Below, piece after piece: positions 1 to 64,000 of a stretch of 64,000 nucleotides of DNA. This stretch comes from Spelaeicoccus albus (lineage in GTDB: Bacteria > Actinomycetota > Actinomycetes > Actinomycetales > Brevibacteriaceae): positions 1,674,001 to 1,738,000 of the forward strand of contig NZ_JACBZP010000001.1 of the NCBI RefSeq assembly GCF_013409065.1, in the 5' to 3' direction. Numbering within the stretch: position 1 is the first letter of the stretch; each line of letters opens with the position of its first letter. A program made the translations under genes and the position numbers. Under the pieces are notes generated by a model. It was given only the letters and a program-made list of their open reading frames with translations. It was not told the origin of the DNA and made no database searches.

Positions 1-703
1 TCGTGTACGGCAGCATTTTGGCCAGCATGGACTCGGGGCTCTCGATTTCTCGATGCAGCCGCACGATATTGCCGATATCGGGATTCAGTCCGCAGTTGCT
101 GCGGTCGATGTCCTTGACCAGCTGGACGGCGGAGTCCGCCGTGCCGACGTACGTGTCCTCGTACATCTCGAGGGACACGTTGATTCCCTGAATGGCAGCG
201 GCGTCGCTGATCTTCTGCAACCGTTCGACCGCCAGGGCCCAGGTGTCCGGGTCGTCGGCGGGGTCCTTGTGGCCGTCAACGAGCCAGAACCAATGGGCCT
301 GCTTTTGCTCGTCGGTCAGCGGCATGTGCAGGCCGATGGACAGGACCGACGAGCCGAGGTATTTCACGGCGTCGATAGTGCGCAGCGCGTAATCGAAGTT
401 GTCCTGCGCGACCTGTGGATCGGGTGCGATGACGCTGCGCCGGACGACGGAGATCGCCGTCACGCCGAGGCCCGCGTCGTCGAGCGACGACTTCAATTCG
501 GCAAGCCGGTCGGGGGACAGATCGCCGGGGCGGAGCCAACTGTCGGTGAAGTCGACGTGGTCGAACCCTTCGTGCACGAGTTCGGCGAACACCTTGTCCC
601 AGACCGAGCGGTCGGCATCTTGGACGGACGTGCCATCGGGAAGCGTGGCGCCGTACTGCAACATTGCCGCGCCCATCGGCCAAGTTTGTGAGGTGTAAGC
701 CAT
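1..703 (-). CDS. Sugar phosphate isomerase/epimerase, TIM barrel (C-terminus cut by window edge)
   Basis: At least 234 residues are present; the gene reads leftwards and runs off the window before its stop. It starts at ATG 703 with AAGGAC about 10 bases upstream. The protein resembles the AP-endonuclease-2-like sugar phosphate isomerase/epimerase family, which isomerises keto sugars, inositols or related compounds with a divalent metal. Supporting segments are LEMYEDTYVGT and GLNPDIGNI, where a Glu and an Asp of the metal site are expected. It is divergent from the monooxygenase at 909, across about 205 bases with an AT-rich stretch near 756-780. The substrate cannot be inferred from this window. 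Confidence 0.75.
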   Translation of the reverse strand, partial: MAYTSQTWPMGAAMLQYGATLPDGTSVQDADRSVWDKVFAELVHEGFDHVDFTDSWLRPGDLSPDRLAELKSSLDDAGLGVTAISVVRRSVIAPDPQVAQDNFDYALRTIDAVKYLGSSVLSIGLHMPLTDEQKQAHWFWLVDGHKDPADDPDTWALAVERLQKISDAAAIQGINVSLEMYEDTYVGTADSAVQLVKDIDRSNCGLNPDIGNIVRLHREIESPESMLAKMLPYT

Positions 704-908
704 TGAAAATCGGGTCCTTCTTCGAGTGCGCACGCGGCGCTAGCCAACTTTCCCCAGATCGTATAGGAAATATAAAACCCTGTCGAGGAGACGGGGGTGT
801 CAAGCCGCAGCATACCCGCCGAGCCGGGGGAGTACGTCGGCGGCGGAAGCGAACTATTGTGGGAGACAAGGTCGGCATCGGCCACGGAATCAGAAAGGCG
901 GTGGCGGC

Positions 909-1229
909 GTGATTCTCATAGTCGTCAAATTCCACACGAAGCCCGAGTGGACGGAGAAGTGGTTGGACCTTGTCGACGGGTTCACGAAAGCGACCCGGTC
1001 CGAGCCGGGCAATCTGTGGTTTGACTGGTCGCGCAGCGTGGAGAATGCGGACGAGTTCGTGCTTGTCGAAGCGTTCAAGGACGATGCGGCCGAGTCGCAT
1101 GTGACGAGCGCTCACTTCCAGCAGGCGATGAAGGACATGCTGCCGGCTCTGGCCGAGACGCCGCACATCATCAACACAAATGTCGACGGCGAAGAATGGT
1201 CGCGGATGGGCGAACTCGCCGTCGACTAA
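909..1229 (+). CDS. Antibiotic biosynthesis monooxygenase (ABM/YgiN-like) domain protein
   Basis: A 106-residue single-domain protein starting at GTG 909. The pattern of an N-terminal beta strand (ILIVVKFH), the segment EPGNLWFDWSR, and then FVLVEAFKDD with a conserved His region (HVTSAHFQQ) matches the ABM dimeric alpha-beta barrel. Members oxidise quinols or polyketides without a cofactor, or degrade haem, usually as homodimers in the cytoplasm. It lies opposite the partial sugar isomerase and converges with the amidohydrolase, the two stop codons overlapping by four bases. The substrate is unknown; quinol monooxygenase is the usual default. Confidence 0.75.
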   Translation: MILIVVKFHTKPEWTEKWLDLVDGFTKATRSEPGNLWFDWSRSVENADEFVLVEAFKDDAAESHVTSAHFQQAMKDMLPALAETPHIINTNVDGEEWSRMGELAVD

Positions 1230-2344
1230 CGGACGCGCTCGCCGGCGATCCAAACGCCGCGAATGTTTTTGGTCGCGGAGATGTCGGCGAGCGGATCGCC
1301 GTCGATGAGGACGAGATCGGCGCGCCGTCCGGCCTCGATGCTGCCGCGGTCGCCGAGCCCCAGATGCCGGGCCGGCATGACTGTCGCTCCGCGCAGGGCA
1401 TCCAGCGGCGCCATCCCGGCCGCGACGAGCAGTTCGAGTTCATCGTGCAAGGACTCACCGTGCGCGACCTGGAGCGGTGCTCCCGGGGCCGCGTTCGAGT
1501 CCGTGCCGACGAGGATCGGCACGTTTGCGCGATCCATGGCCGCGACGGAAAGCTCGGCATTACGGAAGTCCACCTCGGCTCCGTGGGTGCGCGACCGGGC
1601 GAACCGGACGGCGCCGCGCATCATCACGAGTGTGGGAACCGACACTTGGCCATCCGCCACAATCGACTCGACGAGCCCGTCGTCCAACACGGCATCGAGC
1701 GGAACGTGCGTGAGCACGTCGACACCGGCATCGACGGCGATCCGGACCGCCGGAACCGTCGTCACATGCGCATACACGAGTAGGTCTCGGGCATGGGCGG
1801 CCTCCACCAGAGCGGTCGCCCGTTCGACGTCCAACGCCGCCGCCCCCATCACATCGGGGTCTTCCACAATGATCTTGAGATAGTCGGCGCCCTCGGCCAC
1901 ACGCGCGGCCACGAACGGTTCGGCGTCGTCCGACGTTGCGACGGCGGTTGCGGGATCGAACCCCATCGCGGTCGTTTGCATGCCGCCCGGCGCCGATGCC
2001 GGGCTTTCCGAGCTGCGAATGTCCGTCAGGCCCGGCAGGCCGCGCAGCTTCGCGACCAGGTCCGGCGACGGCGTGCCCATCCCGAGCATCGTCGTGATGC
2101 CCCAATGCGCGGCGTCCTCGAGGTTCTTTCGGCCGTCGAGGTGGACGTGGGCGTCGATGAGCCCCGGCAGGAGTGTGAGACCGCTTCCGTCGACGGCGCC
2201 GGGCGGCACGTCGCCGGAGTCGTCCGGTGTGACGCGGACGATCCGTCCACCGTCGAACGTCACGGTGGCCGGGCCGCTCAGGGCCGTTCCGCCGAAGTAG
2301 TGGACGTGCGCGATCGTTCCGGAGTCGGATGATGGTGAACTCAT
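1226..2344 (-). CDS. Amidohydrolase family protein (imidazolonepropionase-like)
   Basis: This 372-residue protein has the metallo-dependent hydrolase layout. A short N-terminal beta-sandwich is followed by the metal motif DAHVHLDGRK near residue 60, later metal ligands in YAHVT and LTHVPLD, and LVGTDSN as the catalytic Asp strand. A C-terminal segment (GRRADLVLIDGDPLADI) closes the sandwich, as in cytosine-deaminase and imidazolonepropionase-like enzymes. No signal peptide is seen, so it should act in the cytoplasm on a C-N bond of unknown substrate. It follows the LysR gene by 28 bases on the same strand, so the two may be co-transcribed. Confidence 0.8.
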   Translation of the reverse strand: MSSPSSDSGTIAHVHYFGGTALSGPATVTFDGGRIVRVTPDDSGDVPPGAVDGSGLTLLPGLIDAHVHLDGRKNLEDAAHWGITTMLGMGTPSPDLVAKLRGLPGLTDIRSSESPASAPGGMQTTAMGFDPATAVATSDDAEPFVAARVAEGADYLKIIVEDPDVMGAAALDVERATALVEAAHARDLLVYAHVTTVPAVRIAVDAGVDVLTHVPLDAVLDDGLVESIVADGQVSVPTLVMMRGAVRFARSRTHGAEVDFRNAELSVAAMDRANVPILVGTDSNAAPGAPLQVAHGESLHDELELLVAAGMAPLDALRGATVMPARHLGLGDRGSIEAGRRADLVLIDGDPLADISATKNIRGVWIAGERVR

Positions 2345-2372
2345 TGTCGAACGATACCGCGCCGGCCGACGC

Positions 2373-3326
2373 TCAACTCCACAAGGTGACGTACACCGAG
2401 GGGCGGAATCTGCCGATGTTCACGCCCGAACCGCGAAGCATCGCCTGGGTCGCCCGAGGCGTGGTGATGAACCGCAGCAATTCGGCGGCCGGCGCTGCCG
2501 GGTCCGATTGTTGGCCGAGCGCCATCGCCGTCCAACTGCCGATCTCCTCCATCCCCGGCCCGGTGATCTTCACCAAGCGGCCCGCGGCAAGGTCGTCGGC
2601 CACGACGAAACCGACGCCCAGCGAAATGCCGTTTGCCCGTTTTGTCTCTTCGATGGCTGCCGCATCGCTTTGAAAGATGCGTTGCCTGCTTTCGGCGATG
2701 TTCAAACGGTCGAGCATCGCCCCGAACCCTCCGGCGGAGCCCACTGCGGACGGGCCGAGCAGCCAGGGCTGATCGGCGAGTTGGCCGGGGACGACGGGGA
2801 TGTTCGCCAGCGGATGTTCCGGCCCGGCGACCACATGGATCTTGAAATTCAAGAATGTGCGGCAATCGAGCCCGGACGTCGGCGGCCGGGGCCCGATTGC
2901 CACGTCGACCTCGCGCGAGGCAAGGGCCGGCTCGAACTGGTCGGCGGGCCGTACGCTCAGTTCGACGTCCAGGTCCTTGGCCCTATTGGCGAACAGCTCG
3001 ATGAGTCCGGGGGCGGCGTGTTCGGCAAATAAGGCGGTGGACGCCATCCGCAGCAGCCGGCGCCCTCGGCCGGCCTGCCCCACTTCGAGCACCGTACGGT
3101 TCTGCAGGCCAAGGATCTCGGTGGCCCGGCTGGCAAGTCGCAACCCTCCCGGCGTGAATGCCAAACCGGAATACGTCCTGGTGAACAGTTGGTCATCGAG
3201 TTCTTTGCGCAATCTCGCCACGTGCATCGACACGGCCGCCTCGGTCACTTCGAGCTCGCGTGCCGCTTCCTTGACCGATCCCAGCCGCACCACGGCCGCG
3301 TAGGCGGTCAACTGGGTGGGTGTCAT
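2373..3326 (-). CDS. LysR-family transcriptional regulator
   Basis: A 317-residue regulator starting at ATG 3326; the frame is open 12 codons further upstream. The N-terminal winged helix-turn-helix spans about residues 3-60 (LTAYAAVVRLGSVKEAA, then VTEAAVSMHVARLRKEL). The rest is the periplasmic-binding-protein-like effector domain. It sits between the DHA2 exporter and the amidohydrolase, all on the minus strand, and is the likely regulator of one or both. The effector is unknown. The cox cluster begins only about 1.8 kb upstream, so a role there cannot be excluded but has no direct support. Confidence 0.85.
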   Translation of the reverse strand: MTPTQLTAYAAVVRLGSVKEAARELEVTEAAVSMHVARLRKELDDQLFTRTYSGLAFTPGGLRLASRATEILGLQNRTVLEVGQAGRGRRLLRMASTALFAEHAAPGLIELFANRAKDLDVELSVRPADQFEPALASREVDVAIGPRPPTSGLDCRTFLNFKIHVVAGPEHPLANIPVVPGQLADQPWLLGPSAVGSAGGFGAMLDRLNIAESRQRIFQSDAAAIEETKRANGISLGVGFVVADDLAAGRLVKITGPGMEEIGSWTAMALGQQSDPAAPAAELLRFITTPRATQAMLRGSGVNIGRFRPSVYVTLWS

Positions 3327-3380
3327 AGTCGTCAACGTACCCGGGCGTTCTCGGGGCGGCAAGACAGCTGAATCGAATCG

Positions 3381-5081
3381 TTAGCCGGCCGGGTCCGTGT
3401 TGGTCGCGCCGGCGGAATGGTTGCCGTGCGGCTTCAAATCGGGCGGCACGTCCGCGGCATGCGCGCCGTGATGCACGCGGTCCGCGGCGTGCGCCGACTC
3501 GTGGGCCGAGGACGGCGCGTCGTCGCCGGGGCGCGGCGGGCCGCCCCGAGTCAACGTCAGCGGTATTTCTTTGATGAACCAGACAAGGATGAAGCCGACC
3601 ACCAAGAGCGGCACCAAGTACCGGTACAGCGGAATCAGCGCGTCCGCGTACGAAATGACGACGTCGTGCGCCAGGGACACCGGCAATTTGGCCAGCTCGT
3701 CGGGCGTGATGCCGGTGGCGTGCTGCCCGATTTTGGACGCCGCACCGGCGGGCATGTTTTTTGCCAGTTCGTCGGTCAGACGTCCGACGAACAGCGAGCC
3801 GATCAGCGCAGTGCCGAACGATGCCCCGACTTGCCGGAAGAAGTTCACGCCGGCAGTGGCCGGGCCGACGTCGTGGTGCGCGACGGAATTCTGCACCGTC
3901 AACACCAGGGTCGGCATGATCAGTCCGATTCCGAACCCGAGGATCGCCATGTAAAAGCCGGACACCCATTCGCCGGTCGAGGCATCCATCAGCGACAGCA
4001 AGTACATGCCGACCGCCGCCAGCGCGGTGCCGACGATGGGGAAGACCTTGTACCGCCCGGTACGGCTGATCAATTGGCCGGTTGTCACTGCCGCGGCCAT
4101 CAGGCCGCCCATCAGCGGAAGCATCAGCAGTCCCGACGTCGTCGCCGAGGCGCCGCGGGACAGCTGCAAGTAGGTGGGCAAGTAGCTGACGGCGCCGAAC
4201 ATGGCGACGCCGAGAATGAACGCCAGCGGCGCGTTGATCTTGAACACCGGATCGCGGAACAAGTGCAGCGGCAGGATCGGTTCGCTTGTCTTGTGCTCGA
4301 TCCACAGCCACACCGGGGTGAACACGACGGCGCCGGCGATCAGCCAGAGGATGGTCGGCGACGTCCAGTCGTAGCGGCGTCCGCCCCAGGTGAGCATGAG
4401 CATCAGGCACGTGATCGCAGCGGCCATGAACAGCGAACCCCAGTAGTCGACCTTCTTGGACGTTGCTTCACGCGGCAGCTTCAACGTGATCGCCGTGACG
4501 ATCAGCGCCGCAGCGCCGATCGGCACGTTGATGTAGAAGATCCAGCGCCAGTTCACGTGTTGCGTCAAGTATCCGCCCAACAAGGGGCCCAGGACCGTGG
4601 CGACGCCGATCATGGGCCCCATCACCGACATGTATTTGGCGCGTTCGCGCGGGTTGACGATGGCGGCCATGATCGTTTGCGCGCCGATCATCAGCCCGCC
4701 GGCCCCGATGCCTTGCACGGCTCGGAACACGATGAGCATTTCCATCGACTGGGAGAGCCCCGCCACGATCGAACCGCCCAGGAAGATCAAGATCGCCAGG
4801 TGAAACGAGTTGCGTCGTCCGATGTAATCGCCGACCTTGCCGTAGAGCGGCATGGCGACGGCTTGGCCGAGGAGATACGCCGTGATGATCCAGGAAATCA
4901 ACTCGAGTCCGTCGAGTTGCCCGGCAATCGTCGGCAGCGCGGTTGCCACGATCGTCTGGTCGAGCGCGGCCATCAAGATGCCGAGGATCAACCCGATGAA
5001 GATCGTGATGAGTCTTTTGCGCGGTATTGCCTGCGACGTCGATTCGGGTTCCTGCGGTTTCGTCGACGTCATGGTTTTCAA
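3381..5081 (-). CDS. DHA2-family (14-TM) multidrug:H+ antiporter
   Basis: A 566-residue major facilitator with an alternative Met start three codons in. LDQTIVATALPTI in TM1 is the DHA2 signature (motif D1), and GKVGDYIGRRN after TM2 is MFS motif A. About 14 hydrophobic segments follow. The long C-terminal tail is His-rich and hydrophilic (HHGAHAADVPP). Relatives such as EmrB and QacA export lipophilic drugs using the proton gradient. The gene precedes the LysR gene by 55 bases. The His-rich tail is unusual and might bind metal, which is inference. Confidence 0.85.
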   Translation of the reverse strand: MKTMTSTKPQEPESTSQAIPRKRLITIFIGLILGILMAALDQTIVATALPTIAGQLDGLELISWIITAYLLGQAVAMPLYGKVGDYIGRRNSFHLAILIFLGGSIVAGLSQSMEMLIVFRAVQGIGAGGLMIGAQTIMAAIVNPRERAKYMSVMGPMIGVATVLGPLLGGYLTQHVNWRWIFYINVPIGAAALIVTAITLKLPREATSKKVDYWGSLFMAAAITCLMLMLTWGGRRYDWTSPTILWLIAGAVVFTPVWLWIEHKTSEPILPLHLFRDPVFKINAPLAFILGVAMFGAVSYLPTYLQLSRGASATTSGLLMLPLMGGLMAAAVTTGQLISRTGRYKVFPIVGTALAAVGMYLLSLMDASTGEWVSGFYMAILGFGIGLIMPTLVLTVQNSVAHHDVGPATAGVNFFRQVGASFGTALIGSLFVGRLTDELAKNMPAGAASKIGQHATGITPDELAKLPVSLAHDVVISYADALIPLYRYLVPLLVVGFILVWFIKEIPLTLTRGGPPRPGDDAPSSAHESAHAADRVHHGAHAADVPPDLKPHGNHSAGATNTDPAG

Positions 5082-5169
5082 CGTACTCGGCAGGTGCGAA
5101 CTATCGCAAGACGACAGATCCGGGCCGTCCCCGAGAAGCCGTCAGCTGCCCGATGGGGAACAGTACCGG

Positions 5170-6429
5170 TCACGCAGTAGCGGCGACGGCGTCAATGACG
5201 TCGGCAAGACCGCCCAGATCTCCGGCCGGGAGAAAGCTGTCGCAATAGGGCAATGCGGCCCGCATCGAGCCGACCAGGGGAGCGAACCCGGGCGCGTCGG
5301 CCCGCGGATTCATCCAAACGACCGTGTGGGCGCGACGATGCAGCCGCACCATCGCTGCTCCGAGCTCGTCGGGGTCGTCGTGATCCCAGCCGTCGGACGC
5401 GATGATGACCACGCCGCCGCGCGTCCGGCAGCCGTGTACCGATCGCAGCATCGCCGTGATGTTTGTCGCGATCCGAGTGCCGCCGAACCTGTCGACGACC
5501 TCGTCGGCGGCCTCCGCGACCGCCTCCGCTGCCGAGCGGCGCCGCATGGCCGGCGTCAGCCGGGTCAACGACGTGGCGAACGCGAACACTTCGCAGTCCG
5601 TGGTGAGTGCCAGCGCCCGCATGAATTGCAGGTACATGGCGGCGTGCGGTTGCATCGACTGGCTGACGTCGCACAAAAACACGACCGGCCGCGGCCGGTG
5701 TACCGGCCTGTCGCGCGCGAGCTCCATCGGCTCCCATCCGTACCGTCGTGCGCGAGCAAGCGTCTCCCGCAGCGCGATGCGGGTGCCGCCGGACGACGTC
5801 CTGCGTCGCCGCGAGCGCCGCACCGGCCAACGCGACCTGGCCAGCGCCCCGATCAGACGGGCGAGTTCCTCGTCGTTCACTCCGCCGAACGGTGCGCCGG
5901 ACGTCGCTTCGGCCCCACTCGGGCTGCGGATCGTGAGCCGCGCCGTGCCGTGATCGGCGGGGCCGGTGACGGCCGGCAGGGTCGCCCACGGCAGCCCGGC
6001 TCCGGTTTCCTCGCGGGGTTCGTCCCGCTGATCGGCCCGGCGAGTGTCCGGCCGCACCGGAACGTACACGTCGTTCGTGCTTCCGGACCGGCCGGCCGGC
6101 TGAGCGTGAGTGTGCCCTTCGGCCGTCGAGCTCAAGTCGAATATCGCGGCGAACACCGCGTCGAACGTCGGCAGATCGGCCGAATCGCGCACCAGGGTGA
6201 TTCGAGCGACCCAGTACAAGCGCGAACGCGGCGACCCGCCGGGCGACGTGCCGGTCTCCGACGCGTGCCATCCGCGTGCGAACGCCTCGGATCCGGTCAC
6301 GTCGACACGCACGCCTGCCGCGCGTAACCGGGCGACGAGCGCGGTGACGAACGCCGCCACGTCGATGGCGCGGAACAGTCCGACGGTCGTCTGAGCGCAT
6401 TCGCCGCCGCGCCGGCTCTGGCCGGTCAC
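5170..6429 (-). CDS. coxE: CoxE-like von Willebrand factor A domain protein, CO dehydrogenase maturation
   Basis: A 419-residue protein starting at GTG 6429, which overlaps the stop of the AAA+ gene as GTGA. The C-terminal half is a VWA domain whose MIDAS motif DVSQS follows a hydrophobic strand (VVFLC) near residue 245. The N-terminal half is the CoxE-type region found beside MoxR-like ATPases. In Oligotropha, CoxE is needed with CoxD and CoxF to assemble the Mo-S-Cu cluster of CO dehydrogenase. It is the last gene of the coxMSLFDE run, which makes that role likely. Similar VWA/MoxR pairs serve other metalloenzymes, so the assignment rests partly on context. Confidence 0.85.
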   Translation of the reverse strand: MTGQSRRGGECAQTTVGLFRAIDVAAFVTALVARLRAAGVRVDVTGSEAFARGWHASETGTSPGGSPRSRLYWVARITLVRDSADLPTFDAVFAAIFDLSSTAEGHTHAQPAGRSGSTNDVYVPVRPDTRRADQRDEPREETGAGLPWATLPAVTGPADHGTARLTIRSPSGAEATSGAPFGGVNDEELARLIGALARSRWPVRRSRRRRTSSGGTRIALRETLARARRYGWEPMELARDRPVHRPRPVVFLCDVSQSMQPHAAMYLQFMRALALTTDCEVFAFATSLTRLTPAMRRRSAAEAVAEAADEVVDRFGGTRIATNITAMLRSVHGCRTRGGVVIIASDGWDHDDPDELGAAMVRLHRRAHTVVWMNPRADAPGFAPLVGSMRAALPYCDSFLPAGDLGGLADVIDAVAATA

Positions 6430-7319
6430 GTCCGAGTTTCGCTCAGGGGGTCGAGTAGCTCGTCGAGACGGCCGGCGATCGTCTCGCGGTCGTCCGGCGT
6501 CTTGACCAGTGTGCCGAGCGTCGGCAGGATTTGGTCTTTGCCGAGTTCGGTCACGCCGAGCACGGACATGGCCGATACCCAGTCGATCGTTTCGGCCATG
6601 CCCGGCGTCTTGTCAAGATCGAGTCCGCGAGCCCGGCCAGTGAATTCGGCGGCGCGCGCGATCAGCGATTCGTTGGCCTCGGGTACGCGGCAGCGCAGGA
6701 TGGCCACCGCTCGCTCCGGCGGCGGGAACTCGATCCAGTGGTACAGGCAGCGCCGGCGCAACGCATCGTGCAGCTCTCGGCTGCGGTTGGAGGTCAGCAC
6801 CACTGTCGGGGTGCGCGCGGCGACGATCGTGCCGAGTTCGGGGACGCTCACCGACCATTCGCCGAGGAATTCCAGCAGCAGCGCCTCGAACTCGTCGTCG
6901 GCGCGATCGACTTCGTCAATCAACAGGACGGGCGGCTGCGGGCCTCCGTAACGCACGCACTGCAGGATTGGCCTGTCTTGAAGAAATTCGGCAGTGAACA
7001 GGTCGGCATCGGTCAGCGTGTCGTTGCGTGATTCGGCAAGCCGGATGGCGAGCAGCTGGCGCTGGTAGTTCCATTCGTAGAGCGATTCGCTCACGGACAG
7101 GCCCTCGTAGCACTGCAGCCGGATCAGCTCGGTGCCGAGCGCGTCCGCCATGGCCTTGGCCGCGGTCGTCTTGCCGACGCCGGGCTCGCCCTCGAGCAGC
7201 AGCGGCATTTCCAATTCGCCGGCGAGGAAAATCGCCGTGGCCATCCCCTCGTCGACCAGGTAGTCGCGATCGGCAAGCCTGCGCCGGACGTCGGCAGTGC
7301 CGGTGAACCGCCCCGTCAC
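6426..7319 (-). CDS. coxD: CoxD-like MoxR-type AAA+ ATPase, CO dehydrogenase maturation
   Basis: A 297-residue AAA+ ATPase. I place the start at GTG 7319, which overlaps the coxF stop as GTGA; the open frame continues to 8051 but there only mirrors coxF. Walker A is GEPGVGKT near residue 41 and Walker B is VLLIDEVDR; sensor 1 lies in VVLTSNRSREL. CoxD in Oligotropha is a membrane-associated ATPase required for sulfuration of molybdenum in apo-CO dehydrogenase. Tight coupling to the VWA gene fits the known MoxR-VWA partnership. Confidence 0.88.
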   Translation of the reverse strand: MTGRFTGTADVRRRLADRDYLVDEGMATAIFLAGELEMPLLLEGEPGVGKTTAAKAMADALGTELIRLQCYEGLSVSESLYEWNYQRQLLAIRLAESRNDTLTDADLFTAEFLQDRPILQCVRYGGPQPPVLLIDEVDRADDEFEALLLEFLGEWSVSVPELGTIVAARTPTVVLTSNRSRELHDALRRRCLYHWIEFPPPERAVAILRCRVPEANESLIARAAEFTGRARGLDLDKTPGMAETIDWVSAMSVLGVTELGKDQILPTLGTLVKTPDDRETIAGRLDELLDPLSETRT

Positions 7320-8215
7320 GACGCCGCTTTCGCGTACGTGTCGCGGCAGCCGGCCGAGCAGAACCAGTAGTCGGTCCCGCCGGCGGTCAGGTGTGGCGTG
7401 TCCGCCCGGATCGTCACGCTCATGCCGCATACCGGGTCGGTCGCATCGGCGGGCACCTGCACGTCCGGCGCGCGCACGGCGCCGGCGGTCTCGGCGCCGA
7501 CCAAGCCGTCCAAGCGGATGGCCTTCACGATCTCGGTCATGATCGACAGGGCGATTTCCGGGGCGGTGCGTGCCCCGATCCAGAGGCCGGCCGGCGTGTG
7601 GATGGCTGCGCGCTCGCTGTCGTTCAAGCCCATGGCCGTCACAAGCTCGGTGCCGCGTTTCGGGCTTGCGACGAGCGCGATGAACGGGATGTGCGCGTCG
7701 AGGGCGGCGCGCACGAGGAGCTCTTCGTCGCCGTGCGTTGAAATGACGCCGGCGATGGAGTCCGGCGGCAAATCGTCCGTGCCGCGCGTGACGGCGAACC
7801 CGAGCATTTCCGCCATGTCCGTCACGGCGTCCGCGATGGGCGTGGCCCCGGCGACGTGCAGCGTCGGCGCGGGCAGCTCCGGACGGAGGAAGAGTTCCAT
7901 AGCGCCTCCCGACAGGCACGGGTTGACGACTGTCACGGCGCCGGGCGCGTCCGGGAACCGCTCTTGGCCGCCCGGCAGCACCCGCAGCAGGACGCCTTCG
8001 CCGTCGCGGATGACACCGAGCGCCGTCCGGCGCACCGACTCGATGGTGCATTGGCCGCCGACGAAGCCTTCGATGTCGCCGCCGGGCAGCACTATTGCCT
8101 CGTCGCCGGTCTTGGCCGAGCTGGGCGGCTGGGAGCGGACGACTGTGACATGGACGAACGGAACGCGCCGCGCCGTCAGCTCGGCGATCCGCGCGGGTAT
8201 TCGCCGGCCGGTCAC
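7316..8215 (-). CDS. coxF: CoxF/XdhC-family maturation factor with C-terminal YHS domain
   Basis: This 299-residue protein starts at GTG 8215 with AAAGGAG upstream. Residues 1-100 are the XdhC/CoxI N-terminal domain (GGQCTIESVRR), followed by the Rossmann-like XdhC C-terminal domain near 115-225 (GATPIADAV). An additional domain at about 250-295 has DPVCGM and a CSAGC motif, the signature of YHS metal-binding domains. XdhC proteins bind and insert the molybdenum cofactor into xanthine-oxidase-type enzymes; in Oligotropha CoxF is implicated in building the Mo-S-Cu site. The YHS domain could handle copper, which is inference. It lies directly after coxL and before coxD. Confidence 0.85.
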   Translation of the reverse strand: MTGRRIPARIAELTARRVPFVHVTVVRSQPPSSAKTGDEAIVLPGGDIEGFVGGQCTIESVRRTALGVIRDGEGVLLRVLPGGQERFPDAPGAVTVVNPCLSGGAMELFLRPELPAPTLHVAGATPIADAVTDMAEMLGFAVTRGTDDLPPDSIAGVISTHGDEELLVRAALDAHIPFIALVASPKRGTELVTAMGLNDSERAAIHTPAGLWIGARTAPEIALSIMTEIVKAIRLDGLVGAETAGAVRAPDVQVPADATDPVCGMSVTIRADTPHLTAGGTDYWFCSAGCRDTYAKAAS

Positions 8216-8266
8216 TTGATGACTCCTTTCATCGTAGGTTTTCGTCGTTGGTGTGGCGGGCGGGCG

Positions 8267-10657
8267 TTAGAACGACGGCTTCAACGTGCCCTGCATGGCT
8301 TCCCAAACGCGGGACGGCGTGAGCGGCATGTCGGCGTGCCGCACCCCGTACGGCCGCAGGGCGTCGATCACCGCATTGACGACGGCCGGGGGCGAGCCGA
8401 CAGTCGCCGATTCGCCGACGCCCTTTGCCCCGATCGGATGATGCGGTGACGGCGTGACCGTGAACCCGGTCTCCCAGTGCGGCACTTCGAGCGCCGTCGG
8501 AATCAGATAGTCCATGAAGCTGCTGCTCAAACAGTTGCCGTCGGGGTCGAACGAGATCATTTCCATCAAGGCCATGCCGACGCCGTCCGTGAGTCCGCCA
8601 TGCACTTGGCCCTCGATGATCATGGGATTGATCCGGGTGCCGCAATCGTCCACCGCGACGAACCGGCGGACCTTCACGGCGCCGGTCCCCGGGTCGATGT
8701 CGACCACGCAGATGTACGCGCCGAACGGATACGTCAGGTTTGACGGGTTGTAACAGATCTGGGCCTCCAGGCCGCCCTCGAGGCCTTCCGGCAGGTCGCC
8801 GGCGCCGTGGGCGCGCATTGCGATGTCCTGGATCGTCACGGACGACGTGGGGTCGCCTTTGACGCGGAAGGACCCCTTGTCCCAGTCGAGATCGGCCACC
8901 GATACCTCAAGCATCCCCGAGGCGATGATCTTTGCCTTGTCGCGCACCTTTCGGGCCACCAGGGCGGCAGCCGCGCCCGACACCGGCGTCGACCTGCTGC
9001 CGTACGTGCCAAGGCCGAACGGCGTATTGTCGGTGTCGCCGTGGACGACCTCGATGTCGCCGGGAGGGATGCCTATTTCTTCGGCGACTATTTGCGCGAA
9101 AGTTGTTTCGTGCCCCTGTCCTTGCGATTGCACCGATAGCCGGACGACCGCCTTTCCGGTCGGATGCACTCGCAGCTCGCAGCCGTCGGCCATGCCGAGG
9201 CCGAGGATGTCCATGTCCTTGCGCGGCCCGGCTCCCACCGCTTCGGTGAAGAACGAGCAGCCGATCCCCATCAGCTCGCCGCGCGTACGCTTGTCGGCCT
9301 GTTCCCGGCGCAAGTCGGCGTAGCCGACAAGCTCCATCGACTGACGCATTGCGGGTTCGTAATTTCCCGAGTCGTACACCCATCCGGTCTTCGTGGCGTA
9401 CGGGAATTGCTCGGGTTTGATGAAGTTGTTCAACCGCAGGTCAGCCGGATCGACGTCCAGTTCATAGGCCAGGCAATCGACGAGGCGTTCGACGAGGTAG
9501 ACGGCCTCCGTGATTCGGAACGAACACGCATAGGCGACGCCGCCGGGCGCCTTGTTGGTGTAGACGGCCGTCATATGGCAGTAGGCGGCTTCGAGGTCGT
9601 AACTGCCGGTGAATACGCCGAAGAACCCGGCCGGATATTTCACCGGTGCCGCAGTGCCGTTGAACGCTCCGTGATCGGCGAGCACGTCGGTGCGGATTGC
9701 CAGAATCTTGCCGTCCTTGGTCGCGGCGATCTCGCCTTGCATCACGTAGTCGCGAGCGAAGCCGGTGCTGATGAGGTTTTCCGACCTGTCTTCCATCCAC
9801 TTCACCGGTTTGCCGGTCAGCATCGATCCGACGATGGAGCATACGTAGCCCGGATAAATCGGCACCTTGTTGCCGAACCCGCCGCCGATGTCCGGCGATA
9901 TCACGCGGATCTTGTGCTCGGGCAGGCCGGCGACGAGCGCATACAGCGTGCGGTGTGCGTGCGGTGCCTGGCTTGTCGACCACAGGGTGAGCCCGCCGTC
10001 GACACGGTCGAAATCGGCTACGCAGCCGCACGTTTCCATGGGCGCCGGATGCACGCGCGGGTACACCATTTCCTGCTTGACGACGACATCGGCGCGATCG
10101 AAGACCGCCTGTGTCGCGGCGGCGTCGCCGGTCTCCCAATCAAAGCAGTGGTTGTTCTCCTTGCCTTCCAGATCGTCGCGAATGACCGGCGCGTCCGGCG
10201 CCAAAGCCGTGCGGACGTCGGCCACGGCCTCCAGCGGCTCGTAGTCCACGTCGATCAGTTCGAGGGCGTCGCGTGCGGCGTACCTGTCTTCGGCCACGAC
10301 GAAGGCGACCTCTTGCCCTTGGAATCGGACCTTATCGGTGGCCAGCACCGCTTGGACGTCGTTCGAGAGGGTCGGCATCCAGGCAAGTCCCTTGTCCGCC
10401 AACGCCGCGCCCGTCACCACCGCCTTGACCTTGGGATGGGCCTCGGCGGCGCTGGTATCGATATTCACGATGCGGGCGTGCGCCATCGGAGACCGCAGAA
10501 TTGCCAAATGCAGCATGCCGCGCAATTGCACGTCGTCGCAGTACTTTCCCAGTCCGCGAATGAACCGGGGGTCTTCTTTGCGCAGCATCCGGCCGTGGCC
10601 GAGCGGGTGCTCGTCGTTATTGACCAGATCCGGGGCCGCGTTTTCCGTGACCGTCAT
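8267..10657 (-). CDS. coxL: Form I aerobic CO dehydrogenase, molybdenum-copper large subunit
   Basis: A 796-residue subunit starting at ATG 10657, overlapping the coxS stop as ATGA. The active-site loop reads AYACSFR with Cys378, the form I signature AYxCSFR whose cysteine binds copper in the Mo-S-Cu cluster; form II enzymes have AYRGAGR. GGGFGNK, QGQGHETTFAQ and GVGE (Glu749, the expected catalytic base) mark the molybdopterin pocket. The enzyme oxidises CO to CO2 and passes electrons through CoxS and CoxM to the respiratory chain. Length matches the family. The frame stays open upstream to 11056, but that part only mirrors coxS. Confidence 0.95.
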   Translation of the reverse strand: MTVTENAAPDLVNNDEHPLGHGRMLRKEDPRFIRGLGKYCDDVQLRGMLHLAILRSPMAHARIVNIDTSAAEAHPKVKAVVTGAALADKGLAWMPTLSNDVQAVLATDKVRFQGQEVAFVVAEDRYAARDALELIDVDYEPLEAVADVRTALAPDAPVIRDDLEGKENNHCFDWETGDAAATQAVFDRADVVVKQEMVYPRVHPAPMETCGCVADFDRVDGGLTLWSTSQAPHAHRTLYALVAGLPEHKIRVISPDIGGGFGNKVPIYPGYVCSIVGSMLTGKPVKWMEDRSENLISTGFARDYVMQGEIAATKDGKILAIRTDVLADHGAFNGTAAPVKYPAGFFGVFTGSYDLEAAYCHMTAVYTNKAPGGVAYACSFRITEAVYLVERLVDCLAYELDVDPADLRLNNFIKPEQFPYATKTGWVYDSGNYEPAMRQSMELVGYADLRREQADKRTRGELMGIGCSFFTEAVGAGPRKDMDILGLGMADGCELRVHPTGKAVVRLSVQSQGQGHETTFAQIVAEEIGIPPGDIEVVHGDTDNTPFGLGTYGSRSTPVSGAAAALVARKVRDKAKIIASGMLEVSVADLDWDKGSFRVKGDPTSSVTIQDIAMRAHGAGDLPEGLEGGLEAQICYNPSNLTYPFGAYICVVDIDPGTGAVKVRRFVAVDDCGTRINPMIIEGQVHGGLTDGVGMALMEMISFDPDGNCLSSSFMDYLIPTALEVPHWETGFTVTPSPHHPIGAKGVGESATVGSPPAVVNAVIDALRPYGVRHADMPLTPSRVWEAMQGTLKPSF

Positions 10658-11184
10658 GACACTTCCTCCACTTGCTTGGCGTCCGCGGCGTCCGGCCGGC
10701 CTTCCGTATTGTCCGCGCCGTCGCCGGCCGGATGGTCGGCCGCCCATTCGATCGAACGGACGATTGTCGTGTAGCCGGTACAGCGGCAGATCTGCCCGGA
10801 AATGGCTTCGCGGATCGTGTCCTCGCTCGGATGCGGGTCGCGGTCCAAGAGCGCGCGCCCGGTCATCATCATGCCGGGCGTGCAAAATCCGCACTGCAGA
10901 CCGTGGCACTCCATGAACCCTTGTTGAATAGGGTCGAGCACGCCGTCTTGTTCGAGACTCTCGACGGTGCGGACGTCGTGCCCGTCGGCCATAGCGGCCA
11001 GCACGGTACACGATTTGACCGGTTCGCCGTCGAGCCAGACCACGCATGTCCCGCAATTGGACGTATCGCAGCCCCAGTGCGTGCCGGTCAGTCCCAGCGT
11101 GTCCCGTAAGAAATGCACGAGTAGGAGTCGCGGCTCCACTTCCTCCGTGACCTCGTCGCCGTTGACGGTCATCGATACCTGCAT
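10654..11184 (-). CDS. coxS: CO dehydrogenase small subunit, two [2Fe-2S] clusters
   Basis: A 176-residue iron-sulfur subunit. The plant-ferredoxin-like domain has CDTSNCGTC followed by a Cys in VKSC for one [2Fe-2S] cluster. The helical domain has CGFCTPG and CRCTGY for the second. It carries electrons from the Mo-Cu site of CoxL to FAD in CoxM. The C-terminal 20 residues are acidic and unlike the conserved core, a common feature of actinobacterial members. The gene follows coxM after 91 bases and overlaps coxL by ATGA, giving the standard M-S-L order. Confidence 0.95.
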   Translation of the reverse strand: MQVSMTVNGDEVTEEVEPRLLLVHFLRDTLGLTGTHWGCDTSNCGTCVVWLDGEPVKSCTVLAAMADGHDVRTVESLEQDGVLDPIQQGFMECHGLQCGFCTPGMMMTGRALLDRDPHPSEDTIREAISGQICRCTGYTTIVRSIEWAADHPAGDGADNTEGRPDAADAKQVEEVS

Positions 11185-11275
11185 GGCGTGTGCCTCCCAG
11201 CTGCTGCCCCGGCCTGTGTACTTGTCCCTGGTCCCTGCGCCGATTACGTGTTCCCGGCCCTCGTCCCCGCCGGCC

Positions 11276-12160
11276 TCATTCCCCGGATGCCGCGTCCTGC
11301 GCCCGGGCGACGGCGCGTCGTAGCGCCCTGGCGGTCAGCTCGGCGGCCAAATGCTTCTTATAGAGAACGGAGCCGCGTCCGTCCTCGGTCGGCGAACAAC
11401 TGTCCGCGGCGATCTCGCCCGCTTCCGCGTACGCGGCATCGGACGGCTCGGCGCCGCGCAGCCGCTGCGAAATCGCCGGGATGCCAGTCGTATTCGGCCC
11501 GACTGCGGCAAGCCCCACCCGGGCGTCGACGATCTTGCCGTGCTCGAGCCAGACGGCGGCGCCGGCGGACACGACCGCCCAATCGCCGGCGCGGCGTTCC
11601 ACCTTTTCGTAGGCGCTGGAGCCGCCCGGGCGAATGGGAATCCGGATCTCGGTGAGCATCTCCCCGTGTTCGACGGCCGTCTCGTACGGACCGCGGTGAA
11701 ATTCCTCCATCGTCACGACGCGTTCGCCGCCGGTGCCGCGGATGACGCAGCGCGCGTCCACTGTCGTGCAGACGGCCGAGAGGTCTTCGGACGGGTCGGC
11801 CTGGCACAGAGATCCGCCGATCGTGCCGCGATTTCTCACGGTTGGGTCCGCGATGACTCGTTCTGCGTCACGGACGATCGGGAAGAATTCGGCAAGGTCG
11901 TCGGATTCGAGCAGTTCGCGGTGCCGGGTCAGTGCCCCAATGCGCACCTCGTCGACGCCGATCCGGATATACCCCAGTTCGTCGCGCAGGTCGCCGATGT
12001 CGATCAGATATTCGAGATTGGCAAGGCGAAGCTTCATCATCGGCAGCAGGCTGTGTCCGCCGGCCACCAGTCGGGCCTCGTCGCCCAGTCGTTCAAGCAG
12101 ATCGACCGCCTGGTCGACGCTTGTCGCTCGTTCGTATTCGAAAGGTGCCGGAACCTGCAT
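11276..12160 (-). CDS. coxM: CO dehydrogenase medium subunit, FAD-binding
   Basis: A 294-residue flavoprotein of the xanthine dehydrogenase FAD-binding family. The two FAD motifs are intact: AGGHSLLPMMKLR near residue 33 and TIGGSLCQADPSEDL near residue 113. A C-terminal CO-dehydrogenase flavoprotein domain follows. CoxM receives electrons from CoxS and delivers them to quinone. It is the first gene of the cox operon, with GAGGGG as ribosome-binding site before ATG 12160. Its upstream region carries an inverted repeat beside a TTGACA hexamer, listed separately. Confidence 0.93.
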   Translation of the reverse strand: MQVPAPFEYERATSVDQAVDLLERLGDEARLVAGGHSLLPMMKLRLANLEYLIDIGDLRDELGYIRIGVDEVRIGALTRHRELLESDDLAEFFPIVRDAERVIADPTVRNRGTIGGSLCQADPSEDLSAVCTTVDARCVIRGTGGERVVTMEEFHRGPYETAVEHGEMLTEIRIPIRPGGSSAYEKVERRAGDWAVVSAGAAVWLEHGKIVDARVGLAAVGPNTTGIPAISQRLRGAEPSDAAYAEAGEIAADSCSPTEDGRGSVLYKKHLAAELTARALRRAVARAQDAASGE

Positions 12161-12223
12161 CGGAAAGATCCCCTCGTTGGACGTCTATCCTCTTAGGCTC
12201 AGAGTCGGCCGGACCCCCGGGGA

Positions 12224-12259
12224 TGTCAAGAGCAACCTAAGGACTCGCTTAGGTTGCTC
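12224..12259 (-). promoter_or_regulatory. Inverted repeat abutting a -35-like hexamer upstream of coxM
   Basis: A perfect 12-base inverted repeat, GAGCAACCTAAG and CTTAGGTTGCTC with a six-base loop, occupies 12230-12259. On the minus strand it is followed directly by TTGACA (12229-12224), 64 bases before the coxM start. A good -10 is not visible; GACTCT at 17 bases spacing is weak. A further CCTAAG occurs at 12192-12197. The repeat could be an operator of the cox operon or the transcript end of the gene that stops at 12279, 20 bases away. Confidence 0.5.
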
Positions 12260-12278
12260 CGGCAGCGGTGAACGGTCG

Positions 12279-12860
12279 TCAGACCGCGATCGGGGTGGAC
12301 CGTTGGACGGCACCGGCCAAATAGCCGTCCGGTGCCAAGCCGCCCAACCCCGCGGCGACGGTTGCCAGATAACGTGCCGAGGGTGCATTGCGCGCCAACT
12401 GCCGCGCGGTGGTCAGAGTGACCGCCGGCAGACCGTCCACGGTCCCGACCCGCACGATCGCGTTGTATTTTCCGCGCCGCGGATCGCCGTCCGGGTGCAG
12501 CGGCAGCTCCGTATAGCCGCCGTGATCCGGCGGGATCATGTCGTCGGACCACGGCACTGCCGGGGCACCGTTCTCACCGGTGATGACGCGACAGAACTCG
12601 CCGGGCGTCACCCGGTAGGCGCGGCAATAGGCCACGCTGCCGGGATCGGGACGCAACGAGACGAAGGCGACGGAACTGTCCTCCCACACTGCCGACGCAC
12701 CGGCAAAATACAACTGGTGCGGGATGGTCAGGTCACGGCGGAATCGCCGGTAGTCGTGCGCACCGCATTTGGCCGCCGGCCAGTCGGGAAGATACTTCCG
12801 GAATCGCGATTCCGACGTATTGGAACCGAATGAGACGTACCAGAGCTCATCGCCGTACAT
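12279..12860 (-). CDS. Gamma-glutamylcyclotransferase-like fold protein, function unknown
   Basis: A 193-residue protein starting at ATG 12860; an alternative start lies ten codons upstream. The N-terminus LWYVSFGSNTS matches the substrate-binding YGSN loop of gamma-glutamylcyclotransferase-like proteins. The middle contains YFAGASAVWEDSSVAFVSL and FCRVITGENG. I do not see the catalytic Glu clearly, so enzymatic activity is uncertain. There is no signal peptide. It stands between the cox operon and a secreted hydrolase, all on the minus strand, with no evident functional link. Confidence 0.6.
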   Translation of the reverse strand: MYGDELWYVSFGSNTSESRFRKYLPDWPAAKCGAHDYRRFRRDLTIPHQLYFAGASAVWEDSSVAFVSLRPDPGSVAYCRAYRVTPGEFCRVITGENGAPAVPWSDDMIPPDHGGYTELPLHPDGDPRRGKYNAIVRVGTVDGLPAVTLTTARQLARNAPSARYLATVAAGLGGLAPDGYLAGAVQRSTPIAV

Positions 12861-12926
12861 GAGGCAAGTGTAGGCAGCCGCCACCGACACCTATCGCGAC
12901 CAACACACCATTAATCGATCGACTTC

Positions 12927-13823
12927 TCACGAGCCGTTTGGGCGACCGACTCGCCCCAGCATCTCCCGTGTCTGCCGAACGACAAGCCCCGGCCGGTCGA
13001 TCGGGACGTCGTGCGAACTATGCGCGGCCGTGACCAGTCGCCGATTGGAGGCGGCGTTGACGAATTTCGCCTGCGCGTCGCGCCAGCGTCTGGCGTCGAG
13101 CCCCGCCGGGTACGGGGTGGAGGCCGATACGACGGCGATCGCCGGAACACTTGCCGGCCAGGACAACTGAGCGTACCTGCGGTGTGCCGGAGCGTAGTTT
13201 TTCGCCATCGCGATGAGCTGGCGGCTTGCCTTTGTCGGCTTGTGCTTCTTCAGGGCCGCAATCTTCGGAGCGTTTGCGGACACGATTCGCGCTATTTCAT
13301 CAGTCGAGTAGAACTGCGGCAAACTGGCGTCCACGAGAACCGCGCCGGAGACCGAGCCGGGATATTCGTTGACCAGGTTCGTTGCGACCTCCCCGGCCTG
13401 GGAATGTGAGACCAAGACGGCGTCGTGCGAAACCTCGAGCGCTTTCAACCCGGCTTCCAGATCCGACGCGGCGTCTTTATTGCCGTACGGCCCTGGGACG
13501 CGGTCGCTCTTGCCCATACCTGCACGGTCGTAGGTGATGATTTCAGCGCCCGTACGCTGTGAAAGGACAGGCACCAACTTCTTCCAGTACGTCGAATCGT
13601 TTCCACCCCCGGCATCCAAGACGACTGCGGGTCGATGTCCGGGAGTGACGTGGAAAGCAAGCCGGTGGCCGTCGTTCGAAATCATGTGCAGCCCGGCGTC
13701 CGCTGCGTGACTGGCGGGAGCCGAAGCCGAGGACGTGGGGGCACATGCTGCAAGAACGCCGGCGGCCATTGCAACGGCAGCTACGGCGCCGGTCGCGCGC
13801 CGAAAACGGGTACGAGTGTTCAT
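12927..13823 (-). CDS. Alpha/beta hydrolase lipoprotein
   Basis: A 298-residue protein. I start it at ATG 13823, giving a basic N-terminus (MNTRTRFRR), a hydrophobic segment and the lipobox LAAC at about residue 26; the frame is open 26 codons further. The hydrolase core has an oxyanion segment (DAGGGNDSTYW), the nucleophile elbow SHSQAG and a His candidate in AAHSSHDVP. It should be anchored outside the membrane and act on an ester, amide or epoxide of unknown identity. No partner gene is apparent. Confidence 0.78.
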   Translation of the reverse strand: MNTRTRFRRATGAVAAVAMAAGVLAACAPTSSASAPASHAADAGLHMISNDGHRLAFHVTPGHRPAVVLDAGGGNDSTYWKKLVPVLSQRTGAEIITYDRAGMGKSDRVPGPYGNKDAASDLEAGLKALEVSHDAVLVSHSQAGEVATNLVNEYPGSVSGAVLVDASLPQFYSTDEIARIVSANAPKIAALKKHKPTKASRQLIAMAKNYAPAHRRYAQLSWPASVPAIAVVSASTPYPAGLDARRWRDAQAKFVNAASNRRLVTAAHSSHDVPIDRPGLVVRQTREMLGRVGRPNGS

Positions 13824-14006
13824 CGCGATGAGGGTTCCTTCCAAAAGGGCGGTCCGATCGAGTGCCGTTCGGCAACGTCGGGCCCCGAGAGTTTGTGACA
13901 CTCTCCAGCCTCGCCGCGATCAATTGCAGCCGCCATGCGGTTGCCATCCGACTTGGGCGGGGGTTAACCGGTGGCCGGGTCTCGGGCGCATCCACCACTC
14001 GGCGAG

Positions 14007-15059
14007 TCAGAGCAGCCGAGCCACCCGGGGCGAACCGTTGGCAGCCGTCCAGTCGACCTTGCCCGTGCCCGCGAGGTATTCCACATGGGCACCTGTCTCG
14101 GCGAGCGCCGACCGCAAGTTCAGCCCGTCGAGGCTCGACCAGCCGCGCGACCAGGAAATATTCTCGGCGATTTGCCACACCGTCGCATCGCGGCCCGCCA
14201 AGACGGCTAGGATCTCGCCGGCGCGCTCCTCATGATGGAGGGCCAGCTGTTCGGCCCGTTCGGCAAGCCCGGTGAACCGGTACTCGTGCGCCGGGCACAC
14301 CTCGAACCCGTCCCACAGCGGCATCGGCTCGAGTGACGAGAAGTATTCGCGTAACGGATTGCGCCCGGTGTCCAGCGACGACAGGCCGACGTTCGGCGTG
14401 ATGCGCGGCAACACGTGGTCGCCCGTGAAGATCACTTCGCTGTCGTCGTCGACCAGGCAGATGTGTCCGGCCGTGTGCCCGGGCGTTGCGATGACCCGCA
14501 GCCGTCGTCCGGGCAGTTGCAGCTCGTCGCCGTCATTCAACAGCACCGTCGGCCGAGCCAGATTGCTCAATAACTCGACAATTGCGGACTGAGCGGTGAG
14601 CGCATCCAACCAGCTGTCCGGAACGCCGAAGCTATCAAGCCACGCACGGTCGGTGGCGCGTGCCTCATCGACCGCATCGAACCCGCCGTCCAGCACTTCG
14701 GCATCCGCCGGGTGCATGCCGAACCAGGCCCCGGTCTCGTCGACGAGGCGTTTGACCATGCCCAGATGATCGGGGTGCAAATGGGTCGATACGACCCCGA
14801 CCACCGAGGACAAGGCGATCCCGGCGGTGGCCAAGCCGTCGGTGAACTGGCCCCAGCCGTGCCGACTGTCCCACCCGGGGTCGATGACGACGCAGTGGCC
14901 GGCATCGTTCGTCACGAGATAACACGACGTGTACCGCACCGGGGAGCCGTGGAAATCCACCGGCACCGACCAGACGTGTTCGCGGACCCGCTCGACCGGC
15001 GGCATGACCTTATCGGCCCATGCCCTCTTTTGTGCGGTTCCGGTCACGTGAATCGACAT
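14007..15059 (-). CDS. Metallo-beta-lactamase fold hydrolase
   Basis: A 350-residue protein with the zinc motif THLHPDHLGM near residue 92, a further ligand in TPGHTAGH and FTGDHVLP as the bridging Asp. The C-terminal region resembles LACTB2-type MBL hydrolases. Members cleave thioesters, esters or RNA; with a beta-oxidation operon directly upstream, an acyl-CoA or acyl-thioester hydrolase is the best guess. It follows the crotonase gene by 69 bases on the same strand, with GGAG before ATG 15059. No signal peptide is seen. Confidence 0.8.
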   Translation of the reverse strand: MSIHVTGTAQKRAWADKVMPPVERVREHVWSVPVDFHGSPVRYTSCYLVTNDAGHCVVIDPGWDSRHGWGQFTDGLATAGIALSSVVGVVSTHLHPDHLGMVKRLVDETGAWFGMHPADAEVLDGGFDAVDEARATDRAWLDSFGVPDSWLDALTAQSAIVELLSNLARPTVLLNDGDELQLPGRRLRVIATPGHTAGHICLVDDDSEVIFTGDHVLPRITPNVGLSSLDTGRNPLREYFSSLEPMPLWDGFEVCPAHEYRFTGLAERAEQLALHHEERAGEILAVLAGRDATVWQIAENISWSRGWSSLDGLNLRSALAETGAHVEYLAGTGKVDWTAANGSPRVARLL

Positions 15060-15092
15060 GCTGCTCCTTACTTGGGAGTAGGTGTTACGGCC

Positions 15093-15137
15093 CTGAAATC
15101 AACGGCACTGAATTCAACGGCACTGAAATCAACGGCC
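15093..15137 (-). repeat. Three tandem 15-base repeats at the crotonase 3' end
   Basis: Three contiguous copies of CTGAAATCAACGGCA (plus strand), differing at one or two positions, span 15093-15137. They cover the crotonase stop codon and the gap before the MBL gene. On the minus strand each unit is exactly five codons; in the frame shifted from the crotonase they read VDFSA, VEFSA, VDFRA, which fits the pentapeptide-repeat consensus. With only three units this may be slippage rather than a domain remnant. Confidence 0.7.
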
Positions 15138-15977
15138 CCGAAACGTCGGGGCCTCGCCGGCGGCAAATGCCCGGGCAGCCCCGCGGTGATCGTCGGTTTC
15201 GGCCAGCGCAACCTGTCCGTCGGCCTCGGCCTGCATGGCGCGCAGCAGCTCCGGGCGCAGCCCCGCCGCCAATGACGCCTTCGACGCGGCCCACGCACGC
15301 GTGGGCCCGGACGCCAACTCCGCTGCGCGCTCGGCGACCACGGCGTCGAACTCTTCGGCCGGCACCACCTCGTCGGCCCAGCCGACCCGCATCGCTTCGG
15401 CGGCGTCCAAAGTTTCGTGCGCGTACAGCATCCTGGCCACCGCGCCGCGGCCCATGCGCGCCGGTGCCAACGCCGTCGCGCCGCCGTCCGGCATCAGCCC
15501 GATCTTGGAAAAACCGAAGGACATCGTTGCGCACGACGATGCCAGCACCAGATCGCCGGCCAGGGCAAACGCATTGCCGACGCCGACCACGAGACCGTTG
15601 ACGGCGGCGATCACCGGGACGGGCGCCTCGGTGATCGCCAACACGAACCTGTTGCACACATCGATGATCACGGCCTTGCCGCGCGTGCCCGGCGCCTGCC
15701 CGCCCAGCCCGTCGTGTGTCGCCAGCAGCTCGGCGGCCCGCGGCGCAGGCGACGGCTGAGCAAGTTCGCGCAGGTCCGCGCCCGCCGAAAAGGCACGGCC
15801 CGTTCCGGTCAGGACGACGCAGCGCACTTCCGGATCGTCAACTGCCCCCTGGAGGCCGTCGATGAGATCGCACATCGTTGGTACGTCGACCGCGCAGAGC
15901 CGCTCCGGACGCGCAATACGCAAAGTGCGGACGCCGCCGGCCGTCGACGTTTCGATCGTCGCCGGTCCGGCGTTCAC
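15129..15977 (-). CDS. Enoyl-CoA hydratase/isomerase (crotonase) family protein
   Basis: A 282-residue crotonase starting at GTG 15977, which overlaps the FadB stop as GTGA. AFSAGADLREL is the oxyanion and CoA segment, and FGFSKIGLMPDGG is the second active-site loop. Both glutamates used for water addition in true hydratases are replaced: the first loop reads VGVGNAFALAGD and the second has Ser-Lys instead of Pro-Glu. The Asp in PDGG is as in enoyl-CoA isomerases such as PaaG. An isomerase or another crotonase reaction is therefore more likely than hydration. Confidence 0.85.
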   Translation of the reverse strand: MNAGPATIETSTAGGVRTLRIARPERLCAVDVPTMCDLIDGLQGAVDDPEVRCVVLTGTGRAFSAGADLRELAQPSPAPRAAELLATHDGLGGQAPGTRGKAVIIDVCNRFVLAITEAPVPVIAAVNGLVVGVGNAFALAGDLVLASSCATMSFGFSKIGLMPDGGATALAPARMGRGAVARMLYAHETLDAAEAMRVGWADEVVPAEEFDAVVAERAAELASGPTRAWAASKASLAAGLRPELLRAMQAEADGQVALAETDDHRGAARAFAAGEAPTFRGR

Positions 15978-18157
15978 TCGTACACCTCGCCGGCGGCCGC
16001 CTTGTCCCGCAGCGACTGCGGCACGTCGAACTGCGGGCCGTATTTGCCGGCCAGGTCGTCGGCGCGCGCGACAAATCCGGCAAGGCCGCCCTTGTACTGG
16101 TTGATGTATTGCAGCACGCCGCCGGTCCACGCCGGGAACCCGATTCCAAGGATCGACCCGAGGTTCGCATCCGGATACGACATGAGCACGCCTTCGTCAA
16201 AGCACCGCACGGTGTCGAGAGATTCGGCGAACAGCATGCGCTCTTGCAATTCGACGAAATCGTCATCGGTCAGGGTGACGCTTCCCGAACCGAACGCTTG
16301 GCGCAGGCCCGGCCACAGCCGCACCCTCTTGCCGTCGAAGTACTCGTAAAAGCCGGCGCCGCCGGACCTGCCGGTGCGCCCGAATTCATCAAGCATTCGG
16401 TCGATCACGACGTCCGAGGCGTGCGACTCCGGTTCCCGCCCGGCGGCGCGTTCGGCTTGTCTGCCCTCGTCGCGGATCTTGCGCGGCAGCGTGAGCGTGA
16501 GCTCGTCCATCAACTGCAGCGGGGGAGCCGGGTATCCGGCCTGCAGGCCGGCCTGCTCGATGGCTGCCGGTTCGACCCCCGCGGCAAGGGCGGCCATCGC
16601 CTCGTTCACGAAACCGCCGATCACGCGCGAGGTGAAGAACCCGCGCGAATCGTTCACGACTATCGGCGTCTTGTGAATCTGCATGGCGAAGTCGATTGTC
16701 TTGGCGAGTACGGCGTCCGACGTGTTTGCGCCGCGAATGATCTCGACGAGCGGCATTTTGTCGACCGGCGAGAAGAAATGAATCCCGATGAAGTCCTCTT
16801 GCCGGCTCACGCCCTCGGCCAGCGTCGTGATCGGCAACGACGACGTGTTCGAGCCCAGCACGGCGTCCGGCTGGACAATCGGTTCGAGCTCCGCAAACAC
16901 CGCGTGCTTGACCTCGACACTTTCGAACACGGCCTCGATCACGAAGTCGACGCCGGCCAGCGCGGACGGATCGCCGGACGGCGTGATGCGCCCGAGCAGC
17001 GCCGCGGACTTCTCTTCCGTGGTCTTGCCGGCGGCGAGCGCCTTCTGCTCCAGCGATTCGGCGTAGGCCTTGCCCTTGGCGGCGGCTTCGTCCGAGACGT
17101 CCTTCAGGACGACGTCGATGCCGGCCTTTGCGCTGACGTACGCGATCGCCGCGCCCATCATGCCGGCGCCGATCACGCCGACCTTGCGGGCCGTGTACTT
17201 CTCGAAGCCGTCGGGGCGCGATTTGCCGGCCTTGATGGCCTGCGCGTCGAAGAAGAACGCGCGGATCATGTTGTGTGCGACCTGCCCGGTCAACAAGTGC
17301 ACGAAGTACCGGGTCTCGATCAGCGCGGCCGTGTCGAAATCGACGAGCGCGCCTTCGCCGGCGGCTGCCAGGATCGCCTTCGGCGCCGGCATGTTCGCGC
17401 CCTTGACCTGCTTGCGCACGTTGCCGACCACCCCGGGAAAGTCGGCGGCCAGCCGTCCGCTGAACGCCGTCCCGCCGGGAATGCGGAAGCCGGGCACGTC
17501 CCATGGTTGTACGGCGCCCGGGTTGGCCGCGATCCAGTCGCGCGCCGCATCGATGAGCCGGTCGGCCGGCACGACGTCGTCGATCAGTCCGGCATCCTTG
17601 GCCGCTGCCGGCCCGAATTGTTTACCGGTGGCCAAAATCTTGGACACGGCCTCCACGATGCCGATCATGCGCACGGTACGCACGATGCCCCCGCCGCCCG
17701 GCAACAGACCAAGTCCGACCTCGGGGAAGCCGAACTTGGCGCCGGGCACGTCCGCGGCGATCCGGTGGTGCGCAGCAAGCGCGATCTCGAGGCCGCCGCC
17801 CAGTGCCGCGCCGTTCAGCGCGGCCACGACAGGTACGCCGAGAGTTTCCAACCGGCGCAGATCCGCTTTGGTGGATTGGACAGTCTCGGTGAGAGCGGCG
17901 GCGTCCGCCGGCCCGACCGCGGAGAGCTGCTTCAGATCGCCGCCGGCAAAGAAACTCGACTTCGCCGACGTCAGCACGACACCCGAGATCGAGTCACGCT
18001 CCGATTCCAGTCGTTCGACGCTCGCATGCATCGAGGCGCGGTACGAGTCGTTCATGGTGTTGACCTTTTGGGTCGGGTCGTCGATCGTCAGCGTGACGAT
18101 GCCGTCGGAGTCGGGGCCCGACCACCGGATGATGTTGTCCATGTTCTCGTTTCCCAT
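15974..18157 (-). CDS. fadB: Bifunctional enoyl-CoA hydratase / 3-hydroxyacyl-CoA dehydrogenase (FadB/FadJ type)
   Basis: About 727 residues from ATG 18157; ATG 18142 is an equally good start. The N-terminal crotonase domain (residues 10-190) keeps both catalytic glutamates (Glu124 in GGGLEIA, Glu146 in FGFPEVG). The NAD-binding domain begins at VGVIGAGMMG near 326, and two 3-hydroxyacyl-CoA dehydrogenase C-terminal domains follow. It hydrates enoyl-CoA and oxidises the product to 3-ketoacyl-CoA, which the adjacent thiolase cleaves. It follows fadA by eight bases and overlaps the crotonase gene. Confidence 0.93.
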   Translation of the reverse strand: MGNENMDNIIRWSGPDSDGIVTLTIDDPTQKVNTMNDSYRASMHASVERLESERDSISGVVLTSAKSSFFAGGDLKQLSAVGPADAAALTETVQSTKADLRRLETLGVPVVAALNGAALGGGLEIALAAHHRIAADVPGAKFGFPEVGLGLLPGGGGIVRTVRMIGIVEAVSKILATGKQFGPAAAKDAGLIDDVVPADRLIDAARDWIAANPGAVQPWDVPGFRIPGGTAFSGRLAADFPGVVGNVRKQVKGANMPAPKAILAAAGEGALVDFDTAALIETRYFVHLLTGQVAHNMIRAFFFDAQAIKAGKSRPDGFEKYTARKVGVIGAGMMGAAIAYVSAKAGIDVVLKDVSDEAAAKGKAYAESLEQKALAAGKTTEEKSAALLGRITPSGDPSALAGVDFVIEAVFESVEVKHAVFAELEPIVQPDAVLGSNTSSLPITTLAEGVSRQEDFIGIHFFSPVDKMPLVEIIRGANTSDAVLAKTIDFAMQIHKTPIVVNDSRGFFTSRVIGGFVNEAMAALAAGVEPAAIEQAGLQAGYPAPPLQLMDELTLTLPRKIRDEGRQAERAAGREPESHASDVVIDRMLDEFGRTGRSGGAGFYEYFDGKRVRLWPGLRQAFGSGSVTLTDDDFVELQERMLFAESLDTVRCFDEGVLMSYPDANLGSILGIGFPAWTGGVLQYINQYKGGLAGFVARADDLAGKYGPQFDVPQSLRDKAAAGEVYE

Positions 18158-18165
18158 TTCGTCGT

Positions 18166-19377
18166 TCACACGCGTTCGATGATCGTTGCCACGCCCATGC
18201 CGCCGCCAATGCACAAGGTGATGAGTGCGCGGCGGAGATTCCGGCGTTCGTGTTCGTCGACCATGGTGCCCACCAGCATGGCGCCCGTCGCCCCGAGCGG
18301 ATGGCCCATGGCGATTGCGCCGCCGTTGACGTTCACCTTGTCGGCGGGCAGGTCGAAATCACGCACCCACTTCATGACGACCGAAGCGAACGCTTCGTTG
18401 ATCTCGAACAGGTCGATGTCGCCAGTCGTCAGGCCGGCGGTCTTCAGCACCTTCTCGGTGGCGGGGGTCGGGCCGGTCAGCATGATCGTCGGATCGGAAC
18501 CGGTGACCGCGGTGGCGACGACGCGGGCGCGCGGCGTCAGGCCCTGTGCCGCGCCGGCCTCTTCGCTGCCGACCAGCACGAGCGCCGACCCGTCCACTAT
18601 GCCCGACGAGTTGCCCGGATGGTGCACGTGGTTGATGGCTTCGACGGAGTAGTACTTTTGCAACGCGACGGCGTCGAACCCGCCGATCCGACCGAGCTTT
18701 GCAAACGACGGCTTCAGCCCGGCGAGCGACTCGAGCGTTGATTCCGGACGGCGGTGCTCGTCGTGATCGAGAACCGTCACGCCGTTGATGTCCTTCACGG
18801 GCACGACGGATCGTGCGAAGTAGCCGGATTTCCACGCGTGGTCGGCGCGTTGCTGGCTGGTGACGGCGTACTGGTCGACCTGCTCGCGGGTGAACCCCTG
18901 CACCGTGGCGATCAAGTCGGCACTGATGCCTTGCGGCACGAAGTAGGTGTCGTAGTTCGTGCCGGCATCGCTCGGCCACGCGCCGCCGTCCGAACCGATC
19001 GGTACGCGCGACATCGATTCGACGCCGCCGGCCATTATCAACGAATCCCATCCGGAGACGATGCGCTGGGCTGCCTGGTTCACCGCTTCCAGGCCCGACG
19101 CGCAGAACCGGTTGAGCTGGACGCCGGCCACGGTGTCGGGAAGCCCCGCCGCAATGGCGGCGGTCCGGGCGATATCGGCGCCTTGTTCGGCGACGGGGGA
19201 GACGACCCCGAGGATTATGTCGTCGATGACGGCGGGGTCCAGGTCGGGGAACCTGTCCCGGATTTCCCCGATCAGTCCGACGACCAGATCGATGGGCCTG
19301 GTGGCGTGCAGCGCCCCGTTCTTTCCCTTGCCGCGAGGCGTTCTGATCGCCTCGTAAATGAATGCGTCGTGCGTCAT
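18166..19377 (-). CDS. fadA: Acetyl-CoA C-acyltransferase (3-ketoacyl-CoA thiolase)
   Basis: A 403-residue thiolase. The nucleophilic Cys lies in [10 protein letters not shown] near residue 90. The catalytic His is in GHPLGATG, and the second Cys in CIGGGMG close to the C-terminus. It cleaves 3-ketoacyl-CoA with CoA to give acetyl-CoA and a shortened acyl-CoA. It is the first gene of the operon fadA-fadB-crotonase-MBL and starts at ATG 19377 after AAAGGAG. A palindromic promoter element lies upstream. Length and motifs are standard for the family. Confidence 0.95.
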
Positions 19378-19410
19378 GGCCGATGTGCTCCTTTGCCGGG
19401 TACCCCCGCT

Positions 19411-19426
19411 ATGTTACTCACGAGTA
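19411..19426 (-). promoter_or_regulatory. Palindrome overlapping the fadA -10 box
   Basis: TACTC-AC-GAGTA (19415-19426) is a perfect 5+5 palindrome. On the minus strand it runs into TAACAT (19416-19411), a good -10 hexamer placed 34 bases before the fadA start. Short palindromes of this kind are typical of TetR-family regulators of acyl-CoA metabolism, but no such regulator gene is in the window. A repressor bound here would block the promoter of the beta-oxidation operon. Confidence 0.5.
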
Positions 19427-19475
19427 GTTTATCCGGTGGTGCACTGGATGGGGCCGCCAGGCCGTCGGTGCTTCG

Positions 19476-20441
19476 TCAGCCGAGCCAACGGTTCAAGAAC
19501 GCGGCGACCTTGGCGCGCATTCGTCGATCGAACGCCTTGATCGAGTGCCGATGACCGGGGACGAGGTCGAGCGTGTGAGGCACCCGCGCGGCGCGCAGCG
19601 CCGATGCGAACGCCTTGCCTTGCGCGGACGGCACGAGTTCGTTCTCGGACCCGCCGATGAAGACCGGCGGGTCGGACGGGTCGACGGCGTAGAGCGGCGA
19701 AGCGGCCTTGCTCTGGGCGCACCGCGCGAACGTGCGGCAGTGCAGGTATGCAAGCTCGAGGCGCTGCAGGTAAGCGCCGGGGCGGCCGCGGCGCTGCCCC
19801 GCTGCCGTCAGATCGATCGGCCCCGACAAGTCGACGACGGCGGCGACGCGCGTGCCCGAATGGAGATCGCCGGTCCCGCGCATGCCGAGGAGCGCGGCGA
19901 GATTCCCGCCGGCGGACCCGCCGAAGACCCCCAAGCGGTGCGGATCGACGGCGAACCGTTTGGCGTTTTTCGGCGTGCGGATCCAGCGCAGCGCTGCAGT
20001 CACGTCGTCGAGTTGCGCGGGGAAGCGGGCGGCGGGCACGAGCCGGTAGTTGAGGGAAAAGGCGACGTATCCCTGTGTTGCGAGCCAGCGGCAGACGTCC
20101 GTCCAGCCTGCGCCGGACTTGTCGCCGTGTGCCCAGCCGCCACCATGGATCTCGAGGACGGCCGGCCGGTTGCCGGCTGCGGAATCCGCCGAAGCGGCCG
20201 GTGAGCACACGGTGAGCGACTGATTGGGCGAGGCAGTGCCGTAGCGGATGTTCGAGGAGAGAGAAACGCGGGCGAGCTGCGGCTCCGCGTCGCTGTGTGT
20301 CGTGGCCCGGGCCGCCCGAGCCCCGGAGTCCAGGGGGCCGGTAGTGGTCATGACAAGGACCGCCACGACCACGGCGGCTAGGAATGCCGGCAGCGAGAAG
20401 TGGCGGACATACCGGTACCAGCGCGCACGTCGCGTATTCAC
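19476..20441 (-). CDS. Exported alpha/beta hydrolase, esterase/lipase (HGGGW type)
   Basis: A 321-residue protein starting at GTG 20441, chosen because GGAGG lies at a good distance upstream; the frame is open for 18 more codons. A hydrophobic segment at about residues 12-32 is a signal peptide or membrane anchor. The oxyanion motif is HGGGWAHGDKSG, the nucleophile elbow is GGSAGGN, and a His sits in PGHRHS near the C-terminus. This is the carboxylesterase/arylacetamide-deacetylase-like family. It is divergent from aroQ. The natural ester substrate is unknown. Confidence 0.8.
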   Translation of the reverse strand: MNTRRARWYRYVRHFSLPAFLAAVVVAVLVMTTTGPLDSGARAARATTHSDAEPQLARVSLSSNIRYGTASPNQSLTVCSPAASADSAAGNRPAVLEIHGGGWAHGDKSGAGWTDVCRWLATQGYVAFSLNYRLVPAARFPAQLDDVTAALRWIRTPKNAKRFAVDPHRLGVFGGSAGGNLAALLGMRGTGDLHSGTRVAAVVDLSGPIDLTAAGQRRGRPGAYLQRLELAYLHCRTFARCAQSKAASPLYAVDPSDPPVFIGGSENELVPSAQGKAFASALRAARVPHTLDLVPGHRHSIKAFDRRMRAKVAAFLNRWLG

Positions 20442-20647
20442 ATAACCTCCAGCGCCGCCGAATCGACGTGTCGAGGACGAATACGGCGAAAGCACTGCGG
20501 CGTATCGATAATACCGACGGCTCGGCCCCCGATGACGCCGCCTGCCAAAACGTCATTGATTCGAGAGCATTCGGTGACAATTCGTGCTGCGCGGTATCGT
20601 GTGAGCACCGGCGAGACGACCCCGCGCACGACGATGAAAGGGCCCCG

Positions 20648-21100
20648 ATGACCGACGCACTACCGCGAATCCTGCTGCTCAACGGCCCGAACTTGAACGC
20701 CCTGGGCCTGCGCGAGCCCGAGCTGTACGGGCGGCACACGCTGGACGACGCGGAGCAGCTGGCGCAGGGGCGTGCCGCGTCCGCCGGTTTCGGTCTCGAC
20801 GCGTTGCAAAGCAATCACGAAGGCGCGCTGATCGACCGGATTCACCAGGCGAGGACCACTCACGCCGGAATCGTGATCAACCCGGGCGGTCTGGCGCACA
20901 CCTCGGTCGCCTTGGCCGACGCGATCCGTTCGGTGGCACTTCCGACGATCGAAGTGCACGTGACGAACGTGTACCGGCGTGAGGAATTCCGGCATCATTC
21001 CTATCTCTCGGCGGCGGCCGAAGCAGTCATTGCCGGGGCCGGAGTGGCCGGATACGGTCTTGCCGTCGACTGTCTGGTCGAACTGCTTGCAGAAAAATGA
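20648..21100 (+). CDS. aroQ: 3-dehydroquinate dehydratase, type II
   Basis: A 150-residue enzyme starting at ATG 20648 after AAAGGGG. NGPNLNALGLREPELYG carries the catalytic Arg and Tyr, QSNHEG follows, and INPGGLAHTSVA plus EVHVTNVYRREEFR complete the active site. Type II enzymes are dodecamers that dehydrate 3-dehydroquinate by anti elimination in the shikimate pathway. A strong hairpin 12 bases after the stop separates it from the sulfur locus. No other shikimate gene is nearby, so this may be a stand-alone or catabolic copy for quinate use; the sequence cannot distinguish these. Confidence 0.92.
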   Translation: MTDALPRILLLNGPNLNALGLREPELYGRHTLDDAEQLAQGRAASAGFGLDALQSNHEGALIDRIHQARTTHAGIVINPGGLAHTSVALADAIRSVALPTIEVHVTNVYRREEFRHHSYLSAAAEAVIAGAGVAGYGLAVDCLVELLAEK

Positions 21101-21112
21101 CGCGAGCCGGTC

Positions 21113-21165
21113 ACAAGTTCAGCCCCGCGCCGGGGTGATCTGTCCGGCACGGGGCTGAAACTTGT
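21113..21165. terminator. Bidirectional hairpin between aroQ and the IscA-like gene
   Basis: ACAAGTTCAGCCCCG pairs with CGGGGCTGAAACTTGT with a single bulged base, and the inner CGCCGG/CCGGCA extends the stem. It lies between two convergent genes (stops at 21100 and 21206). There is no clear U-tract on either side, as is common in actinomycetes. Confidence 0.7.
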
Positions 21166-21205
21166 GTGCTCGTCGGGGACGAACTACCCCGCGGAGCCGG
21201 TTGAG

Positions 21206-21511
21206 CTATTCGGCAAGTTCGCCGAGCTGGAACGTGACCGCTCCGGCCTCGTCGACCTGGGCATCGAGCACCTTGTCGGCCAAAACCGTTGATGCGGTCT
21301 CGGACAAGAAGACGCGAGCGCCTTCGCTTTCCACTACCTCGTCGCCCTCAGCCGGCGCGTCGGCCGTGGCGACAGTGAATTCTTCGGGCGTGCTTTCTTC
21401 GCTGCTGATCCGCAGACCGACTTGATCGGCCTGGGCCGTTTCGCTTTCCTGCGCCGACTGATCGGCGATGGTCTTGACGATCGTGCTGGCGTTCGGGGTC
21501 AGGGTGAGCAT
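21206..21511 (-). CDS. HesB/IscA-like small protein lacking the cysteines
   Basis: A 101-residue protein starting at ATG 21511 after GGAG. The layout MLTLTPNAST, GLRISSEE, VVESEGARVFLSETAS and a C-terminal strand fits the HesB/IscA fold used for iron-sulfur assembly. It contains no cysteine, whereas true A-type carriers need three. Such Cys-free relatives are widespread in actinobacteria and are often annotated as Fe-S biogenesis proteins without proof. It lies 120 bases downstream of the tusA-like gene on the same strand. A cluster-carrier role is unlikely. Confidence 0.65.
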   Translation of the reverse strand: MLTLTPNASTIVKTIADQSAQESETAQADQVGLRISSEESTPEEFTVATADAPAEGDEVVESEGARVFLSETASTVLADKVLDAQVDEAGAVTFQLGELAE

Positions 21512-21630
21512 GAAGAGCTCCAATCCGATTGAAAATGCGGCAGTCTCCACCGTTTCGTAACCACGGGGCGGTACGCAACAGTCAAACTGGATTTTCGCTC
21601 TCGGCGTGAGGCCCCGCGGGGCCCGGGATA

Positions 21631-21855
21631 TCAGGGTTTTTGCACCGTGATCGTCCACGACGCGTTCGTCACCTTGGCGAAATTGGTCACCGGGTACCCG
21701 TTCTCGGCGGCCCAGCGGGGGAGCGCGTCGGTGGCCTGCGTGCAGTCGAAGTTGATGATCAACTCGTCGCCGGCCGCAAGGTCGCCAATTGCCGCTTTCG
21801 CTTCTTCGAGCGGGAACGGGCAGACTTGGCCGTCGGTTTCCAGTGTCTTTTGCAT
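21631..21855 (-). CDS. tusA: TusA-family sulfur carrier protein
   Basis: A 74-residue protein with the TusA core: a short N-terminal strand, then CPFP (the CPxP sulfur-relay motif, Cys12), the first helix (LEEAKAAIGDL) and GDELIINFDCTQATDALPRWA. Family members accept persulfide sulfur on the first Cys and pass it on for tRNA thiolation, molybdenum cofactor or thiosulfate use. It follows the short YeeE-like gene by 21 bases; YeeE and TusA-type proteins are known partners in thiosulfate uptake. Cys38 is an additional cysteine. Confidence 0.85.
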   Translation of the reverse strand: MQKTLETDGQVCPFPLEEAKAAIGDLAAGDELIINFDCTQATDALPRWAAENGYPVTNFAKVTNASWTITVQKP

Positions 21856-21876
21856 CAGGGGAACTCCTTAATGGTG

Positions 21877-22179
21877 TCAGCGGTGCGCGGCAGTCCGGGG
21901 TGCCGGAACGGATGCGGGATCGCCCGGCGCCACGGGACGATTCCGGTGCGGGGTGATGGTGAGCTTGGCGGCCAGCCCGTTGCCGACAGTGCACCCGCCG
22001 GCCAGCGAGGCGCCGATGCCCATCAGGGCGCCGCCGCCGAGGCCGACGCCGATGACCAGAACGCCGACGACTATCCACGGAGAGACGCCCAAAGCGCCGT
22101 AAATGGTGCTGGAGTCGATGGCCACGCTGCGTACCGCGAAGCCGAGTATCGCGCCGACAATCAGTCCGGAAATGAGCAT
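21877..22179 (-). CDS. Short YeeE/YedE-like membrane protein, possibly truncated
   Basis: A 100-residue protein starting at ATG 22179 with GAGGATC upstream. It begins like YeeE/YedE thiosulfate transporters (LISGLIVGAILGF), has a second hydrophobic segment, then the hallmark GASLAGGCTVGNGL with the transport cysteine. Full YeeE proteins are about 350 residues and half-size PmpA-type ones about 140, so this one is short. The last 22 residues are Pro/Ala/Arg-rich and look non-homologous. It precedes the TusA gene, the normal YeeE partner. It may be an internally deleted remnant or a minimal form. Confidence 0.6.
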   Translation of the reverse strand: MLISGLIVGAILGFAVRSVAIDSSTIYGALGVSPWIVVGVLVIGVGLGGGALMGIGASLAGGCTVGNGLAAKLTITPHRNRPVAPGDPASVPAPRTAAHR

Positions 22180-22352
22180 AGAAGATCCTCGGTGAGTGCG
22201 AAGTGAAAGATGGGGAACGGCTGCCGGGACGCTGTCGCATTCCGTCATAAACGCGCCGAGGACTCAGGCCTGCCGAGAAATACTCCCCGGCGCCGCGGCG
22301 TTGCCGACACCACAAGACAATGCACCGCAACGTGAAGAAAGTGAGACATCAG

Positions 22353-23003
22353 GTGTCGAAGATCGCCATTATCGGAGGACACGGCAAGATCGCTTTGCAG
22401 CTGGCGCGCATCTTGACCGGCGACGGACATTCCGTCAGCTCATTGATTCGCAATCCGGACCACACCGCGGACGTCGAGCGGACCGGCGCGTCGCCGGTCA
22501 TGGCGGATGTCGAGCGCATGGACGTGGGCGCCATGGCTGCTGCAATGGCCGGGCAGGACGCGGTCGTGTGGTCGGCGGGGGCCGGCGGCGGCGACCCCGA
22601 ACGAACCTACGCGGTCGACAGGGACGCGGCGATCCGATCGATGGACGCGGCCGAGCAGGCAGGAGTTCCGCGGTACGTCATGGTGTCGTATTTCGGTGCC
22701 TCGCCGCAGCACGGTGTCGACCCGGACAATCCGTTTTATGCCTACGCCGAGTCCAAGGCGGCGGCCGATGCGCACCTTGCGGCAACCTCGTTGGCGTGGA
22801 CCATTCTGGGGCCCGGCAAACTCACCGACGGACCGGCCACCGGGTTGATCGAGATCGGGGCCGACTCCGGCGAAGTGACCCGCGACGACGTGGCAGGCGT
22901 GGCCGCAACGGTGCTGCGGATGCCGGAGTCGGCAGGCAAATTCCTGCAGTTCACGGGTGGCGACACGCCGATCGACCGCGCCCTCGCCGACGCGAGCCGC
23001 TGA
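22353..23003 (+). CDS. NAD(P)-binding Rossmann-fold protein (atypical SDR)
   Basis: A 216-residue protein. I place the start at GTG 22353, preceded by AAAGTGAG; an in-frame ATG at 22320 adds 11 residues. IAIIGGHGKIA is the nucleotide-binding loop of NmrA/YwnB-like atypical short-chain dehydrogenases. VVWSAGAGG and MVSYFGAS follow, with YAESKAAAD in the position of the YxxxK motif. Such proteins sense or oxidise using NAD(P)H; the substrate is unknown. It is divergent from the YeeE-like gene. Confidence 0.78.
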   Translation: MSKIAIIGGHGKIALQLARILTGDGHSVSSLIRNPDHTADVERTGASPVMADVERMDVGAMAAAMAGQDAVVWSAGAGGGDPERTYAVDRDAAIRSMDAAEQAGVPRYVMVSYFGASPQHGVDPDNPFYAYAESKAAADAHLAATSLAWTILGPGKLTDGPATGLIEIGADSGEVTRDDVAGVAATVLRMPESAGKFLQFTGGDTPIDRALADASR

Positions 23004-23049
23004 CGGCGAACGGGGAGGGGGAAACCGAAACCGCAAGCCGCGGTTTGGA

Positions 23050-23079
23050 TTGTTGAACAAATCTATTGACTTGCTCAAT
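23050..23079 (+). promoter_or_regulatory. Two tandem palindromes in the peptide transporter upstream region
   Basis: TTGTTGAACAA (23050-23060) is a perfect odd palindrome. ATTGA-CTTGC-TCAAT (23065-23079) is a second one five bases on. TTGACT inside the second may be a -35 box, with AACACT 17 bases downstream as a weak -10. They lie about 155-185 bases before the substrate-binding protein start and are candidate operators of the transporter operon. Confidence 0.4.
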
Positions 23080-23106
23080 GTGACATGGAACACTTCGAGT
23101 CAAGCC

Positions 23107-23138
23107 ACGCCGGCGATCACCAGTCGCCGGCGTTTCTT
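23107..23138 (+). terminator. Hairpin with short T-run in the leader of the peptide transporter operon
   Basis: ACGCCGGCGA pairs perfectly with TCGCCGGCGT across a seven-base loop, followed by TTCTT. It is 104 bases after the stop of the NAD(P)-binding protein and about 100 bases before the substrate-binding protein start. It could end the upstream transcript. If the promoter lies near 23066, it sits in the leader and could act as an attenuator. Confidence 0.5.
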
Positions 23139-23233
23139 GCCTATCAGGCTGTCACTCGTGTGCCGACCGCTCGTCAGAGACGCAGCCGACAAACTTCACA
23201 ATCGCTTCGTGATCTTTTTCAAGGGAGAAGTAG

Positions 23234-24853
23234 ATGCGTTCGCTATCGGTTCCCGCCTCCACGCGCCGCAGTTCGGCGCGATCGAGGGGCAAAGCCCGCA
23301 CCACCGTCACGGCGATAGTCGTCACAGCGGCAATGGCTCTGGCCGGCTGCACGACCGGTGGCGGCGGCCCCGATAAATCCGGCTCCGGCGGCGGGTCGAG
23401 TGAGACGTTCAATATCGGCATCGGCGTTGATCTGGACTCCGTCGATCCGGCACAGCAGACGACGACCACTGTGCAGAACGTGATCGACTACGGGCTGGAA
23501 CCTCTGGTCAAGCTGACCAAGCAGGGTAAGACGGCGCCCGGCCTGGCCAAGTCGTGGGACACGTCCAAGGACGGCAAGGCCATCACTTTCCACTTGCGCA
23601 AGGGCGTGAAGTTCCATGACGGAACGCCGTTCAATGCCAAAGCCGTGAAATTCAACCTCGACCGCATTCTCGACCCGAAGGTCAAGGTGCCGCTGCGCAG
23701 CGCCTTCGAGGTGATCACGAAGGTCGACGTCGTCGACGATTCGACGGTCAAGCTCGAATTGAAATATGCCGATCCGCTGTTGATCAATAATCTCGGTATC
23801 ACGACGTCGTCGATGCTCTCGCCCACATCGGTGAAGAAGGACGGCAACAGCTACAAGAACGTCGTCAAACCGGTCGGTACCGGGCCGTACGCGTTCCAGA
23901 AGTTCGACAAGGGAAGCCTTGTCGTCTATAAGAAGGCAAAGGACTACTGGGGCAAGAAGCCGTATTACGGCGAGGTCGACTTCCACATCATGCCCGAAGC
24001 GAACTCCCGCGAAGCCGGGCTTCGCTCGGGACAACTGCAAATGATCATGAACCCGCCGGTCAGCGATTTGAAATCGCTCGATTCGGGCTCCGACCTCAAG
24101 GTGCTCAAGGCTCCGAGCGACAGGTCCGTGTTCATTGCGTTCAACAACTCGAAGCCGCCGTTCAACAACGCAAAGGTCCGGAAGGCGTTCAACTACGCGG
24201 TCAACAAGAAAAGCATCATCAAGCATGTGCTCTTTGGTGCCGTCGATTTGATGGATTCGCCGTTGGCCAAGAGCCTGACCGGCTATTGTTCGGTCGGTTC
24301 CTATCCGTACAACCCGAAAAAGGCCAAGAAGCTCCTGAAGGAAGCCGGCGCCACGAATTTGTCCATCAAGTTCGGCACGCCGACCGGCAGGTACCTGCAA
24401 GACAAGCAAGCGGCCGAAGCCATTGCGTCGAATCTGCGGGACGTCGGTGTCAAGGTCAAGGTGCAAACCATGGACTGGCCGTCGTACCAAGCCAAGACGA
24501 ACCTGAAAAAGGGCGGCTTCGACATGCACATTCTCGGCTGGGCCCCCGGCGCGTTGGACGCACCGACGCAGTTCGAGATGTTCCAGAAATCGGATTGGCC
24601 GCCGAACGGATTGGCTACCGCGTTCTACACCAACCCGAAGGTCGAGAAGCTGATCGCGTCGGGCAACAAGGAACTGAACACGTCCAAGCGCAACGATGAC
24701 TACTGCCAGGCGCAAAAGCTCATCTGGGGCGATGCGCCGTGGCTGTTCCTGTGGAGCCAGACGCTGATCCTCGCCTACTCGACGAAGGTCGCCGGAGTGT
24801 CGTATATCCCGAACGAGAAGTTCAACACGATCTACGCGCATCCGGCGAGCTGA
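23234..24853 (+). CDS. Oligopeptide/dipeptide ABC transporter substrate-binding lipoprotein
   Basis: A 539-residue family 5 solute-binding protein starting at ATG 23234 after AGGGAG. The N-terminus is basic, then hydrophobic, with the lipobox LAGC near residue 36 and a Gly/Ser-rich linker. The core shows IGVDLDSVDPAQ, ITFHLRKGVKFHDGTPFNAKAVKFNLDRI (given in parts) and LKIKFGTPTG-like strands typical of DppA/OppA. It should capture peptides or similar ligands outside the membrane and hand them to the permeases encoded next. Lysine is unusually frequent compared with neighbouring genes, as in many exported binding proteins. Confidence 0.9.
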   Translation: MRSLSVPASTRRSSARSRGKARTTVTAIVVTAAMALAGCTTGGGGPDKSGSGGGSSETFNIGIGVDLDSVDPAQQTTTTVQNVIDYGLEPLVKLTKQGKTAPGLAKSWDTSKDGKAITFHLRKGVKFHDGTPFNAKAVKFNLDRILDPKVKVPLRSAFEVITKVDVVDDSTVKLELKYADPLLINNLGITTSSMLSPTSVKKDGNSYKNVVKPVGTGPYAFQKFDKGSLVVYKKAKDYWGKKPYYGEVDFHIMPEANSREAGLRSGQLQMIMNPPVSDLKSLDSGSDLKVLKAPSDRSVFIAFNNSKPPFNNAKVRKAFNYAVNKKSIIKHVLFGAVDLMDSPLAKSLTGYCSVGSYPYNPKKAKKLLKEAGATNLSIKFGTPTGRYLQDKQAAEAIASNLRDVGVKVKVQTMDWPSYQAKTNLKKGGFDMHILGWAPGALDAPTQFEMFQKSDWPPNGLATAFYTNPKVEKLIASGNKELNTSKRNDDYCQAQKLIWGDAPWLFLWSQTLILAYSTKVAGVSYIPNEKFNTIYAHPAS

Positions 24854-24901
24854 CCCACGGGCGGCCATGCAAGCGACCACTGACTTGAAGAAGAGGCACG
24901 A

Positions 24902-25834
24902 GTGAGCGGATTCTGGGCATACCTGGTTCGGCGGATCATTGCCTCGATCATCACGTTGCTCGGCGTCGCCTTGGTGCTGGTGATACTCATCCAGTTCCTT
25001 CCGGGCGACCCGGCACGGGTGATCGCGGGAATGCAGGCCTCGCAGGCCGAGGTCGATCAGATCAGGCATTCGATGGGTCTCGATCAGCCGGTGATCGTGC
25101 AGTACTTGACGTTCCTCGGGCACCTGGTGCAAGGAAACATGGGCTTCTCGGCCCGGATGGGCACGCCGGTGCTCGCCGAGATCGGGAACCGGCTTCCGTT
25201 CACGCTGGAGCTGGCGATCTTGGGCACGCTCGTCGGAGTCATCGCGGGCATCTTGCTCGGCGTGATGTCGGCAACTCACAAGAACAAGCTCGCCGACACC
25301 ATCGGCTCGATGATCGGAGTCATGGGCATCTCGATGCCCGTGTACTGGCTCGGCATCCTGCTCATCGTTCTCTTCTCGGTGAACTTGAAGCTGCTGCCCA
25401 CCGGAGGGGCGCAGACCTTGTCGAGCCTGATACTTCCAGTCGTCACGCTGGGCGTGTTCTCCATGGCGATAGTCTCCCGAATGACCCGGTCGACGATGCT
25501 GGACACCTTGGGTCAGGACTTCGTCCGCACGGTGCGTGCCAAGGGCGTCGTCGAATGGCTCGTGGTGTACAAGCACGCGCTGCGCAATTCGTTCGTCCCG
25601 ATTCTCACCGTGATCGGCTTGCAGTTCGGCACGCTCTTGGGCGGCGCCGTGCTGACCGAGACGGTGTTCTCCTGGCCCGGGATCGGCCAACTGCTTGTGA
25701 CGTCGATCCAGGCCCGGGACTTCCCAATGGTGCAGGGCATCGTCTTCGTCTTCGCGGCGATGTTCATCGTCGTGAACATCATCACCGACCTGCTCTACGG
25801 CGTCGTCGACCCACGAGTGAGGATTTATGACTGA
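24902..25834 (+). CDS. Peptide ABC transporter permease (DppB/OppB type)
   Basis: A 310-residue inner membrane permease starting at GTG 24902 with GAAGAAGAG upstream. The N-terminal GFWAYLVRRI precedes TM1, and six membrane segments follow. FLPGDPARVIAG marks the characteristic first extracytoplasmic loop. The cytoplasmic EAA loop is DFVRTVRAKGVVEWLVVYKHALRNS, read here as two pieces around KGV. It pairs with the next permease, whose start overlaps by eight bases. Confidence 0.92.
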   Translation: MSGFWAYLVRRIIASIITLLGVALVLVILIQFLPGDPARVIAGMQASQAEVDQIRHSMGLDQPVIVQYLTFLGHLVQGNMGFSARMGTPVLAEIGNRLPFTLELAILGTLVGVIAGILLGVMSATHKNKLADTIGSMIGVMGISMPVYWLGILLIVLFSVNLKLLPTGGAQTLSSLILPVVTLGVFSMAIVSRMTRSTMLDTLGQDFVRTVRAKGVVEWLVVYKHALRNSFVPILTVIGLQFGTLLGGAVLTETVFSWPGIGQLLVTSIQARDFPMVQGIVFVFAAMFIVVNIITDLLYGVVDPRVRIYD

Positions 25835-26720
25835 TACGGCAGCCGGGGACAACGCGGGCGCGCAGCGCGTGCAAAAAGGCGAGCGCCCGGTGAACAAGAA
25901 CCTGCGCGTCTTCTTTCGGAACAAGGCGGCAGTCACGGGTGTCGGCATTCTCGCGGTCTTCATTCTCGCGGCAATATTCGCACCGCTGCTGACGCCGTAC
26001 GATCCGACGCACCAGGTGCTGTCCCAGTCGTTCCAGACGCCGTCGCTGGTCCATCCGCTCGGCACCGACGACCTCGGACGCGACATCCTGGCGCGCATCA
26101 TGTACGGCGGCCGCTACACGCTCATGATCGGCGTGGTCGCCACGCTGCTGGCCGTCGCCATCGGCGTGCCGCTCGGACTCATCTCGGGCTATTTCGGCAG
26201 CTGGTTCGACATGGGAATCCAACGCGTCGCCGACATCATGCTCTCGTTCAACGCATTCCTGTTGGCGTTGGTACTGGTGGCCGTCATGGGCGTTGGAATG
26301 AAGAGCGTCATCATTGCGGCGGGGATCGGCGTCATTCCGCAATTCATCCGACTGGCCCGCGGCCAGGCGCTCTCCCTGCGCGAGTCGGTCTATGTCGAGG
26401 CCGCCGAAGCATTCGGGTCGATGCGAATGACGATTTTGCGCAGGCACCTGCTGCGCAACTCGCTGACGCCCATCGTCGTGTTCGCCACGCTGAACGTCGG
26501 ACTCACGATCCTGGTGGCCGCTGGCCTGGGATTCCTCGGGCTCGGCGTGCAGCCGCCGCTGCCGGAATGGGGCACCATGCTCGGCGAAGGCCGGTCGTAC
26601 ATCTTTCACGCTTCCTACACGTCGACCTTCCCCGGGCTGGCGATCTTTCTTGTCGTTCTCGGCTTCAACCTTGCCGGCGACGGTCTCCGCGACGCCCTCG
26701 ACCCCAACCTTCGCGAGTGA
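25827..26720 (+). CDS. Peptide ABC transporter permease (DppC/OppC type)
   Basis: A 297-residue permease with the OppC N-terminal domain (about residues 20-70) ahead of the six-helix transport domain. HPLGTDDLGRDIL is the family signature in the first periplasmic loop, and YVEAAEAFGSMRMTILRRHLL lies in the EAA loop (shown across its core). PEWGTMLGEGR near the C-terminus is also typical. It overlaps the previous permease gene and is followed after 24 bases by the first ATPase gene. Confidence 0.92.
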   Translation: MTDTAAGDNAGAQRVQKGERPVNKNLRVFFRNKAAVTGVGILAVFILAAIFAPLLTPYDPTHQVLSQSFQTPSLVHPLGTDDLGRDILARIMYGGRYTLMIGVVATLLAVAIGVPLGLISGYFGSWFDMGIQRVADIMLSFNAFLLALVLVAVMGVGMKSVIIAAGIGVIPQFIRLARGQALSLRESVYVEAAEAFGSMRMTILRRHLLRNSLTPIVVFATLNVGLTILVAAGLGFLGLGVQPPLPEWGTMLGEGRSYIFHASYTSTFPGLAIFLVVLGFNLAGDGLRDALDPNLRE

Positions 26721-26744
26721 CGGACTTGCCTGAAAGGAGCCACA

Positions 26745-27773
26745 GTGGCTGAACCGGTACTGTCGATCAAAGATCTGTCGGTGAGCTTCCATACTCGGAC
26801 GGACGTCGTGCGGGCAGTCGATCACGTGAGCTTTGACGTGTATCCGGGAGAGACGCTCGGCGTCGTGGGCGAATCGGGTTCGGGCAAGAGCGTGACGATG
26901 CTGTCGCTGCTCAAACTCATCCCGGCATCGGCCCGGGTACGTACCTCGGGCCAGGCGATGTTCCGCGGCCAGGATCTGCTGCAACTGTCCAACAAGGAAT
27001 TGCGGCGGATCCGCGGCAGGGATGTCGCATTGATCCCGCAGGACCCGATGACGTGTCTCGATCCGGTGCTGCGCGTCGGTCCGCAAATCGTCGAGGCCAT
27101 CAAAGCCCATCACCCGGCCGGCCGAGCCACTCTGCGGGCCAAGGCGGTCGACCTGCTCCGGCTGGTCGGACTGCCGCAACCCGAGCAGCAATATTCGCAG
27201 TACCCGCACGAGTACTCCGGCGGCATGCGCCAGCGCGCCATGATCGCCATGGGAATCGCCAACGATCCGGCGTTGCTGATCGCCGATGAGCCCACGACCG
27301 CCCTCGACGTGACGATCCAAGCGCAGATCATGGACGTGTTGAAGGCCGCGCAAGCCGAAACCGACGCCGGTTTGTTGATGATCACCCACGACCTGGGCCT
27401 CATCGCCGAAATGGCCGACCGCGTCGTCGTCATGTACGCCGGCCACGTCGTCGAGACCGGCGACGTGGAGACGATTTTCACGAACCCGCGCCATCCCTAC
27501 ACTCTCGGCTTGCTGGGCAGCCTGCCCACGGCCGGCGGCGACGAGGAATGGCTCAAACCGATTCCCGGCAATCCGCCCGATCTGGCCCACGTGCCGCCCG
27601 GCTGCCCGTTCCATCCGCGCTGTCTGCTCGCCAAGGACCGTGAGGTCTGCCGGACGACGCCACCCGTTCTCGAACCGGCCGGTATCGCCGGACACTCGTC
27701 GGCGTGCCATTTCAAAGACGAGCTGGCCGCCGAATCATCGCATTTGCTTGAGGAGGCCGAGAACATCCAATGA
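26745..27773 (+). CDS. Peptide ABC transporter ATP-binding protein (DppD/OppD type)
   Basis: A 342-residue ATPase starting at GTG 26745 with AAAGGAG upstream. Walker A is GESGSGKS, the signature is YSGGMRQR, and Walker B is LLIADEPTTALD; the H-loop is in MITHDLG. The C-terminal oligopeptide/dipeptide domain has the CPFHPRC...C cysteine cluster that may hold an iron-sulfur centre in this family. It energises import together with the next ATPase, whose start overlaps its stop as ATGA. Confidence 0.93.
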   Translation: MAEPVLSIKDLSVSFHTRTDVVRAVDHVSFDVYPGETLGVVGESGSGKSVTMLSLLKLIPASARVRTSGQAMFRGQDLLQLSNKELRRIRGRDVALIPQDPMTCLDPVLRVGPQIVEAIKAHHPAGRATLRAKAVDLLRLVGLPQPEQQYSQYPHEYSGGMRQRAMIAMGIANDPALLIADEPTTALDVTIQAQIMDVLKAAQAETDAGLLMITHDLGLIAEMADRVVVMYAGHVVETGDVETIFTNPRHPYTLGLLGSLPTAGGDEEWLKPIPGNPPDLAHVPPGCPFHPRCLLAKDREVCRTTPPVLEPAGIAGHSSACHFKDELAAESSHLLEEAENIQ

Positions 27774-28858
27774 GCACCCAGAATCCGCCGAGCACCGACC
27801 GGGCGCCGGCAGCCGACGAATCGATCATGCGCATCCGAGGGCTCGTGAAGCATTTTCCGATCACGAGCGGACTGATCAAACGGCAGACCGGCGCCGTCCA
27901 CGCGGTCGACGGCGTCGACCTCGACCTCGTCACCGGGCAGACGCACGGCGTTGTCGGCGAGTCCGGCTGCGGCAAGACGAGTCTTGGGCGCACGAGCATC
28001 CGACTGACCGAGCCGACAAGCGGGTCCATCGAGTTCAACGGCGAAGACATCACCACGCTCGGCCGCGGGCGTATGCGCGAGCTGCGCCGGGACATCCAGA
28101 TCGTCTTCCAAGATCCCTTTGCCTCCTTGGACCCGCGCATGACGGTCCTTAATTTGATCGCCGAGCCGCTGCGCGTCCACGGCCTGTACGCCAAAAGCGG
28201 CGGATACAAGAAGATCGCCGAACTGATGGAGGTCGTCGGTCTCAGTCCGGACCATTCCAAACGGTATCCGCATGAATTTTCCGGCGGGCAGCGCCAACGC
28301 ATCGGCATCGCCCGGGCATTGGCGTTGAATCCTCGGCTGCTGGTGCTCGATGAGCCCGTGTCGGCGCTGGACGTGTCGATTCAAGCGCAAGTGATCAACT
28401 TGCTGAAGAAGATTCAAGACGAATTCCAGTTGACCTATTTGTTCATTGCGCACGATCTCACCGTCGTCCGGCATATCTCGGACCGCGTGTCGGTCATGTA
28501 CCTGGGCAAGGTGATGGAGACCGGCACCCGTGATCAGGTGTACGGCTCGCCGAGCCACCCGTACACGCAGGCACTGCTCTCGGCAGCGCCGATGCCGGAC
28601 CCGGCGGCCCGTTCGTCGCGAAAGCGGATAGTGCTGCAGGGCGACGTGCCGAGCGCCGTCGATCCGCCGTCCGGATGCCGGTTCCGCACGCGGTGCCCCA
28701 AGGCGCAATCGATTTGCGCCGAGAAGGTGCCCGAACTCGTCGAACGCGGACAAGGGCACCCGGTGGCCTGTCATTTTGCGGACGTCGACCCGCAAGTCGC
28801 GTTCACGGGCTCCCAGCTTCCCGGCGAAGCGGGGTCTAATGCGGGGAAATCGGCGTAA
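27770..28858 (+). CDS. Peptide ABC transporter ATP-binding protein (DppF/OppF type)
   Basis: A 362-residue ATPase. Walker A is GESGCGKT, the signature is FSGGQRQR, and Walker B is LLVLDEPVSALD. The C-terminal oligopeptide domain has GCRFRTRCPKAQ and further cysteines. It completes the five-gene importer begun at 23234. Its last 23 bases overlap the end of a decayed DUF1905 gene on the other strand, suggesting that a deletion brought the two together. Confidence 0.93.
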   Translation: MSTQNPPSTDRAPAADESIMRIRGLVKHFPITSGLIKRQTGAVHAVDGVDLDLVTGQTHGVVGESGCGKTSLGRTSIRLTEPTSGSIEFNGEDITTLGRGRMRELRRDIQIVFQDPFASLDPRMTVLNLIAEPLRVHGLYAKSGGYKKIAELMEVVGLSPDHSKRYPHEFSGGQRQRIGIARALALNPRLLVLDEPVSALDVSIQAQVINLLKKIQDEFQLTYLFIAHDLTVVRHISDRVSVMYLGKVMETGTRDQVYGSPSHPYTQALLSAAPMPDPAARSSRKRIVLQGDVPSAVDPPSGCRFRTRCPKAQSICAEKVPELVERGQGHPVACHFADVDPQVAFTGSQLPGEAGSNAGKSA

Positions 28859-29068
28859 GGGTCATGTGGGCGAAGTCGCCTTCGTCCAATGCCTCCGCCC
28901 GGCGCACTGCGGCTTTGATCGGCACACGAGCGCGGAGATGTCGTGGAGTTCCGCGCTTTCGGCGTCCGGCACCGTGACGAAGTAGAACGGGGCCGGCCCG
29001 CGCCAAAACCACAACGGGCCGGTGAACGCTAAAGTCATCCGGCCGGCATCGCCGCGTGTGCCCGTCAT
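28836..29068 (-). pseudogene. DUF1905 gene remnant, internal deletion and frameshift
   Basis: From ATG 29068 the frame gives the N-terminal half of a DUF1905 protein (MTLAFTGPLWFWRG, FYFVTVPDAESAEL). After ISALV near 28931 the frame becomes nonsense. The next frame on resumes with VPIKAAVRRAEALDEGD and TLTP, the C-terminal end of the same family, stopping at 28838. The central part, roughly 25-30 residues expected to contain the IGGTRW-type strand, is missing. I read this as an out-of-frame deletion. DUF1905 proteins have no firm function. Confidence 0.65.
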
Positions 29069-29078
29069 GCCGACCACG

Positions 29079-29657
29079 CTACGCGTGGTTCGCGGCGGTC
29101 GTCGAGGCTCGACGCACTGTTCGGAGTCTGAAGAACGCGGCAATGGCCGACGCGGCAGCCGCGACGGCACAAGCCGCAATCGCGGCGGCGAGGTCCGGCC
29201 TGTTCGTCATCAGGTACAGCAACGCCACAACCTGTGACGTGCCGAAAAAGACCACATAGGTCGGTCTGGCAGCCAGCTGGATTGCGCGGAGATCGGCTTG
29301 CGGTATCTCGCCCGATGCGCCGGCAATCGCCGTCCGGAGGCGCCTGTCGTCACTTGCCTCCACGGTGGGCCCCATTGCCGCCAATATCGCAGTGACGACC
29401 AAGGAAGTGACGACCCAGCCGGCGGTCCAGGGGATGCCGTATCCATTCTGCGCGACCAGGTAGAGACCGGACCCGATGATCACGAGCATGGCCGGGATGA
29501 TCACGACTTCGACGCGCGTCGTCCCCGCGATCAGTGATCGCAGCTCGCGTACGGTCCCGGCAGTCTGTATGCGCAGCATCGTCAGCACGGTGGCGGTCAC
29601 GGAACCGACAAGAAGAGCGACGCCCAACAGGTGTACGAACAGCGCAACGTGAATCAT
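29079..29657 (-). CDS. Integral membrane protein, DUF2269-like
   Basis: A 192-residue protein with about five hydrophobic segments, beginning MIHVALFVHLLGVALLVGSV, with a His in TM1 as in DUF2269-type proteins. GSGLYLVAQNGYGI and WTAGWVVTSLVV follow. No catalytic motif is visible. It lies 49 bases downstream of the NAD(P)-binding oxidoreductase on the same strand, so both may be controlled by the divergent MarR regulator. The family assignment is from pattern only. Confidence 0.6.
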   Translation of the reverse strand: MIHVALFVHLLGVALLVGSVTATVLTMLRIQTAGTVRELRSLIAGTTRVEVVIIPAMLVIIGSGLYLVAQNGYGIPWTAGWVVTSLVVTAILAAMGPTVEASDDRRLRTAIAGASGEIPQADLRAIQLAARPTYVVFFGTSQVVALLYLMTNRPDLAAAIAACAVAAAASAIAAFFRLRTVRRASTTAANHA

Positions 29658-29706
29658 GAGGTTCCTGAGGCCGAGTGAACGATAGTGACGCGCGGTCCGC
29701 CGGCGG

Positions 29707-30576
29707 TCATCGCGACTTCGCCGCCGTCACGGCTTCCCGGACGGCTTCGTGCGCCGTGATCGCCGGCCGGCCAATGAGCTTCGCCAGGTCGTCGCTAGCG
29801 GTGAACAACTCTCCGCGAGCCAGGCCGGCGTCGGCGTCGGCGACGGAGGCAGCCATCTCTGCGGGCAGCCCCGCAGCAGTCAGAGTGCCGGTGAAATCCG
29901 CAACCGACATGTCTTGATAGGCGATGGGGGAGCCGAGGACGTCGCTGAATGTGGCGGCGAGTTCGGCCAGGGTCAACGCCGTTCCGCCGAGTTCGTAGGT
30001 CGCTCCGAGGTGCCCGTCCTGCGTGAGTACTGCGGCGGCGGCTGCTGCGAGATCGCGTCGGCTGACGGCGCTGACGCGGCCATCGCGCGCGCTGCCCATC
30101 AATGCGTGATATTGCGCGATCACCGGGAGTTGGTCGGTGTAGTTCTCCAAGTACCACCCATTGCGCAGGATGACGAAGGCCGCACCGCTGTTACGCAGGT
30201 ACTCCTCGGTACGACGATGTGCGTCGGCGAGCGTCATCCGTGCGGTCGAGGCGTTGACCATGCTGGTGTACACGATCTTGGACACCCCCGCTCGAACGGC
30301 CGCGTCGATGGCGGTGCGGGCATTGTCGAATCGTTCACCGACCGTGCTCGTGGAGACCAGCAGCATCGCGTCGGTGCCCACGAGAGCGTCGTCGAGCGTG
30401 GCCGGATCGGCGAAGTCTGCCCGCCGGACCGTGACGTCGCGCTGGGCGAGATCGGCGAGTTTGTCAGTGCGTCGACCCGTGGCCACGATCTGCGTCGGTG
30501 GTGTTCCCGTGGCGAGGAGCTGATCGACGACTAGCCGGCCGAGGTGACCTGATGCTCCGGTGACGACTATGGACAT
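29707..30576 (-). CDS. NAD(P)-binding oxidoreductase, NmrA/QorB-like
   Basis: A 289-residue atypical SDR. The N-terminal loop VTGASGHLGRLV binds NAD(P). IVYTSMVNAS and ILRNGWYLENY are typical of the QorB/NmrA-like quinone oxidoreductases and redox sensors. QorB reduces quinones with NADPH. The gene is divergent from a MarR-family gene across about 170 bases that hold a 21-base imperfect palindrome, the usual arrangement for a regulator of electrophile or quinone response. Confidence 0.85.
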   Translation of the reverse strand: MSIVVTGASGHLGRLVVDQLLATGTPPTQIVATGRRTDKLADLAQRDVTVRRADFADPATLDDALVGTDAMLLVSTSTVGERFDNARTAIDAAVRAGVSKIVYTSMVNASTARMTLADAHRRTEEYLRNSGAAFVILRNGWYLENYTDQLPVIAQYHALMGSARDGRVSAVSRRDLAAAAAAVLTQDGHLGATYELGGTALTLAELAATFSDVLGSPIAYQDMSVADFTGTLTAAGLPAEMAASVADADAGLARGELFTASDDLAKLIGRPAITAHEAVREAVTAAKSR

Positions 30577-30605
30577 GATGTTTCCTTTCGATAGATGTTG
30601 CTGAA

Positions 30606-30626
30606 ATAGTCAATAATCTTTACTAT
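30606..30626. promoter_or_regulatory. Candidate MarR operator 1 (oxidoreductase/marR intergenic)
   Basis: An imperfect palindrome in which 8 of 10 base pairs are symmetric; the core is TAGTCA-N7-TTACTA (30607-30625). It lies 30 bases upstream of the oxidoreductase start and about 120 bases upstream of the MarR start. The half-sites match those of a second palindrome at 31198-31216. Confidence 0.6.
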
Positions 30627-30744
30627 AATCATCAGCGCTACAGAAAACAAACGCTGCGGATACGCAGTGACGACTCGGTGCGACAGGATTGACGTAGAGT
30701 GTGAACCCGTGGGACCGGACGGGATGAAGGGAGTCGAGAGCGGC

Positions 30745-31188
30745 ATGGACGACGATGAGCAGATCAACCTCGGCGTGTTGTTGTTCATCCCGTGGCGGTA
30801 CAGCGAGGACCGAATGTTCCGGGCTCTTCAGAATGCCGGGTTCGACGATTGGACCCTTGCTCAGTGCCGCGTGTTTCAACGCGTCGCCCCGGATGGCTCG
30901 CGGCTCACGGATCTCGCTGACCAGGCGCAGATGAGCAAGCAGAGCGCCGGGGTAATGGTCGATCAATTGGAACGCCTCGGCTATGTTCGCCGGGTTCCTG
31001 ATCCCGCGGATGGCCGCGCGCGATTAATCGTCATCGAGGGACGTGGCTTACGGGCGTCGGAAACGGCTCAGTCGACACTCGACGAAATTCTCTCGGAGTG
31101 GAAGACCTACCTGGGCACCCGTAACTTCACGCTGCTGCGGCAGATCCTGGACCAGCTTCGCGAGATAACCGACCCGTACGCACGATGA
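30745..31188 (+). CDS. MarR-family transcriptional regulator
   Basis: A 147-residue regulator from ATG 30745; in-frame ATGs at 30724 and 30667 are alternatives. The winged helix-turn-helix lies in LTDLADQAQMSKQSAGVMV and the wing in RRVPDPADGRARLI. The N- and C-terminal helices form the dimer interface. MarR proteins usually repress a neighbouring gene until a phenolic or oxidising ligand binds. Palindromes with matching half-sites lie on both sides of the gene, so it may control both the divergent oxidoreductase and the downstream CopD-CtaG operon. Confidence 0.88.
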   Translation: MDDDEQINLGVLLFIPWRYSEDRMFRALQNAGFDDWTLAQCRVFQRVAPDGSRLTDLADQAQMSKQSAGVMVDQLERLGYVRRVPDPADGRARLIVIEGRGLRASETAQSTLDEILSEWKTYLGTRNFTLLRQILDQLREITDPYAR

Positions 31189-31197
31189 TTCCCGATG

Positions 31198-31216
31198 TAG
31201 TCATGGTCTATGACTA
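31198..31216. promoter_or_regulatory. Candidate MarR operator 2 (upstream of copD-ctaG)
   Basis: TAGTCATggtctATGACTA is a perfect palindrome with seven-base arms, ten bases after the MarR stop. It shares the outer half-sites TAGTCA and T-K-ACTA with the palindrome at 30606-30626, at the same 19-base spacing. TAATGT at 31215-31220 is a possible -10 box for the downstream operon, so a bound repressor would cover the promoter. Confidence 0.6.
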
Positions 31217-31306
31217 ATGTTGTAGGAGGTTCTCATTGTCCGCCGACCTGGCGCGGCGGGGTGAATCCGCGGTGGTTCGCGTCTTTCCACGCGCTGTAGA
31301 ATTGCC

Positions 31307-33256
31307 GTGGATATGCGTATCGATTCCAGAGGCAAGTTTTCGTGGCTGCCCGTGCTCGTGGGGGCGGCGGCCGCAGTCGTGCTCGCAGTCGCTGCGGTCA
31401 CGGTGCCGGGTGAGGCCAATTACTCGAGTGTGAACGAGAACTTTCCGGGCTTGCCCACGGCTGTGACGTCGAGCGTGCTGCGACTGATTTCCTATCTCAC
31501 CGGTGCCGTGACAATTGGCGCGCTCGTCGTCGGCCTGGCCATGATCCCGGCCCGGAGGAGCGGGCGGATCACCCCGCCTGCGGCGCGGGCCTTCGGCACT
31601 GCCGGTTCCTTCGGCTTGCTCTGGGCGCTGACGGCCTGCATCCTCATCGTGGTCGATGCGGCAGACACCAACGGACTGTCCGTGGCGCGCGGGATCAGCC
31701 CCGAAGCGCTCATGACGATGATCGGCGCGGCCAACCTGCCCAAGGCGTGGATTCTCGTGACCATCGGCGCCGGGGTGGTCGGGTTCACGGCCGGCGCCGT
31801 GCGCACGTGGCGCGCGGCGGTCCTGCTCCTGGTCGTCGCGGGTCTGAGCGTGCTTCCGCCCGTCGTGACGGGCCATGTGGCAGTTGCCGCCAATCACGAC
31901 TGGGAAACGGACGCCGCCATGTTCGGCTCCATCGCCGTGGCCGTATGGATCGGTTCGGCAATGGTGCTCAGCACCAGGCGCTCGACCCGCCCGCTGGCGG
32001 ACCCGGCGGCGCTGAGGTTCCGCAGGCTGTCGTGGTGGGCGTTCGGCATTGTGGGCCTGACCGACCTCATCGTCGACGTGTTCGAACTGGCGGGCACCAA
32101 TCCTCTGGCCAGCGTGTCCGGCCGGATCATGATTGCCCGCATGCTGGTGCTGGTGGCGCTCGGCGTGCTGACGGCGGCGCCCGGCGCGATCGGACGTCGC
32201 GCTGATACGCGCAGCGCCGGGCGCCGAACGGCCGGACCGGCCGCATTCATGCCGGCCGTCTGGATCATGCTGGGGCTCGGCTACTTCGGACTCACCGCCG
32301 CAATGGACAGGATCCCGCCGCCGCGTTATTTCGCTTCCGACGTCACGATCCAAAAGACCCTGCTCGGCTACACCCTGCCCGATCCGCCGACTTCGCTGAA
32401 CCTGCTGCTCACGTGGCGGGTCAACATCTTGTTCCTGACGATCGCCGTGGCCGGGGTCGCCGTCTATCTGTGGGGCGTGCGGCGCCTTCGCATCCGGACG
32501 ACGCACGCGTGGCCGCTTCACCGCACAGTCTCCTGGATCGCCGGCTGGGCGTCGGTCGTGGCAGTCACCACTGCCGGACCCGGCGTGTATTCGCCGGCGA
32601 CCTTCAGCATGCACATGGCCACGCACATGGTGCTGGGAATGATCTCACCGCTGCTGCTGGTGCTTGGTGCGCCGATCACGTTGACTCTTGCTTCGACATC
32701 CGGTCGTGCCGGGCCGTTCGCCGGCCCCCGGGAGTGGATCACCGGATGCGTCAACTCACCAATGATGCGGGTACTTGCCAACCCGGCAGTCGTGTTCGTC
32801 ATCTACATCGTCGGCTACTTCGGCTTCTACATGACGCCGGCCTTCACTCACCTGATGATCTTCCACTGGGGACACCAAGTCGTCAGACTGTTCTTTTTGG
32901 TGATCGGCTACTTGTTCTTTTGGCTTGTCGTCGGCGCCGACAAACCGCCGAAGTCGCTGCCGGCGCTCGGCAAGCTGGCGTTCGTGTTCGCCATGATGCC
33001 CTTCCACGCCGTCTTCGCCATCGTGATCATGTCGATGCGCACCATCATCGGATACACCTACTTCACGTATCTGGACGCGAAGTGGAGGGGCGGCCTGAAG
33101 GCCGATCAATTCGCCGGCGGGATCATCGACTGGATCGGCGGCGAAGCGCCGCTGGTCTTCGTGATCGCCGGCCTGCTCCTCGTGTGGATGCGGCAAGACC
33201 GGCAGCGGACCGAATTCTCACCCGACACCGTCTCCGTGCTCGAAGGACGCCGATGA
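31307..33256 (+). CDS. CopD-CtaG fusion: copper resistance D domain plus cytochrome oxidase assembly domain
   Basis: A 649-residue membrane protein with start at GTG 31307 or ATG 31313; AGGAGG lies too far upstream (31224-31229) to serve it. The N-terminal half, about eight TM helices, is CopD-like (VTGHVAVAANHDWE). The C-terminal half is CtaG/Caa3-type (SMHMATHMVLGM, HLMIFHWGHQ, MMPFHAVFAIVIMSM) with His and Met residues suited to copper. Such fusions are typical of actinobacteria and are thought to supply copper to respiratory oxidases. The next gene, copA, overlaps by ATGA. Confidence 0.88.
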   Translation: MDMRIDSRGKFSWLPVLVGAAAAVVLAVAAVTVPGEANYSSVNENFPGLPTAVTSSVLRLISYLTGAVTIGALVVGLAMIPARRSGRITPPAARAFGTAGSFGLLWALTACILIVVDAADTNGLSVARGISPEALMTMIGAANLPKAWILVTIGAGVVGFTAGAVRTWRAAVLLLVVAGLSVLPPVVTGHVAVAANHDWETDAAMFGSIAVAVWIGSAMVLSTRRSTRPLADPAALRFRRLSWWAFGIVGLTDLIVDVFELAGTNPLASVSGRIMIARMLVLVALGVLTAAPGAIGRRADTRSAGRRTAGPAAFMPAVWIMLGLGYFGLTAAMDRIPPPRYFASDVTIQKTLLGYTLPDPPTSLNLLLTWRVNILFLTIAVAGVAVYLWGVRRLRIRTTHAWPLHRTVSWIAGWASVVAVTTAGPGVYSPATFSMHMATHMVLGMISPLLLVLGAPITLTLASTSGRAGPFAGPREWITGCVNSPMMRVLANPAVVFVIYIVGYFGFYMTPAFTHLMIFHWGHQVVRLFFLVIGYLFFWLVVGADKPPKSLPALGKLAFVFAMMPFHAVFAIVIMSMRTIIGYTYFTYLDAKWRGGLKADQFAGGIIDWIGGEAPLVFVIAGLLLVWMRQDRQRTEFSPDTVSVLEGRR

Positions 33257-35547
33257 CCACCGCAACCGACAACCCACGCACTGACGGCGCACCCGACCCG
33301 GGGGCTGCCGCATCGGCACCGCTCGTGTTCGACATCGGCGGGATGAGCTGTGCGGCCTGCGCCAGCCGGATCGAGCGCAAGGTGAGCAAGCTGGAGGGCG
33401 TGAGCGAAGCTCGCGTCAACTTCGCCACCGAGCGCGCAGCGGTGACGGGGCTGCCCGAATTGTCAGCCGCCGACATCGTGGCCTGTGTCGAGCGGACCGG
33501 CTATACGGCGTCCCTGCATGAATCCGAAGAAGCCGGGGCCGCCGAGTCGCAAGCCCGCTCGCGCATGCTGCTGTGGCGGCTGATCGTTGCGGCACTGCTG
33601 GCGCTGCCGCTCGGCGACCTGACAATCACCCTGGCGTTGGTGCCGTCGCTGCGGTTCACCGGCTGGACGTGGGTGTCCGTCTTGATGGCCGTGCCGGTGG
33701 TGTTCTGGTCGGCCTGGCCGTTCCACAAGGCAACACTGCGCGATATCAGGCAGATGTCGTTCGGCATGGACGCTCTCGTGTCGATAGGCGTCATGGCCTC
33801 CTTCGTCTGGTCGACCTGGACCTTGCTGATCTCACCGTCCACCGAGGCGGGCTACTGGCTGGGCTTCGGCGTCACCCCGGCCGGCGCCGACTCGATCTAT
33901 CTGGACGTCGCGGCAGGCGTGACGACGTTCCTGCTGGCCGGTCGCTACTTCGAAGCGCGCTCGCGCCGTGCGGCGTCCGACGTGCTGAACGCGCTGAACG
34001 CATTGGGTGCCGACACGGCACGCATCATCGCCGACGGGGTTGAAACGGTGCGGCCCATCGACATGCTGATGCCCGGCGAGCACATAGTTGTCAAAGCGGG
34101 CGAAACGGTCCCTGCCGACGGCACCATCGACGAGGGGAGTGCCGATATCGACACCTCGATGATGACCGGCGAGCCGGCGCCGCGCGAACTCGGTCCCGGC
34201 GACGAAGTCCTTGCCGGCACCATCAGCACAAACGGGCGACTGGTCGTCACGGCCACCCGCGTCGGACGACAGACCGAACTCGCGCAAATGGCCGCCCTGG
34301 CCGGTCGCGCGCAAGAAGGCAAGGCCCGGATCCAACGCCTGGCCGATCGGATCGCGTCGGTGTTCGTGCCGGTCGTGATGGCCATCGCGCTCATCACGTT
34401 CGGGGCCTGGCTGCTGAGCGGCGCCGAACTTCGCACCGCGTTCGGCACCGGCCTGGCAGTGCTCATCATCGCCTGCCCGTGCGCACTCGGACTCGCCACG
34501 CCGACCGCGCTCATGGTGGGCGTCGGCCGCGGCTCACAACTGGGCATCCTCATCAAGAGCCACGAGGCGCTCGAGGCCAGCGGCAGCATCGACACAGTCG
34601 TGTTCGACAAGACCGGCACCGTGACGAGCGGCTCGGTGCTGCTCACCCGCGTGTGGGCGCCCGGCCGGGACAAAACTGAGGTCATCCGCTCGGCCGCGGC
34701 CCTGGAACGCCTCTCCGAGCATCCGCTCGGGGCGGCAGTGACCCGGTACGCCGATCGTAATCTGGATGCCGTGCCGGCGGCAGCCGATTTCGCCGTGCAT
34801 CCGGGATTGGGCGTCTCCGGCACTGTCGACGGCCGCCGGGTGCTGGTCGGCAGCCGCACGTTCCTGGCCGGCGAGAGCATCGACGTTCCGAACGATGCGG
34901 CCGAGCTGATCGACGGGTACGAAAAGTCCGGCACCATCGCCGTCCTTGTCGGAATCGACGGACGCCTGGCCGGGGTGCTCGGGCTCGGCGACAAGGTGCG
35001 CCCGTCCGCAGTGCACGCCATGGAGCAGCTGGCATCGATGAAGCTGCGCACCGTGCTGCTCACGGGCGACAGCGAACGGACGGCGCGCGCCGTGGCCGAC
35101 CGGATCGGCGTCGACGAGGTGATTGCCGGCGTGCTGCCTGCCGGCAAGGTCGACGCAATCCGCTCCCTGCAGGACGACGGACGCCGGGTGGCAATGGTGG
35201 GCGACGGGATCAACGATGCGGCCGCTCTGGCCACGGCAAACCTCGGCCTGGCCGTCGGCAAAGCCACCGACATCGCCTTGAAAAGCGCCGACATGATCTT
35301 GGTGCGCGAAGACCTCAGCGTGGTGCCGGACGCCGTCCGGCTTGCCGGGCGCACGCTGCGCACCATCCGCCTGAACTTGTTGTGGGCATTCGGGTACAAC
35401 GTGGCGGCGATTCCGCTGGCCGCGTTCGGACTGCTGAACCCGCTGATCGCCGGGGCCGCCATGTCGCTGTCGTCATTGCTGGTGGTGACGAACAGCCTGC
35501 GGCTGAAGAACGTCGCCGGCAGCGTGCCGGACGAGGACGACTCGTGA
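33253..35547 (+). CDS. copA: Copper-translocating P1B-type ATPase
   Basis: A 764-residue pump starting at ATG 33253, overlapping the CtaG stop. The N-terminal heavy-metal domain has GMSCAAC (Cys33, Cys36). The membrane metal site is CPC (Cys408, Cys410), the phosphorylation site DKTGT (Asp452), the actuator loop TGEP and the hinge GDGIND; SEHPLG is the P1B-specific His-Pro. This set is typical of Cu(I)-ATPases. Pumping copper outward, perhaps to load oxidase or CtaG, fits the operon. The frame is also open upstream to 32413, but that part mirrors ctaG. Confidence 0.93.
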   Translation: MTTATDNPRTDGAPDPGAAASAPLVFDIGGMSCAACASRIERKVSKLEGVSEARVNFATERAAVTGLPELSAADIVACVERTGYTASLHESEEAGAAESQARSRMLLWRLIVAALLALPLGDLTITLALVPSLRFTGWTWVSVLMAVPVVFWSAWPFHKATLRDIRQMSFGMDALVSIGVMASFVWSTWTLLISPSTEAGYWLGFGVTPAGADSIYLDVAAGVTTFLLAGRYFEARSRRAASDVLNALNALGADTARIIADGVETVRPIDMLMPGEHIVVKAGETVPADGTIDEGSADIDTSMMTGEPAPRELGPGDEVLAGTISTNGRLVVTATRVGRQTELAQMAALAGRAQEGKARIQRLADRIASVFVPVVMAIALITFGAWLLSGAELRTAFGTGLAVLIIACPCALGLATPTALMVGVGRGSQLGILIKSHEALEASGSIDTVVFDKTGTVTSGSVLLTRVWAPGRDKTEVIRSAAALERLSEHPLGAAVTRYADRNLDAVPAAADFAVHPGLGVSGTVDGRRVLVGSRTFLAGESIDVPNDAAELIDGYEKSGTIAVLVGIDGRLAGVLGLGDKVRPSAVHAMEQLASMKLRTVLLTGDSERTARAVADRIGVDEVIAGVLPAGKVDAIRSLQDDGRRVAMVGDGINDAAALATANLGLAVGKATDIALKSADMILVREDLSVVPDAVRLAGRTLRTIRLNLLWAFGYNVAAIPLAAFGLLNPLIAGAAMSLSSLLVVTNSLRLKNVAGSVPDEDDS

Positions 35548-36077
35548 TTGCCGACGTCGTCCTGCGCTGGGTCGTCACGGGCGTCTTCGTGGCGTGCAGC
35601 GGGTACTGCACGTCGCGCTTGGTCATCCGCGGCGGCCGCATCGAACAGTTCAACTTGTTCGCGCACCTGTTGATGGCCATCGCCATGATCGCGATGGCGT
35701 GGCCGTCCGGGATGGGGGTGCCGGCCGGCCCGCAGGTCGTCGTCTTCGGACTGGCCGCCGTGTGGCTGGTGGTTCAAGCGCTATTGGCCCGGCGCCCGTG
35801 GATGAAGGGCGCACACGGCACCCACCAGCACCCCATCGCCCTCTGGTATCACGCTTTCATGATGGGCGCCATGGTGCTCATGGTCGTCATGATGGGCAGG
35901 GCCGGCGAATGGATCGCGCCGACTGCCGTCGCGGTGGCCGCGATCTTCGCATTTGCCGCGATCCGGTGGATCGCGGCTGCCGTCCGCCGGCCGCGCGAAA
36001 GACACTGCGTGGTCGAACGCATTTACGAGGTCCTGATGGCGGCCGGCATGGCGAGCATGTTCTTCGTGATGGGGTGA
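35544..36077 (+). CDS. DUF5134 integral membrane protein, Met/His-rich
   Basis: A 177-residue protein starting at GTG 35544, overlapping the copA stop as GTGA. It has about five TM helices and is rich in methionine and histidine within them: FAHLLMAIAMIAMAW and HPIALWYHAFMMGAMVLMVVMM (core WYHAFMMGAM). The pattern fits DUF5134. No function is established for the family. Translation coupled to copA and CtaG, together with these potential Cu(I) ligands, suggests a copper-handling membrane partner; this is inference. Confidence 0.75.
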   Translation: MIADVVLRWVVTGVFVACSGYCTSRLVIRGGRIEQFNLFAHLLMAIAMIAMAWPSGMGVPAGPQVVVFGLAAVWLVVQALLARRPWMKGAHGTHQHPIALWYHAFMMGAMVLMVVMMGRAGEWIAPTAVAVAAIFAFAAIRWIAAAVRRPRERHCVVERIYEVLMAAGMASMFFVMG

Positions 36078-36081
36078 GCCG

Positions 36082-36972
36082 CTACTTCATCGCCCCCTGC
36101 GTGACCGACCCCTGCAGCTGCCGCTGGAAGATCAGATACACGATGAGCACGGGGACTATCACGATGATGGCGGCGGCGTTCAACGCGCCGTAATCGACCG
36201 AGTAGCCGGCTTGCGAGGCGAACCTGGCCATGCCTTGCGTCAACACGTAGTCGTCCACGTTCGTATTGAGCGCGATCGGCAGCAGGAACTGGTTCCACAG
36301 GCCCACGAAGTTGAGAATCGTGACAGTGGCGAGCCCGGGCTTCGCCATCGGCAGCATGACTTGGAAAAACGTCCGCCAGTCGCCGGCGCCGTCAAGCTCG
36401 GCCGCCTCGCCGATCGACCCGGGGAGCGACTTGAAGAACGCGAACAGGAAGAACACCGTGAACGGCAAGGCGAACGCCGTGTACGTGATGATCAGACCGG
36501 GCAGGCTGTTCAAGATGCCGAAGTTCTTCAAGATGAAGAACAGCGGCACGATGGCGAGGAAGATCGGGAACGTCAGCCCGGCAAGCATGGCGTAGTAGAT
36601 CCACATCCGGCCGGGGAACTGGAACCGAGCCAGCACGTATGCGCACATCGAGCCGAGCAACATGGTCAAGATCAGCGCGCATCCGACGACTATCACGGTA
36701 TTGAGGAAGAAGCTGCCGATGCCGGCAGTCGTCCACGCGTGCGCGTAGTTGTCGAAGTTCCAGTGCTTGGGCAGTGCGAACGGAGACGCGAAGATCTCCT
36801 TGGACGTCTTGAACGACGACATCAGGGTCCACGCCAGCGGCACGATGATCAAGATGGACCAGATGGTGAGCGCCGTATGGGACAGCCCGGCGACGACTTT
36901 GTCGCTGCGCGACGATTTCTCGGGCGGCGCCACGGGCGTTTCGCGGAGTATGTCGGTAGTCGGTGTGCTCAT
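36082..36972 (-). CDS. Carbohydrate ABC transporter permease (MalG/NgcG type)
   Basis: A 296-residue permease with six TM helices and the EAA loop EAAELDGAGDWRTFFQVMLP near residue 190. FPGRMWIYYAMLAGLTFP is typical of the MalG class. It is the last gene of the importer operon and overlaps the preceding permease gene by ATGA. No ATPase gene accompanies it, as is usual for actinobacterial sugar importers that share one MsiK-type ATPase encoded elsewhere. Confidence 0.9.
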   Translation of the reverse strand: MSTPTTDILRETPVAPPEKSSRSDKVVAGLSHTALTIWSILIIVPLAWTLMSSFKTSKEIFASPFALPKHWNFDNYAHAWTTAGIGSFFLNTVIVVGCALILTMLLGSMCAYVLARFQFPGRMWIYYAMLAGLTFPIFLAIVPLFFILKNFGILNSLPGLIITYTAFALPFTVFFLFAFFKSLPGSIGEAAELDGAGDWRTFFQVMLPMAKPGLATVTILNFVGLWNQFLLPIALNTNVDDYVLTQGMARFASQAGYSVDYGALNAAAIIVIVPVLIVYLIFQRQLQGSVTQGAMK

Positions 36973-37970
36973 TCCGCCGCCTCATTCGTTCCGCCGGAGA
37001 AACGGTTGACCATGAAGACCACCGCCGAGAAGATCAGGGTGATGATGGCCAGCACGACGCCCATGGCGCACGCCTCGCCGAACTTCCCCTTCGTGAATGC
37101 GGTTTGGAACAGCTCTTGCGAGATGACGAGCGTCGAGTTGTTCGGCCCGCCTCCGGGTTCGAGCGCTTGCATGTACACGAACGCGTCAAGGGCCAAGATG
37201 CCCATGTAGATGTACGCGGTTTGAATATTGTCGCGGATGAGCGGAATCGTGATAGTGACAAGCGTGCGGAATCGTCCGGCTCCGTCAATACGGGCGGCTT
37301 CGTACAATTCCGAAGGAATTCCCTTGATGGCCGCCACGAACAGCACCATGTAAAAGCCGACGAGCCCCCACACGATCACGAACATCGTGGCCGGAAGCGC
37401 AGTGAGCTGAGTACCCAGCCACGCAAAGGACTTGAAACCATCGAAGCCGAGGTTCGTGAGGATCCCGTTGATCAACCCGGCGCTCGGGTCGTACACCTGG
37501 CCCCAAATGAGTCCGATGACGATGGCCGGCACAACATAGGGGAAGAATGAGATGACGCGGTAGAAACTCGAGTTCCGCAAACCGCGGATCTGCCCCTTGC
37601 TGCTGCCGCCCACCGTCACGAACGACGCAAGGATGAGTGCCAGGACGACCGTCACGAGCGGCAGCACAATCAACAGCACGATGCTGTTGCGCAGCGACGT
37701 AGTGAACTTGTCGTCGGCGAAGATCGTCGTGTAGTTCGACAGACCGATGTAGTCCATATCGGGAGAGAATCCCGACCAATTCGTCAGCGAATAGTTGAAA
37801 GCCTGGACGAACGGAGACACCACGAAGATCGCGTAGATGGCGACCGGGATACCCAAAAACACCACGAGAAAGCTGATCCGGTCGAAAGTCAGCCACTTCT
37901 TCAAGCGCCGGCGGCGGGGGGCGGCCGGTGCCGCCTTCCCCGCCTTCGGCTGTGTGCGTAATGCGCTCAT
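36969..37970 (-). CDS. Carbohydrate ABC transporter permease (MalF/NgcF type)
   Basis: A 333-residue permease with a basic N-terminus (APRRRRLKKW), six or more TM helices and the EAA-loop segment YEAARIDGAGRFRTLVTITIP. It pairs with the MalG-type permease downstream and follows the binding-protein gene, both junctions overlapping as ATGA. The substrate is inferred from the binding protein, which resembles NgcE, to be GlcNAc or chitobiose. Confidence 0.9.
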   Translation of the reverse strand: MSALRTQPKAGKAAPAAPRRRRLKKWLTFDRISFLVVFLGIPVAIYAIFVVSPFVQAFNYSLTNWSGFSPDMDYIGLSNYTTIFADDKFTTSLRNSIVLLIVLPLVTVVLALILASFVTVGGSSKGQIRGLRNSSFYRVISFFPYVVPAIVIGLIWGQVYDPSAGLINGILTNLGFDGFKSFAWLGTQLTALPATMFVIVWGLVGFYMVLFVAAIKGIPSELYEAARIDGAGRFRTLVTITIPLIRDNIQTAYIYMGILALDAFVYMQALEPGGGPNNSTLVISQELFQTAFTKGKFGEACAMGVVLAIITLIFSAVVFMVNRFSGGTNEAAE

Positions 37971-39385
37971 GTGACCTTGATCTTCTTGACCGACTTGTCA
38001 TTGCGGACCTTGTCGGTGATCTTTTGCATGCCCGCAGTCAGCTTGGCGACCGACGACTTGCCGGCCAGGAACGCGTTCCACAATGTCAGCAGGTCGTCGT
38101 TCATGCCGTAATTGTCGACGAACTTCCACGTGAACACGTTGTCGCCGGCAGCATCGAGCATCTTCGTCTGCGACACGAGCGCGGTCGAGCCGAATCCGTC
38201 CGGCGGCACCAAATCCTTGACGATGGTGGGAGACAGGACGGTCTTCGAGAAGTTTGTCGCTGCCTGCTTCGACAACATGGTGCGCAGGAATTCCTTGCCG
38301 CCCGGAACGTTCTTGCCCTGCGACGGGACGATATAGCCTTCGCCGCCGGCGCTGTGCAGTGAATCGTACGGAAACTTCGAATCCGAGGTCAGGGTCGGCT
38401 CGGTGAACCCCGTCATCTTGAAGTTCTTCTTGGTCTGATCCTTCATCTCGTTTTCGATCCAGCCGCCCGAGGGGTAGAGGATCGCATCTTCGGCATTGCT
38501 CCACTGCGCCTGCGCGGCGGTGAACTGCGTGCCGGCGCCGCCCGGTTTGACCATATCGGCGTCGATGATCTTCTTCATCGCCTTCAGCACGCCCTGCACC
38601 GAGTCATCCGACCAGCAGTTCGGTTTGAGATTGCCGAGCTTCAGCCGGACCGGGTCGCCGCCTTCTTTGATGGCCGACGCGATGCACATGGTCAGATAGT
38701 AGGTGGCGGCTTCCTTGCCCCAGCAGAACAGGTACTTGTTCGCCTTTTTGGCCTTCTTGCCCAGTTCGAACATCTCGTCCCAGGTCTTTGGCGTCTTCCA
38801 CCCGTGCTTGTCGAACAGCGTCTTGGAATACCAGATGCCGTAAACGGTGAGCACGTAGTTGATGGAGGCGAGCTTGTCGCCGAACATGCCCGGTGCGAGC
38901 GCGCCGCCGTACAGCGTGTCCTTGATGACCTTGCCCTCGAGGTTCTTGGCCTCGGTGACGTCGGTCAGGTCCTCGAGCTGGTCGAGGATCGCCTGGAAGC
39001 TGATCAGATTGGCGCCGGAGTTGTCGATCAGGTCCGGCGGATTGCCGCTGACGAAGCGCGGTTGCAGCGTTTGTGCGATGTTCGTCTGCGGAGACACCTT
39101 GACCGTCGCCTTGGGGAAGTCCTTCTTGACGATTTTCCCGGCGAATTTGGCGTATTCGATGCCATAGCCGCCCTTGAAGATGACCGCGTCGATTGTCGAA
39201 TCGGCAGCCATGCCGAAGGGGTTCTTTTCCGACTTCTTGCCGGAAGACCCCTTCTTGTCGCTCTTATCGCTTCCGCCGCCGGTGGCGCACGACGCCATCG
39301 AGGCGCCAATCGGCACCGCCACGGCCGAAGCCAGGGCGGCGCGCATGACGTTGCGCCGCGCTAAGGGCTGATCTTGTATCTTCAT
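37967..39385 (-). CDS. NgcE-like sugar-binding lipoprotein (GlcNAc/chitobiose type)
   Basis: A 472-residue family 1 solute-binding protein. The N-terminus has RRNVMRAAL before a hydrophobic stretch and the lipobox ASC near residue 33, followed by a Ser/Lys/Gly-rich linker; the twin arginine may direct Tat export. NPFGMAADSTIDAVIFKGGYG and NPPDLIDNSGAN are as I expect for NgcE, the N-acetylglucosamine/diacetylchitobiose-binding protein of streptomycetes. That specificity is a family inference. It follows the RpiR gene by 31 bases. Confidence 0.82.
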   Translation of the reverse strand: MKIQDQPLARRNVMRAALASAVAVPIGASMASCATGGGSDKSDKKGSSGKKSEKNPFGMAADSTIDAVIFKGGYGIEYAKFAGKIVKKDFPKATVKVSPQTNIAQTLQPRFVSGNPPDLIDNSGANLISFQAILDQLEDLTDVTEAKNLEGKVIKDTLYGGALAPGMFGDKLASINYVLTVYGIWYSKTLFDKHGWKTPKTWDEMFELGKKAKKANKYLFCWGKEAATYYLTMCIASAIKEGGDPVRLKLGNLKPNCWSDDSVQGVLKAMKKIIDADMVKPGGAGTQFTAAQAQWSNAEDAILYPSGGWIENEMKDQTKKNFKMTGFTEPTLTSDSKFPYDSLHSAGGEGYIVPSQGKNVPGGKEFLRTMLSKQAATNFSKTVLSPTIVKDLVPPDGFGSTALVSQTKMLDAAGDNVFTWKFVDNYGMNDDLLTLWNAFLAGKSSVAKLTAGMQKITDKVRNDKSVKKIKVT

Positions 39386-39416
39386 TTCGTTTGCCTTCTC
39401 CTAGAGGGGTTGTTAC

Positions 39417-40355
39417 TCATTGCTGCGAATGCCGCGGCCTGGCCGGCATCGCTCCTTCGGAGGCCACCCGGTGCGTGGACACCGCTTCTGCCGTCAATGC
39501 CAGATTCGTCGTCGATTGCTGGAAGTCCTCCTGTGCGACCAACAGGTACAACAAGTCGAGCACGAGCAGTTGTACGTGCTTGGCCGACAAGTCGTCGGGT
39601 TGGAGGTATTGCTCGTACACCGAGGTGATGATGCGCACGTCCGCTTCTTCGGCAAGCGGGGACGTCGGGTTGTTGCTGATCGCGACGGTCAGCGCACCCG
39701 CGTGACCGGCCTGCCGCAGCATTTGGATTGTCTCGTCGGTGTGACCGGTGTTGGAGATCCCGATCGCCACGCATGTCCGACCCTGGACGGCCGCGCTCGT
39801 GAGCCCGGCATGGACCTCGGCCCAATAGTGCGTGTTGATGCCGATCCGGTAGAGCCGGGCCTGCATTTCGGCGGCAAGCATCGAACTGCCGCCGACGCCG
39901 TAGATGTCGACGTGCGTGCTGACGGCGATCTTGTGTGCCACGCGCTTCAACAGCGGCAGGTCCATGATGGCGGCGGTCTCTTGCAGCGATCTGGTGTGCG
40001 CGTTGACGAGGGTGCTGAGTACGGCTCGCGGTGAATCGTCGGGTCCGAATGCCCGGCCGATGTCGATGGTCCAGGTCTCCCGGCCCGCTGCGCGGCCCAG
40101 GTCGGTGGCAATGCTCACGCGAAGCGGCGAGTACCCGGCAAAGCCGAGCAGCCGGCAGAACCTCGTCACGGTGGCCGGGGAGGTGCCGGCCCGACCGGCC
40201 AGTTCGCCGATACTCATTTTCAGCGGCGCTTGCGGATTGTCCAACAGGAACTGGGCGATTTTCGTCATGACCGTCGACATCTCGGGCAGTTTTGCCCGCA
40301 CCCGGTTCGCGACACCGATGGTCGGTGCCGTCGTGTCAGGGGTCTGAGCCGTCAT
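39417..40355 (-). CDS. MurR/RpiR-family regulator with SIS domain
   Basis: A 312-residue regulator starting at ATG 40355. The N-terminal HTH (residues 15-90) contains AGTSPATVTRFCRLLGFAGY. The SIS phosphosugar-binding domain follows (IYGVGGSSMLAAEMQ, then ISNTGHTDETI). RpiR proteins sense phosphosugars such as GlcNAc-6-P or MurNAc-6-P. It is the first gene of the run with the NgcE-like importer, which it probably controls together with itself; palindromes lie at 40389-40416. Confidence 0.88.
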   Translation of the reverse strand: MTAQTPDTTAPTIGVANRVRAKLPEMSTVMTKIAQFLLDNPQAPLKMSIGELAGRAGTSPATVTRFCRLLGFAGYSPLRVSIATDLGRAAGRETWTIDIGRAFGPDDSPRAVLSTLVNAHTRSLQETAAIMDLPLLKRVAHKIAVSTHVDIYGVGGSSMLAAEMQARLYRIGINTHYWAEVHAGLTSAAVQGRTCVAIGISNTGHTDETIQMLRQAGHAGALTVAISNNPTSPLAEEADVRIITSVYEQYLQPDDLSAKHVQLLVLDLLYLLVAQEDFQQSTTNLALTAEAVSTHRVASEGAMPARPRHSQQ

Positions 40356-40388
40356 AGAGAATTCATTCGTCCTTGATTGGATTCTGGC

Positions 40389-40416
40389 GAAAATCAATTT
40401 CATGTTACAGGGTAAC
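40389..40416 (-). promoter_or_regulatory. Adjacent palindromes upstream of the RpiR-type gene
   Basis: GAAA-ATCAA-TTTC (40389-40401) and GTTAC-AGG-GTAAC (40404-40416) are two short palindromes 34-61 bases before the start. On the minus strand TAACAT (40407-40402) between them can serve as -10. A GAAA/TTTC inverted repeat is the kind of site bound by RpiR-family proteins. Confidence 0.45.
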
Positions 40417-40510
40417 GTGCGTCACACCACTGCTTGGCGGCAACGAATCGGTAACGATCGCACAAGCCGACGGAGGTTCCGCGTGGGGCCTCTGGTTGCC
40501 CCGGAGGAAG

Positions 40511-41332
40511 TCAGGCGTCGAAGTCTTCGGGGGCAGCGATCAACAGCGGGGTGGTGATCCCGGCCGCCATGGCGCCGACCGCTTCAATGCCCTGCCGTTC
40601 GTCGTACCCTCGCGTGCACACTGCCAAATACAGGGTGGCAGCAGTCCCGGGCGTGCCGATGAACGCCACATCGTGCGTGATGCCCTCGACCCAGCCCGAT
40701 TTCGAGCCCCACCGGACTCCGGCCGGCAGGCCCGGCGCAATATAGGCGAAATCCTGGTGTTCGAGGGCGGTGATCATGAACCGGGTGCTGCCGGCCGACG
40801 TGAGCATGCCGGACACGATGACGCGCATCAGCCGGGCAAGATCGGACGCCGTCGTCTGATTGGTCAGGCCGCCGTCGCGTGCTGCGATATCGCCAATGAG
40901 GCGTTTCATCTTTGTCGACACCAGTCCGGCATCGGTGATCGTGTCGTTCACCGCGTCCAAGCCGATGAGCTCGAGTGCCAAGTTGGTGGCTTCGTTCGAC
41001 GACCGGTAAATCATCCGGTCGAGCACGTCGCGCAACTGCATGGCCGTGCCGTCGTCGGGGAAGCGCTCATCCGCGTCATCGGTTTCGAGAGTGAAAGGGT
41101 CGGCGCCGGGTTGAGCGCTGGTGAACGTGCGCCGAACCACGACCGTGTCGTCCAGACTGCGAAGACCGGCGTCGATATCGCGCATCACGGCCAGCAGGAC
41201 GGCGAGTTTGATTGTCGATGCGGGGTAGTATCGCGTCCCCGAATCGCGTTCGGCCACGACGCGGCCGCCGCCGTCCAGCAAACAAAAGCTGACTGCCGGT
41301 TTGCCGTCGCTGTACTCCGATGTCACAGACAC
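40511..41332 (-). CDS. Class A beta-lactamase-like serine hydrolase
   Basis: A 273-residue protein starting at GTG 41332. The penicillin-recognising motifs are STIK (Ser39, Lys42), SSN (111-113) and KSG (211-213). There is no signal peptide, and I do not find the class A Glu166 equivalent with confidence, so a cytoplasmic peptidase or esterase role is as likely as beta-lactamase activity. It starts three bases after the stop of the class C-like gene, so the two are co-transcribed. Confidence 0.8.
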   Translation of the reverse strand: MSVTSEYSDGKPAVSFCLLDGGGRVVAERDSGTRYYPASTIKLAVLLAVMRDIDAGLRSLDDTVVVRRTFTSAQPGADPFTLETDDADERFPDDGTAMQLRDVLDRMIYRSSNEATNLALELIGLDAVNDTITDAGLVSTKMKRLIGDIAARDGGLTNQTTASDLARLMRVIVSGMLTSAGSTRFMITALEHQDFAYIAPGLPAGVRWGSKSGWVEGITHDVAFIGTPGTAATLYLAVCTRGYDERQGIEAVGAMAAGITTPLLIAAPEDFDA

Positions 41333-41335
41333 GAG

Positions 41336-42490
41336 CTAGGTCCTCTCGTAAATCGCCGACGTAATGGCACGGCGTAGTGCGTGAATGCCCGAAGCCGGGT
41401 CGGCCGTTGTTCGCAGCGGGTGGACCCGATTGGTCAGTATTGCGACAGTCAACCCCTTTTCCCGGTCGACGTGCAAGCTCGTCCCGGTGAATCCGCTGTG
41501 TCCGCGCGCCCGGGCGCCGGCGTCGGTCATCCATTCCGTCTGCCCGATGCGCAGGCCCAACGTGTGCCCGTGCGCGAGATCTTGCCCCGGCCCGTCGGCA
41601 GGACGGAACGTCGCGGGCACCTCTTCGGGCCACATCCGGGTCGCGGCGCGGCCGACCCTGCCCTCGCCCGGTACGCGGATGACTTCGCCGAGTCGGACGA
41701 CGTCGGTCACGGCGGCGAACAGGCCCGCGTTGGCGCACGCGCCGCCCAGCGACCACGCCGTCTCGTCGTGCACGATTCCTCGGACGACGCCGCGGCCCGC
41801 GTCGGGCTGCAGCTCGGTCGCGGCTGTTCGGGCGGGGTCCGGCGAGAAGGTGATGCCGGACAGCTCGAGCGGTTCCAGCACGCGGGAGCGGACGAGGAGC
41901 GGCCACGGAGCGTTCGCCGCCTGCTCGGCCGCCGCCATCGCAGTGATGAATCCGACGCACGAATACTCCCAATACGTGCCCGGCCGATGCGCCAAGGGAG
42001 TGGCCAGCAAGTCCGCGAGCAGCTCGCGCCGGGCCGTTCCGGCGGTGAAGTCCGCGGGGCTGAAGCGTGTGCCGAGGACGCCCTGCCAGCCCGACCAGGT
42101 CGCGGGGAGTCCCGACGTGTGGGTGAGCAGATGACGGAGCGTGACGGCCATCTTGTCGCCGCCCGCGAACTGGTCGAGGTACGCGCCGATCGGCTCGTCC
42201 AGGTCGACAAGACCGTCGTCGACGAGCGTCAGCAGCGTCATGGCCGAGACGACCTTCGTCACCGAGGCCAGGTCGAAGAGGGATTCCGGGGGGACGGGGT
42301 CGCGGTCGCCGGCGGGGATGTGCGCGCCGGCCGCGTCGACGGTCTGCAGCGAACCGGCAGTGACGACGTCCGACAACTCCCCGCGCACCGCGTACTGGAC
42401 GGCGGCGGCCGGAGCCAGTGCGGCGGCATCGCCGAGCAGTCGGGCGAGCTCTGCGTCAAGCTCGGCCGGGCCGGAATTCGCTGGTATCAC
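41336..42490 (-). CDS. Class C beta-lactamase/esterase-like serine hydrolase
   Basis: A 384-residue protein from GTG 42490; ATG 42535 is a possible earlier start but adds an atypical Cys/Arg-rich stretch. The nucleophile motif is SVTK. HTSGLPA and the third motif HSGFTG match the beta-lactamase class C/EstB family. The second motif reads YSC where YSN is usual, losing the conserved Asn. No signal peptide is seen. Family members hydrolyse D-Ala peptides or esters. Confidence 0.82.
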   Translation of the reverse strand: MIPANSGPAELDAELARLLGDAAALAPAAAVQYAVRGELSDVVTAGSLQTVDAAGAHIPAGDRDPVPPESLFDLASVTKVVSAMTLLTLVDDGLVDLDEPIGAYLDQFAGGDKMAVTLRHLLTHTSGLPATWSGWQGVLGTRFSPADFTAGTARRELLADLLATPLAHRPGTYWEYSCVGFITAMAAAEQAANAPWPLLVRSRVLEPLELSGITFSPDPARTAATELQPDAGRGVVRGIVHDETAWSLGGACANAGLFAAVTDVVRLGEVIRVPGEGRVGRAATRMWPEEVPATFRPADGPGQDLAHGHTLGLRIGQTEWMTDAGARARGHSGFTGTSLHVDREKGLTVAILTNRVHPLRTTADPASGIHALRRAITSAIYERT

Positions 42491-42547
42491 GTTTCGATTG
42501 TCGCAGCGCCGGTCGCAGTTGGTTCGCGCAGGCATGAGTCCGCCCGT

Positions 42548-42961
42548 TCACATCGCGGCCTGAGCACGTAAAAACTCGGCCACCGCCGGATAATCGTCAT
42601 CGATCGAACGGGCGGCGGCCCGCAGATCGGACGGTGACGGGCGGACGGCGTGCAGTTGGCTTTGCCGCATGACCGGGCGGCTCGCTTGAATCCGGGCCAG
42701 CAATTCTTCGGCGGCATCCGGCGATCGACCCTCGGCCCCGTCGAGGAGCTCTTCGAGCATGACGAGTCGTTCGTAGACGGCCGGGTTTCCGATCTTCACC
42801 CGCCTGGCGCCGGTCAGTTGGCTGAGCATCGGAGCCGAGAGCCCGAGAATTTCTGCAAGCCGTGCCTGAGTCAACGACAGACCGGCCTTGACCCTGCCGA
42901 AGCGTTCGCTGAGCGGCTCGCCGTACAGCGCCTCTTGCGCCCGGGTGACGCCGTGGGGCAT
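42548..42961 (-). CDS. Helix-turn-helix DNA-binding protein (XRE-like)
   Basis: A 137-residue protein starting at ATG 42961. An HTH of XRE type spans about residues 20-60 (LTQARLAEILGLSAPMLSQL, shown to its recognition helix). The C-terminal half is helical and acidic, ending PAVAEFLRAQAAM. It resembles small actinobacterial DNA-binding proteins without a ligand domain. It lies between the NSAR-type operon and the serine hydrolases on the same strand. Its target is unknown. Confidence 0.72.
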   Translation of the reverse strand: MPHGVTRAQEALYGEPLSERFGRVKAGLSLTQARLAEILGLSAPMLSQLTGARRVKIGNPAVYERLVMLEELLDGAEGRSPDAAEELLARIQASRPVMRQSQLHAVRPSPSDLRAAARSIDDDYPAVAEFLRAQAAM

Positions 42962-43165
42962 GTCGAACGGGGTCCCCGCTACGTCGACACGTCCGAGCCG
43001 ACGGTGAAACCCGCCGCGGCCACGCACTCGTCCGATGCGCAGTCCGGCCGCGGCGGACGGTATCGCGCTCCCGCAGTGGCCGGGACCGCTATCGGGCTGC
43101 TGTTTCTGATAGCGATCATCGCGGTCGGAGTGCCGATCCTCAGAGGACGCGGACGTCGGTCGTGA
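42953..43165 (+). CDS. Possible small single-TM membrane protein
   Basis: A 70-residue frame from GTG 42953 with a hydrophilic N-terminus, one hydrophobic segment (GTAIGLLFLIAIIAVGVPIL) and a basic end (RGRGRRS), as expected for a membrane-anchored small protein. Third codon positions are mostly G or C. It overlaps the start of the HTH gene by nine bases and the end of the enolase gene by 26, and I see no clear ribosome-binding site. It could be real or chance. Confidence 0.35.
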   Translation: MGHVERGPRYVDTSEPTVKPAAATHSSDAQSGRGGRYRAPAVAGTAIGLLFLIAIIAVGVPILRGRGRRS

Positions 43166-44273
43166 CCTCGCGCATCACCTCCGGCAACGGCTCGGCGCCG
43201 ATGCCCGGACCTGTCGGCACCTGCATCCGCCCGCCCGAGGCGACGAACGGCTCGGTGATGTCCGTGGCATAAAACCTGGACGACGACGAGATGTCGCCGG
43301 GCAAGGTGAAACCGGGCAATGCGGCCAGAGCGATATTGGCGGCGCGCCCGATGCCCGTCTCGAGCATGCCGCCGCACCACACGGCCACTCCGAGCGCACG
43401 GGCCAGATCGTGGATCTTGCGTGCTTCCAGGTAGCCGCCGACTCGCCCGGCCTTGATGTTGATGACCGCTGCTGCGCCGAGGCTGATGGCATCCGCCGCC
43501 GACTCGGCCGACACTATCGACTCGTCCAAACACATGGGCGTCGACATTTCCGCGGCCAGCTTGGCGTGCTGGCGAATATCCGCTTCGCCGAGGGGCTGCT
43601 CGATCAAGAGCAGGTTGAACTCGTCGAGCCTGCGGAGCAGCGGCGCATCCACCAGCGTGAACGCGGCATTCGCATCCACCTGCAGCGGCAACCGGTAGCC
43701 GAATCGCTCACGGATGGCGCGCACCGGCTCGATGTCCCAGCCCGGCTTGATCTTGATCTTGATACGCGCATAACCCTCGTCGAGATAGCCGCCGACCCGG
43801 TCGAGCAGTTCGGGAATCGAATCTTGGATGCCGACGGAGACGGCCGACGGGACGGACGTACGAGTCGCGCCCAGATACCGCGCCAATGATTCACCCCGTC
43901 CGTGCAGCTCCGCGTCCAAAATCGCGATTTCCAACGCCGCCTTGGCCATCGGGTGTCCCACGACGTGCCCGAGGATCTCCGAGACCGTCTCGGCAGTGAC
44001 TTCGGTGTGCGATTGCCGCTCCAGCAACGCCGGCGCCAAATAGTGTTCGATGACGTGCCGCGACCCGTCGACGTACTCGCTGGAGTAGAACGGATCGGAG
44101 CCGGACACGCACTCACCCCAGCCCAGGACGTCGCGCACGCCGTCGGCCGTGCGGAACGTCCCGCGCACCTCGACAAGCAGCGCATTGCGCTCGGTCTGCG
44201 TGCTGAACGACGTCGTGAACGGCGCCACCAGCGGCAGCCGAACCGTGTGCAGACGTATTTCCTCGATGTGCAT
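43140..44273 (-). CDS. NSAR/OSBS-subfamily enolase, probable N-succinylamino acid racemase
   Basis: A 377-residue enolase-superfamily enzyme starting at ATG 44273. Catalytic lysines Lys174 (in RIKIKIKPGWD) and Lys274 (INIKAGRVGG), and metal ligands Asp200, Glu225 and Asp250, align at a constant offset with the Amycolatopsis enzyme, so the active site is intact. This subfamily contains o-succinylbenzoate synthase (MenC) and N-succinylamino acid racemase. No menaquinone gene is nearby, whereas a GNAT and an M20 hydrolase precede it, which favours racemisation. It begins two bases after the GNAT stop. Confidence 0.88.
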   Translation of the reverse strand: MHIEEIRLHTVRLPLVAPFTTSFSTQTERNALLVEVRGTFRTADGVRDVLGWGECVSGSDPFYSSEYVDGSRHVIEHYLAPALLERQSHTEVTAETVSEILGHVVGHPMAKAALEIAILDAELHGRGESLARYLGATRTSVPSAVSVGIQDSIPELLDRVGGYLDEGYARIKIKIKPGWDIEPVRAIRERFGYRLPLQVDANAAFTLVDAPLLRRLDEFNLLLIEQPLGEADIRQHAKLAAEMSTPMCLDESIVSAESAADAISLGAAAVINIKAGRVGGYLEARKIHDLARALGVAVWCGGMLETGIGRAANIALAALPGFTLPGDISSSSRFYATDITEPFVASGGRMQVPTGPGIGAEPLPEVMREVTTDVRVL

Positions 44274-44275
44274 GG

Positions 44276-45109
44276 TCAGCCCTCTCCCACTAGATAAAAC
44301 CCGGATTTGTCGAATCCCTGCACGTGCCGCCCCGACTCGAGCAACGACGTGAGCACGTGGCGCAGCGCCAGCCGCCACCGGCCCGCCCGCGCCGGGTCCG
44401 CCGCGCGCACTGCATCGATATCCGGCGGGATTGCCGCGGTCACGACGTCGGCCCCCTCGCCGCACTCGAGCCGCACGTCCGGTTCGCCGTCGGAAATTCT
44501 CAGGACGGCGGGCGCGTCGGCGGGGGCGGGGCGAGCCGCCGCGGCAGTGGCGGACGCCGCATGCAGATCCCACACCAGCAACAGCCTGTCGGTCGGCTGC
44601 CCGGCATTGAACACGTCGTCCAGCGACCCGTAGAAATCGGTCAAATACTCGGCCGGCCGGGCTCCGAGACGGGCAATGTCGAAATAGGCGTTGCGGGCAA
44701 CGAGCGGGTCAAACGTCCAGGAGACTTCGTCGATGCCGCGCGCCAGACACCAGGCCCGCTGATGCAGCTTGAGCGCGCGCCCGATGCCGCGACCGGCCAG
44801 ACGCGGCACGACGCCGGCAATATGCGAATGCAGGCGACGTCCGAGCGGCTCGGCAAAGAAACCGATACACCCGCCGACCGGCTCGCCGTCGCGATAGGCG
44901 GCGGACAGATAATTGCCGGTGTGCGCCATCGCGGTCATCAGCTCGGCCGGCACATGGGTCTCGTTCGGGCCGAGATTCCACACGGCCGACAACATGCGGG
45001 ACACCGGCGCCATCGGCGTCGCAGTGTCGAGCGCGCGGACGACGACGCCTGCGGAGTCGGCAGCCTCGCGCGCTTCCGCTGCAGCATCGTCCCCGGGCGC
45101 GTGCATCAT
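44276..45109 (-). CDS. GNAT-superfamily acyltransferase, candidate D-amino acid N-succinyltransferase
   Basis: A 277-residue protein starting at ATG 45109, overlapping the M20 stop as ATGA. SHIAGVVPRLAGRGIGRALK is the acyl-CoA-binding loop of the GNAT fold (the core is GRGIGRAL), preceded by EPVGGCIGFF. It matches the long GNAT type commonly found next to NSAR genes. In the pathway proposed for Geobacillus, such an enzyme succinylates D-amino acids before racemisation. The C-terminal 80 residues form an additional domain without motif. Activity is inferred from context. Confidence 0.82.
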   Translation of the reverse strand: MMHAPGDDAAAEAREAADSAGVVVRALDTATPMAPVSRMLSAVWNLGPNETHVPAELMTAMAHTGNYLSAAYRDGEPVGGCIGFFAEPLGRRLHSHIAGVVPRLAGRGIGRALKLHQRAWCLARGIDEVSWTFDPLVARNAYFDIARLGARPAEYLTDFYGSLDDVFNAGQPTDRLLLVWDLHAASATAAAARPAPADAPAVLRISDGEPDVRLECGEGADVVTAAIPPDIDAVRAADPARAGRWRLALRHVLTSLLESGRHVQGFDKSGFYLVGEG

Positions 45110-46266
45110 CGGGCACCCGCCCCATCCAGGACATCGGCGACGAGCGCGGCCAGCAGTGCCGTGCGCCCCGGGATCGGATCGATGACGACGTGCTCGTCAT
45201 CGGCGTGCGCGCCGCCGCCGACGGCACCGAGCCCGTCAAGCGTCGGCACCCCCATCCCGGCGGTGAAGTTGCCGTCGGAAGCGCCGCCGACAGCCACCCG
45301 GGACAGCGGGCCGGCGCCGATCCGGTCGGCAAGGCCGCACGCCCGCGTGAACAAGTCGCCGGAGCTGGCCGCTTCCAGCGGCGGACGATTCGGCCCGCCG
45401 TCCACGCTCACCCGGGCGCCGGGAAGCTGCGCGACGAGTCCGTGCATTTGCTCATCCACGCGGTCTTGCTCGGCGATGGTTGCGGCCCGCACGTCGACGG
45501 CGACCCAGGCGGAATCCGGAACCGTGTTGGACGTCGTGCCGCCACCCAGCATTGTCGGGGTCACCGTCGTTCCGGCGTCCGCATCGCCGAACTCGGCGAT
45601 CGCGAGCATGTGCGCGGCCAGCTCGAGGCCGGCGTTCACCCCGTTCTCCGGCTCGAGACCGGCATGCGCAGCAAGGCCCGTCGCGGTGACTGTGTAATTG
45701 GAGGTGCCCTTGCGCTGGGTCTTGATGGCCCCGCCCGGCCCCGAGGCTTCGAGGACGAAGACGGCGTCCGCGTCGGCCGCCTCGGCTTCGATCAACTCGC
45801 GCGACGTCGGCGAGCCGATCTCCTCGTCGCCCGTGACCAGCAGCGTGACGCCGTCCAGCGGGGCCCCATCGGCCATGAGCCCGCCCAGCGCGTAGAACGC
45901 TTGCACGAGCCCGGTCTTCATATCGAAGCAGCCGGGGCCGCGGACAATGCCGTCGGCGCAGACCCACGGATGCGTTTCAAGCGAGCCGATCGGCCACACC
46001 GTGTCGTGATGAGTCAGGATGACGACGCGCCGCGGCCCCGTGCCCAGCCGCCAGCGCAGGTGGACGCGTCCGCCGTTCTCGACGCGCTCCGGAACCGTGC
46101 CGAGATGCTCCGAGCCGACTTGCGCCACCAGGTCCGCGCTGCGGCGTCCGGCCTCGAAATCGGACGTCGGCGACTCGCAGAGAACCAATTGCCGAAGATC
46201 GGCCAGCATGTCCGGCAGGGCCGCGCGGGCCTTGTCGAGTAGCGAGCCGTCGGTTTCATACGTCAT
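45106..46266 (-). CDS. M20-family metallopeptidase/deacylase, candidate N-succinyl-L-amino acid hydrolase
   Basis: A 386-residue dinuclear zinc hydrolase. THHDTVWPIG supplies the first His and Asp, GPGCFDMKTG the bridging Asp, GDEEIGS the catalytic and metal Glu, and GGGAHADDE the last His. The central dimerisation domain begins near residue 180. The family removes acyl groups or residues from amino acids and peptides, as in CPG2 and ArgE. Between a GNAT and an NSAR-type racemase, hydrolysis of N-succinyl-L-amino acids is the best proposal. It overlaps the PucR stop as ATGA. Confidence 0.88.
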   Translation of the reverse strand: MTYETDGSLLDKARAALPDMLADLRQLVLCESPTSDFEAGRRSADLVAQVGSEHLGTVPERVENGGRVHLRWRLGTGPRRVVILTHHDTVWPIGSLETHPWVCADGIVRGPGCFDMKTGLVQAFYALGGLMADGAPLDGVTLLVTGDEEIGSPTSRELIEAEAADADAVFVLEASGPGGAIKTQRKGTSNYTVTATGLAAHAGLEPENGVNAGLELAAHMLAIAEFGDADAGTTVTPTMLGGGTTSNTVPDSAWVAVDVRAATIAEQDRVDEQMHGLVAQLPGARVSVDGGPNRPPLEAASSGDLFTRACGLADRIGAGPLSRVAVGGASDGNFTAGMGVPTLDGLGAVGGGAHADDEHVVIDPIPGRTALLAALVADVLDGAGAR

Positions 46267-47849
46267 GGGGAATCCTTACTGGCCGGGAACAATCGGAGTT
46301 GCAGCATCAACGCGAACCGCTGGTCGACGTCGCCGAGGTCGATCGCGGCGACCTCCTCGATTCGGCGCATGCGGTAGCGGAACGTGTTCTTGTGAATGTG
46401 CATCGAATCGGCCGCACAGCCGACGTCGCCGAAGTAATCGAGCCACGCGCGCAGCGTGGCGACCAATTCGGTCCCGTGGGCGCCGTCGTATCCGTTTAAT
46501 GTCACGAGCGGGCCGGTGAGCTCCTGGCCGAATTCGCCAAGGAAATCCGACATCTTCAGCAGCAGCATGTCGACCTGGACGTCGTCGGACGCCGCGACGG
46601 CCGAGCCGCCCGGCCGGCCGCGCAATACCCGGAGCGTCCAATCGGCCTCGCGCCGCGACGCTTGCAGCCGGGCGACGTCGTCGACGGGCCTGCCGATACC
46701 GATGAATACTCGCGGCGAGGAGCGGATGCGCCGGACGAAATCCCGAGCGCCGTCCCGTACCTGGCCGACGTCCGCGGCCGGCAGCACCGCATAGATGGTC
46801 CGGCCGAGCAATGCTGCCTGCGCGCGGGCGTGCGCCGTTTTCAAGTGCATGGTGAAGACGCCGAACAAGTGTTGCAAGTTCTGCTCGGACGCCGTGTCGT
46901 CCGGATCCGTATCGCCCTGGCCGACGGCCATGACGCACACCGGTCCGCCGGTGACGCCGGCCTGTGCGGCAGCGGCGCGAGCATCGGCGCCTCCCGCCAA
47001 CAACCCCGAGACCAGCGACGTTTGCAGACGCGCCGCCGAATCACGGGTGACGCGGGCCCGCAGCATGGTCATGGCCACGACGCCGGCCGCCTCGGCCAGC
47101 GCCCTGGCGCGCACGGACGGCAGCGGCGCATCGGCGACCACCCAGATCGATCCGAGGATTTCGCCGCCCGCCTGCAATCGCATGACCACCCGGGCACGGA
47201 TGTTGTTCCCGATGGCGTCGACGAAGACCGGCTCGGGGGAGGCGTACACGCGCCGGAATGTGCCGTCGTCGCGCATTCGCGCCTTGAGGTCGTCGGGCAC
47301 TTCGTGGCTCAACACGCTCGCCTTGCGTGCCGGATCGGATTGGCCCTGGTCGGGCGAGAAGGCCACGATGTGCGACGACGTGTCTTCGATCGTGACGGGC
47401 CCTCCCACTATCGCCGCGACCGAATTGGCAAGGGCGAACAGGTCCTCGGGCGACTCGGGCGCCGTCGGCGAGACGTCGGCGACGTCCAACATCGACGACA
47501 GGATCGAGGTGACCTGCATCCAGGAGGCGCCGCGAATCAATTCCAGCAATGCCACGCCGGCCCTGTCTGCTGCCGCAGCGACATCGGCGTCATCGGTCAG
47601 CCGGTCGCGTAAGACGATGCCGGCGGCCCGCGTGCCGGCGACCGTGTCGATCAGCTTGACGGCGGTGGCCGAGTCGGCGACTCCGACGCCCAGCACCAGG
47701 GAATCATCGCCGGGCGGGGCCGGATCGAGCGGATCGTAGACGGTGACCGATGACACGGCCGTCGACATGTCGCCGGGGCCGGCAACGGGCGTCAGCAGGG
47801 TCAGCCCGATTCGGTCGAGCAGGCTGCCGAGAGTCGCCGATCCGGCCAT
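46263..47849 (-). CDS. PucR-family transcriptional regulator
   Basis: A 528-residue regulator. The N-terminal PucR-type sensor covers about residues 1-130, with a GAF-like middle (ARVVMRLQAGGEILGSIWVV, core EILGSIWVV). The C-terminal HTH has MHIHKNTFRYRMRRIEE. PucR-type proteins control purine and amino acid catabolism. It is the first gene of the M20-GNAT-racemase operon, all junctions overlapping or nearly so, and is likely its regulator. The deacylase gene ends four bases upstream of its start. Confidence 0.88.
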   Translation of the reverse strand: MAGSATLGSLLDRIGLTLLTPVAGPGDMSTAVSSVTVYDPLDPAPPGDDSLVLGVGVADSATAVKLIDTVAGTRAAGIVLRDRLTDDADVAAAADRAGVALLELIRGASWMQVTSILSSMLDVADVSPTAPESPEDLFALANSVAAIVGGPVTIEDTSSHIVAFSPDQGQSDPARKASVLSHEVPDDLKARMRDDGTFRRVYASPEPVFVDAIGNNIRARVVMRLQAGGEILGSIWVVADAPLPSVRARALAEAAGVVAMTMLRARVTRDSAARLQTSLVSGLLAGGADARAAAAQAGVTGGPVCVMAVGQGDTDPDDTASEQNLQHLFGVFTMHLKTAHARAQAALLGRTIYAVLPAADVGQVRDGARDFVRRIRSSPRVFIGIGRPVDDVARLQASRREADWTLRVLRGRPGGSAVAASDDVQVDMLLLKMSDFLGEFGQELTGPLVTLNGYDGAHGTELVATLRAWLDYFGDVGCAADSMHIHKNTFRYRMRRIEEVAAIDLGDVDQRFALMLQLRLFPASKDSP

Positions 47850-47853
47850 GGTC

Positions 47854-49389
47854 CTATGCCGCCCGCGCTCCGGCCCCGCGAACGGCCTTGCCGGGGAACG
47901 CGGCGGCGTCCAATTCGCCGTCCGCCACGACCGGCGTCCCGCCCACGAACACGTGCCGGAACCCGGTTGATGGGCGCAAGGAGGTGTAGTCCCCGCGCGC
48001 TGCCACGGTCGCCGGGTCGAATACCGTGAGATCGGCGTCCGCTCCCACTCGGAGACGGCCCTTGGCGCGCATGGCCGGCGCCGCCTCTTCGAGGATCTGC
48101 GCGGGAATGAGCGTGCAGCGACGGATTGCCTCGGGGAGCGTCAGCACGCCGGTGTCGCGCACCAGCCAGCTCAGCGCACGAGCAAAGCACCCGGTGCTGC
48201 GCGGATGGGCGATGAGTCCGGGCGGCAGCGGCCATACGTCGCCGGTGGCGGCGCACTCGGCGGCGTGGCGCTGTGATTCGGTGCCGAAGAACGTCAGCGG
48301 CATCGCATCCGATGCGATAGCGGCGTCCGGGACCGTTTGAGCACGCAGCAGCATCGCTTTATCGGCAGGGTCGCACAGGTCGAACGACTCCAAGACGCAC
48401 AGACCGCCCGGATCATTGGCACGGATTTCGACGAGACGTTCTTCGCTGGCCACGCGTTCGCCGGTCGGCAGGTACGTGATCGACGACGGGGTCATCCGGT
48501 TGCGGCGCAACTCGTCGGGGGCGAGGAACGACGCGCCGATCACCGTCGATCCTGCCGCATAGGGATACGCCTCGGTGGTCACCGGTACGCCGCGCGCCCT
48601 GGCGGCCGCCAGCGACTCGGCGACGGAGTCCGCCAAGTGCCCCGAGGTCGAGTTCATATGACACAGGTGCATTGGCGCGGAATGGGCTTCGGCCTCGGCA
48701 ATGATCTCCTGCGCGGCATCGAGAGCGCTGCCGGGCGGCTCCGCCGACATGGATCGGGCATGGATGAACATCGGCTGGGTCGTCTCGGCGGCCAAATCGG
48801 CCAACCGTCCGAATTCCTCCGCGGTGAAGTCGGGAGCGTATCCGGCGAGCATGCCGATGCCGATGGCGCCGTGGCGCAGTTGCCTCTCGACGAGGTCGAG
48901 GATTCGCCCGATATCCCGGCCGTCCGCCGGTCCGCGCCAGCGGGCGCCGTCCTGGAACTGTTCGAACATGCCCAGGGGGATGCGGAATTCGCGGTCGTCC
49001 TGCGGCCGCACCGCCGGCGCGCCGTCCAGCACGTGCATCCTGGAGTAGACCCATCCGGCCGAAAAGCCGAAATTGAGTGGGCGGCCCTCGCTTTCGGCCC
49101 ATTCGTAATGGTCGGCCACCGGCAGCGCGCCGCCTTCGAGTTCGAGGGAGGTGGTGACGCCGTCCAGCGCTTGTAACCGATGCCCCGAAATGGTTTGAGC
49201 GTGACTGTGCATATCGATGAACCCCGGGGCGACGACGTGGCCGGAGACGTCGATGGTGCGTGCGGCGTCCGCGCGGTCGTCGCCGATGTACGCGACGGTG
49301 CCGCCGCGGATTCCAACGTTCCGGACGCCGTCCAACCCCGATTCGGGGTCGATGACACGTCCGCCGGTCAGCAATACATCCAAGGCCAT
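47854..49389 (-). CDS. N-acyl-D-amino acid deacylase family (N-acyl-D-glutamate deacylase-like)
   Basis: A 511-residue amidohydrolase from ATG 49389; the frame is open 21 codons further. GFIDMHSHAQ is the N-terminal metal motif. The segment LELEGGALPVADHYEW is typical of the D-glutamate deacylase-like group. HARSM and MHLCHMNS give further ligands, and SDAMPL the catalytic Asp. It would release D-amino acids from N-acyl forms in the cytoplasm, feeding the adjacent D-to-L conversion operon. The acyl group and side chain preference are not readable from sequence. Confidence 0.85.
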   Translation of the reverse strand: MALDVLLTGGRVIDPESGLDGVRNVGIRGGTVAYIGDDRADAARTIDVSGHVVAPGFIDMHSHAQTISGHRLQALDGVTTSLELEGGALPVADHYEWAESEGRPLNFGFSAGWVYSRMHVLDGAPAVRPQDDREFRIPLGMFEQFQDGARWRGPADGRDIGRILDLVERQLRHGAIGIGMLAGYAPDFTAEEFGRLADLAAETTQPMFIHARSMSAEPPGSALDAAQEIIAEAEAHSAPMHLCHMNSTSGHLADSVAESLAAARARGVPVTTEAYPYAAGSTVIGASFLAPDELRRNRMTPSSITYLPTGERVASEERLVEIRANDPGGLCVLESFDLCDPADKAMLLRAQTVPDAAIASDAMPLTFFGTESQRHAAECAATGDVWPLPPGLIAHPRSTGCFARALSWLVRDTGVLTLPEAIRRCTLIPAQILEEAAPAMRAKGRLRVGADADLTVFDPATVAARGDYTSLRPSTGFRHVFVGGTPVVADGELDAAAFPGKAVRGAGARAA

Positions 49390-49480
49390 GACTGCCACTT
49401 TACGGTCGGCGACATCCGCAGCCATGGTGCGCCCGCACGATCCCGGTAGCAAAGTGTTGTGCTATTGGACAAGGAAGCGG

Positions 49481-50668
49481 TCAGTCGGGACTGCCTGCCG
49501 GGCCGCGCACGCTATCTCGGATCTTGCCGAATGCCCGGAACAAGGGGGCGGCGAATCGGGCCAGCAACGGCCCCAGGACTGCCATCATCATGACGTAGGT
49601 GGCTGCCAGGGGGCCGATTTGGTTCAGTCCGGCAGTGGTGGCCAGACCCGCGATGACGATATTGAATTCACCGCGCGGTACAAGCATCATGCCGGCACGA
49701 ACACGGCCGGGCAAAGCAATGCCGGCTCGCCCTGCCGACCAGGCACCGACGCCGATCTTGGTGGCGGCCGTGACGAGGACGAGTACCAAGGCAATCAGCA
49801 GAACCGACGGGATGTCGCGCGGATCGGTCCGCAGGCCGAAGAAGACGAAGAAAACGGCGGCGAACAGGTCACGCAGCGGCGTCAGCACGGCACGCGCGCT
49901 TTCGGCGACCTTGCCGGACAGGGCGATGCCGACGAGGAACGCGCCGACGGCGTCCGACACCTGCAACTGCTGCGCGATACCGGCAATGATCAAGACGATG
50001 CCGAAGACGCCCAAGAGCAACAGTTCGTCGCTGTTGGTGAAGATGATCTTGTTGATTGCGCGGCCGAACTTCAACGCGACGATGAGCGCGACCGAGACGG
50101 CTGCCACGGCGATCAACACGGTCAGCGATCCGCCCAAGAAGCCGACGCCGGCCAGCAGCGCCGTCAGGATCGGCAGATAAATTGCCATCGTGAGGTCTTC
50201 GAAGACCAGTAAGGACAGCACGATGGGCGTTTCGCGGTTACCGAGACGACCCAAGTCGGTCAGCAGCTTTGCGGCGATGCCGGACGACGTCGCGTACGTG
50301 ACGCCGGCCATGGCCAGGATTCCGGGGATCGGCCAGCCCAGGATGATGCCGACGATGGCTCCGGGGGCGGCGTTGACGACGAAGTCGACGATGCCGCCCG
50401 GATAGTTGCGGCGGAGATTCGTGATCAGCTCGTCGGCGGAATATTCAAGTCCGAGAAGGAGCAGCAGCAGGATGACGCCGATCTCGGCGCCGACCGAGAT
50501 GAACTCCTCGCTTGTTTCGAGCGGGGCGGCACCGCCGACGCCGAACATCAGCCCGGCAAGCAGATACAGCGGGATCGGCGACAGTTGGATCAGTGCGGCG
50601 AGCCTGCCGAGGATACCGAGTCCGAGGATTATCGCGCCCAGCTCGAGAATGAGAATGGGGGAGCCCAT
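49481..50668 (-). CDS. CPA2-family cation:proton antiporter (KefB/KhtU-like)
   Basis: A 395-residue membrane protein with about 12 TM helices. GVTYATSSGIAAKLL and VLSLLVFEDLTMAIYLP are typical of the Na+/H+ exchanger domain of CPA2. It has no C-terminal TrkA-N domain; the regulatory subunit is a separate gene immediately upstream, eight bases away. The pair resembles KhtTU, a K+(NH4+)/H+ antiporter active at high pH. Ion specificity cannot be read from the sequence. Confidence 0.88.
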   Translation of the reverse strand: MGSPILILELGAIILGLGILGRLAALIQLSPIPLYLLAGLMFGVGGAAPLETSEEFISVGAEIGVILLLLLLGLEYSADELITNLRRNYPGGIVDFVVNAAPGAIVGIILGWPIPGILAMAGVTYATSSGIAAKLLTDLGRLGNRETPIVLSLLVFEDLTMAIYLPILTALLAGVGFLGGSLTVLIAVAAVSVALIVALKFGRAINKIIFTNSDELLLLGVFGIVLIIAGIAQQLQVSDAVGAFLVGIALSGKVAESARAVLTPLRDLFAAVFFVFFGLRTDPRDIPSVLLIALVLVLVTAATKIGVGAWSAGRAGIALPGRVRAGMMLVPRGEFNIVIAGLATTAGLNQIGPLAATYVMMMAVLGPLLARFAAPLFRAFGKIRDSVRGPAGSPD

Positions 50669-50676
50669 ACGCGGCC

Positions 50677-51174
50677 CTAACCGGCAATGATCTGGTCAAC
50701 GCTGGACAAGGCGTCGTCGGTTCCGACCACAATCAGCACGTCGCCGCCTTCAAGGGAGAAATCCGGGGTGGGTGAGGCAATCGCCTCTTGCTCGCGCAGC
50801 ACAGCCACAATCGACGCGCCGGTGCGGGTGCGTACCTTGGCGTCTCCCAGCGGGTGACCGTCATAGGGTGATCCGTGCGCCACCTTGACCTTGTGCGTGC
50901 GCAGGCTCGAGACCTGGTCGGACAAGGTTGCCAATCGCTCGGTCACTCGGTGGGTGCCGAGGAATTCCGCCACCGTGTCGGCCTCCTCGGGCGACAGCGT
51001 CATCGTATTGGAGCACGCATCGGGGTCGTCCCGGTCATAGACAAGGATGTCGCGACGTCCGCTCCGATGCGACACGACACCGATGCGCTGGCCCTTCGCG
51101 GTCATGAAATCGTGCCGTAGCCCGATCCCGGGCAAAGCGGTCTCATTGATTTCAATGGACTCGTCATTGGACAT
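50677..51174 (-). CDS. Antiporter regulatory subunit with TrkA-C domain (KhtT-like)
   Basis: A 165-residue soluble protein starting at ATG 51174, chosen for the strong AAGGGAG six bases upstream. The C-terminal TrkA-C (RCK-C) domain covers about residues 90-165 (TGASIVAVLRE, GGDVLIVVGT). The N-terminal part matches KhtT-type subunits, which bind nucleotides such as c-di-AMP in Bacillus. It should gate the antiporter encoded next. Regulation by a nucleotide is a family inference. Confidence 0.85.
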   Translation of the reverse strand: MSNDESIEINETALPGIGLRHDFMTAKGQRIGVVSHRSGRRDILVYDRDDPDACSNTMTLSPEEADTVAEFLGTHRVTERLATLSDQVSSLRTHKVKVAHGSPYDGHPLGDAKVRTRTGASIVAVLREQEAIASPTPDFSLEGGDVLIVVGTDDALSSVDQIIAG

Positions 51175-51279
51175 TACGTACTCCCTTGACGGAAATTCAC
51201 TTCTCGAGTTCATCATCGCATGCGCCGGACGGCCGGCGGCATGCATCCGGAGTCCGAACAGGTGCCCTAGTATCGTGGC

Positions 51280-52095
51280 ATGCAATCCTTGACCCTGGTA
51301 TCCGAATGGCCCGTCGAACACGTCAGCGCGGCCGTCGTATCGGCCGGCGGCGAGGTTCTCGGCACGGCCGGGGACCAACGACGAGCGTACCCGCTGGCGT
51401 CGGTGACCAAGCTGCTGTCGGCATACGCAACGCTGATGGCGTGCCGGGAGGGAGCGTTCGAGCTCGACGATGCGGCGGGACCGGAAGGGTCGACGGTGCG
51501 CCACCTGCTTTCTCACGCCTCCGGCCTCGACATGACCGAACGGAAGGTGCGGGCGCCGGCCGGCACCCGGCGGATCTACTCGAACGCCGGTATCGAAGTG
51601 CTCGCCGACTTCGTGGCCGACAGCACCGACATCGCATTTGCCGATTACGTCGCCGAGGGCGTGTTGGAGCCGCTCGGCATGACCGACACCGAGTTCACCG
51701 GATCGCCGGCCGCCGGGGCCGTCTCGTCGGCACGAGACCTCTCGCTGTTCGCGGCCGAGCTGCAGGCGCCGACGCTGTTGGACCCCGGCATTGTCGCATC
51801 CGCCACCCGCGTGGCCTTCGAAGGACTGGACGGCGTCCTACCCGGTTTCGGCAGGCAGCGGCCCAACGATTGGGGACTCGGATTCGAATTGCGCGATCAC
51901 AAGGATCCCCACTGGACCGGAGCGAACAGTTCGCCGTCCACATTCGGCCACTTCGGCCAGTCGGGCACTTTCCTGTGGGTCGATCCGGATACCGGCGCCG
52001 CAGCAGTTGCATTGACGGACAGGGATTTCGGGCCGTGGGCGGCCGACGTATGGCCGCCGTTCACCGATGCCGTGCTCGCCGACCTGCGGGGCTGA
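51280..52095 (+). CDS. Serine hydrolase, class C beta-lactamase family
   Basis: A 271-residue protein with SVTK, YSN (in RRIYSNAGIE) and FGQSG as the three active-site motifs, and HASGLDM between them. It lacks a signal peptide. It is shorter than most class C-like proteins, about 350 residues. TAGTAT at 51268-51273 is only seven bases before ATG 51280, so the transcript may be leaderless. A strong hairpin follows the stop. Substrate unknown; DD-peptidase or esterase activity is possible. Confidence 0.82.
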   Translation: MQSLTLVSEWPVEHVSAAVVSAGGEVLGTAGDQRRAYPLASVTKLLSAYATLMACREGAFELDDAAGPEGSTVRHLLSHASGLDMTERKVRAPAGTRRIYSNAGIEVLADFVADSTDIAFADYVAEGVLEPLGMTDTEFTGSPAAGAVSSARDLSLFAAELQAPTLLDPGIVASATRVAFEGLDGVLPGFGRQRPNDWGLGFELRDHKDPHWTGANSSPSTFGHFGQSGTFLWVDPDTGAAAVALTDRDFGPWAADVWPPFTDAVLADLRG

Positions 52096-52107
52096 CCCAC
52101 CCGTCCT

Positions 52108-52181
52108 CCGCAAAACGCCCCGGCGCGTATAGCCCGCCCCGTCATAACCACGCGCTCTGTACGCCGCGGGGCGTTTTGCGG
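52108..52181. terminator. Bidirectional hairpin between serine hydrolase and M24 peptidase genes
   Basis: CCGCAAAACGCCCCG pairs perfectly with CGGGGCGTTTTGCGG across a loop of about 44 bases, between two convergent stops (52095 and 52183). The AAAA/TTTT tract in the stem may aid release in both directions. Confidence 0.7.
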
Positions 52182-52182
52182 G

Positions 52183-53289
52183 TTAGCGAAGCGTGCGCGG
52201 CTGATTGTTCACCGGCTGACAACCGCTTGGCAGCGTGATCATGATGTCTTCGATCCGGGCCCCGAACAGGCCGGGCAGGTAAATCCCCGGCTCGATCGAA
52301 AACGCCATGCCGGGCTCGACCCGGCGTTCGTTACCGTCCACGATGTACGGGTCCTCGTGCGTTTCCAAGCCGATGCCGTGGCCGGTGCGATGGGTGAAGA
52401 ACTCGCCGTATCCCGCCTGTTCGATGACGTCCCGCGCCGCTGCGTCCACCGACGCGCACGTGACGCCGGGCCGGGCATGATCGCGTGCTGCGGCCTGCGA
52501 CCGGTACAGCACGTCGTACATGCGTTGAAGTTCCGGATCGGCATGGCCGACCACATAGGTGCGGGTGCAATCCGAGGCATATCCGGAGGGCAGGGTGCCG
52601 CCGATGTCGACGACTACCGCGTCCCCGTCCCGGAGGACCCGGCTACCGGGTTCATGGTGCGGGCTGGCGCCGTTCGGTCCTGCCGCCACAATTGCGAAGT
52701 CGGTGCGCGCGTGCCCGGCGTCCACGATCGCCGCGCTGATGGCCGCCGACACCTCGACCTCGGTGCGCCCGGCTGTGAGCATTTCCGGCACCCGCGCGTG
52801 CACGCGGTCGATGGCCTCGCCGGCCCGGCGCAATTCGCCGAGTTCGTAATCGTCCTTGATCTCGCGCAGCGGAGCAAGCACCTCGCCGGCCAAACGGACC
52901 CGCCCGACGCCGACGTCGTCTTGCAGCCACAACACGCGCGACGCCCACATGTGGTCGTCGACGGCGACCCGGCTCATCCGGCCGTCGAGCAGTGAACGGA
53001 TCCGGGACGCCACGTCGTCGGTCTCACCCAGGTCGACGATGTCGAGCCCCAACGCGTCGTCGACGGCTTCTTCGGCCGCCGGACGCTCGAGGGTCGGGAC
53101 CACAAGGGCGGCGGCGCCGTCCGTCAGCACCAGGCACGTCAACCGTTCGAGCGGCAATGCCGCATATCCGGTCAGATAGAACAGGTCGCTGCCCGGCGTG
53201 ATGAGCATGGCGTCCAGGCCGGCGCGGGCCATGTCGGCGCGGGCCGCATCGATCCTGGCGGTAATTGCTGGGGTTGGCGAAGTAGGCAT
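52183..53289 (-). CDS. M24-family Xaa-Pro peptidase
   Basis: A 368-residue metallopeptidase. The N-terminal creatinase-like domain (1-140) is followed by the pita-bread domain with metal ligands in VVDIGGTLPSGYASDCTRTY (core DIGG and SDCTR), TGHGIGLETHEDPY and SIEPGIYLPGLFGARIED (two Glu). It would cleave N-terminal residues before proline. Its start lies three bases after the putA stop, so proline released from peptides may feed PutA directly, a sensible operon. Confidence 0.9.
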   Translation of the reverse strand: MPTSPTPAITARIDAARADMARAGLDAMLITPGSDLFYLTGYAALPLERLTCLVLTDGAAALVVPTLERPAAEEAVDDALGLDIVDLGETDDVASRIRSLLDGRMSRVAVDDHMWASRVLWLQDDVGVGRVRLAGEVLAPLREIKDDYELGELRRAGEAIDRVHARVPEMLTAGRTEVEVSAAISAAIVDAGHARTDFAIVAAGPNGASPHHEPGSRVLRDGDAVVVDIGGTLPSGYASDCTRTYVVGHADPELQRMYDVLYRSQAAARDHARPGVTCASVDAAARDVIEQAGYGEFFTHRTGHGIGLETHEDPYIVDGNERRVEPGMAFSIEPGIYLPGLFGARIEDIMITLPSGCQPVNNQPRTLR

Positions 53290-53292
53290 ACG

Positions 53293-56200
53293 TCAGATGA
53301 TGCCATCCGACCAGGCATCGGGGTTACCGAATCGGTGCGCCGCGATGGTCACTGCTTGTTCGTGCATGAACGGCAACAGTTCGAGCCGCCCGGCAGTCGT
53401 CACGGGGTCGGCGAATACCGCGACGTCGGGATCGCCGCCCAGTGCATCGGCCACGTCCGCGGCCGACATGCCGATCAGGCGGATGCGCCCGGTGCCCGGA
53501 CCCGTCGCGGCCAGCGAGTCCAACCATTTTCGGTCGGACATTTCGACGTAGGACGCGCCGGACGCGGTCAAGGTCTTGACGAATCCGTCCGGCAGCGGCA
53601 CGCCGGTACTCACGTGCACCGTGCTTCCGGCGCGGGCGCCGGCCAGCAGGACGCGAGTCAACTCGGTCGGCGACCCGTTCTCGCCAAGACGCACGGTGAT
53701 CTCCATCGGCAGGTACCGGAACACGTTTCGCTCCAGCCCGAGTGCCGACACATCCGAAGCCACGCCGAATTCGCGTTCCCATTCGGCTTGATCGTCGGCC
53801 GCCGAGACCGCCAGATAGCCGTCCGATTGGGGAGTGCCGGACGCCGCGAGCAAGGCCGCCGCTCGCCCCTCCGGCCGCGCCGCGGGCGTCGACCGCCGCT
53901 CGGCCGGGTGCCACGAACCGAGGTGGACCACGTAATTCGGCCCGCCCGCCTTGGCGCCGGCGCCCACGGACGACCTCTTCCAGCCGCCGAACGGCTGCCG
54001 CCGTACTATCGCGCCGGTGATGCCGCGATTGACGTACAGGTTGCCGGCCTGGACCCGCGGCAGCCAATAGGCCAGGTCGTCCGGGTCGAGAGTGTGCAGG
54101 CCGGCGGTGAGCCCGTAGACCGGCGCATTTTGCAGCTCGATAGCCTCCTTCAGCGTCTCGGCAGTCATCACGCCGAGCACCGGACCGAAGTACTCGGTCA
54201 AGTGGTAGGCGCTGCCCGGTTTCACACCGGCCTTGACGCCGGGGGACCACAGCCGTCCGGTGTCGTCGAGCTGCCGGGGCTCCACTGCCCACGTCTCACC
54301 GTCGTCCAGTGTGGTCAGCACCTCCTTCAATTTGCCGGAGACCGGCTCGACCACCGGGCCCATTTGGCTGACCGGGTTCGTCGGATAGTCCACGCGCAGG
54401 CTCGACACGGCGTCCACCAGCTGATTGCGGAACCGCGTCGATGTCGCGACCGAGCCGACCAGGATCACGGTGCTGGCCGCCGAGCACTTCTGGCCGGCAT
54501 GCCCGAACGCCGAATGGACGACGTCGGCGACGGCCAGGTCGAGGTCGGCGCTCGGCGTGACGATTATCGAGTTCTTCCCGCTCGTCTCGGCAAGCAGCGG
54601 CAGGTCGGGCCGCCAGGATCGGAACAGTTTGGCCGTCTCGTAGCCGCCCGTCAGGATGACTCGGTCGACACGGCTGTCGGAAACGAGTTGTTTGCCGAGT
54701 TCGCCCTCGTCGACGTCGACAAGGCGCAGGACGTCGCGGGGGATGCCGGCGGCGTGTAGCGTGTCGACGATGACTGCGGCGCACCGGCGGGCCTGCGGCG
54801 CCGGTTTGACGACGACGGCGCTGCCGGCCGCCAGTGCCGAGAGCATCGACCCGGTCGGGATGGCGATGGGAAAATTCCACGGCGGCGTGACGACCGTCAG
54901 CTTCGACGGCACGAACTCGGCGCCGTCGACGCTGTCCAGCTCGCGTGCGCATTCGGCGTAGAAGCTTGCGAAGTCGGTGGCTTCGGACACTTCCGGATCG
55001 GACTGGTCGATGGTCTTGCCGGTTTCGACGGCCGCCACTTCAATGAGGTCGCCGCGGGCGGCGGCAAGCCCCCGGGCAGCCCGGTGCAGCACGTCGGCGC
55101 GCCCGGATCCGCCCAGTGCGGCCCACTTGGGCTGGGCGGCCACGAGGCCGGCCAGTATGTCGTCCAGCGTCTTCGCATCGGTGACGGCGGCAGCCTCGAT
55201 AGTGGCATTGCCGAGTGTTGACGACTTGGCTCGAGACAAGATCTGCCGGCCCCACGCGCGGTTGTCGGGTAGCGACGGGTCGGTGTCCGGTTCGTTGGCG
55301 AACGTGGTCGCCGGCGGCTCGTTCGGCGTCTCGAGTCGGTTTTGCTGCCGGTTGCGGGCCGGAGCTTCGGTATCGACCTCCGCCAGCGACGCAAGGAATC
55401 TGTCGCGTTCACGTTCGAACAGCTCGCGGTGCGTCGTCAGCTCGAAGACTGCCGACATGAAGTTCTCGGTGCTGGAGTTTTCTTCGAGCCGGCGAACCAG
55501 ATAGCTGATTGCCGCATCGAAGTGATCCGGGTGGACGACGGGCGTGTAGAGCAGCAGTCCGCCGACTTCGTCCGAGATCGCGGCCGCCTGTCCTTCGGCC
55601 ATGCCGAGCAGCATCTCGAACTCGATTTGGTCGGTGACGCCCCGTTCGACCGAGAGCAGCCGGGCATACGCAATGTCGAACAAATTGTGCCCCGCCACGC
55701 CGAGCCGGACGGCGTCCGCGACCTCGGGGGTCAGCGCCCACTGCAGCACGCGCTTGTAGTTGGTGTCGGTGTCCTGCTTGCGGCCGTACGGCGCCAGCGG
55801 CCAACCGCGCACTGCTGCTTCGACGTGTTCCATGGCCAGATTGGCGCCCTTGACCAGGCGGACCTTGATCGCGGCGCCGCCGCGGGCCCGGCGCGCCTTC
55901 GACCATTCGGTGAGGCCCTGCAGGGCGCCCAGCGCATCGGGCAGATACGCCTGCAGCACGATGCCGGCCTCGAGATGAAGCAACTGCGGCTGATCGAGGA
56001 TCCGTTCGAACACGGCGATCGTCAGATCGAGATCGTGGTATTCCTCCATGTCCAAATTGATGAATTTGGGCAGCGGCGAGTTCGCGGCGAGTTCGTACAG
56101 CGGAGTCAGGCGCCGGGTCACCCGCTCGACGGTTTCGTCAAATCCCCACAACGACACCTCGTTGACGATGGAGGAGACCTTGATCGAGACGTAGTCGACG

Positions 56201-56712
56201 TCGTCGCGGGCCAACATCTTCCGGGTGCCCTCGAGCCGGCTATCCGATTCGTCATTTCCCAGCACCGCTTCGCCCAAGAGGTTCAAATTGAGCCTGATTC
56301 CGGGCGTCTTCAACTTTGCGATCGCCTTGCCGAGTTTGCCCGGCCGGGAGTCGATGATGAGGTGGCCGACCATATCGCGCATTGCCCGCCGGGCGATGGG
56401 GATCACGACCGACGGCAGCACTTGGCCCATGGCCCCGCCGAGCTTGACGGCCGAGCGCATGTACCAGGGCAGGAACCCGGGCGTGTGGCGTGCCAGGTGC
56501 TTCAAACTGTCGGCAGCGACCTTGTCGTCTTCGGGCCTGATGACGCGATCGACGAAGCCCAGCGTGAAGTCGAGCCCGTCCTTGTCCTTGAGGACCTCGG
56601 CCAACAGGGCAGCCGATCCGGTGGCCTCGGCGCCGTCGCCGGCCGCCAGCCATTTCTCGACAAGTGCGACTGCCTTCTCGCCCAGTTCGGTATCGATTGT
56701 TGACGCCGTCAT
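53293..56712 (-). CDS. putA: Bifunctional proline dehydrogenase / P5C dehydrogenase
   Basis: A 1139-residue enzyme. I choose ATG 56712, with AAGGG nine bases before it, over ATG 56721, which lies within that site. The FAD-dependent proline dehydrogenase domain covers about residues 60-430, and the aldehyde dehydrogenase domain about 490-960 (AETSGKNS; Cys743 in GQKCSA). A C-terminal extension follows. It converts proline to glutamate through P5C with substrate channelling. There is no N-terminal DNA-binding domain, so it does not repress itself as the enteric protein does. Confidence 0.93.
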   Translation of the reverse strand: MTASTIDTELGEKAVALVEKWLAAGDGAEATGSAALLAEVLKDKDGLDFTLGFVDRVIRPEDDKVAADSLKHLARHTPGFLPWYMRSAVKLGGAMGQVLPSVVIPIARRAMRDMVGHLIIDSRPGKLGKAIAKLKTPGIRLNLNLLGEAVLGNDESDSRLEGTRKMLARDDVDYVSIKVSSIVNEVSLWGFDETVERVTRRLTPLYELAANSPLPKFINLDMEEYHDLDLTIAVFERILDQPQLLHLEAGIVLQAYLPDALGALQGLTEWSKARRARGGAAIKVRLVKGANLAMEHVEAAVRGWPLAPYGRKQDTDTNYKRVLQWALTPEVADAVRLGVAGHNLFDIAYARLLSVERGVTDQIEFEMLLGMAEGQAAAISDEVGGLLLYTPVVHPDHFDAAISYLVRRLEENSSTENFMSAVFELTTHRELFERERDRFLASLAEVDTEAPARNRQQNRLETPNEPPATTFANEPDTDPSLPDNRAWGRQILSRAKSSTLGNATIEAAAVTDAKTLDDILAGLVAAQPKWAALGGSGRADVLHRAARGLAAARGDLIEVAAVETGKTIDQSDPEVSEATDFASFYAECARELDSVDGAEFVPSKLTVVTPPWNFPIAIPTGSMLSALAAGSAVVVKPAPQARRCAAVIVDTLHAAGIPRDVLRLVDVDEGELGKQLVSDSRVDRVILTGGYETAKLFRSWRPDLPLLAETSGKNSIIVTPSADLDLAVADVVHSAFGHAGQKCSAASTVILVGSVATSTRFRNQLVDAVSSLRVDYPTNPVSQMGPVVEPVSGKLKEVLTTLDDGETWAVEPRQLDDTGRLWSPGVKAGVKPGSAYHLTEYFGPVLGVMTAETLKEAIELQNAPVYGLTAGLHTLDPDDLAYWLPRVQAGNLYVNRGITGAIVRRQPFGGWKRSSVGAGAKAGGPNYVVHLGSWHPAERRSTPAARPEGRAAALLAASGTPQSDGYLAVSAADDQAEWEREFGVASDVSALGLERNVFRYLPMEITVRLGENGSPTELTRVLLAGARAGSTVHVSTGVPLPDGFVKTLTASGASYVEMSDRKWLDSLAATGPGTGRIRLIGMSAADVADALGGDPDVAVFADPVTTAGRLELLPFMHEQAVTIAAHRFGNPDAWSDGII

Positions 56713-56738
56713 TGGCCCCATCCCTTAGGTTCCGGTGA

Positions 56739-56762
56739 CTATCTCTTTACTTGTAAAGATAG
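56739..56762 (-). promoter_or_regulatory. Inverted repeat in the putA 5' leader
   Basis: CTATC and TTTAC on one side pair with GTAAAGATAG on the other across a two-base loop, with a two-base bulge. It lies 27-50 bases upstream of ATG 56712 and downstream of the putative -10 box, so a protein bound here would block transcription. Confidence 0.5.
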
Positions 56763-56782
56763 CTGGATTCACCCATGGCGGG

Positions 56783-56788
56783 ATTATA
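56783..56788 (-). promoter_or_regulatory. Candidate -10 box of putA
   Basis: The minus strand reads TATAAT here, an exact match to the -10 consensus, about 70 bases before the putA start. No good -35 is visible at 16-18 bases spacing, so an activator may be required. Confidence 0.45.
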
Positions 56789-56802
56789 GATTTCGACAAT
56801 CT

Positions 56803-56826
56803 CGGAACATTTGATTGTGTGTTCCG
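56803..56826 (-). terminator. Hairpin downstream of the D-amino acid dehydratase-like gene
   Basis: CGGAACA and TGTTCCG form seven-base arms around a ten-base loop, 15-38 bases after the stop at 56841. It could terminate the kdgK-eda-deaminase transcript, though it is AT-rich for a terminator here and could equally be a binding site upstream of putA. Confidence 0.4.
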
Positions 56827-56840
56827 TCTACTTGATAGTC

Positions 56841-58166
56841 CTAGAAGAACGTGCGGACCAGGTCCGTCACGCGCGGATCGTCCCCGCTGCCGTCGAGTAC
56901 CGGAATGTACCGCCACGTCTGCATGGCCGTGCACGGATGAGACAGGCCGAGCTTCACGACGTCGCCGACGCGCACGTTCGTCGTGGCCGGATCGAACCGG
57001 AAGAACGCGTGCTGGTCGTTGACCGCCGAAATGCTCGTATCGTGCAAAGCGGTGGCCGGACGGCCCAAACCGGACGCGATGGCGTGCGGCTCCGGCAGTC
57101 CTTCGTCGTAGGGCACGTCGCGTTTGCCGGCGTCGAGCAGAGCAAGTCCTTCTTCCGGCTGCGACACGACACGCACCCATGCGTGCATGGCCGACCGGAA
57201 CGGATTGTCAACGCCGCGCGAGAACGGCGAGATACCGCGGTAGAAACCGTCGTCGTGCACGATGTACGCTCCCGAACGCAGGACGACGGCGGTGCCGGGA
57301 TCGCTGCCGGTCGCCGGTTTGATGCACGGGCCCAACTCGGCCACCACCAGGTCGAAGAAGGCGCTGCCGCCGGCAGTGAGGATCCGCTCCGCGCCCTCGG
57401 CATAGAGATCTTCCGACTCGATCTGCTCGTGTACGCCGCGCATGACGCGGAGATAGTCGGTGACGGCCGAGAGCCCGGCATCGTCGGCGTGATGCGCCAA
57501 CGCGCCTTCGTATCCGCCGATTCCGACAAGTCGCAGGCTCGGGGCGGCACGCACGGCACGGGCCACGGCAAGTGCTTCGTCCGGCGTGCGGGCACCCGAT
57601 CGTCCGCCGGTCCTGCCGAAGTCGATGATGAGATCGATCGTCTGATCGGTGTCGAGGCGGTCGAGGGCGGCCTGTAACAGGTTCACGCCTTGATCGGAGT
57701 CAACCCAGCAGGCGAACTCGAATTCCGGGTCGACTGTTCGCGCCGCGACCACCCATTCGATGGCATGCGGATCGGTCAGTTCGTTGGCCAGCTGGAGCCG
57801 CCGGAACCCGAATTCGCGGCCGACCCGCAGCTGCGGGAAGTTGGCGAGCGTGATGCCGCGTGCCCCGGCGTCCGCTTGTTCGGCCCACAGTGCCGGTGCC
57901 ATTGTCGTCTTGCCGTGCGGTTCGAGTTCGACGCCGGCCGCTGCGCACCAACGGGCCAAATGCTCGGTGTTGTCGGTGAGTGTTTGCCTGTCGAGTGTCA
58001 GCAGCGGAGTCGAGAAGTCCGACAGATGCGGGCCGGAGGCCAGGAAATCGCGCACGCTCACCCCGTCCGCCGCCACCGGGATCGACTTCTCGTCCGCGGC
58101 GAGGACTTCATCGCCCAAGGCCGCGATCCGGCCGGCGTCATAGGAATTTTCTTGCTGTGCGCTCAC
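56841..58166 (-). CDS. PLP-dependent D-threonine aldolase/D-serine dehydratase-like enzyme; candidate D-glucosaminate dehydratase
   Basis: A 441-residue fold type III PLP enzyme starting at GTG 58166 with GAGGAG upstream; the open frame upstream to 58727 mirrors the aldolase gene. EPHGKTTMAP holds the PLP lysine. HPCT near the C-terminus carries the His-Cys zinc pair of eukaryotic-type D-serine dehydratases. Relatives deaminate D-amino acids, cleave D-threonine or dehydrate D-glucosaminate to 2-keto-3-deoxygluconate. KDG kinase and KDPG aldolase genes directly upstream favour the last, by inference. Confidence 0.82.
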   Translation of the reverse strand: MSAQQENSYDAGRIAALGDEVLAADEKSIPVAADGVSVRDFLASGPHLSDFSTPLLTLDRQTLTDNTEHLARWCAAAGVELEPHGKTTMAPALWAEQADAGARGITLANFPQLRVGREFGFRRLQLANELTDPHAIEWVVAARTVDPEFEFACWVDSDQGVNLLQAALDRLDTDQTIDLIIDFGRTGGRSGARTPDEALAVARAVRAAPSLRLVGIGGYEGALAHHADDAGLSAVTDYLRVMRGVHEQIESEDLYAEGAERILTAGGSAFFDLVVAELGPCIKPATGSDPGTAVVLRSGAYIVHDDGFYRGISPFSRGVDNPFRSAMHAWVRVVSQPEEGLALLDAGKRDVPYDEGLPEPHAIASGLGRPATALHDTSISAVNDQHAFFRFDPATTNVRVGDVVKLGLSHPCTAMQTWRYIPVLDGSGDDPRVTDLVRTFF

Positions 58167-58219
58167 GGTTGACTCCTCGTGGGTTGGTGGTTGTCGTTTC
58201 GGCCCGGCGTAGGCCACGT

Positions 58220-58831
58220 TCACGCTTTCCTTTCCAACAAGGCGGCGAGTTTGGGCAGCTGCGTCTCGTCCTCGAGCGCCGATCCGACTGCGACGACCGC
58301 TACGCCGGCGTCGAGAAATTCGCCGGCATTTGCCGCATTCATGCCGCCGGTCGCCACGAACGTGGCAGTCGGGAACGGTCCGTGCATTGCGCCGAACCAG
58401 GAGCGGCCCAACAGGGACGCCGGGAACGCCTTGAGCCACGTGAGACCTTCGCGCATGGCCAGCTGCACTTCCGAGGCGGTGGCGACGCCGGGCATCGGCG
58501 GCAACCCGGCGTCCGCCGAGGCCCGGACAACGTCCAAATCGAGGCCCGGGCTCACCGTGAACGTCGCACCGGCTTCGGCGGCCTGCTCCACATGGTCGGT
58601 GGTGACGACGGTGCCGGCACCGACGTGTTTGCCGCGGCTGCGCCCTTCGGTGGCAACGATGCGCAGCGCCTCGATATCTTCGGGCGACTGGATCGGCAGT
58701 TCGACGACATCGATGCCGAGATCCCATGCGGATGTTGCGAGGGCAAGGCTGCGATCCGCTCCCATGCCGCGCATGATTGCCATCAGCGGTACCGCGCCGA
58801 AGATCGTTTCAAATGCAGAGTTGTCGACCAT
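58220..58831 (-). CDS. eda: 2-keto-3-deoxy-6-phosphogluconate (KDPG)/4-hydroxy-2-oxoglutarate aldolase
   Basis: A 203-residue class I aldolase. ATG 58831 has AAAGGG six bases upstream, so I prefer it to GTG 58846, which overlaps the kinase stop. VPLMAIMRG holds the catalytic Glu/Arg region (here Met-Arg), VGAGTVV the phosphate loop and WLKAFPASLLG the Schiff-base Lys. It splits KDPG into pyruvate and glyceraldehyde 3-phosphate; homologues also cleave 4-hydroxy-2-oxoglutarate. The position just after the kinase supports KDPG as substrate. Confidence 0.88.
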   Translation of the reverse strand: MVDNSAFETIFGAVPLMAIMRGMGADRSLALATSAWDLGIDVVELPIQSPEDIEALRIVATEGRSRGKHVGAGTVVTTDHVEQAAEAGATFTVSPGLDLDVVRASADAGLPPMPGVATASEVQLAMREGLTWLKAFPASLLGRSWFGAMHGPFPTATFVATGGMNAANAGEFLDAGVAVVAVGSALEDETQLPKLAALLERKA

Positions 58832-58842
58832 GGACGGCCCTT

Positions 58843-59790
58843 TCACGGTGTTGGTTCGGAGACTGGTTCGCTTGGTTCGGCGATCGGCGCCGGCGGTTCG
58901 ACAATGAAGTCGCTGGTGGACGTCAAGACCTGTCGAGCTCGTTCGTGGCCGGCCTGAAGCCTTTCCGCCGGCGGCAGTCCTTCGAGCGCGGCGGCCAGAT
59001 ATCCGGCGGCAAATGCGTCACCGGCGCCCACCGCTTCGACAACGCGAGTCGGAATGGCCGGGACGAAAATGGAATTTCCCCCGGTCCGGCGGAACTCGGT
59101 GGCACCAACGTCGCCGTCCTTCACGATCAAGTGCCCGGGCTCGGGTAGCAGGGCGTGGACGTCGTCCGGAGTGACGCACTCCCACAGGGCGGCCGCCTCA
59201 TCGAGCCCGACGAAGACGATATCGGCGCGGCGGGCGAATTCGAGCAGCGTGGTACCTGCGTCGCCGTTCTTCCACAAGGCGGGACGATGGTTGATGTCGA
59301 AGCTGAGCGTAGTACCGGCTGCCGCAGCGCGTTCGAACACCGAATCGGTGAGTGCGCGGCACGACGCGGACAGCGCCGGCGTGATGCCGGAAATGTACAC
59401 GACGTCGGCATCCTCGAGCCGAATGTCGGCGATGCCGGCCGGGCTCATCTTCGAGGCTGCGGAGCCGCGGCGGTAATAAAGGACGCCGTGACCGGGGTCT
59501 TTGAAATACACGCCGGTTGGGGCGTCGGGGTCGATCGCGACCCAGCGGACGTCCACGCCCCGGCGTTCGAGCGTCGAGCGGATGCGCTGCCCGAGCGCGT
59601 CATCGCCGAGCGCGCTCACCCAAGCCGACGGCACTCCGAGCTGCGCGGCGTGAGCGGCGACATTGGATTCGGCACCTCCCGCATCGAGGTGGAAATCGAC
59701 GGCGGCGGCCAGCGGCATCGTGGTCGCCGGCGTGACGAGCGCCATCGTCTCACCGATGGAGATCAGCCGGGGCATGCGTGCGGGCGTCAT
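58843..59790 (-). CDS. kdgK: PfkB-family sugar kinase, probable 2-keto-3-deoxygluconate kinase
   Basis: A 315-residue ribokinase-family enzyme. GGAESNVAAHAAQLG is the N-terminal substrate motif. GVYFKDPGHGVLYYRRGSAAS matches KDG kinases (core VYFKDPG and YYRRGSAA), and GAGDAFAAGY carries the catalytic Asp. It would phosphorylate 2-keto-3-deoxygluconate to KDPG for the next gene product. The 5' end lies within 90 bases of the divergent deacylase gene. CATAGT at 59803-59808 (minus) is close to the start, so the leader is very short. Confidence 0.85.
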   Translation of the reverse strand: MTPARMPRLISIGETMALVTPATTMPLAAAVDFHLDAGGAESNVAAHAAQLGVPSAWVSALGDDALGQRIRSTLERRGVDVRWVAIDPDAPTGVYFKDPGHGVLYYRRGSAASKMSPAGIADIRLEDADVVYISGITPALSASCRALTDSVFERAAAAGTTLSFDINHRPALWKNGDAGTTLLEFARRADIVFVGLDEAAALWECVTPDDVHALLPEPGHLIVKDGDVGATEFRRTGGNSIFVPAIPTRVVEAVGAGDAFAAGYLAAALEGLPPAERLQAGHERARQVLTSTSDFIVEPPAPIAEPSEPVSEPTP

Positions 59791-59832
59791 GAGTCAACTA
59801 TGTCGAATCTGTGCCGTTCGTGCAACAATGTG

Positions 59833-59845
59833 TGCATATAATGCA
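59833..59845 (+). promoter_or_regulatory. Palindrome over a consensus -10 in the kdgK/deacylase divergent region
   Basis: TGCAT-ATA-ATGCA is a perfect 13-base palindrome containing TATAAT (59837-59842), an exact -10 box for the rightward operon, 39 bases before its ATG. On the minus strand TTGCAC and CATAGT at 17 bases spacing (59826-59803) form a plausible leftward promoter. The IclR protein encoded in the rightward operon is the obvious candidate to bind here. Confidence 0.5.
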
Positions 59846-59880
59846 TAGAAGGAGCGCTCCCCGCACGGAAAGGACGCCGC

Positions 59881-61482
59881 ATGCGAATCGTGTTGCAGGG
59901 CGGAACCGTCGTCGACGGCGACGCCGCGCGCTACGCGAACGTCGTGGTGGATGACGGGATCATTGCGGAAATCGTCGCGGACTCGGAGAGCGACCGGGGC
60001 GTCGTCAACGAGGCCGATGCGATCATCGACTGCCGCGGCCGGATGGTGTTGCCCGGCTTCATCGATGTCCATTCGCATGCCGACGGACTGCTGCGCGACG
60101 GTGGCGTTCAACGCGCTTTGCTCACACAGGGAGTCACCAGTGTGATCGCCGGGCAGGACGGCGTGTCCTACGCCCCGGGTGACGGACAATACGCCGGCGA
60201 ATACTTTGCCGCCATCAACGGCCCGCATCGGACCTATTCCGGCGGCGGCGTGGCCGGCTATCTCGCCGCGGCGGACCGTGAGTCGCGGCTCAATGTCGCC
60301 TATCTCGTGCCGGCCGGCACCGTGCGGTGGGAAGTGTGCGGCCGCTCCACCGCGCCGGCAGACGGCTCCCAAGTCGAGGCGATGGCCGCACTTGTCGACG
60401 CCGGCATGCAAGACGGCGCTGTCGGCTTGTCGACGGGACTCGACTACGTTCCCGGCATCTTTGCCCCGTCGTCCGAGATCGCCGCATTGTGCGCCCCGGT
60501 CGCCGCAGCCGGCGGCGTATACGTCTCCCATATGCGCGGCGGATACGAAGCCAACTCGGACTCCGGCATCGACGAGATCAGGTCCATTGCGCAGGCCGCC
60601 GGCGTCCGCGCCCACGTCTCGCACTTCCATGCCGATCCGGACGTCGTCCTGGCCGGGATGAGCACGCTCGACCGGGCCGGCGTCGACGCGACGTTCGATG
60701 CCTATCCCTATATGCGCGGGTGCACGCTCCTCGGCATGCCGCTCCTGCCGCCGGGGCTGTCCGCACAGCCGGTCGACACGGTCGTTGACACGCTCAGCGA
60801 TCCGATCGAACGGGCAACGCTGCGACGCGATTGGTTCCCGGCCGTCGAACGCAATGCCAGCCTCGGGCCGGAATGGCCCGCCATGGTCACGCTCTCCCAT
60901 ATCGCGGCCGTCGAGTTCACCTGGGCTTGCGGCCTGAGCGTCGAGCAAGCTGCGGACCGGGCCGGGCTCGATGCGATCGACTTCGTCCTCGACGTGCTGG
61001 CCGCGTCCCGGCTGGAGGTCAACGCCGTCATGGCCGTTCGGCACGACCGATCGGCCGACGACTTGGCGCGCATTTTCGCCCACCCCGGCCATATGGGCGG
61101 ATCCGACGGCATCTTCATCGGCGATCATCCACACCCGCGTGCTCGCGGCACTTTTGCCCGCTACTTGCGCGAATTCGTGCGCGAGCGATCGACGTGGACC
61201 TGGGGACAAGCCGCCGCGCACTTGGCGACGGCGCCGGCCGAACGGTTCGGACTCGGACGACGCGGCAAAGTTCGGCAAGGGTGGGTCGCCGACTTGATAG
61301 TCGTCGATCCGGCATCCGTCGCCGATACCGCCACGTACGACGCTCCGCTCGGCGAAGCGGTCGGAATCGACGACGTGCTCGTCGCCGGCCGCCCCGTGCT
61401 GCGCTCCGGTGTGATGACCGACTGCACGCCGGGAGCCGGGCTGAGGCGGGACGACGCCCGGGCGCCGGGAAAGGGCCGCTGA
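59881..61482 (+). CDS. N-acyl-D-amino acid deacylase family amidohydrolase; candidate N-acetyl-D-glucosaminate deacetylase
   Basis: A 533-residue amidohydrolase starting at ATG 59881 after AAAGGAC. GFIDVHSHADG is the metal motif, YVSHMRGGY and AHVSHFHAD supply more ligands, and GSDGIFIGD holds the catalytic Asp. FGLGRRGKVRQGWVADLIV is the C-terminal sandwich (core RRGKVRQG). Members deacylate N-acyl-D-amino acids. In this neighbourhood the amide of N-acetyl-D-glucosaminate, itself an N-acetyl-D-amino acid, is a fitting substrate. That is inference; ordinary D-aminoacylase activity is the alternative. Confidence 0.85.
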   Translation: MRIVLQGGTVVDGDAARYANVVVDDGIIAEIVADSESDRGVVNEADAIIDCRGRMVLPGFIDVHSHADGLLRDGGVQRALLTQGVTSVIAGQDGVSYAPGDGQYAGEYFAAINGPHRTYSGGGVAGYLAAADRESRLNVAYLVPAGTVRWEVCGRSTAPADGSQVEAMAALVDAGMQDGAVGLSTGLDYVPGIFAPSSEIAALCAPVAAAGGVYVSHMRGGYEANSDSGIDEIRSIAQAAGVRAHVSHFHADPDVVLAGMSTLDRAGVDATFDAYPYMRGCTLLGMPLLPPGLSAQPVDTVVDTLSDPIERATLRRDWFPAVERNASLGPEWPAMVTLSHIAAVEFTWACGLSVEQAADRAGLDAIDFVLDVLAASRLEVNAVMAVRHDRSADDLARIFAHPGHMGGSDGIFIGDHPHPRARGTFARYLREFVRERSTWTWGQAAAHLATAPAERFGLGRRGKVRQGWVADLIVVDPASVADTATYDAPLGEAVGIDDVLVAGRPVLRSGVMTDCTPGAGLRRDDARAPGKGR

Positions 61483-62213
61483 TGTCCCAAAGCGTGCGGC
61501 GAGCGGCCCGAATCGTCGATTCAATCGCGGCCGAGCCGAAAACGGTCGTGCAACTCGCCACTGAATTCGACCTGCACCGGTCGACGATGTTCCGTGAACT
61601 GCAGTCGCTCGAAGAGGTCGGCTACGTTCGACGCCGCCACGACGGCACGTACAGCCTCGGCCTGCACCTTGCCGCCCTGGCGCAGGCCTCCCTCGACAGC
61701 ATCGATCTGCGCGAGGCCGGTACGGAACACGCGCGTCGACTGCAACAGGCCGTCGGCAACACAGTGCATATTGCCGCGCTGATGGAGAGCGCCATCATTT
61801 ACGCCGTCAAGATCGAGGACGCCGGCGGCACCCGCATGTATTCGAGCGTGGGCGCCCGGGTCCACCCGAATTGCAGCGGCGCCGGCAAGGCCATCTTGGC
61901 CGGCCTCGACGACCGGCAGCGCGACGCCGTCCTGCAAACGGCGACATGGACGAAATACACGGACTCGACGATCACGACGCGTGCGGAACTGGACGCCGCG
62001 CTCGTCGACGTGGCGCGTCAAGGGTGGGCGGCCGACGACGGCGAGTTCGAAGACTTCGTCAATTGCGTCGCCGTCCCGATTCACAGCTCGGTCGGCGTCG
62101 TCGGCGCGCTGTCGTTGACCGCGATCCGGATGCGCGAAGACCTCGACCAACTCAAAACCCGCATCCCGCTGATGCAACAAACCGCCGCGCGCATCTCGCG
62201 TGAGTTGGGATAA
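61482..62213 (+). CDS. IclR-family transcriptional regulator
   Basis: A 243-residue regulator whose ATG shares one base with the preceding stop (TGATG). The N-terminal winged helix covers residues 1-65 (TVVQLATEFDLHRSTMFREL, recognition helix HRSTMFRE). The effector domain follows, with SVGARVHPNCSGAGKAILA (core NCSGAGKA) and FVNCVAVPI. IclR proteins bind small acids such as KDG: KdgR is an IclR-family member that senses KDG. That makes it a natural regulator of both divergent operons here. Confidence 0.9.
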   Translation: MSQSVRRAARIVDSIAAEPKTVVQLATEFDLHRSTMFRELQSLEEVGYVRRRHDGTYSLGLHLAALAQASLDSIDLREAGTEHARRLQQAVGNTVHIAALMESAIIYAVKIEDAGGTRMYSSVGARVHPNCSGAGKAILAGLDDRQRDAVLQTATWTKYTDSTITTRAELDAALVDVARQGWAADDGEFEDFVNCVAVPIHSSVGVVGALSLTAIRMREDLDQLKTRIPLMQQTAARISRELG

Positions 62214-62281
62214 ACTCGCTCGCCGCCCCCAGCGGCATCGAGACCCGGAGAAAATGACAAGCCACCAGGAAAGGAAAACCC

Positions 62282-62665
62282 ATGGCTAAATCAGCAACGC
62301 ACACAGCAAACGCCCCGCAGCCGGCCGGCCCGTACAGCCAGGGCATCGAGGCGAACGGATTCTTCTATACTGCCGGATTCGGGCCCCAGGTGCCGAGCAC
62401 CGGTGAGGTCGCCGATTCGGTCGGCGACCAGACGCGGCAGGTATTGAACAACGTGAAAGCAGTCCTGGTCGAGCGCGGACTCAGCCTGGACGACTGCGTC
62501 AAAATGACGGTGCACTTGTCGGACCTGGCGAACTTCGCGGAGTTCAACGAAGCGTACAAGGAGTTCTTTTCCGAGCCGTATCCGGTTCGCACGACCGTGG
62601 GGTCGCAATTGGCGAACATCCTCGTGGAAATCGACGCGGTTGCCGCAATCCCCGACGGACGGTAA
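62282..62665 (+). CDS. ridA: RidA-family enamine/imine deaminase
   Basis: A 127-residue protein starting at ATG 62282 after AAAGGAAAA. PAGPYSQGI at the N-terminus and PVRTTVGS, with the archetypal catalytic Arg, followed by VEIDAVAAI, define the RidA group. These trimers hydrolyse the reactive enamine/imine released by PLP-dependent dehydratases to the 2-keto acid and ammonia. It is the third gene rightward with the deacylase and IclR genes and is the expected helper of the dehydratase-like enzyme at 56841. Confidence 0.9.
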   Translation: MAKSATHTANAPQPAGPYSQGIEANGFFYTAGFGPQVPSTGEVADSVGDQTRQVLNNVKAVLVERGLSLDDCVKMTVHLSDLANFAEFNEAYKEFFSEPYPVRTTVGSQLANILVEIDAVAAIPDGR

Positions 62666-62696
62666 TTACCCGACGTCGAGACTTCCGTTCATCATG

Positions 62697-62746
62697 GTGC
62701 CCCGGCTTCCGTCGGCTTCTTAAGAGGCTGACGGAAGCCGGAGCAC
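62697..62746. terminator. Bidirectional hairpin between ridA and the MHS transporter gene
   Basis: CCGGCTTCCGTC pairs perfectly with GACGGAAGCCGG. The stem extends outward as GTGC/GCAC with one mismatch and inward through CTTAAG. It separates two convergent genes with stops at 62665 and 62759. Confidence 0.75.
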
Positions 62747-62758
62747 TCGCCCGGTGAG

Positions 62759-64000
62759 TCAGGCGACCTCGTGCAACCGAGCCGCGCCGGCGATGTCCGG
62801 TCGGAACGAGGCATAAGCTGTGGCAACCACGCCGATGAGGGCGATCACCGCCACGTAGACCACTACCGGCCAGATGCTGCCTGCCGCGGTGGCCAGCGCA
62901 ACGCAGATCAGCGGAGCGAAGCCGCCGCCAAGCGTATTGGAGATCTGGTAGCCGATGTTGACGCCGGTGGTGCGGGCTTCGACGTCGAACATCTCGCTGA
63001 GCATCGTTTGCAGCGTTCCTTGCATGCAGACGCCCGGGATGACGAAACCGATGACCATGCCGAGCCAGATGAGTACAGCGACTTCCGTGCTGTAGAGCGC
63101 AAGCACCGGATATATCAAGAGCGCGAATGTCGCACAGGCGCCGATGTAGAGCTTTCGTCGCCCGATCTTGTCGGACAGGCTGCCCCAGAGCGGCGCCGCG
63201 AAGATTTGCAAGACGCCGACAATCATCGTGCCGATGAATCCGACTTGCGCCTCGGTGCCCTTGGAGACCATGTATGCCAGCCCGAACGTCAGAACGACGT
63301 AGCCGGCGATGCTTTGCGGCAGGCCGATCAGAATGCCGAGGATCGTGTTCTTCGGGTGCCGGAATACTTCCCGCAACGGGAACTTGCGGCGTGTCTGCTT
63401 GGTTTTGCTCTTGGCCGAGAACTCCTTGAACTCGTCGGATTCTTCCAGCTTCGATCGCAGGATAACGGCGATCACGGCAAGCACCAGCGCAAAGACAAAC
63501 GGTATGCGCCATCCCCAGGTCATGAAGAAGGAGTGTGAGCCTGTGCCGAGCGCGGCCATGAATCCGGCGGATGCGACGTTGGCGATGCCGGCGCCGCTGA
63601 TCAGCAGTGCGCCGAACAGGCCGCGCCGTCCGACGGGTGCGTGTTCGACGACGAGAGCCGCCGCGCTGCCCATCTCACCGCCCACGAACAATCCCTGCAG
63701 CATTCGGAACGTTAAAAGAAGTATCGGCGCGGCAATCCCGATGGACGACGCGGACGGAATCAACCCGATGGCTGCCGTCGACAATCCCATGCCGATGACG
63801 GTGATCATCAGAGAGGCCTTACGTCCCAGCCGGTCGCCGATATCGCCGAAGACGAGGCCGCCGATTGGTCGTAGTAGAAAGCCGAAGGCAAAACTGGCGA
63901 ATGATTCAAGAGTTCCGGTCACGGCGCTCTCGCTCGGGAAAAACACGGCGGGGAATACTGTGGCCGAGGCGAGCCCGTAGAGGTAATAGTCGTAGTACTC
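62759..64000 (-). CDS. MHS-family (metabolite:H+ symporter) MFS transporter, N-terminus beyond window
   Basis: At least 413 residues; the frame enters from the right edge with EYYDYYLYGLAS, the TM1 motif of the MHS family (usually EWYDFYLYG), so only about 20-40 residues are missing. GDIGDRLGRKASL is MFS motif A, and GGEMGSAAALVVEHAP is MHS-typical. About 12 TM helices. MHS proteins import organic acids and betaines such as citrate, alpha-ketoglutarate, shikimate and proline. Next to the sugar-acid genes it may import N-acetylglucosaminate or a related acid, which is inference. Confidence 0.88.
   Translation of the reverse strand, partial: EYYDYYLYGLASATVFPAVFFPSESAVTGTLESFASFAFGFLLRPIGGLVFGDIGDRLGRKASLMITVIGMGLSTAAIGLIPSASSIGIAAPILLLTFRMLQGLFVGGEMGSAAALVVEHAPVGRRGLFGALLISGAGIANVASAGFMAALGTGSHSFFMTWGWRIPFVFALVLAVIAVILRSKLEESDEFKEFSAKSKTKQTRRKFPLREVFRHPKNTILGILIGLPQSIAGYVVLTFGLAYMVSKGTEAQVGFIGTMIVGVLQIFAAPLWGSLSDKIGRRKLYIGACATFALLIYPVLALYSTEVAVLIWLGMVIGFVIPGVCMQGTLQTMLSEMFDVEARTTGVNIGYQISNTLGGGFAPLICVALATAAGSIWPVVVYVAVIALIGVVATAYASFRPDIAGAARLHEVA

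What the first reader, a model, noticed from the sequence alone, without database searches (positions are those of the whole stretch)
30606..31216. Twin operators flank the marR gene and tie it to the copper/CtaG operon
TAGTCA-N7-TTACTA upstream of marR and its divergent oxidoreductase, and TAGTCA-N7-TGACTA just after marR and over the likely promoter of copD-ctaG-copA-DUF5134, share half-sites and an identical 19-base span. Two such matches 0.6 kb apart, one on each side of a MarR gene, are unlikely by chance. A redox or phenolic-sensing MarR controlling copper supply to respiratory oxidases would be an unusual link.
Basis: partly seen in the sequence, partly recalled or inferred. Interest (0 to 1): 0.65.

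Follow-up and report, generated by a model that had tools for sequence, protein, structure and literature searches.

The report
Redox MarR cassette with twin operators
The two matching DNA palindromes on either side of a regulator gene are very likely its binding sites, because they go with this regulator in many actinobacteria, but there they guard redox-type genes, and the copper genes found next to them here look like a new neighbour whose control is unproven.

Summary
The palindromes are real, and comparison shows they are almost certainly this MarR's operators. Of 62 loci with relatives (57 at 77-87% identity), 43 have TAGTCA-N7-TGACTA upstream and 41 of 61 have it downstream (<=1 mismatch; scrambled half-sites average 0.05 and 0.07). 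In 33 more distant relatives the upstream site recurs (25 at <=2 mismatches), a downstream one only once. All 37 loci with a co-directional redox-type gene behind marR have the downstream site; all 12 without the site lack such a gene (59 loci). It mostly follows a TTGA -35 box (39 of 47). The window's four sister cassettes place an NAD(P)H-binding gene there; the window's genome has only 34% hits to it, lacks the TTGAC, and has copD-ctaG-copA-DUF5134 instead. None of 59 other fetched copD-ctaG loci has the site. So the twin operators are inherited with a widespread redox cassette; the copper link is seen only here. No promoter was called at site 2. MarR control of the copper genes, perhaps by read-through and roadblock, is possible but unproven.

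The parts
29079..29657 (-). DUF2269 membrane protein gene, divergent side of the cassette
   Evidence: Pfam PF10027, 7.5e-11; a DUF2269 gene is the nearest divergent gene in 4 of 62 relatives (L036, L039, L047, L082)
29707..30576 (-). NmrA-like NAD(P)H-binding oxidoreductase (qorB-like; the name qorB is recalled)
   Evidence: PF13460 and PF05368; 81% identical to the cassette gene of L060
30601..30629 (+). promoter-like CTGAAA-17-TATAAT pointing at marR, with site 1 as its spacer
   Evidence: consensus scan, 10 of 12
30607..30625 (.). operator site 1, TAGTCAATAATCTTTACTA
   Evidence: site upstream of marR in 43 of 62 relatives at <=1 mismatch and in 18 of 33 distant ones (counted)
30745..31188 (+). 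marR, 147 aa (an upstream in-frame GTG at 30667 gives 173 aa)
   Evidence: PF12802/PF01047; start at 30745 follows the ATG shared with the relatives printed
31198..31216 (.). operator site 2, TAGTCATGGTCTATGACTA, perfect half-sites, 9 nt after the marR stop
   Evidence: site downstream of marR in 41 of 61 relatives at <=1 mismatch
31215..31225 (+). likely remnant of the ancestral downstream promoter: -10-like TAATGT and flank shared best with L039; the -35 (TTGAC) is missing
   Evidence: alignment with L036, L039, L048, L076, L047
31297..31302 (+). possible own -10 (TAGAAT) of a leaderless copD-ctaG transcript
   Evidence: inference
31307..33256 (+). copD-ctaG fusion (CtiP-like); start GTG 31307 or ATG 31313
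   Evidence: Caa3_CtaG PF09678, 7.3e-69; the CopD part gave no Pfam match
33253..35547 (+). copA-like copper P1B-type ATPase
   Evidence: TIGR01511 above cut-off, HMA domain
35544..36077 (+). DUF5134 protein
   Evidence: PF17197, 1.8e-23

Best explanation
This is a horizontally spread redox-stress cassette: a MarR repressor between two operator-promoters, one facing outward to a divergent oxidoreductase operon (here the NmrA-like gene and DUF2269) and one facing downstream. A MarR dimer binds TAGTCA-N7-TGACTA and blocks the promoter whose spacer it fills; an oxidising or quinone-like signal releases it (signal inferred). In this genome the downstream target, most likely an NAD(P)H-binding gene, and the -35 box of its promoter were lost, so the inherited operator now lies 90 bp before an unrelated copper operon. 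I expect MarR still binds site 2 (about 0.9). Any effect on copD-ctaG-copA (about 0.45) would come mainly through read-through from the marR promoter at site 1 and roadblocking at site 2, with most copper-operon transcription from its own start. Shown: conservation, position, association with redox-type genes, absence of the -35. Inferred: horizontal transfer, binding, ligand, the deletion event, and present regulation.
For: Sites on both sides of marR in 32 of 61 relatives at <=1 mismatch, 41 of 61 at <=2, against scrambled means of 0.05 (up) and 0.07 (down) at <=1. Downstream site and co-directional module within 600 bases: 37 loci with both, 10 with site only, 0 with module only, 12 with neither, of 59. 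In 39 of 47 relatives TTGA lies within 10 bp before the downstream site. The window's marR falls with L036, L039, L048 and L076 (support 98/96); all four have the site, TTGAC before it and the NAD(P)H-binding gene after it. Only two hits, 34% identical, to that gene in the own genome. Alignment shows the gap and the absence of TTGAC in the window, with likeness running on to TAATGTTGT. 0 of 59 other fetched copD-ctaG loci have the site within 300 bp upstream at <=3 mismatches. Recognition-helix residues K65 and Q66 are kept in 57 of 57 close rows and in 37 (K) and 35 (Q) of 37 distant rows. Mobility: patchy occurrence and three Streptomyces plasmid records with marR-region matches at 80-82% identity over 66-67% of the query.
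Against: Site 2 is a perfect palindrome although the rest of its promoter is gone, which could mean that it is under selection. Among the 60 family genomes searched none other is of the same genus, so the timing of the loss is unknown. 10 of 47 relatives with the downstream site have other or unrecognised genes behind it, so the target set is open. Upstream, site and recognised divergent module are only loosely tied: 27 with both, 24 site only, 2 module only, 8 neither. No binding data.
Confidence: 0.72

Rival explanations
1. One reading: site 2 covers a working copD-ctaG-copA promoter and MarR directly represses the copper operon, linking redox or phenolic signals to copper supply.
For: Perfect operator 90 bp before copD; in relatives the downstream site goes with a co-directional gene next to it; no terminator-like site on the plus strand between marR and copD.
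Against: -35 absent; no promoter called, best pairs over the site reach 7-8 of 12; 0 of 59 other fetched copD-ctaG loci share it.
Confidence: 0.22
2. Read-through control: marR and the copper operon share one transcript from the site-1 promoter, and MarR at site 2 acts as a roadblock, as the MarR-type GbsR of Bacillus subtilis does at sites downstream of transcription starts.
For: CTGAAA-17-TATAAT with site 1 as spacer; genes co-directional, site 2 between them; roadblocking by GbsR is reported in PMC7396694 (passages seen).
Against: No expression data; a predicted hairpin before copD (z -1.62, not significant) could end or slow transcription; copD may have its own leaderless start.
Confidence: 0.3
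3. Pure relic: site 2 is bound but has no effect on any gene.
For: -35 absent and ancestral gene not found; in eight copD-ctaG relatives of the family (L099-L106) the leader looks different, seven of them with a shared TACTACA-type box (by eye), so copper genes elsewhere seem to have their own control.
Against: All 12 half-site bases are intact although 57 relatives differ from this MarR by 13-23% in protein.
Confidence: 0.35
4. The palindromes belong to another regulator, such as the TetR whose locus carries the same half-sites.
For: TAGTCAACAGCGTTGACTA and TAGTCAACGCTGTTGACAA beside a TetR gene in the same genome.
Against: The sites go with marR in dozens of genomes; the TetR sites have a different, shared core.
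Confidence: 0.05

Closest known systems
MarR repressors with a divergent target and a palindromic operator in the promoter (general MarR plan; stated in the introduction of PMC12421854, passages seen)
   Same: Winged-helix MarR, palindromic operator between marR and a divergent gene
   Different: Here a second conserved operator sits after marR, before a co-directional gene
Quinone-sensing MarR repressor MhqR of Staphylococcus aureus (PMC6798810, PMC12893000; search listing and abstract starts only)
   Same: MarR family; the neighbours here suggest a similar kind of redox or electrophile signal (inference)
   Different: Operator said to differ from recall only; orthology was not tested
GbsR of B. 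subtilis (PMC7396694; abstract and discussion passages)
   Same: MarR-type repressor acting downstream of the start as a roadblock
   Different: Controls gbsAB and opuB; only an analogy for site 2
CtiP, the CopD-CtaG fusion of Corynebacterium glutamicum (PMC9145763; passages seen)
   Same: Caa3_CtaG C-terminal part in a long fusion protein of an actinobacterium
   Different: The window copy is followed by copA and DUF5134, and the genome holds two other CtaG-type matches; oxidase role untested

Membership tests
MarR family | MarR winged-helix domain above the curated cut-off | tested here: met
   PF12802 39.4 bits against 27; PF01047 31.9 against 24.6
MarR family | Palindromic operator at its own gene | tested here: met
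   Conserved upstream site in 43 of 62 and, in distant relatives, 18 of 33 at <=1 mismatch (counted); binding itself not tested
Twin-operator MarR redox cassette (the group defined here) | marR at about 77% identity or more with operators on both sides | tested here: met
Twin-operator MarR redox cassette (the group defined here) | Downstream operator inside the promoter of a co-directional redox-type gene | tested here: not met
   In the window the next gene is copD-ctaG and the -35 box is missing
Quinone/redox-sensing MarR (MhqR-like) | Release from DNA by quinones or oxidants | not testable with these tools
   Only a conserved Cys41 (50 of 57 close rows, 1 of 37 distant rows) and redox-type neighbours
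CtiP (CopD-CtaG fusion) | Caa3_CtaG domain in a long multi-segment protein with a CopD-like part | tested here: inconclusive
   Caa3_CtaG at residues 385-630; the CopD part gave no Pfam match; nearly full-length relatives at 34-41% identity among the best matches
CtiP (CopD-CtaG fusion) | Needed for cytochrome oxidase assembly | not testable with these tools
   Needs an experiment

The most novel reading that the evidence does not exclude
Operator capture: a mobile redox MarR cassette lost its own target gene and brought a copper-import/oxidase-assembly operon under MarR control through the operator it left behind, so that one redox signal now sets both quinone detoxification and copper supply in this lineage.
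Probability: 0.3. Interest if true: 0.6.

Novelty: new member of a known kind. Interest (0 to 1): 0.4.

Why it matters
It gives a comparative operator consensus for a widespread actinobacterial MarR group for which my paper searches found no description, and shows that the genes on both sides vary while the operators stay. That makes the cassette a natural system for asking how regulons gain and lose genes. It also warns that a perfect operator next to a gene can be an inherited leftover.

Tried and rejected
Rejected: chance origin of the pair. Rejected as a general rule: a MarR-copper link. Searching the 62 marR loci (4-8 kb each) with the window's copD-ctaG and copA found copD-ctaG in 1 (L088, 45% and 33%, minus strand, 2.3-4 kb away) and copA in none; I read L088 as chance.

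Led nowhere: a copD-ctaG ortholog close enough for footprinting was not found (best 41% in 394 class genomes and 40% in 396 order genomes). Only fetched loci were scanned for the site; further matches listed without a locus, and the new loci L186-L188, were not. A BlaI-type gene exists in the own genome; the ORFs beside it within 3.3 kb look like an M56-type protein by eye, not copper genes. No TACTACA-type box was found in the window, L098, L201 or L203. The hairpin before copD is not significant. GC of 30100-31299 is 0.60-0.61 against 0.61-0.70 around it, too little to argue from.

Papers: the listings showed no title or abstract start about this MarR group, its operator, or a MarR-CtaG link; some searches listed only part of their matches, and only the held open-access library was searched.

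Errors of mine: and 6 protein 6, and the third query, were in the wrong frame (redone, with one residue near the start left out by a typing slip); one search ignored strand for genome loci and was replaced. Rows dropped: 2 of 63 marR rows (too short or with a stop) from the tree; rows with stops, and L097, from the residue counts.

Full report
Site 1 (30607-30625) and site 2 (31198-31216) share the half-site TAGTCA and a 19-base span; site 2 is a perfect inverted repeat in its half-sites and site 1 has one mismatch. They sit upstream of marR (30745-31188) and 9 nt after its stop. In the own genome two other places match TAGTCA-N7-TGACTA with one mismatch or none, both at a TetR/aldehyde-dehydrogenase/FAD-oxidase locus. 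The total number genome-wide is no higher than the reversed pattern gives, so the argument must come from place and conservation.

Conservation decides it. A pattern-based scan of public genomes, which finds only part of what exists, gave 62 loci encoding relatives of this MarR; 57 are 77-87% identical, four 56-58% and one 34%. They come from Streptomycetaceae, Mycobacteriaceae, Microbacteriaceae, Pseudonocardiaceae, Nocardiaceae and others. In the window's own family the best other matches are 46-51% identical, and in an even sample of 394 genomes of the class 2 others have a close (84-85%) copy. Three Streptomyces plasmid records also match at 80-82% over two thirds of the query. This spread points to horizontal transfer (inference).

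Around the 62 genes the palindrome is found upstream in 43 of 62 and downstream in 41 of 61 loci at one mismatch or less, in both places in 32 of 61; at two or less 52 of 62, 47 of 61 and 41 of 61. One hundred and fifty scrambled half-sites average 0.05 and 0.07 at one mismatch (largest 4 and 10), and the rest of the loci hold 8 sites in 376,490 positions. Distant relatives (33 loci, 45-57% identical, L007-L012 and L159-L185) have the upstream site in 18 at one mismatch or less and 25 at two or less, but a downstream site within two mismatches in only 1 (counted). So the upstream site is old and the downstream site is a feature of the close clade.

The downstream site goes with a neighbouring gene. 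Of 59 loci with enough sequence, 37 have the site and a co-directional module within 600 bases, 10 have the site only, none has a module without the site, and 12 have neither (Fisher p 6e-7, relatedness not corrected). The modules are NAD(P)H-binding (20 loci), NmrA/qorB-like (10, in 7 followed by a hemerythrin gene), methyltransferase-like (3), hemerythrin (3) and F420-quinone-reductase-like (1). Eight of the ten site-only loci were looked at further: a Dyp peroxidase, a GntR-type regulator, a methyltransferase, a SnoaL-like protein and a hemerythrin were found, and three chosen ORFs had no family; L037 and L068 were not examined. None of those identified is a copper gene. On the upstream side the tie is looser: 27 loci with site and recognised divergent module, 24 with site only, 2 with module only, 8 with neither. 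In 39 of 47 relatives TTGA occurs within 10 bases before the downstream site, so that the operator would fill the spacer of the downstream promoter; in at least one of these (L087) the TTGA belongs to a neighbouring copy of the operator.

The window departs from this. Its marR groups with L036, L039, L048 and L076 (98/96; the bootstrap had not settled); all four have the site, TTGAC just before it, and an NAD(P)H-binding gene after it. In the window the stretch before site 2 is shorter (12 nt from the last sense codon, against 28-126 in the relatives) and TTGAC is missing, while likeness, best with L039, runs through the site to TAATGTTGT and then fades. The genome has no close copy of the NAD(P)H-binding gene (two hits at 34%, one at window 22359-22838). 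I conclude that this gene and part of its promoter were probably lost and that copD-ctaG-copA-DUF5134 now follows the leftover operator.

Is the copper operon controlled? No promoter-like pair was called at site 2. The best pairs over the site reach 7-8 of 12; a pair at 31276-31302 also reaches 8 and would suit a leaderless start of copD (inference). In 59 other fetched copD-ctaG loci (L088, L099-L156) none has the site within 300 bp upstream, the best having 4 mismatches; most of these proteins are only 27-40% identical, so they are not close orthologs. Seven of eight family relatives of the nearer type (L099-L106) share a TACTACA-type box at the start instead, read by eye; its likeness to BlaI/CopY boxes is recalled. 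No terminator-like site was found on the plus strand between marR and copD, so read-through from the site-1 promoter and roadblocking at site 2 remain open; roadblocking by a MarR-type protein is reported for GbsR (PMC7396694, passages). The copper protein resembles CtiP (PMC9145763, passages), but the genome has two other CtaG-type matches, so a role in oxidase supply is a guess.

The signal is inferred. Neighbours are mostly redox-type genes, and one cysteine (Cys41) is kept in 50 of 57 close rows but in 1 of 37 distant ones. No solved MarR is close by sequence (best phmmer E 3.2e-6).

Noticed in passing
own genome C1:633728-633746 and 635960-635978 (L001, L004): A TetR gene next to aldehyde dehydrogenase and FAD oxidase genes has two sites with the same half-sites (TAGTCA/TGACTA, one with a mismatch) 2.2 kb apart, so cross-talk with the MarR is conceivable.
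   Followed up: partly
L049, L051, L061, L072, L074, L077, L084 and others, downstream of marR: Several relatives carry a second copy of the operator, mostly weaker, 21-22 bp from the first downstream site, about two helical turns, suggesting paired dimers; the window lacks it.
   Followed up: no
L088 (Pseudonocardia sp. CNS-004) 2-1677, minus strand: A copD-ctaG homologue lies 2.3-4 kb from a marR relative, beyond a divergent SDR gene.
   Followed up: partly
L099-L104 and L106, just before copD-ctaG: A shared box of the type CTACTACA-N-TG-N3-CGTA directly before the start of copD-ctaG in seven of eight family relatives (by eye); a candidate copper-regulator site.
   Followed up: no
window 30694-30711: A TAG(A/G)GT-GTG stretch in the marR leader recurs in many of the relatives printed and could be part of a second, site-1-independent promoter of marR.
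   Followed up: no
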